Below are positions 1 through 33,984 of a DNA stretch of 33,984 bases, in pieces (within the stretch, counting starts at the first letter, position 1; each line of letters opens with the position of its first letter). The translations under genes were made by a program, and so were the position numbers. A model generated the notes under the pieces. The model was given only the letters and a program-made list of their open reading frames with translations, searched no databases and was not told where the DNA came from. Source of the stretch: Gammaproteobacteria bacterium (GTDB lineage: Bacteria > Pseudomonadota > Gammaproteobacteria > Poriferisulfidales > Poriferisulfidaceae); contig JAPONY010000089.1 of assembly GCA_026713705.1 (NCBI GenBank), positions 1 to 33,984 on the forward strand, read 5' to 3'.

Positions 1-129
1 ACCTTGTCGCGGGAGGTGGCCGCATGGCAGGCGCACCGGGATCGGATGAAGGCGACAGTGGACTGGCAGTTCACGACCCAGGATGCCCGCATCAAACTGA
101 AACGCCTCTATCCGACATTTTATGCGTGA
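1..129 (+). CDS. IS630-family transposase, C-terminal fragment (truncated by window edge)
   Basis: Frame 1 reads TLSREVAAWQAHRDRMKATVDWQFTTQDARIKLKRLYPTFYA*; the 'VDWxFTTxDARIKLKRLYP' tail is typical of IS630-family transposases. Confidence 0.75.
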   Translation, partial: TLSREVAAWQAHRDRMKATVDWQFTTQDARIKLKRLYPTFYA

Positions 130-140
130 CACGACACTAG
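124..140 (+). mobile_element. Probable right terminal inverted repeat of the IS630-family element (GCGTGACACGACACTAG)
   Basis: Immediately follows the transposase stop and ends in ..GACACTAG, an IS630-like end; the left end is outside the window. Confidence 0.4.
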
Positions 141-432
141 TTCTCCGTTGCGTAAAGCTTTTAACAACTGTTTGGGAAATTTCTTCACCGAATCCCCCGA
201 TAGGGAGTAAATATTTATTAAGCCAAAGAGAATTTTACATAGGCATTTTGAGCACCAATTTTCTCATGGGCATGAAACTAGACTTGTTGAATATATTCTC
301 GACCCGCTGCCTGACCGAAAACTTAAGACAAAACTTTAGGAAAAACACGAATTCGCTACAATAAACCACTCAGTCAACCACCCACATACCTTAGTTAACT
401 ACGATTCCGGAAATCCGGGTCAAGGAAAGACC

Positions 433-864
433 ATGGCCGTAGAACAGACCCTTTCTATCATTAAGCCGGACGCGGTTGGCAACAACCACATTGGCTCTAT
501 CTACCAGCGGTTCGAGGCGGCAGGACTACGCATCGTTGCCGCCCGCATGATGCACCTTTCCCAGGAACAAGCGGAAGCGTTCTATGCAGTGCACCGGGAA
601 CGCCCGTTTTATCCGGACTTGGTCGATTTCATGACCTCCGGTCCCGTCATCGTGCAGGTTCTCGAGGGCGAAAATGCAATTGCGCGCCACCGCGAAGTGA
701 TGGGTGCAACTGATCCGGCCGAGGCTGCCCCCGGTACAATCCGCGCCGACTTTGCAACCCAGGTCGACGAGAACGCAGTCCACGGTTCAGATGGCCCCGA
801 TACTGCGCGCACAGAAATCGACTTTTTCTTTAGCTCCGAGGAGATTTGTCCTCGTACACGATGA
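433..864 (+). CDS. ndk: Nucleoside diphosphate kinase
   Basis: [21 protein letters not shown]...; active-site region [20 protein letters not shown]. Confidence 0.97.
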
Positions 865-1988
865 AGCCTGTGCCCGGTCATATTCCCCTACTTGGGTGGA
901 GTCGGAAACGGTGGGTTGACTGGCTGGCGGATCAAGGCTGTTCGCCGGTTCATGCAGCGTCTCTGGTTCGAGAAATTCATCGCCATGGCGAGTTGAGCCT
1001 GGAGCGGATGGATTCTATTCCCCGGCATGTGCGTGCTGTTTTGTTTGGGCAGACGGAGTGCGTGCTGCCAAGTATCGTCGAGTCCAGCTGTGCTCGGGAC
1101 GGGACACGCAAGTGGCTGTTGCGCTTAGCTTGCGGCGATGTCATTGAAACGGTATTGATTCCGGCCGCAGGGCGTGCCACTTTATGTCTGTCTTCGCAGG
1201 CTGGTTGCGCACTCAATTGCACGTTTTGTCGAACTGCCCGCAGCGGGTTCGGTCGCAACCTCACGGCGCATGAGATCGTATCCCAGTTATGGCTGGTTCG
1301 GCATCGCCTGCAACCGGACATACCGGTGACTCACGTTGTGTTCATGGGAATGGGAGAGCCGTTGGCAAACCTCGACGCGGTCGCCGATGCGGCAAATCTG
1401 TTTCGGGACTCCCACGCTTATTCCATGGGATGTCGCCAAGTCACGGTCAGCACGGCCGGGCTGGTTCCAGGCATTGACCGTCTACGGCAGGTTGCCGACG
1501 TTAGTCTGGCAGTCTCGCTGCATGCCCCGGACGACGCGTTGCGCACGCAACTGATGCCAATCAATGCCCGCTACCCGATCGACGACCTACTGGCTGCATG
1601 TCGGCGTTATGTTGATGGGGGTTCGCGCAAGCGCAAAATCATCATCGAATACGTGTTGCTGGATGATGTCAACGATAGTTCCGAATGCGCGCGGGCATTG
1701 GCGAAACGACTTCGCAATCTGCCCTGTAAGGTTAATTTGATCCCGTTCAACGCCTTCCCGGAGAGCGGTTATGCCGCCTCACCCGAATCCGTGCGCACCC
1801 GATTCCGTGAGATCCTGTGCGAGGAAGGTATTGTCGCCACCACTCGCCGGCCTCGGGGCGATGACATTGCCGCGGCCTGCGGCCAGTTGGCAGGCGACAT
1901 CCGAAGGCCTCATGAGGGCATGCCGTGGGTGGATCGTCCCGTCCTGATGCACGAACCGCTGTCGACAGCACCAGGAGCCATGGCATGA
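861..1988 (+). CDS. rlmN: Dual-specificity 23S rRNA/tRNA methyltransferase RlmN (radical SAM)
   Basis: Radical-SAM CxxxCxxC (CALNCTFC), [11 protein letters not shown]-terminal [23 protein letters not shown] overlap with ndk stop. Confidence 0.93.
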
Positions 1989-3247
1989 GTCGGCTGCAAT
2001 CAGTGCGCGGGATGCACGATGTTCTGCCCGACGAGGTTCAACTCCGGCGTAGGATCGAGCAGGTTTGGATCGAGGTGGCACATGGGTTCGGCTACGAGGA
2101 AATCCGCTTTCCGTTGGTGGAGTCCACTGAACTCTTCCAGCGTTCCATTGGAGAAGCGACCGATATCGTGGCAAAGGAGATGTACACCTTCGAGGATCGC
2201 AATGGGGACTCATTGAGCCTGCGCCCGGAGGGAACGGCAAGTTGCGTGCGCGCGGCGGTCCAGCATGGGCTTATCCCTAATCGGCAACAGCGCCTGTGGT
2301 ACTTGGGCTCATTTTTCCGGCATGAGCGTCCGCAGAAAGGCCGTCTGCGGCAGTTTGACCAGTTCGGCGTGGAAACCTTCGGGATGTGCGGACCGGACAT
2401 TGATGCTGAGATTCTCCTGCTGGGTTGGCAGGGCTGGCAGAGGCTCGGCCTGTCTCCCCGGCTGGTTCTGAACACGTTGGGAAACCCGGAGGAGCGCCTG
2501 GCTTGGCGGAAGCAGCTGGTGGAGTATTTCTCGCGGTTTGAATCGCAATTGGAGGAAGATGACCGACGGAGGCTCAAAACCAATCCATTACGATTGTTGG
2601 ACAGCAAGTCGAAATCTATTCAGGACCTTCTGGAAGAAGCCCCCCGGCTAGAGAATTTGTTGGGAGAGGAATCCCGGACGCATTTTGACGGCTTGAGGGA
2701 AACACTGGATGCCCATGGGATCGACTACGCCATCGACCCGAAGTTGGTTCGGGGATTGGATTACTATGACTTCACCGTGTTCGAGTGGGTGGAGGATAGC
2801 CTAGGAGCCCAATCTGCGCTGGGCGGCGGTGGACGTTACGATCGCTTGGTCGAACAGTTGGGAGGACGGGCGACTCCGGCCGCGGGGTTCGCGCTCGGGC
2901 TGGAACGAATTCGCGAATGCTTGGAGGCAACGGCAGATACGGCAGTAGATGTCTACCTCGTCGCCTTGGGGAAGGATGCGACTGCACGCATGTACTCCCT
3001 GGGGATGCAGCTGAGGGAACAGATGCCGGGCCTTCGAATTCGTACGAATATGGAAGCAGGAAGCATGAAGGCCCAGTTGCGCCGTGCCGACAAAAGCGGT
3101 GCGCGGGCTGTCCTGATAATGGGCGAGGAAGAGCTGAACCAGAAAAGCGTCGTTCTGAAATTCCTGCGGGGTCCGGAAGAGCAGCAGACGGTTTTGTTGG
3201 ATAATATTAAGTTGGCTATCGCCGAACACTTTTCACCTACAGGATAA
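1985..3247 (+). CDS. hisS: Histidyl-tRNA synthetase
   Basis: [17 protein letters not shown]; motif 2 FFRHERPQKGRLRQFDQFGVE; LVRGLDYYDFTVFEW; ATGA overlap with rlmN. Confidence 0.96.
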   Translation: MSRLQSVRGMHDVLPDEVQLRRRIEQVWIEVAHGFGYEEIRFPLVESTELFQRSIGEATDIVAKEMYTFEDRNGDSLSLRPEGTASCVRAAVQHGLIPNRQQRLWYLGSFFRHERPQKGRLRQFDQFGVETFGMCGPDIDAEILLLGWQGWQRLGLSPRLVLNTLGNPEERLAWRKQLVEYFSRFESQLEEDDRRRLKTNPLRLLDSKSKSIQDLLEEAPRLENLLGEESRTHFDGLRETLDAHGIDYAIDPKLVRGLDYYDFTVFEWVEDSLGAQSALGGGGRYDRLVEQLGGRATPAAGFALGLERIRECLEATADTAVDVYLVALGKDATARMYSLGMQLREQMPGLRIRTNMEAGSMKAQLRRADKSGARAVLIMGEEELNQKSVVLKFLRGPEEQQTVLLDNIKLAIAEHFSPTG

Positions 3248-3252
3248 CGATC

Positions 3253-3885
3253 ATGGCTTTAAGCCCTGAAGAACAACAACAACTTGAAGAATTCCGGGAT
3301 TGGTGGAAAGCCAACCTCGTATGGGTATTGCTGGGCGCAGGACTGGCACTTGGAGGCGTCGGAGGCTACAAGGGCTGGAACTACTGGCAGGACCAGAGCA
3401 TGATGGGCGCGGCCGCACTGTATCAGCAGTATCGAACCCATCTTGAAGACGAGCAGGCGCAGCAGGCTCATGAGATGGGAGAGCGCTTGCGGAATGAGTA
3501 TGGTGGCACTTCGTACGCCTTGATGGCCAGCCTGATTTCCGCCCGGCTGCACCAGGAAGACCAGCAGGTGGAAGAGGCGATTCGCTTATTGGGATGGGCG
3601 CATGAGACTTCGGACGATCCGCTTTTTACGCCGGTAGCGGCGTTGCGCCTTGCCAGATTGCATGCGGCGCAACAGCAGTGGGAAAAAGGTCTGGCGGTTT
3701 TGGCCGATGTGTCGCTGGAGGGCTACGAAGGTTTGGTGCATGAAATCCGCGGCGACCTGTACCGACAATCCGGCCGGGCTCAAGAAGCCCGTCATGAATA
3801 TGTTCAGGCACTTGAGAAAGGGAATGGAGGGGAGTTTCTCGAACTGAAGCTTGCCGAGCTCGGAGAGCAGAGTGAAGCCGATTGA
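3253..3885 (+). CDS. yfgM: YfgM-like ancillary periplasmic TPR protein
   Basis: N-terminal 'EEQQQLEEFRDWWKAN' followed by a TM segment and TPR-like region; located between hisS and bamB as in other gammaproteobacteria. Confidence 0.85.
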   Translation: MALSPEEQQQLEEFRDWWKANLVWVLLGAGLALGGVGGYKGWNYWQDQSMMGAAALYQQYRTHLEDEQAQQAHEMGERLRNEYGGTSYALMASLISARLHQEDQQVEEAIRLLGWAHETSDDPLFTPVAALRLARLHAAQQQWEKGLAVLADVSLEGYEGLVHEIRGDLYRQSGRAQEARHEYVQALEKGNGGEFLELKLAELGEQSEAD

Positions 3886-5077
3886 TTCGGCGGTCCTGCT
3901 GGCCGCTTGTGCGGCAGGATTGTCAGCCTGCAGCGGTATGTCTAACCCGCTCATTGGCCTTCAGGAACTTTGGGAGGAAGACCTGTCGCGTATCGCCGAA
4001 CTGCAGCCGGTGGTCAACCGAATTGCGCTGACTCCGCTGTGGGACCATTCGGTTGGCTCGGAGTACAGTGACCCCGACAGCCACGTCGCCCCGTGGATTG
4101 ACCGCGATCATGTGTTGCTGGCTGCCAATGATGGCGAGGTGGTGGCGCTGAATGCTTCGACGGGCGCAAGGATTTGGGAGGCGAGTGTCGAGGGGACGAT
4201 TCTGGCTGGAGTCGCAGCCGACGAGCGTCAAGCCTATGTCGGGACTTGGGAGCAGGAAGTATTTGCCTTGAATCGGGAAACCGGTGCCCAGGTCTGGAAG
4301 CAGACCATGCCCAGCGAGGTTCTGAATCTGAAGGCGCTGCCGGATGGCCGGTTGGCTGTTCGAACCAATGACGGCCGCCTGAGCGTGTTGAATGCTGAGG
4401 ATGGGGAGCAGTTGTGGAGCCATGTTCACGGCAGTCCTAGCCTGACTTTGCGTGGTGCGGGTGAGCCGGAAGCTCAGGACGACCGGGTGCTCTCCGGATT
4501 TGACGATGGGCGGCTGATTGCATTTGATGCCCAGAGTGGATTGCAGCATTGGGAAGTGCGGTTGGCGATCCCGACTGGACGAACCGAACTGGAACGAATC
4601 GTGGATGTAGACGGGCCGGTTCGATTGGCAGAAGGGGTGGCCTATGCTGCTGCACTAAGCAATCAGGTTGGTGCAGTGGAGACGGTGGAAGGCAACCTGC
4701 TGTGGTCGAAAGAGGTGCAGGCCATGCATGCTCCGGCTGTGGATGAAGTGGCCGTTTACGTGACCGACCTTCACAGTACCTTGTGGTCGCTGGACCGGAG
4801 GAATGGCGGTGTGTACTGGGAGCAGGATGAGCTCGCTTACCGGAATCTCGGCGCACCCGCGTCGACCGGCTTGCACGTGATCGCAGTGGATTTCGAGGGC
4901 TATCTGCACTGGTTACGGATCACCGATGGCGAGATTGTGGCGCGCCACAAGGTCGACGGTCCCTTGCAAGCGCCGCCGCAAGTACGGCTGGACCGGATCT
5001 ATCTGCTGCACCTCAACGGCCGGTTTGCGGCCTATCAGTTTGTCCCGCTGCTGGGGACGGCCGCGGGCGACTCATGA
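3872..5077 (+). CDS. bamB: Outer membrane protein assembly factor BamB (PQQ-like beta-propeller lipoprotein)
   Basis: GTG start overlapping yfgM; lipobox LSACSG; repeats such as 'VVALNASTGARIWEASV', 'VFALNRETGAQVWKQ'. Confidence 0.92.
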   Translation: MKPIDSAVLLAACAAGLSACSGMSNPLIGLQELWEEDLSRIAELQPVVNRIALTPLWDHSVGSEYSDPDSHVAPWIDRDHVLLAANDGEVVALNASTGARIWEASVEGTILAGVAADERQAYVGTWEQEVFALNRETGAQVWKQTMPSEVLNLKALPDGRLAVRTNDGRLSVLNAEDGEQLWSHVHGSPSLTLRGAGEPEAQDDRVLSGFDDGRLIAFDAQSGLQHWEVRLAIPTGRTELERIVDVDGPVRLAEGVAYAAALSNQVGAVETVEGNLLWSKEVQAMHAPAVDEVAVYVTDLHSTLWSLDRRNGGVYWEQDELAYRNLGAPASTGLHVIAVDFEGYLHWLRITDGEIVARHKVDGPLQAPPQVRLDRIYLLHLNGRFAAYQFVPLLGTAAGDS

Positions 5078-5092
5078 TCCAAGCTTCCGGCC

Positions 5093-6406
5093 ATGATTCC
5101 CGTCGTCGCTTTGCTCGGCCGACCGAATGTCGGCAAGTCCACACTTTTTAACCGCCTGACCGGCAGCCGGGACGCTCTGGTTGCAGATATCCCCGGGGTC
5201 ACCCGGGATCGGCGCTATCGGTTGGCAAACCATAATGGCCGCACTTTCGTAGTAGTAGACACAGGCGGTATTACCGAAGCCCATACCGAGATGGAACAGG
5301 GGCTGATGCGGCAGACCGAACAGGCGATTGCAGAGGCCGACATACTGGTGCTGGTGCTGGATGCGCAGGAGGGATGCGTGGCCAGCGATCAAGAACTTCA
5401 TGCGCGCTTGCGTACCTGCGGCAAGCCCCTCCTTGTCGCGGTCAACAAGGTGGACGGGCGCGACTCGCACGCGGTGTTGGCGGAGTTTGCCGAACTTGGC
5501 GCAGGCGCATTGTTTGGAATCAGCGCGAAACGGGGCTCGGGAGTTGCGGCATTACTGGAATCCGCGATTCCGGTTCAAGCTGAGTCAGCGGAGCCAGAGC
5601 CGGACCCAACCCGAATCCGGATTGCCGTGATCGGACGGCCCAACGCAGGCAAGTCGACTCTAATCAACCACCTTCTGAAAAGCGACCGGCTGGTTGTGTC
5701 CCCGGAGCCGGGAACGACTCGGGACAGCATTGACGTGCAACTAGAGTTCCGTGGCCGGGAAATGACCTTGGTCGATACGGCCGGGATCCGCCGCAAGAGT
5801 CGAATCGAATCAGATTCGCTCGAGGGTTTCAGCGTGGCGCAGGCACTACGTTCGGTGCAACGTGCCCAAGTGGCGATGGTGGTGATTGATTCCGAACAGG
5901 GAGCGGCGGAGCAGGATATGGCACTGGCCGGATTGGCACTGGATACGGGTCGTGCTGTCGTAGTGGCTCTCAACAAGTGCGATTTGCTGGATTCGGAACA
6001 ACAGGCATGGGCCGCACAGCGTTTGGGGCGCCGGTTTCAGTTTGCTTCCTACCTTCCGATCGTCCGTACATCCGGGGTTCGGGGTTCGGGGCTTGGCCGC
6101 TTATTGCGAGAAACGGTTTTACTGCATGATGCGGCAGAGCGAAGTTTTTCCACGCCGGAGATCAACAATTTTCTACGGCAGGCCGTGCAGCAAAACCCTC
6201 CCCCGAGGGTACGCGGAGGCCAAATCCAGATCCGGTACGGTCATCAGGGCGGGAATCACCCGTTGCGACTTGTCTTGCACGGTTCTCGCCTTGAACTGAT
6301 GCCGCAGGCCTATCGCCGTTATCTGGCTAATCGGTTTCGTAAAGCCTATCGCCTGCCAGGGGTTCCGATCGCGTTGACTTGCCGCAAGACGCAGGGGCGG
6401 AACTGA
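5093..6406 (+). CDS. der: GTPase Der (EngA), two tandem G domains
   Basis: VALLGRPNVGKSTLFNRL ... AVIGRPNAGKSTLINHLL, NKVDGRD, NKCD, KH domain near the C-terminus. Confidence 0.97.
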   Translation: MIPVVALLGRPNVGKSTLFNRLTGSRDALVADIPGVTRDRRYRLANHNGRTFVVVDTGGITEAHTEMEQGLMRQTEQAIAEADILVLVLDAQEGCVASDQELHARLRTCGKPLLVAVNKVDGRDSHAVLAEFAELGAGALFGISAKRGSGVAALLESAIPVQAESAEPEPDPTRIRIAVIGRPNAGKSTLINHLLKSDRLVVSPEPGTTRDSIDVQLEFRGREMTLVDTAGIRRKSRIESDSLEGFSVAQALRSVQRAQVAMVVIDSEQGAAEQDMALAGLALDTGRAVVVALNKCDLLDSEQQAWAAQRLGRRFQFASYLPIVRTSGVRGSGLGRLLRETVLLHDAAERSFSTPEINNFLRQAVQQNPPPRVRGGQIQIRYGHQGGNHPLRLVLHGSRLELMPQAYRRYLANRFRKAYRLPGVPIALTCRKTQGRN

Positions 6407-6422
6407 CGCTTACTTTTTGATC

Positions 6423-7154
6423 TCAGCGTGGTGCCGGAGAGTCGAAGGGCTTTTCTTGGCAGAGCCGAGTGGCGGCAACGACTCCGGCCGGTACGGACAT
6501 TAGATTCAGGACAGGGGTCAAAGAAAGCAGCAATTGCCCGGCTCCAAACCCCAAGGCCAAAGCTCCCTGCCGTTTTACCCGTTCCCGCAACTGCCGTAGG
6601 GGGGTTCCGGCCTCACTGAGCGGATAGTCCAGATACTCGACGGCGCACCAGTAAATCCCAAAGTAAAGAAGCACCACTTGGGCAAGGAAGCCGACGAAGG
6701 GGAGGAAGGACATGGCGAGCAGCGGGAGGAACCACGCGAGATAGACGGCAAGTTTCAGGACCTCGTGGCCGATTAACCGCAGGTCGTTGCGCCAGGTCTG
6801 TTTCTCCGCGGCCTGCGTCAGCGGATCGTCCGGTCGCATTTGCATGAGTGCCCGGCAGAGCCGAGCATTGAATGGCGCGGCGATCAAATTGGCAAGACGA
6901 GCGAAACTGAACAGGGTGGCGGCCAGTGCGATCAGCATGAACAGTGGCCACAATAGCCATTCCAGCCATCCCAGCCACCCGGGCAAGAGATCGGAAATCC
7001 AAGCGTTGACCTGTACGACCAGAAAATAGAAGGCGACGGAGAACAGTACGGTATTGATGATGATCGGCCACCATGCCAACGCGCGCAGGCGGGGCTGGAA
7101 CAGAACACCCAGCCCACGCCAGGGGTATCCGAAACCGATTAGGAAGTCTTTCAA
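6423..7154 (-). CDS. cysZ: CysZ/EI24-family membrane protein
   Basis: Multi-TM protein with EI24-like features ([49 protein letters not shown]). Confidence 0.75.
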
Positions 7155-7549
7155 CGCGCCGGGGGGAGGCTGACGGATTCAGGTCCCACCCAGCCTTCTT
7201 TTCGATGCTCGACGGTGACCGTCGTGGTGATACCGCCGCGTACCCGGAACGCCGCGGTCAGTCGCATGAAGCGAGGGGACAGAAGTGCCGTCAAATCATT
7301 GAGAATCTGGTTGCTGACGGCCTCGTGAAATGCGCCCTCGTCCCGGAACGACCAGAAATACAGTTTGAGGGATTTAAGTTCGACGCACAAGGTATCCGGG
7401 ACATATTCCAGAGTCAATGCCGCGAAATCGGGCTGTCCGGTCAGCGGGCACAGGCAAGTGAACTCCGGAATTTCCAGGCAAATGGTATAATCCCGACCGG
7501 GTTCAGGATTATCAAAAGTCTCAAGTGCTTTGGATGGCTGGGCAGTCAT
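7151..7549 (-). CDS. queF: NADPH-dependent 7-cyano-7-deazaguanine reductase, QueF type I
   Basis: [58 protein letters not shown]; overlaps cysZ start. Confidence 0.94.
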
Positions 7550-7621
7550 GGGGTACCACTCTCAGGTCAGTTTTCTGCCCCGAATAATCACGCGGCCATT
7601 CTAATACAGAGCTAGTCTGAG

Positions 7622-10600
7622 ATGCGCCTTTCCAGCATCCAGATGTCCGGGTTCAAGTCCTTTGTGGAACCGACCCGTGTCATTTTCGATTTACCGTTGA
7701 CGGGCGTAGTCGGCCCTAACGGCTGCGGCAAATCCAACATTATCGATGCCGTCCGCTGGGTGCTGGGCGAGAGTGCACGCAATATCCGCGGCGAGACTCT
7801 CGACGACATCATCTTCGACGGTTCGGAGTCCCGAAAACGCTTGGATCAGGCTTCAATCGAAGCCGTGATCGACAACAGCCTCGGGCGGATTGGCGGCGAA
7901 TACGCGAACTTCAGCGAAATCAGGATTCGTCGCGAAGTCTCACGCGAAGCAGAGCACCAATCCCGTTACTACATCAATGGCACCCATGTTCGCCGCAAGG
8001 ATGTCGCGGATCTGTTCCAAGGCACCGGACTTGGCCGGGGCAACTACGCCATCATTGCCCAAGGCATGGTGCAGGGACTGATTGAAGCCAAGCCCGAAGA
8101 GATGCGCAAATACATCGAAGAAGCCGCCGGGATTTCTTTGTACCGCGAACGTCGCCGGGAAACCGAAAACCGAATCCGCCGCACCGAGGAAAACCTCAGC
8201 CGGTTGCAGGACATACTGAAAGAGCATGAACAACGCCTGCGGCACCTGAAACAGCAAAAGGGGCAGGCGAGCAAACTCGAATCTTTGCAACAGGAACACC
8301 GTGCACGTGAAAACGAATGGGTAAGCTTGCAGCTTCGAGAGCAACGCAAGATCCTGGAAAACCGGGAAGAGGATTACGCACGAATTGAAAAGAAGCGGAT
8401 CGAGGAAGAGGACAGGCTGAAGGCCTTGAACGAGGGCTTTGAGCGAAAACGTAAGGCGTGTGACCTGAACCGGCAATCCATGGATGAGGCGGTGGCTCTC
8501 CACCAGCAGCTTCTAGCGGACGCGGGTTCTCTGGATCAGCGAATCCGCATGCAACGCGAGCGACGAGAGCAAGCAACCCAGGAGATTGAGCGGCTGGATG
8601 CGGAAATCGAGGAACTGGAGGAGAGTGGAGAGAAAATTCGGAAGGATTTGCAGCGGCTGGAACAGGAGCATAGCCAAAATCGCCAGGAGCTGTCCAGAAT
8701 CCAGGGTGACCGGGAGCAGGCGAAGACCCTGAGGGCAGAGCAGGCGCAAGCCCTTCGCCTGTGTCAGGAGCAGTCTGACACGATACGAGACCGACTCGGT
8801 TCGATCCGTGAGGAACGAACCAGAGGACAGGCGCAACTGCAGCAATATGAGAATGAATTGCAGCACCTGCGGGAAGCCGGCGGGGCGACGGAGGGGAGCG
8901 GGGATCCACGTGTTGCATTGCAGGATCAGTATGAGTCTGCGCGCGCTGCTTGGCAGCAATGCAAGGACCAGTTGGAACAGAATTGGGACCAGATTCAGCA
9001 GGCCCGACTGGAACTGAAGCAGCACGAGGAAGCCTTGGCGACGGCGCGAGGGAGCAAAACTCAGGCACAGGGGCGTCTGGCTTCGCTGGAGACGCTACAA
9101 CAGGCTGGTTTAACAAGTGATTCAGAGGCGCATGCAAAGGCTTTGCAGGACATGAACCTGCAGGGGGAACGCCTTATGGATCAAATCGAAGTGGAAAGCG
9201 GCTGGGAGTTCGCGGTAGAGACTGTGCTCGCAGAGAATTTGGAGGCCTTTTGCGTGAGCGGATTGCCGGAAACGGTGTCAGAAACGCGGGTATCCGGTAC
9301 AAGCCCGCTGATGCTACTTGATCGCTTGTCGCCAGAGGCGCGCGAATCTGACCGCATGTCGCTGGCGAGCCGAATCAAAAGCCCATTTTCGCTTGAATCC
9401 CAGTTGGGTGGCGTGCTGGCCGCCGAGACTTTGGAACAGGCTTATGCCGTACGCGATTCATTGCTGCCGCATCAGTCGGTCATCACTCAGAGCGGGGTTT
9501 GGCTGGGCCCGGATTGGATGCGTCTTCCGGCTGCGGAGGGTCAGGCGGAGGGGGCGTTGGAGCGGCGACGTGAAATTGATGCGCTGGGCGAGAAGCTGGA
9601 GCAACTGGAATCTGAATCCCGCGAGATGGGGCAGCGAAAACAGGCTGCAGAGCAGGAATTGCGGCAACGGGAGGAGCAGCGATCCGCCCTACAGGCCGAG
9701 TACGACCAGGCATTTGAAGCATTTGCTTCGAGCAAGGCTCGCCTGCAGGGACTGGAAAACCAGACCCAGCGATTAGAGAAATTGCAGAAAAACATCCGGC
9801 AATCCCACGGGAGGCTGCAGCAATGCGAGCGGCAGATCGGGCCTTTGGAGCAGGACCGTGCCCGTGCGGATGCGGCGCGTGCCGATGCGGAGGAGACTCT
9901 GCGGAAGAGCGACGAGAAGTTCCGACAACAATCAGAGGAATTCAACCAATTCCAGCTTGAGATCAATACGGCACAAATGAAACTCGAGACCCAGCAGCAG
10001 CAGTTGTCTCGTGAACAGAATATGCTGCAACGGCATCGTATGCGCCGAGATCAGTTGTCGCAGGGTCTGGAGCGGGTTCAGGAAGATGAGAACTTGGAAC
10101 AGCAATTAAAAGACAAGCGGGAGAAAGAGCAAGGGGCGAAGGAGAACATGCACAAGGAACGGACTGCCTCCGACCAATTGAATTCAGAATTGAGTGAACT
10201 GGACCGTAAGCGCTGGGAATCCAACCAGAAATCCACGGAACTCGGCAAGGAAATGCACGACAAGGATTTGAAACGGCAGGAGCTCCAGAGTATTTGCGAA
10301 CAGTTGCTGGGCCGGTTGCGCGAGCAGGAATGCGAGCCTGAGCAGATTCTGGAAGCTTTGCCGGAAGACGCTGGGGTCGAGCAATGGGAAGAGAAGGTGT
10401 CCAAGGTTTTGCGCAGGTTAGAGAGGATGCCGCCGGTCAACATGGCGGCGGCGCGGGAATACGACGAATTGCTGCAGCAGAAAAATCAGGAAGAAGAGCG
10501 TATGAACGATGTGCAGAAGGCATTGGAAAAATTGAATCATGCCATGGCGCAGATCGATCGCGAGACGCGTGAACGTTTTCGCCGTACGTTCAGCCAAGTC

Positions 10601-11054
10601 AACGAAAACCTGAAACAGATGTTTCCGCGCATCATCGGCGAGGGCGGTGAAGCCAATCTAGTGATGACCGAGCAGAATCTTCTGAGTACAGGCATCGAAG
10701 TGCGTGCGCGGCCCCCCGGAAAGCGCTACCGCAATATGCACATGCTGTCCGGTGGTGAGCAAGCAATGGTGGCCGTGTCGCTGGTACTGTCCCTATTCAT
10801 GCTGAACCCGGCACCGTTTTGCATCCTGGACGAGGTGGATGCTCCCCTGTCGGACGACAACTTGGCGCGTTTTTGCCAGATCCTCGGCGAGATGAGTGAA
10901 CAGATCCAATTCATCATCGTCACGCATAACAAGATAACCATGGAGCATGTTGACCAGTTGATTGGAGTGACCATGAACGAACCTGGCGTGTCTCGGCTGG
11001 TCAGCGTGAATGTGGCACAAGCCATGGAGATGGTCGAGCAGGTGGAGGCAGGTC

Positions 11055-11062
<8 letters not shown>
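7622..11062 (+). CDS. smc: Chromosome segregation protein SMC
   Basis: Walker A GPNGCGKSNIIDAVRWVLGE; long coiled coils; hinge region; C-terminal LSGGEQAMVAVSLVLSLFMLNPAPFCILDEVDAPLSDDN. Confidence 0.97.
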
Positions 11063-15173
<4,111 letters not shown>

Positions 15174-15204
15174 TTAGGATTCCGGGACTGTCCATCATTC
15201 AGCC

Positions 15205-15969
15205 ATGTTAGTTGTCCTTTCCCCTTCGAAAACGCTGGATCCTGAAGCTTGCGCGGATGCTGCGATCTGCACGCAGCCGGAGTACCTGAAGGAATCCCGT
15301 CAACTGGTCCGCTGCCTGCGTGAACTGTCGCCTGACGACATCGCGGAACTGATGCGTGTGAGCATGAAGATCGCCAACCTGAACTTCGACCGCTACCACC
15401 AGTGGAAGACCCCGTTTACCTCGGATAACGCTCGCCCGGCCGCGCTGACATTCAAGGGAGACGTGTACACGGGACTGGGGGTGGACGATTTCACTCGGCA
15501 GGACCTGAAGTTCGCGCAGAAACATTTGCGCATCCTGTCCGGCCTGTACGGCCTGTTGCGCCCGCTTGATCTGATCCAGCCGTATCGGTTGGAAATGGGG
15601 ACAAGGTTGGGCACGTCTCGTGGCGACAACCTGTACCAGTTCTGGGGCAATCGGATTACCGAGGGCATTCGTGAAGCACTGTCGGACCAGAAGGGTCCGG
15701 TGCTGGTCAATCTTGCCTCCCAAGAATATTTCAAGGCAGTCCGACCGGACGCCCTCGATGCGCCGGTCATTACTCCGGTGTTCAAGGAACGCAAAGGCGG
15801 CCAGTATCGAGTCATCGGATTGTTCGCCAAAAAGGCGCGGGGCATGATGACCCGCTACATCATCAAGAACCGTCTGAGCACGGTTGACGCGATTACCGGA
15901 TTCACCGATGGCGGTTACCGGTATTCTCCAGAGATGTCGACGGAAACGGAGTGGGTGTTCGCCAGATAA
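15205..15969 (+). CDS. yaaA: Peroxide stress protein YaaA (DUF328)
   Basis: MLVVLSPSKTLDPE..., KIANLNFDRYHQW, AFKGDVYTGL-type motif, RPLDLIQPYRLEMGT. Confidence 0.95.
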   Translation: MLVVLSPSKTLDPEACADAAICTQPEYLKESRQLVRCLRELSPDDIAELMRVSMKIANLNFDRYHQWKTPFTSDNARPAALTFKGDVYTGLGVDDFTRQDLKFAQKHLRILSGLYGLLRPLDLIQPYRLEMGTRLGTSRGDNLYQFWGNRITEGIREALSDQKGPVLVNLASQEYFKAVRPDALDAPVITPVFKERKGGQYRVIGLFAKKARGMMTRYIIKNRLSTVDAITGFTDGGYRYSPEMSTETEWVFAR

Positions 15970-15988
15970 GCGGCGGAATCAAGTCGGC

Positions 15989-17335
15989 GTGCATCTTCAC
16001 ATTTTGGGCGTGGCCGGAAGTTTCATGGCCGGTATTGCCCGGATCGCTTCTGAGTGCGGGCACCGGGTCACCGGATCCGATGCGGCCCTGCATCCTCCCA
16101 TGAGCACCCAGCTGGAGCAGGCTGGCGTGGAATGCCAGGTCGGTTACGAGTGGTCGCACTTGCAGCCACCCCCGGATTGCGTCGTCGTCGGAAACGTCAT
16201 GAGCCGGGGTCATGCGATCATCGAACAACTGCTGAACAGTTCCATTCCGTATGTTTCGGGCCCCCAGTGGTTACGGGATCACCTGTTGCGTGAACGTTGG
16301 GTGTTGGCAGTGGCGGGCACACACGGCAAGACCACCACCAGCGCGATGCTGGCGCATATCCTGATTGAAGCGGACCGGTCTCCAGGGTATCTGATTGGAG
16401 GGGTGGCCGCACGGACGCAGAAAAGTGCCCAGGCCGGGCAGTCGCCATACTTTGTGGTCGAGGCCGATGAATACGACACGGCGTTTTTTGACAAGCGATC
16501 GAAGTTTGTCCACTACCGTCCACGGACACTGGTTCTGACCAATCTGGAATACGACCATGCGGATATTTTCGAGGACCTCGATGCCATTCAGCGCCAGTTT
16601 CATCATCTGTTGCGCACGGTTCCGGGGGAAGGCCGCATCCTATGCCGTGCGGGCGATCCGAATCTGCAGAAAGTTCTGGAAATGGGGTGTTGGACTCCGG
16701 TGGAGACGTTTGGTCCCGAAGAAAACAGTGACTGGTGTTGCCCGTGGCAGCCCGGCCAGGAACTGACGATTCAATATGGCGGGGCTTCCTACGTGGCGCA
16801 GGGTTACCAGCCCTTGGGGATGCACAATGCGCTGAATGCCACGGCCGCCGTGGCGGCGGCGGTGCACGCCGGCATCCCGGTTCAAATGGCGGCCGATGCG
16901 CTGGCGTCTTTCGAAGGGGTGCTGCGTCGATTGACCCGGCGCCCAAGCCGGAACGAAGAAATCTACCTGTATGATGATTTTGCCCATCACCCAACCGAAA
17001 TACGTGCGAGCATCGAGGCCGTGAGAGGACGACACCCGGATCAGCCAATTCTGGCAGTGGTCGAGCCAGCCTCGAACAGCATGCGGCTAGGAGTGCACCG
17101 CGACTCTTTGGCCGAAGCCTTGGAAGGGGCGGATCGGAATTGGCTGCACGTGTCGCAGGAGATGCAGTGGGATGCCGCAGAATGGGGACAGGCTCACGGG
17201 CGGGTCAGCATAACGACCGACCTGGCTGTCCTGGAAGCGCAAATTCGTGAGCAACTCGTATCCGGCGGTGTCATCCTGGTCATGAGCAATCGTGCGGGAT
17301 CAGACATTTGCCAACATCTGGAATCATGCCTGTGA
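15989..17335 (+). CDS. mpl: UDP-N-acetylmuramate:L-alanyl-gamma-D-glutamyl-meso-diaminopimelate ligase
   Basis: HLHILGVAGSFMAGIARIA, AVAGTHGKTTTSAMLAHIL, EADEYDTAFFDKRSKFVHYRPRTLVLTNLEYDHADIF; GTG start likely. Confidence 0.93.
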   Translation: MHLHILGVAGSFMAGIARIASECGHRVTGSDAALHPPMSTQLEQAGVECQVGYEWSHLQPPPDCVVVGNVMSRGHAIIEQLLNSSIPYVSGPQWLRDHLLRERWVLAVAGTHGKTTTSAMLAHILIEADRSPGYLIGGVAARTQKSAQAGQSPYFVVEADEYDTAFFDKRSKFVHYRPRTLVLTNLEYDHADIFEDLDAIQRQFHHLLRTVPGEGRILCRAGDPNLQKVLEMGCWTPVETFGPEENSDWCCPWQPGQELTIQYGGASYVAQGYQPLGMHNALNATAAVAAAVHAGIPVQMAADALASFEGVLRRLTRRPSRNEEIYLYDDFAHHPTEIRASIEAVRGRHPDQPILAVVEPASNSMRLGVHRDSLAEALEGADRNWLHVSQEMQWDAAEWGQAHGRVSITTDLAVLEAQIREQLVSGGVILVMSNRAGSDICQHLESCL

Positions 17336-17366
17336 GGGCGTCTGGAGCATAGGAAAATCTAAAGGT

Positions 17367-17383
17367 AATTATGTAGCAAAATC
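17367..17383 (+). repeat. Left copy of 17-bp inverted repeat AATTATGTAGCAAAATC
   Basis: Exact reverse complement of 18658-18674. Confidence 0.95.
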
Positions 17384-17391
17384 TGTAAAGT

Positions 17392-17397
17392 TATAAT
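17392..17397 (+). promoter_or_regulatory. Perfect -10 hexamer TATAAT 6 bp upstream of the tnpB ATG (possible leaderless promoter)
   Basis: ..GTTATAATCCTGCCATG; no strong -35 box seen (candidate TTATGT at 17369-17374, 17-nt spacer). Confidence 0.4.
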
Positions 17398-17403
17398 CCT
17401 GCC

Positions 17404-18672
17404 ATGAAAGTCAATCGTACCATCCGCTATCGCCTGCACCCGGGCTCTGCAAGGAAGAATCAGCAATTGCACGGCACCGCCGGAGCCTGCCGATTCGTCT
17501 GGAATCATATGGTCGGGAAACTCAAGGATGACTATGAATATTATGGAGAATGCAACTTTTATTACATGTCCACGAAGACAATCCCTACGCAAGGACTAGG
17601 CCGAACTTTCACGGTCCTCCGGCGGCACAGTTACAAGTGGTTGCAAGGCTATTCGGCGTATATCGTCAAGAGTTCGCTCCAGCCCATCGAGACGACCTAC
17701 AGGGAATTCTTCAAGGATGTGGAAGCAGGCGGGAAACTAAACCGCAAGCCGCCGCGGTTCCACGGAAAATGGACGACCCCGCCAAGTTTTCCGATCAATT
17801 ACGTGTCGGCGAAGGTGTCGGGCGACAGCCTGTACGTGCAGAAGGTCGGCTGGATGAAGATGGCGGGTAACAATCCGTATCCGGACGGCGAGTTCAAGTC
17901 TGGCCGGGTCAAGTGTGAATGCGGGAACTGGTATGCCTACCTGACCTATGAAGTTCAGGCAGAAGCGAGTCTTCCGCACAGCATCCGGGAGGTGGGCATC
18001 GACCGGAACGTGTCGGACGGCAACTGGGCGGTGCTGTCGGACGGCACCAGGCACGGAGGCCCCGACCTTGAGAAGAAGGTCGCCCGGCGCAAGCGATACC
18101 AGCGCAAGTTGGCACGGCAGGTGAAAGGGAGCAACCGGCGAAAGGTTACGAAACTCAGGCTACAGAAGGCGTTCCGGGCGGAACGCTTCGCCCGGCTGAA
18201 CTGGGCACACCATGTCAGCAAGGACATTGCTTCGCGGTACGACGTGGCCTACATAGAGAAATTGAACATCCGAGGCATGACGAAGTCCGCCAAAGGCACC
18301 AAAGAGAAACCCGGCAAGCACGTGAAAGCGAAATCCGGCCTGAACCGCCAGATCCTCGCCAGCGCATGGGGTACGCTGGAGGTGTGCCTGAACTACAAGG
18401 CAGAAGTCCGCAAGGTGCATCCGGCGTACACCAGCCAGACCTGCCACCAGTGCGGGCATGTCGATAAGAAGAATAGAAAAGGAACAGAATTCAAGTGCAC
18501 CGAATGCGGGCACGCGGACGATGCGGACGTGAACGCCGCATTGAACATATTGGCCTTCGGGAATGGGGCGACTGGACGTGGAGGTGGCGACACCGGCGGG
18601 GCATCCTGCCACAGTCGGCCTGTGAAGCGTCAAGAAATGGGCAATGAATCCCTTGCGGATTTTGCTACATAA
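17404..18672 (+). CDS. tnpB: TnpB / OrfB-type RNA-guided nuclease
   Basis: RuvC-I GIDRN, RuvC-II VAYIEKLNIRGM, zinc ribbon CHQCGHV...FKCTECGH, RuvC-III DADVNAALNIL; catalytic D/E/D apparently intact. Confidence 0.92.
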   Translation: MKVNRTIRYRLHPGSARKNQQLHGTAGACRFVWNHMVGKLKDDYEYYGECNFYYMSTKTIPTQGLGRTFTVLRRHSYKWLQGYSAYIVKSSLQPIETTYREFFKDVEAGGKLNRKPPRFHGKWTTPPSFPINYVSAKVSGDSLYVQKVGWMKMAGNNPYPDGEFKSGRVKCECGNWYAYLTYEVQAEASLPHSIREVGIDRNVSDGNWAVLSDGTRHGGPDLEKKVARRKRYQRKLARQVKGSNRRKVTKLRLQKAFRAERFARLNWAHHVSKDIASRYDVAYIEKLNIRGMTKSAKGTKEKPGKHVKAKSGLNRQILASAWGTLEVCLNYKAEVRKVHPAYTSQTCHQCGHVDKKNRKGTEFKCTECGHADDADVNAALNILAFGNGATGRGGGDTGGASCHSRPVKRQEMGNESLADFAT

Positions 18673-18674
18673 TT
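18600..18674 (+). ncRNA. Candidate omegaRNA/reRNA scaffold at tnpB 3' end (5' boundary unknown)
   Basis: Hairpin CACAG-TCGGC-CTGTG (18610-18624) and hairpin AATCC-CTTGC-GGATT (18647-18661) overlapping the tnpB 3' end; position follows known TnpB systems. Confidence 0.35.
18658..18674 (-). repeat. Right copy of 17-bp inverted repeat (GATTTTGCTACATAATT on + strand)
   Basis: Exact reverse complement of 17367-17383. Confidence 0.95.
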
Positions 18675-18678
18675 CCCA

Positions 18679-19044
18679 ATGAGCGTAATTGAACTGACTA
18701 AGGACAACTTCAACGAGACCGTTGACAACAACGACATTGTGATAGTGGACTTTTGGGCCGAGTGGTGTGGGCCGTGCAAGAGTTTCGCACCAATTTTCGA
18801 AAAGGTGGCGGGGAACCATCCGGAAATTGTTTTCGGCAAGATTGACACCGAAGAACAAACGGAGCTGGCCCAGGCGTTTCAGATCCGTTCGATTCCCACC
18901 CTGATGCTGTTTCGCGAGCAGATCCAGCTGCTTGCGCAGCCGGGGGCACTGTCTATCGCCCAGTTGGAAGACTTGGTGCAGAAGGTGAGCGAACTGGACA
19001 TGCAACCGATTCACGAGCAAATCAGGCAACGCTCCGCTTCATGA
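18679..19044 (+). CDS. Thioredoxin-family protein
   Basis: VDFWAEWCGPCKSFAPIFEKVA..., cis-Pro motif SIPTLMLF. Confidence 0.93.
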   Translation: MSVIELTKDNFNETVDNNDIVIVDFWAEWCGPCKSFAPIFEKVAGNHPEIVFGKIDTEEQTELAQAFQIRSIPTLMLFREQIQLLAQPGALSIAQLEDLVQKVSELDMQPIHEQIRQRSAS

Positions 19045-20855
19045 CTGCGGCGGCGCATGTTGCCGAAAGCGGGCCGCCCGCAGAATACACGCTTAGCTAC
19101 CTGATCTCCCTGGTCCGGCGCCATCGCCGGCAACTGACCTATGCGCACTTGGTGGCCATTGGCGCGACGGCTGCGAGCATCCCGCTGCCCCTGCTTATGC
19201 CCCTGCTGGTGGACGAGGTTCTGCTGGAGCAACCGGAATTCCTGGTTCCCCTGATCCAGGCATGGTCGCCCGAACCCTGGCACGGTCCGGTCTTGTACGT
19301 GGGCGCGGTTTTGCTCCTGACGATCTTGTTGCGGACCACGTCGATCCTGTTGCACGCGTTTCAGGTGCGGGAACTGGCGATTGTCTCCAAGGATATGGTG
19401 TATCGGTTGCGCCGCCAGTTGCTGCAGCGGCTTGAGCGGACCTCTTTGTCCGAATATGAGACCCTCGGCAGCGGCACGGTCTCGGCCCACCTGGTCACGG
19501 ACCTTCAGACCATTGACGACTTCGTAGCCATTACCGTAGGAAAATTCGTGGTTGCCGGTCTCACCGTCGTGGGCACGGCGGCCGTACTGCTGTGGCTGCA
19601 CTGGGGACTGGCGCTGTTTATCCTGTGCATGAATCCACTGGTGATTTATTTCACGATCGTGCTGGGACGGCGAGTCAAGGAGTTGAAGAAGCGCGAGAAC
19701 TCGGCAATCGAACATTTCCAGCAATCCCTGACCGAGACCTTGGACGGGATTCACCAGATTCGGGCGCACAACCGGGAACGCCACTATATTCTTCGCGTGA
19801 TGGACGAGGCGCGGGGCGTGCGCGACTGGTCCACGGCCTACTTCTGGAAGAGCGAGATGGCGAGCCGCGCCTCGGGCACCGTGTTCCTGCTGGGCTTCGA
19901 CGTCTTCCGTGCGGTCAGCATGCTGATGGTGGTGTTCTCCGATCTCAGCATCGGGGAAATGATGGCGGTGTTCGGCTACCTGTGGTTCATGATCGGACCG
20001 GTGCAGGAACTGCTGAGCGTGCAATACACGTACTATGCGGCTTCGGCCGCGCTGGGGCGGGTCAACCGAATTCTGAAATTTCGGGAAGAGCCTCGGCACC
20101 CCCACATTCACAATCCGTTCGATGGTGTTCCCACCACTTCCCTGAAGTTTGAAAACGTGCATTTTTCATTCATTCCCGAGCAGCCGGTGCTGAACGGCAT
20201 CACCCTGCGAGTGGCGGCAGGAGAGAAAGTGGCATTTGTGGGGGCCAGCGGTGCGGGGAAATCGACCTTGATGCAGGTCCTGCTCGGCCTGTACCCGGCT
20301 GATTCGGGCGAGATCCGCTTTGGGAAACGGTCCGTCAGGGAAATCGGTTTCGATACGGTCCGGGACAATGTTGCGATCGTGCTCCAGCATCCGACCTTGT
20401 TCAACGATACGCTCCGGTCAAATCTGACACTGGGGGAATCTCTCCCAGATGACGCGCTGTGGGAAGCCCTGCGAGTGTCTCAGTTGCAGGAATGGGCGCA
20501 AGCGCTTCCTCAAAAGCTGGACACTCAACTCGGAGTGGACGGAATTCGACTCTCGGGAGGTCAGCGTCAACGCCTTTCGATTGCCCGGACGGTGCTGATG
20601 GATCCGGAGATCCTGATTCTGGACGAGGCCACCTCCATGCTGGACACTCAGATTGAAGACCGCTTGCACCGCGAACTGTTTACCTGCTTCGAAGGGCGCA
20701 CGACACTGATCGTGGCGCACCGGCTCAGTGCCGTCAGGCACGCCGATCATGTGTACGTGATGGAAGACGGGAGGATTATCGAGCAGGGTGGGCCGCAACA
20801 GTTGATGGATCAGGATGGTTTATACGCCAAGTTGTACTCTGGGCAACATCACTGA
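19041..20855 (+). CDS. ABC exporter (fused TMD-NBD)
   Basis: Walker [10 protein letters not shown], signature [14 protein letters not shown], Walker [11 protein letters not shown]-terminal six-TM-type domain; ATGA overlap with the thioredoxin gene. Confidence 0.92.
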
Positions 20856-22141
20856 TTTTCTCGGCGCACTGCGTCGAATGCGATTCCTGCGGCTTCCACG
20901 GTGCGGTCGATCTCCTGTTGTGTATGTGCACTCGACAGAAACCCTGCCTCGTAGCTGGAGGGTGCGAGATAAACTCCCTGCTTCAGCATATGGTGGAAAA
21001 AGAGCTGGTAGTCTTCAGCCCGGCAAGCTTGGACATCGGCATAACACCGAACCGGGTCTCCTGACGTGAAGAAAATGCCGAACATACCGGTTGCTTCGAC
21101 CGCTTCAAACGAAACGTCATGCGCACCTGCCTGTTCGCGCAGGCCTTGTACCAAGCGTGCCGCTCCATCGCCAAGCGCTTCGTAAAAGCCATCCTGTTCA
21201 ATCAGATTCAGTGTCGCCAGGCCGGCCGCCATGGTGACGGGGTTCCCGGACAAGGTGCCGGCTTGGTACACCGGGCCGAGGGGAGCGAGCTGCTCCATTA
21301 TTTCGGCGCGGCCCCCGAAGGCTCCGACCGGCAGACCGCCGCCGATGACCTTCCCCAACACGGTCAGATCCGGTGTAATGCCGAAGCGTTGTTGTGCGCC
21401 GCCGGGCCCGACCCGGAACCCGGTCATGACCTCGTCGAAAATCAACAGGCTACCGTAGCGGTCGCAACAATCGCGCAAGGCCTCAAGGAATCCAGGATCC
21501 GGAAGTACGCAGCCCATGTTTCCGGCGATCGGCTCGACGATGATCGCGGCGATCTGATCGCCCCGATCCGCGAAAATTTCCTGTACTTCCCCGGCGTTGT
21601 TGTACTGTGCGATTTCGGTGTGTTCGACCGTGCTTGCGGGAATACCGGGCGAGGAAGGCACGCCATGTGTCAGGGCCCCGGAGCCGGCCTGCACCAGCAG
21701 GGCATCGGCATGGCCGTGGTAACAGCCTGCGAATTTGATGATCCGGTCGCGCGCGGTGACGCCGCGCGCAAGACGGATGGCGCTCATGGCCGCTTCCGTG
21801 CCGGAATTTACCAGACGCACCTTTTCCAGCGAAGGAACCAGTTGGCATAGCTTCTCTGCCATCTCGGTCTCCAACGGATGGGGGGTACCGAAGCAGATGC
21901 CCTGATCCACCGTGCTTTTGATTTTTTCGAGCACAGAAGGGTGGGCATGCCCGACAATCATCGGGCCCCAGGCACCGACATAATCGATGTAGGAGCGCCC
22001 TTCCACATCGTAGAGATAAGCGCCCTCGCCACGTTGCATGAACACCGGGGTGCCTCCGACTGCGCCGAAGGCGCGGACTGGAGAGTTAACCCCACCGGGA
22101 ATTCTGCGGCAGGCCGCGTCAAACCAATTGGAATCAACCAT
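20849..22141 (-). CDS. hemL: Glutamate-1-semialdehyde 2,1-aminomutase
   Basis: [55 protein letters not shown]. Confidence 0.96.
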
Positions 22142-22754
22142 TTGCGTCGAACTTGGAGGCGATCGAATGGGCAGCTGCAGCGACATCCGGTTGAGCGAAA
22201 ATCCCACTACAAACCGCTAGTAAGTCGGCTCCGGCTTGGATTATGGAAGTGGCGTTATCCATGCTAATGCCCCCAATGGCGCAGACCGGGATGGGCAATT
22301 CACGACACGCGCGCATCAGGAGGTCGGGTTGGGCGGTTACAGCGTCGGGCCGAGTGGGGCTAGCGTAGAAACTTCCAAAGGCCACATAGGAAGCGCCCGA
22401 ACGGAAGGCAGTTTGGGCGCGCGTGAAATCATTGTAACAAGAGGCGCCAATCAATCCATCAGGAAATCGATTCCTGGCCTCGTCGATGGAGACGTCGTCC
22501 GCGCCCAAGTGCACGCCGTCCGCATCAAGAGCAAGAGCCAGATCAAGGTCGTCGTTAATGATCAGGGGGATATGCCGTGACCGGCACAGGGTCAGCAGGG
22601 CTTCTGCGCGCTCTTTGCGTTCTGCTGTGGAAGCGGTTTTGTCCCGGTACTGGATCACGCAGGCACCCCCCACGATGGCTTTTTCGACGGATTCCAGCAG
22701 GGAAGGGCAGCCGTCCGGAGTCAGCGCGTACAATCCCTTCGGGCAGAAAGTCAT
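22134..22754 (-). CDS. thiE: Thiamine-phosphate synthase
   Basis: [52 protein letters not shown]; overlaps hemL start. Confidence 0.93.
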
Positions 22755-22870
22755 AAATTCTAGGCCTCCTGAGACGTTGGTCCAGCGGATCTCGTGAGGA
22801 TGGGCCAAGAATGGAGCATCGATAAAGACATGAAACCGTATTGTAGAAGCAGCCGGAGTAATCGAGGGTC

Positions 22871-24226
22871 ATGAATTCGCTGGCATCGCTTCGAAGCCTC
22901 CTGCCGACGCGGGACGATCACGTTCGCTTGTGGCGGATTGCCGGGCCGATGACGCTGACCGGCCTTGCCATCCCCCTGCTGGGGATGGTCGACACGTTCG
23001 TGATGGGGCATTTGGAAGCAGCTTACTACCTGGGTGCGGTGGCGGTTGGGTCGACATTGATCCAGTTGCTGTTCTGGGGCGTCGGGTTCCTGCGCATGAG
23101 TTCGACCGCGCTGGCCGCGCAGGCATCGCACGATCCTGACAAGACCCGACTGGTGTTGTTGCGGAGCTTGCTGTCTGCCGTATTGATTTCTGCGATGGTG
23201 GTGCTCCTGAGGGAACCGCTCCAGCATTTCAGTTACACCCTTCTGGCCTTGGAGGAGGAAATCAACCTGCACTCCCGGCTGTACTTTGAAATCTGCATCT
23301 GGAGCATGCCGGCAGTGCTGCTGAATATGGTGATCTGGGGCTGGTGCCTCGGCATGCAGAATGCCCGGGCACCGTTATACCTGGCACTTTGGATCAATGC
23401 GATCAACATAGTGTTGGACATAGTGTTTGTGTTTCACTTCGGTCTTCAGACTCGAGGGGTGGCATACGCTTTCCTGGTGGCGAATTACAGCGGCATGCTT
23501 CTGGGGGCCTGGATCCTGTGGCGCATGCTCCGCCCAATGCCGCGGATGACGTTGCACGGACTGTGGGATGCGCGGGCATGGAAGAACCTGTTCGTGGTCA
23601 ACCACCACCTGTTCGTACGGACGGTCCTGCTGCTGTTCTCATTCGCTTTCTTCATGGCACAAGGTGCGGATTTCGGAGCTGTCGTATTGGCCGCCAATGC
23701 CGTGCTCATCAATTTTTTTTACATCACGGCCTATGGCATGGACGGCTTTGCCCACGGTTTGGAGGCATTGTGCGGTCGGGCGGTCGGAATGCGGGACCGG
23801 CAGTTGTTCGAGCGCGTGGTCGTTTCCGCGTTGTTCTGGTGCCTGTTGATCGGGATTTTTCTAATCAGCATTTTCGCGGGAGCCGGAATGACCGTGATCG
23901 GCTGGCTAACTTCACTGCCCGAGGTTCAAAGTGCGGCGTCGCTTTATCTTCCTTGGCTTGTTGTATTGCCTGTCTTCTGTCTTCTGCCTTTTCTATTGGA
24001 CGGATTGTTCATTGGCACGACCCGAACCCGGGAAATGCGCAACAGCATGGTCCTGTCAATCCTGATTTACCTGTTGCTTTGGTTCGTGACGGAGGATTTG
24101 GGGAACCATGGCCTGTGGCTGGCGTTGACGAGTTTCATGGTCGCGCGTGGCCTGACGCTCGGGTATTACAGCTGGCGGATTGAGCGTGACGGAGGGTTCG
24201 TTCCGAGAAATCTGTCCAGCCGTTGA
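22871..24226 (+). CDS. MATE family efflux transporter (DinF-like)
   Basis: LWRIAGPMTLTGLAIPLLGMVDTFVMGHL... and a 12-TM-like hydrophobic profile. Confidence 0.9.
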   Translation: MNSLASLRSLLPTRDDHVRLWRIAGPMTLTGLAIPLLGMVDTFVMGHLEAAYYLGAVAVGSTLIQLLFWGVGFLRMSSTALAAQASHDPDKTRLVLLRSLLSAVLISAMVVLLREPLQHFSYTLLALEEEINLHSRLYFEICIWSMPAVLLNMVIWGWCLGMQNARAPLYLALWINAINIVLDIVFVFHFGLQTRGVAYAFLVANYSGMLLGAWILWRMLRPMPRMTLHGLWDARAWKNLFVVNHHLFVRTVLLLFSFAFFMAQGADFGAVVLAANAVLINFFYITAYGMDGFAHGLEALCGRAVGMRDRQLFERVVVSALFWCLLIGIFLISIFAGAGMTVIGWLTSLPEVQSAASLYLPWLVVLPVFCLLPFLLDGLFIGTTRTREMRNSMVLSILIYLLLWFVTEDLGNHGLWLALTSFMVARGLTLGYYSWRIERDGGFVPRNLSSR

Positions 24227-24372
24227 AGGCTAATGTCGTGTCCAATTCCGAGGATATTGCGCGTGCTATACTCCAAGCACTTCACCTCCTCCGAAAACGG
24301 AATTGACGAGGAACTTCAAAGAGGCTGAAGGTCGGAATATATAAGGCTGCCCGACCGGGACACGGAGTCATT

Positions 24373-24549
24373 ATGGATAGCACGACGATTCAAATTGTTT
24401 CAGTTGTCGCGATTATCGGCTTTCTCTGGAGCTTGCACCGGGAAATTGGCAGTCTGCGTAAAGAGATAGGCGACCTGCGCGAGCGCGTGGGCCGAGTGGA
24501 GGGATTACTGCAAGGCTTTTTGGGGCGTCCGAAGGAACCACAGACCTGA
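24373..24549 (+). CDS. Small (58 aa) single-TM coiled-coil protein, function unknown
   Basis: MDSTTIQIVSVVAIIGFLWSLHREIGSLRKEIGDLRERVGRVEGLLQGFLGRPKEPQT*; N-terminal TM plus heptad-like segment. Confidence 0.6.
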   Translation: MDSTTIQIVSVVAIIGFLWSLHREIGSLRKEIGDLRERVGRVEGLLQGFLGRPKEPQT

Positions 24550-24859
24550 TCGACCGACCTCGCGCATGGGGTGCGAAAAGTTGCCGGAATCCGGCGGGGA
24601 CGGTTGCGTGTTGTCCGCGGGGGTAGAGTATTATGAGGCCGTCGAAATCCGTCTTGCCCGCCGAATAAGGCACCATCCACCCCTCGACGGTCGAATGCTT
24701 CCTTGCCATGGAGGAAGCCATCGAGGAAGTCGAGGAGAAACAGGAAAAAGGATTACCTCTGGTTCCCAACGAAGAATGACCTGCCTCCGGTGCAGACGGC
24801 AGCGACGATAATAAGCTGTAACAACCCATCCCAAATTCTCCAGAACTCGATCTTCTCTC

Positions 24860-25795
24860 ATGTCTGTCCTGATTTGCGGCTCTCTAGCCTACGACACCAT
24901 CATGCGGTTCGATGGCCGCTTCAAGGAAAACATCCTTCCGGATGCGACCGACCACTTGAACGTTTCGTTCCTGGCCGCGCACATGCGCCGGGAATTCGGG
25001 GGGTGTGCCGGGAATATCGCCTACAACCTGAGTTTATTGGGCGTGACCGGCTACCCGATGGCGACGGTGGGCCGGGACTTCCAGGACTACGCCACGTGGA
25101 TGGATGGAAAGGGGGTTTCGCGGAGCCGGGTGAAGGAACTGGAAGGCATGTTCACGTCCCAGGCGTTCATTTCGACTGACCTGGACGACAATCAGATCAC
25201 GCTGTTCCATCCAGGCGCGATGGATTTCTGCCACGAGCAGGAAGTGGATTCGACCGATGTACGCCTGGGCTTGATTTCTCCCGAGGGTCGTACCGGCATG
25301 ATCCAGCATGCGGAGCAGATGGCAGAAGCCAACATTCCCTTCCTTTTTGATCCAGGACAGGGGATGCCGATGTTCCAGAAAGAGGACTTCCTGCGTTTCG
25401 TAGAGCAGGCAACCTGGGCGGCGTTCAACGGTTTTGAGGCAGAGATGATGCAGAAGAAGAGCGAACTGACAATTGAGCAGTTAGCGGAGCGGCTCGAAGC
25501 CGTAATCGTGACACATTCCGAACGTGGCTCCTGCATCTATCGGAAAGGCCAGCCGATGTTGGAGATCCCAGTGGTATCGGTGGCGGAGGACGTGGATCCG
25601 ACAGGATGCGGCGACGCATACCGGGCCGGACTGTTGTACGGTGTCCTGAATGACATGGACTGGGAGACCTGCGGGCGTTTGGGTTCACTGATGGGGGCCT
25701 GCAAAGTGCAGCATCAGGGTGCGCAAAACCATACCCTGACCCTAGAGGAAATAACGGAGAGCTTCAGGGAGGAGTTTGGCTATTCTCCGGAATAG
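24860..25795 (+). CDS. PfkB-family carbohydrate/adenosine kinase
   Basis: FGGCAGNIAYNLSLLG and C-terminal DPTGCGDAYRAGLLYG PfkB signature. Confidence 0.9.
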   Translation: MSVLICGSLAYDTIMRFDGRFKENILPDATDHLNVSFLAAHMRREFGGCAGNIAYNLSLLGVTGYPMATVGRDFQDYATWMDGKGVSRSRVKELEGMFTSQAFISTDLDDNQITLFHPGAMDFCHEQEVDSTDVRLGLISPEGRTGMIQHAEQMAEANIPFLFDPGQGMPMFQKEDFLRFVEQATWAAFNGFEAEMMQKKSELTIEQLAERLEAVIVTHSERGSCIYRKGQPMLEIPVVSVAEDVDPTGCGDAYRAGLLYGVLNDMDWETCGRLGSLMGACKVQHQGAQNHTLTLEEITESFREEFGYSPE

Positions 25796-26454
25796 GCTCC
25801 GTTCAGGCTGATGATTTTCCAATCCTGTTCCTGTGCGTGGGCGCGCAGGGACGGGTCCGGGTCCACCGCTACCGGGTGGTCGACGAATTCCAGGAGCGGG
25901 ATGTCGTTGAACGAATCGGAGTATCCCCAGGTTTCTCCAAGCCGGATTCCTTCTTGTTCTGCCCAGGCTTGAATTCGTTTCGGCTTGTCGGCGGCGAAAC
26001 AGGGTGAATCAAGCAGTTCTCCGGTGTACTGTCCGGCCCGCATCTCGGGCCGTGGCGCGATCAGGGTCGGGATATCCAGGGTCTGCACGATCGGTTCCGC
26101 GATGAAGGCATTGGTCGAGGTGACGACTATTTGCCGCAGGCCGCGTTCGCGGTGCTTCGCAATCAACCGTTGAGCCTGGGGTCGCAGGGAAGGGTGGATT
26201 CGGGTTTCCATGAACTGCGTGCGAAGTTCTTCTAGCCGCTGCCCGTCAATTTGTCCGAGAGGAGCCAGAACGAACTTCAAATACGCAACCGGGTCCAAGG
26301 TTCCACTATGGTAGTCGTTGTAGAAGGCTTGGTTGCGGGTACGGTAGGCATCCCCGTCGATTTCCCCGGAGTCTGCCAGGAATTGTCCCCACTCGTAATC
26401 GCTGTCACAGTTGATCAGCGTATGATCCAGATCGTAGAGGGCGGTCGCGTTCAT
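25780..26454 (-). CDS. HAD-superfamily (IB, SerB-like) hydrolase
   Basis: MNATALYDLDHTLINCDSDYEWG, VVTSTNAFI, WGYSDSFNDIPLLEF. Start placed at 26454; the upstream extension is low complexity. Confidence 0.88.
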   Translation of the reverse strand: MNATALYDLDHTLINCDSDYEWGQFLADSGEIDGDAYRTRNQAFYNDYHSGTLDPVAYLKFVLAPLGQIDGQRLEELRTQFMETRIHPSLRPQAQRLIAKHRERGLRQIVVTSTNAFIAEPIVQTLDIPTLIAPRPEMRAGQYTGELLDSPCFAADKPKRIQAWAEQEGIRLGETWGYSDSFNDIPLLEFVDHPVAVDPDPSLRAHAQEQDWKIISLNGAYSGE

Positions 26455-26502
26455 GCGGCGGGCGGTGCGGTGCGGTAGGATGGAAGACGAGAGGTTGCAG
26501 GG

Positions 26503-26632
26503 ATGATGGCGAAGCAATTCCGCATTTGGGTAGGCAGTCCGACTGTGTCGTGGGATGGTGGAGGCGGAGGAGGAAGAGGCTATGAGTCGGGGGCTTTCTG
26601 GGGAACGGACCTGGACCGCAACGAGTTTATTT
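26503..26632 (+). pseudogene. 5' fragment of an EF-hand gene interrupted by the tnpB element
   Basis: MMAKQFRIWVGSPTVSWDGGGGGGRGYESGAFWGTDLDRNEFI, ending mid EF-hand loop exactly at TTTATTT (26626-26632). Confidence 0.75.
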
Positions 26633-26740
26633 GGCGCTTCACGATTTGGTGAAATCGGGGGGCGACCCCCGGTAGTTCCACGACATCGTTGACGGATCAC
26701 TGGCGGTCTCCACTAGGCATTCCATGAAGAATGCTTCCGC
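26626..26740 (-). ncRNA. Candidate omegaRNA/reRNA scaffold at 3' end of second tnpB (5' boundary unknown)
   Basis: Hairpins GCATTC-CATGAA-GAATGC (26717-26734), GGGGG-CGA-CCCCC (26658-26670) and CGATTT-GGTG-AAATCG (26642-26657) overlapping the tnpB 3' end. Confidence 0.4.
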
Positions 26741-28051
26741 TTCGTTGTCCCTTCCCCGTCCCGTCACCGGAGCGCCTCCGGCCAAGAGCCTGTTCAATCC
26801 CAGGTTCAGGATGTTCCTTGCGGCATTCGCGTCCGCATTGTCTGTGTGCCCGCAGGCCAGGCATTTGAAACGCGCCTGCTCCTTCCGGTTGTCCGCCTCC
26901 ACGTGCCCGCACTCCGCGCACGCCCGGCTGGTGTTCCGCGCCGGCACTTTGATCATGTCCCACGCCTTGTACTGACGAAAGCGGTCCACCATCCCCATGC
27001 AGGAGGATTGCGCCATCTTCCGGTTCAGCGCCGCCTTCGCCTTCACGCACCGCCCCGGCTTGTCCTTCGTCCCCCGCGCCGAGCGGCGCATCGCCTGCAC
27101 GTCCAGCACTTCCAGCACGAGATGCCCAAACCGCCGCGCCAGGTCCGCCGAGGCCTGATGGCTGAAGTCCTTCCGGATCTCCGCCGCCTTGCGCTTCGCC
27201 TTCGCCGCGCGCTGCTGCAGCCGCCGCCGGCGATTCGTGGGCTCCCACACTCCCTTGCCCGACTTCGTGCGCACCGGCTCTCCGGCGTCGTTCTTCAGTT
27301 CGGTCCACTTCCGGCGGCTCGCCCGCCACTGGTAGTGCCGGGCCCGGGCCTCGTACTTCAGGATCCGCTCGTACGGGATCCGGATGAGCTTCGTCTCCCC
27401 GCCCCATGAACCCCCGAGGTTCTCCGAGTTGCGGTCGATTCCGCAGACCCCGCCGTGCCAGCGCCAGTCCGGATCCGGTACTTCCCACAGCACCGACGCG
27501 TACCACTTGTCCAGTTCCCGGAACACCACTGCAACCCGGGCCTTGCCGCCATCCCAGGGATCGGCCCCCCGCGTGCGCGACGCCGCCTTGCGGTTCATCC
27601 GGATCCAGCCGACCTTCGGCACCCAAAGCCGTTTTTTCTGGACCTTCACGGCCTCCGGGATGGTGAACGACTCCCGGCTTCTGCTCTTGGCCTTGAAGCG
27701 GGGGAATCCGGCCGGCTTGCCGCACTTGCCCTCCCGGATCCGCCGGGAGAAATGCGCGAACGCCGCCCCTAGGGGAAACGCGCCCGTGCCGCGCACGACG
27801 GTGGCCGACAACTCCCGCAGCCATTCATTACCTTCTTTCGCCTTCAGGCGGACATACCGCTTCCCGAAATCAAACTCGGAAAACCCCGGCTTCTCCGCCT
27901 CGCCGGCCTCGAAACGCCCGTATTCCCGGATCTGGTCGGCCAGCAGTTCGTTGTAGACGAACCGGCCGGCCCCGCACAGCCGCGCGAACTCCCGCTCCTG
28001 CGTCTGGTTCGGGTACAGGCGGTAGCGGGAGGCCCGGTGCATGATATGCAA
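26639..28051 (-). CDS. tnpB: TnpB / OrfB-type RNA-guided nuclease (470 aa)
   Basis: RuvC-I CGIDRNSEN, RuvC-II HLVLEVLDVQAM, zinc ribbon CAECGHV...FKCLACGH, RuvC-III DNADANAARNIL. Confidence 0.92.
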   Translation of the reverse strand: MHIMHRASRYRLYPNQTQEREFARLCGAGRFVYNELLADQIREYGRFEAGEAEKPGFSEFDFGKRYVRLKAKEGNEWLRELSATVVRGTGAFPLGAAFAHFSRRIREGKCGKPAGFPRFKAKSRSRESFTIPEAVKVQKKRLWVPKVGWIRMNRKAASRTRGADPWDGGKARVAVVFRELDKWYASVLWEVPDPDWRWHGGVCGIDRNSENLGGSWGGETKLIRIPYERILKYEARARHYQWRASRRKWTELKNDAGEPVRTKSGKGVWEPTNRRRRLQQRAAKAKRKAAEIRKDFSHQASADLARRFGHLVLEVLDVQAMRRSARGTKDKPGRCVKAKAALNRKMAQSSCMGMVDRFRQYKAWDMIKVPARNTSRACAECGHVEADNRKEQARFKCLACGHTDNADANAARNILNLGLNRLLAGGAPVTGRGRDNEAEAFFMECLVETASDPSTMSWNYRGSPPDFTKS

Positions 28052-28134
28052 ATACTATCACGAGGCCGCGTCGCGGAGTCAGGCCGGGAGGGAAAAGCCG
28101 GATCAGTCGTTCCACACACTTCCGCGAAGAGCCG

Positions 28135-28299
28135 TTTATTTCCGAAGAAGAAGCGCAAGCGCCCACGGCGAAAGGATTACACCAGGTCTTCCACGTGGTC
28201 GACCAGAATGGCGATGGATTGGTTGGGTATTACGAGTTCTCCCACTTCCTCCGGAATCACCCGTATTACATGAAGCTCGCTGAGAAAGGCAAGGGTTGA
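28135..28299 (+). pseudogene. 3' fragment of the interrupted EF-hand gene
   Basis: In-frame FISEEEAQAPTAKGLHQVFHVVDQNGDGLVGYYEFSHFLRNHPYYMKLAEKGKG*; canonical EF-hand loop DQNGDGLVGYYE. Confidence 0.8.
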
Positions 28300-28305
28300 C
28301 GGAGC

Positions 28306-28731
28306 CTAGAACACTTCCGGGCGCAGCACTGCCAGGAGGATGACGGCAGCCAGGGCGAGGACCGGCGCCTCATTGAACCACCGGTACCAGACATGCCCAT
28401 ACCGGTTGTCTCCTCGCGCAAACCGACGCTGCAGAACGATGCACCATGCGTGGTAGCCGACCAAGACACCGATCAAGGCCAATTTAAGTTGCATCCAGCC
28501 TGCGGCGAGCAGGTCGGGCCGGTAGGCCAGGAGCCAGAACCCGAACAGAAGGGTCAGTACTCCGCCTGGGGTGGTAATGCCCCACAGCAATTTCCGCTCC
28601 ATGACGCAGAAACGTTGGAGGCTGGTCTCATCGTCGCTCATCGCGTGATAGACGAACAGGCGGGGCAGATAGAACAGGCCGGCGAACCAGGTCACCATGA
28701 AAATGAGGTGCAGCGCTTTGAGCCAGAGCAT
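28306..28731 (-). CDS. hemJ: HemJ-like protoporphyrinogen oxidase / CopD-family membrane protein
   Basis: MLWLKALHLIFMVTWFAGLFYLPRLFVYHA..., ERKLLWGITTPGGVLTLLFG, KLALIGVLVGYHAWC. Confidence 0.85.
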   Translation of the reverse strand: MLWLKALHLIFMVTWFAGLFYLPRLFVYHAMSDDETSLQRFCVMERKLLWGITTPGGVLTLLFGFWLLAYRPDLLAAGWMQLKLALIGVLVGYHAWCIVLQRRFARGDNRYGHVWYRWFNEAPVLALAAVILLAVLRPEVF

Positions 28732-28794
28732 GTTTTCAGTATAGAACAGCGGTCAATCAGATAAGATGGACGCTTGCATTGTATAGGGCAGCAG

Positions 28795-29823
28795 ATGATT
28801 CAGGCAGGCATCGTAGGGGCGACCGGCTATACCGGCGTGGAGTTGTTGCGGTTGCTCAGTGGCCACCCCGAAGTCGAGGTGGTCGCGGTCAGTTCGGACT
28901 CCGAGGCCGGGCGGCCCGTGGCCGACGTGCACCCGCATTTGCGGGCCGGGGTGGATCTTGCCTACATTCCCCACCAGCAACTGTATGAAACCGAGTGTGC
29001 GGTGGTGTTCTTCGCGGCACCGAACGGTACCGCAATGCAGCAGGTCCCGATGCTCCTGGAGCAAGGTCGGCGAGTGATAGATCTTGCGGCTGATTTCCGG
29101 CTGAAAGACCCTCAGGTCTGGGAGTCACATTACCAAATGCCGCATGCTTGCCCAGAATTGCTGGAGGAAGCAGTTTACGGCTTGCCGGAGCTGAACCGGG
29201 CGCAAGTGAGTGAGGCACGGCTTGTGGCGAATCCGGGCTGCTACCCGACGGCGGTGACCCTGGGCCTTCTGCCGTTGCTGGAATCGGCTGCCGTGGATCT
29301 GAGCCATCTGATCGCGGACGCCAAGTCCGGCATCAGCGGGGCCGGGCGTCAAGCCAGCACGCCCTTGCTGATGAGCGAGGCGATGGAGAACTTCCGGGCT
29401 TACGGCGTTCATCAACATCGGCATGGGCCGGAAATAGCGCAGGCCTTGGGTCAAGCAGCCGGGAAAGCGGTGAAATTGACGTTCACGCCGCACGTGGCGC
29501 CGATGATCCGGGGAATCCTGGCGACCCTGTACGCATGGACCGAGTTGTCGGCGGAAGCGGTCCAGGAACTATACGAGCAACGTTATGATGCCGAGCCCTT
29601 TGTAGACGTGATGCCGTCGGAAAGCCTGCCGCAGACCAAGAATGTGCGTGGTTCGAATGTCTGCCGGATTGCCGTGCATCCTGGCGGGGGCGAGCCGCTG
29701 GTCGTCCTTTCCGCTATCGACAATCTGATCAAAGGAGCGGCGGGACAGGCGGTCCAGAACATGAACCTGATGTTCGGTCTTCCAGAGCAGACTGGCCTGT
29801 CACAGATCGCGCTGCCCGCATGA
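28795..29823 (+). CDS. argC: N-acetyl-gamma-glutamyl-phosphate reductase
   Basis: [54 protein letters not shown]. Confidence 0.96.
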
Positions 29824-30512
29824 GATTTCGCTTTCCTCCAGCGGAGGCCTGGCCGGTGGTCGTCCTGCTGATGGTGTTATCTGGCGCTTTGGCTTATTTC
29901 ATCGGCATTTATGCTCTGCGGGTATCGGTTCACGAATTGGAGATTATGGATGTCCGGCAGGGCGAACAGATTGAGGAATTGATGCGGCGCAACGAGGCTT
30001 TGATGGTGGACCGGACCATGGCGGAACGGCGCCTGGAGGTAAGCAATCAGACTCTCGAATACCTTTGGGAGATGCTGCAGACCAGTGAGGCTGAGTTGAG
30101 GAAGATCCGCGAGGAAATCGAATTGTTCCGAAAGATCACGGGACCGAATCGGGAGGAGAAACTCTCCATCCATACACTTAAAGTGTTTGTGACTGGCGAA
30201 AACGGACGCTGGGGTTACCGTCTGGTTCTATACCAGGGAGACTTTTCCAATATTGCGGAAGGTCGCTACGACCTCGTGTTGCATGGCCACGCGGAGGGTA
30301 GCCCGGGGCAGTACCGTCTTTCAGATCTCGCTGAAGACAGCCAGCAACAGTCTTTTTCATTTCGTCATTTCGTCGCGTTGAGCGGGGAATTCAAGTTGCC
30401 TGAGAGATTTGAGGTCGAACGAGTCGAAGTCGAGGCGTCTCCAAGCGACAAGAAGCTGGGAGCAATTAATAAGAGTTTCAGTTGGCGTCGGGCGATGTCG
30501 GATCCCGGTTGA
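29820..30512 (+). CDS. DUF6776-like membrane protein of unknown function
   Basis: N-terminal TM, coiled coil, beta-rich C-terminus; ATGA overlap with argC, upstream of erpA. Confidence 0.65.
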
Positions 30513-30623
30513 TAGGTGGGCAAAATTCCAAGGAAAGACAATCGGTTAACTTCATGTCGACTACATTGCGCCCAGTTCTTATGCTATATTAGTATGTCGA
30601 GAAACGAGCTCTTAGGATAGTTC

Positions 30624-30989
30624 ATGAGCGAAGCGATGCCTGCCACTGAGATGGACTCGGCTGCACCCCTGATTTTCACCGATTCGGCTGCACAGAAGGT
30701 GAAACAGCTGATCGAGGAAGAAAAAAACGAAGCGCTGAAGTTGCGTGTTTTCGTCAGCGGGGGCGGTTGTTCCGGGTTCCAGTACGGATTTACGTTTGAC
30801 GAGGAAACTCAGGACGGCGATACCCAGGTCGAGAATGCTGGAGTCACCCTCCTGATCGACCCGATGAGCTTCCAGTACTTGGTGGGGGCCGAGATTGACT
30901 ATACCGAAGGCCTGGAAGGCGCGCAGTTCGTGATTCGGAATCCCAACGCCACGACCACCTGTGGTTGCGGATCTTCGTTCTCCCCGTAA
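30624..30989 (+). CDS. erpA: Iron-sulfur cluster insertion protein ErpA
   Basis: A-type Fe-S carrier with [22 protein letters not shown] and C-terminal [16 protein letters not shown]. Confidence 0.96.
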
Positions 30990-30998
30990 AACTGAGCC

Positions 30999-32093
30999 TC
31001 AAGCCGGCCAAGCCGCGCCCAGTACGGTAGCCTTGCGGCTACCCGTGATTGCCGTCAAGTCCACAGCTTCTTGGTGGTCGTGCAGGTAGGCAAGTAGCGC
31101 GAACAGAAAACATTCCACCCACTCGGCGTCCAGGCCGTACTCATCGGTCGGCTCGACAGGCACTGATAGTTGGGCAGCGAGGCGTTCCCTGAGGTAGGCA
31201 TTCCTCGCGCCGCCGCCGCAGAGCAACACTCTCTGAATTTCTGGCGAGACGGCCAGTAGCGCAGCTTCGATACTGCGGGCAGTGAGTTCAGTCAGGGTTG
31301 CCTGTATGTCTTCAGGGCTGGCCGGGTGCTCCATGACCATACCTTCAACCCATGAACGGTTGAAGTATTCGCGGCTCGTACTCTTGGGTGGTGATTGAGC
31401 GAAATAAGGGTCGCGCAGCATTGTCTCCAGCAGTTTTTCCTGCACCGTCCCGGTTCTTCCCCACCGGCCATCACGGTCGTAATCCTCGCCAAGGTGCAGT
31501 TGGCTCCATTCATCCAGCAGGCCGCCGCCCGGCCCACTGTCGTAACCCTGTACCGGCCCTTCGGTGGGCAGCCAAGTGACATTCGCAATGCCACCAATAT
31601 TCACTATGGCCCGATTTTCGGTCACTGAATGAAACAGGCGGCAGTGGGCGAGTGGTGCGAGTGGGGCGCCTTCTCCACCTTCTGCCAAGTCGCGTCGCCG
31701 AAAATCGCTGATTACCGATATACCGCACAGGGCGCTGATTCGGCCCGGGTTGAGGAGTTGCAGTGTCAGCGGAGGTTCGCTGCCAGTTTGATGAAGGAGG
31801 GTTTGGCCATGGATTCCTGCCGAGGCGACCTGATCTGGGGTCACTTCGCTATTTTCGAGCAGAGTTTGAATGCATTGCACAAAGCTTTCGCTGAGCGCAT
31901 GCTCGGCCAATGCGTATTCCCGCAGCGAGTGCGGGTTGAGGATCAGATGCTGGAGCTTTTCCTGAAGGAGGTCGGGAAAAGGAGCAGCGTGATGGGCGAG
32001 GAGCTTTGGTTGCTTGGGAGTGAAGTCAAAGAGTGCGGCATCAATGGAATTCATGCTGGTGCCCGACAAGGCACCGAGATACAGCATGCTCAT
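30999..32093 (-). CDS. anmK: Anhydro-N-acetylmuramic acid kinase
   Basis: MSMLYLGALSGTSMNSIDAALFDF, IGGIANVTWLP, GYDSGPGGGLLDEW, LLCGGGARNAYLRERL. Confidence 0.95.
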   Translation of the reverse strand: MSMLYLGALSGTSMNSIDAALFDFTPKQPKLLAHHAAPFPDLLQEKLQHLILNPHSLREYALAEHALSESFVQCIQTLLENSEVTPDQVASAGIHGQTLLHQTGSEPPLTLQLLNPGRISALCGISVISDFRRRDLAEGGEGAPLAPLAHCRLFHSVTENRAIVNIGGIANVTWLPTEGPVQGYDSGPGGGLLDEWSQLHLGEDYDRDGRWGRTGTVQEKLLETMLRDPYFAQSPPKSTSREYFNRSWVEGMVMEHPASPEDIQATLTELTARSIEAALLAVSPEIQRVLLCGGGARNAYLRERLAAQLSVPVEPTDEYGLDAEWVECFLFALLAYLHDHQEAVDLTAITGSRKATVLGAAWPA

Positions 32094-33475
32094 TGGACAT
32101 CGGCGTAGGCCATGCGGAGATTGTAGGGCATTCTCAAAGCGATCAGCATGGGCCACGTTTGCTGACGAAAGTCAGCGAGTTCGGCATACCGAAGCGGATC
32201 GAGGGAAGGGAACCTGACCTTTACAGGGTTCCGGTGAACGCCGTCGATGCGAAATTCATAGTGCAGATGGGGACCGGTAGCCATGCCAGATCTTCCTATT
32301 CGACCGATGATTTGTCCTTGGGTGACCTTGCTGCCAACCTTGAGGCCCCGGGCGTATCTTGAGAGGTGTGCATAGACGGTGGTGTAGCGAGTGCCGTGCT
32401 GGATGAAAATCACCCGGCCATAGCCGCCTTTCCAGCCACGGCGTATGACGGTTCCGTCACCGGCCGCATAGACGGGGGTACCTGTCGGAGCGGCATAATC
32501 CACGCCCCGGTGCGGTCGGACCCGCTTGAGGACCGGATGCAGTCGGCGCGGATTGAAATGGGAACTAATGCGCGTGAAATCCACGGGAGTGCGCAGGAAC
32601 TGCTTGCGCAGGTGTTGGCCGTCCGGTGTGTAGTAGTCGGCGCGTCCATCCTTTCCGATATAGCGCAATGCCTGATATGTCTGCCCTCGGTTGACGAATT
32701 CGGCAGCGAGGATCGGGCCGTTTTCGGCATGCTGGCCTTGAATCCACTGCTCGTCCCAAATTAGTTTGAATCGATCACCCTTACGGATTTCCAGGGCGAA
32801 GTCGATATCCCAGCCGAAGATGCGTGCGAGTTCCAGAATCATAGAGGGGCTGAGACCCGCGTCATCCCCGGCCTCGAACAGCGTATGGTTGATCGTGCCG
32901 GTGACCGCCCGACGCCTGTGTTCTACCGGCAGGTCGGTATGGCCAATGGTGTAGGTTCCGCCGGGTATGCGCCAGTAGTGGGTTTCCCGGGAGCGAGTCG
33001 GCCGGAACATCAGATGGCGCAGTCCCTGGTCGTCCCGCTGGATGTGCAGGACTTGACCGGGATGCAGCCGGTGCAGCGGTTTGGTGGCAGCACCGAGCCG
33101 CAACAAGGCGGAGACGGAGCGACTTAGGCCCAGCCGCTTGAAGATCACACTCAAAGAATCGCCGGAGCGGACTGTAACTTCCACATCCCACTTGCGCAGG
33201 TCAGGGAGAATATTTGGGCTTTTTGAGTCTTGTTGCAGGGAGGGGGAGGGGAGGGCGATTTGTTTGGCGGATGATACAGGTTGGGAGATTTCTGATTCGA
33301 CCGAGTGCGGAGGCGGTTGCAGGGGCACAGGCGTGACGGATGCATAAGTGTCGCTGGGTTTCGGGATGAGAGACAGGACGCCTCCCAGCAGACAGAGAGA
33401 GACGAGCATCACCGACGCATGCCGCCAGTTTGACCTGGGGGAAAAATTGGCCGGAGAAAATGATCGTGAAAACAT
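32090..33475 (-). CDS. M23-family metallopeptidase (MepM-like, with LysM/OapA-like region)
   Basis: SSHFNPRRLHPVLKRVRPHRGVDYAAPTGTPVYAAGDGTVI ... GRIGRSGMATGPHLHYEFRIDG; overlaps anmK start. Confidence 0.93.
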   Translation of the reverse strand: MFSRSFSPANFSPRSNWRHASVMLVSLCLLGGVLSLIPKPSDTYASVTPVPLQPPPHSVESEISQPVSSAKQIALPSPSLQQDSKSPNILPDLRKWDVEVTVRSGDSLSVIFKRLGLSRSVSALLRLGAATKPLHRLHPGQVLHIQRDDQGLRHLMFRPTRSRETHYWRIPGGTYTIGHTDLPVEHRRRAVTGTINHTLFEAGDDAGLSPSMILELARIFGWDIDFALEIRKGDRFKLIWDEQWIQGQHAENGPILAAEFVNRGQTYQALRYIGKDGRADYYTPDGQHLRKQFLRTPVDFTRISSHFNPRRLHPVLKRVRPHRGVDYAAPTGTPVYAAGDGTVIRRGWKGGYGRVIFIQHGTRYTTVYAHLSRYARGLKVGSKVTQGQIIGRIGRSGMATGPHLHYEFRIDGVHRNPVKVRFPSLDPLRYAELADFRQQTWPMLIALRMPYNLRMAYADVQ

Positions 33476-33731
33476 ACCGAAACAGGCAAGATCTAGGAAA
33501 TGTGACAGGAACTCTATCGAATTAATTTTAATTAGTCAACCTTATAAATTGTCAAACCAAAGATGAAATGTCCCCCTGCTCCCCGAACCGCACAGTCCGG
33601 TGCGGTCGGTCTTCGAGCCTGGCCGCGTTTCACTTCGCGCAACCGGGTCGTGACGCGGCCGGGGACGTTTGGATCGTCGTTTCGCCGGAGGGTGCTCCCG
33701 GCGTTCGCCGTCCCGCAGGGGGCCGCCCGTC

Positions 33732-33984
33732 CTACCAGTGCGCCCCCAGCTGAAGCCGCAGGAGGTATGCCGGGGGGCGGTCGTCGTCCAGGGTTTCCTG
33801 CCGCGCGCCGTGCAGTTCGAGTCCGAAGTCCACGGCCTTCCGTCGCACGAGGTCCAGCCGCCAGCCGAGGCGGATCTCGCGCGCGGTGTCCGACAGGGCG
33901 AGGGCGGCATGCGGGGTGCCGACCAGCCGCCCGCGGGCGTGCAGCACCCCGTAGCCGAGGGTCGCCTCGAGGCGCCGGCGCCGG
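33732..33984 (-). CDS. Autotransporter-like outer-membrane beta-barrel, C-terminal fragment (truncated by window edge)
   Basis: Open to window edge: RRRRLEATLGYGVLHARGRLVGTPHAALALSDTAREIRLGWRLDLVRRKAVDFGLELHGARQETLDDDRPPAYLLRLQLGAHW*; amphipathic strands and terminal aromatic residue. Confidence 0.6.
   Translation of the reverse strand, partial: RRRRLEATLGYGVLHARGRLVGTPHAALALSDTAREIRLGWRLDLVRRKAVDFGLELHGARQETLDDDRPPAYLLRLQLGAHW

What the first reader, a model, noticed from the sequence alone, without database searches (positions are those of the whole stretch)
26503..28299. EF-hand gene precisely split by a TnpB element; the ancestral gene is reconstructible to the base
Seen directly: + strand 26503-26632 encodes MMAKQFRIWVGSPTVSWDGGGGGGRGYESGAFWGTDLDRNEFI, and 28135-28299 encodes FISEEEAQAPTAKGLHQVFHVVDQNGDGLVGYYEFSHFLRNHPYYMKLAEKGKG*. 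Both share TTTATTT at the break (26626-26632, 28135-28141). Joining them through one copy gives a 95-aa in-frame ORF in which the first loop becomes DLDRNEFISEEE, with Glu at position 12, paired with the second loop DQNGDGLVGYYE. An in-frame join that completes an EF-hand loop is very unlikely by chance. The host gene would be divergent from the HAD hydrolase and convergent with hemJ. Standard gene callers would miss both fragments because the tnpB lies between them.
Basis: partly seen in the sequence, partly recalled or inferred. Interest (0 to 1): 0.78.

Follow-up and report, generated by a model that had tools for sequence, protein, structure and literature searches.

The report
Gene split by ISL3-ended TnpB element
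A small secreted calcium-binding (EF-hand) protein gene in a sponge-symbiont-like bacterium has been cut in two by a mobile element that carries the RNA-guided nuclease TnpB, and unusually this element has the ends and 8-base target duplication of a DDE-type (ISL3) insertion sequence rather than those of the transposons TnpB is known to travel with.

Summary
Window 26503-26632 and 28142-28299 are the two halves of one EF-hand gene. Four same-genus genomes carry it uninterrupted next to the same neighbours (HAD hydrolase and hemJ in three; hemJ in the fourth, where the contig ends). (1) The ancestral gene is not "reconstructible to the base": the window copy also lacks 39 nt (13 codons, in frame), the hydrophobic core of the signal peptide. 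(2) The repeat is 8 bp (GTTTATTT), a true target-site duplication. The 1501-bp insert (26633-28133) encodes only tnpB but has ISL3-type terminal inverted repeats. A same-genome copy and a congener copy show perfect 8-bp duplications, and an autonomous ISL3 with matching ends lies in the same genome. Two further tnpB lineages in the genus show the same pattern, one with IS1595 ends. So these "orphan" tnpB genes travel as passengers of non-autonomous DDE elements, a situation I found described only for eukaryotic Fanzors. Mobilisation in trans, and a guide RNA that includes the inverted repeat, are inferred, not shown.

The parts
26503..26632 (+). 5' half of the EF-hand gene (start to codon 43), lacking 39 nt (signal-peptide core) present in all four relatives
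26625..26632 (.). 8-bp target-site duplication, copy 1 (GTTTATTT)
26633..26656 (-). right-end ISL3-type terminal inverted repeat (GGCGCTTCACGATTTGGTG...); overlaps the tnpB stop codon
26633..28133 (-). inserted non-autonomous element, 1501 bp, tnpB its only substantial gene
26633..26698 (-). predicted 3' part of the TnpB guide-RNA scaffold (GATCCGTCAACGATG...GAAGCGCC), with the inverted repeat as 3' side of the terminal stem; prediction only
26639..28042 (-). tnpB; RuvC acidic residues and zinc finger present
28110..28133 (-). left-end ISL3-type terminal inverted repeat (GGCTCTTCGCGGAAGTGTGTGGAA)
28134..28141 (.). 8-bp target-site duplication, copy 2 (GTTTATTT)
28142..28299 (+). 3' half of the EF-hand gene (completes loop 1, holds loop 2, stop)
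25780..26454 (-). HAD-family hydrolase, divergent neighbour
28306..28731 (-). hemJ (UPF0093), convergent neighbour

Best explanation
A small EF-hand gene was inactivated by cut-and-paste insertion of a 1501-bp non-autonomous element. The element carries only tnpB but has terminal inverted repeats and an 8-bp target-site duplication of the ISL3 type; most likely an ISL3 (DDE) transposase supplied in trans, such as the one encoded on contig C44 of the same genome, moved it. Shown: the split gene, intact relatives, the target-site duplication, the inverted repeats, the matching autonomous ISL3, and the same architecture in other copies. Inferred: mobilisation in trans, and that tnpB persists as a functional passenger whose guide RNA ends at the element's end and reads its guide from the duplicated target and flank. 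The host gene also carries a 39-nt in-frame deletion of its signal-peptide core, made before or after the insertion.
For: Intact, syntenic homologues in four congeners and the empty site. 8/8 duplication in the window; two more copies of this element 8/8 (C59 TAATTATA, G003 TTAGTAGT) and two 7/8 (G002, G001), always at the inverted-repeat boundary. Autonomous ISL3 in the same genome (NF033550, E 5.4e-88) with ends GGCGCTTCCGGGTTTCGTGTGGAA / GGGGCTTCAGGATTCCGTGTGGAA and duplication TCCAAAAC 8/8; its left end differs by one base in 24 from that of the G003 tnpB element. tnpB is conserved: dN/dS 0.15-0.31 among seven copies. Element ends stay constant while flanks vary between copies. The EF-hand halves show no decay besides the deletion: dN/dS 0.08 against the nearest relative over the mature region, as expected if the insertion is recent.
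Against: The window element's own two repeats match each other less well than those of its relatives (its left end is of a different sub-type), so it did not pass the inverted-repeat scan by itself and rests on the 8/8 duplication plus comparison with relatives. One tnpB copy (G002 C13) has no duplication. No element carrying both the ISL3 transposase and tnpB was found. No transposition was observed. Support for the guide RNA fold is weak (mean z -1.16; covariation not above shuffles).
Confidence: 0.87

Rival explanations
1. An ordinary IS200/IS605-group or IS1341-type TnpB element inserted next to a target motif by a Y1 (HUH) TnpA; the shared TTTATTT is target motif plus coincidence.
For: The protein is TnpB, matched by generic and IS200/IS605 TnpB models; tnpB-only elements are common.
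Against: IS605-type elements make no target duplication. Here bases beyond the conserved end differ in every copy yet match 7-8 of 8 bases on the other side, and the inverted repeats match an ISL3 in the same genome.
Confidence: 0.05
2. The two ORF pieces are unrelated and the in-frame join is chance.
For: None found.
Against: Four congeners encode the joined protein with neighbours conserved.
Confidence: 0.01
3. The element is a reversible switch: precise excision restores the EF-hand gene and TnpB cuts or protects the site.
For: The join is in frame, the duplication perfect, and the coding halves show no stops or frameshifts.
Against: DDE cut-and-paste excision rarely restores a site exactly (established knowledge); the signal-peptide core is missing, so restoration would not give the relatives' protein.
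Confidence: 0.04
4. Mis-assembly joined a repeated tnpB element into an intact gene.
For: Draft genome in 98 contigs with several tnpB copies, some at contig ends.
Against: The window copy is unique in sequence (93% to the next copy) and has its own left-end type and an exact 8-bp duplication, which a mis-join would not create.
Confidence: 0.03

Closest known systems
ISL3-family insertion sequences (NF033550 transposase; 8-bp target duplication)
   Same: Terminal inverted repeats nearly identical to those of an autonomous ISL3 in the same genome, and 8-bp target duplication.
   Different: No ISL3 transposase inside; the cargo is tnpB.
IS1341-group (tnpB-only) elements of IS200/IS605
   Same: Carries tnpB alone, no tnpA.
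   Different: IS605-type elements lack inverted repeats and target duplications (stated in PMC3119063); this has both.
Fanzor1 / Fanzor2* in eukaryotic DDE transposons (PMC3627910, PMC10711439)
   Same: A TnpB-family nuclease inside an element with inverted repeats and target duplications, its guide RNA possibly including the repeat.
   Different: Bacterial host and canonical TnpB with ISL3 or IS1595 ends, not a Fanzor.
IS1595 elements with a DNA methyltransferase passenger (found here in G001 and probably G003)
   Same: Their inverted repeat (GGGAATTATGTAG...) and 8-bp duplication are shared by a second tnpB lineage in the genus.
   Different: They carry transposase and methyltransferase, not tnpB.

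Membership tests
ISL3 insertion sequence | ISL3-type terminal inverted repeats | tested here: met
   Ends compared with the autonomous ISL3 at C44; relatives have 19/24 matched repeat pairs; the window's own pair is more divergent
ISL3 insertion sequence | 8-bp target-site duplication | tested here: met
   GTTTATTT 8/8; two other copies 8/8, two 7/8
ISL3 insertion sequence | encodes its own ISL3 DDE transposase | tested here: not met
   Only tnpB inside; PF01610 not found on this contig, full-length copy on C44. Hence ISL3-like and non-autonomous, not an ISL3 proper
IS200/IS605 (incl. IS1341) or IS607 element | no target duplication, no terminal inverted repeats | tested here: not met
IS200/IS605 or IS607 element | Y1 or serine TnpA in the element | tested here: not met
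   tnpB is the only substantial gene in the 1501 bp; tnpB-only IS1341-group members also lack it
TnpB RNA-guided nuclease | TnpB domains above curated cut-off, RuvC acidic residues, zinc finger | tested here: met
   NF040570 167.8 bits vs cut-off 100; PF07282 and PF12323 over cut-off; D/E/D and C4 finger in alignment
TnpB RNA-guided nuclease | guide RNA ending at the right end; target-adjacent motif at the left | tested here: inconclusive
   Common predicted architecture but weak folding and covariation support, and no conserved motif beside the duplications; no Rfam match
EF-hand protein | EF-hand loops over curated cut-off | tested here: met
   Intact homologue: PF13499 36.1 bits vs 30

The most novel reading that the evidence does not exclude
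Bacterial tnpB genes have been captured more than once by DDE insertion sequences (ISL3 and IS1595), which move them as non-autonomous passengers and whose inverted repeat has become part of the TnpB guide RNA: an independent bacterial parallel to eukaryotic Fanzors, and an answer to how tnpB-only elements without a TnpA can spread.
Probability: 0.5. Interest if true: 0.78.

Novelty: new variant of a known kind. Interest (0 to 1): 0.62.

Why it matters
TnpB is studied as the ancestor of Cas12 and as a nuclease that helps Y1 or serine transposons keep their copies. Many tnpB genes have no tnpA beside them, and how those move is an open question (raised in PMC9956272 and PMC3119063). Here tnpB-only elements carry the ends and duplications of two DDE families with autonomous relatives in the same genus, which makes the question testable. 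If TnpB functions there, it must cope with random AT-rich targets instead of a fixed target-adjacent motif, the problem Fanzors are thought to have met in eukaryotes.

Tried and rejected
Rfam on the element: nothing above noise. Idea that the guide is the inverted repeat itself: dropped, because the predicted stem reaches into the repeat and leaves only 7-9 nt to the element's end in all three lineages, as expected if the guide starts at the flank. Covariation test of the guide-RNA stem: not above shuffles with this alignment, and folding z-scores are modest, so the repeat-in-guide-RNA idea stays a hypothesis. Search for a target-adjacent motif beside the duplication: none seen. The first inverted-repeat scan was mis-windowed and was redone. 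Class-wide search for close window-type tnpB: only the genus (2 of 369 genomes at E 1e-80); a looser search gave a tnpB element in another family (G200) with 23/24 matched repeats and an 8/8 duplication. Literature: no bacterial tnpB with ISL3 or IS1595 ends found, but subscription journals and preprints are not held.

Full report
OBSERVATION. A search of 94 related genomes with the joined protein found it uninterrupted in four genomes of the same genus (E 1.7e-51 to 2.5e-44, 76-86% identity), while the window's genome gives only the two separate halves. In the relatives the gene lies beside hemJ (90-91% identity) in all four and beside the HAD hydrolase (82-91%) in three; the fourth contig ends first. 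The nearest relative reads GCAACGAGTTTATTTGCGAAGAG at the break. The split is therefore real.

CORRECTION TO THE RECONSTRUCTION. All four relatives have 39 nt more near the start, coding for the hydrophobic core of what looks like a signal peptide (for example KRFRIWVAKALCLIATVFWVGGPAVSQDGG; window KQFRIWVGSPTVSWDGG). The window has an in-frame deletion there; in the nearest relative the lost stretch lies between two TGGGT motifs, suggesting slippage (the signal peptide is judged by eye). Removing the insert therefore does not give the relatives' protein. Outside this the coding halves show no stops or frameshifts and evolve under constraint (dN/dS 0.08 against the nearest relative over the mature region, 21 synonymous and 8 non-synonymous differences), so the insertion is probably recent.

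WHAT WAS INSERTED. The insert is 26633-28133, 1501 bp, with one substantial gene, tnpB, on the minus strand. Comparing copies in the same genome shows a constant right end (...GAAGCGCC) and a left end GGCTCTTC... or a variant, with different sequence beyond. At these boundaries sit direct repeats of 8 bp: GTTTATTT in the window, TAATTATA in the C59 copy, TTAGTAGT in G003, 7 of 8 in G002 and G001. The ends are inverted repeats of one another (19 of 24 bases in three relatives; less in the window). A complete ISL3-family element lies on contig C44 of the same genome: transposase NF033550 at E 5.4e-88, 1333 bp, inverted repeats GGCGCTTCCGGGTTTCGTGTGGAA / GGGGCTTCAGGATTCCGTGTGGAA, duplication TCCAAAAC 8/8. 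Its left end differs from that of the G003 tnpB element at one base in 24. The tnpB element is thus best read as a non-autonomous ISL3-type element carrying tnpB.

THE PATTERN IS WIDER. Other tnpB genes in the genus end the same way. A second lineage (including the other tnpB in this window, 17413-18600) has repeats GGGAATTATGTAGCAAAATC..., with duplications CAATATAC and GTATATTA (8/8) and two at 7/8. The same ends bound two larger elements with an IS1595 transposase (NF033547, E 3e-60 and 3e-59) and, in at least one, a DNA methyltransferase, with duplications TCTTGTTA and GGCCATTT, both 8/8. A third lineage has one clear case (AAAGTTTT, 8/8). Outside the genus, a tnpB element of another gammaproteobacterial family has 23 of 24 repeat bases matched and ATGAGAAT 8/8. 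Not all copies show a duplication; several have degraded ends.

HOW IT MAY WORK. Shown: structure, duplications, matching transposases, conservation of tnpB (dN/dS 0.15-0.31). Inferred: the ISL3 transposase acts in trans. For TnpB, the right ends fold in prediction so that the inverted repeat supplies the 3' side of the last stem, 7-9 nt before the element's end in all three lineages, leaving duplicated target plus flank as guide. This resembles what was described for Fanzor1 (PMC10711439), but support is weak: mean folding z about -1, and covariation is not above shuffles. No conserved motif sits beside the duplications, so any target-adjacent motif must be short or met only by chance. How TnpB benefits such an element is open.

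KNOWN CONTEXT. TnpB is described from IS200/IS605 and IS607 elements, which lack target duplications (PMC3627910, PMC3119063). TnpB-family proteins inside DDE elements are described for eukaryotic Fanzors (PMC3627910, PMC10711439). Seven searches of the open literature found no bacterial case with ISL3 or IS1595 ends; the library is incomplete, so novelty is provisional.

VERDICT. The split gene is confirmed and as such ordinary (an insertion in a small gene). The unusual part is the element type: a bacterial tnpB in DDE-type ends, seen with two transposase families in one genus.

Noticed in passing
window 17413-18600 (+), right end near 18677: A second, distantly related tnpB (35% identity) with IS1595-type ends (GGGAATTATGTAG); its left end is degraded and no target duplication was seen.
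   Followed up: partly
L145 (G003:C27) position 2720; L012: In congener G003 the right end of an IS1595-type tnpB element sits just upstream of the intact EF-hand gene, so the same locus was hit independently by a different tnpB element.
   Followed up: partly
L029 (G000:C12:818) and L030 (G000:C38:24502): Two solitary 65-bp copies of this element's left end, both stopping at the same inner base (CTCCGCGAC) with unrelated sequence beyond and no matching right end found nearby; unexplained.
   Followed up: partly
L142 (G001:C3) and L143 (G003:C2): IS1595 elements with an IS1595 transposase and an adenine-specific DNA-methyltransferase-like passenger (family match run for L142 only), with perfect 8-bp duplications.
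   Followed up: partly
L098 (G003:C16), L090: A tnpB element inserted one base away from another ISL3-type end (GGCGCTTCGAGATTTTGTGTGGAA), a possible nested or tandem insertion.
   Followed up: no
L138 (G200:C95): tnpB element in another gammaproteobacterial family with near-perfect inverted repeats (GGGAATTATATACTTAATGCCCC) and an 8/8 duplication ATGAGAAT.
   Followed up: partly
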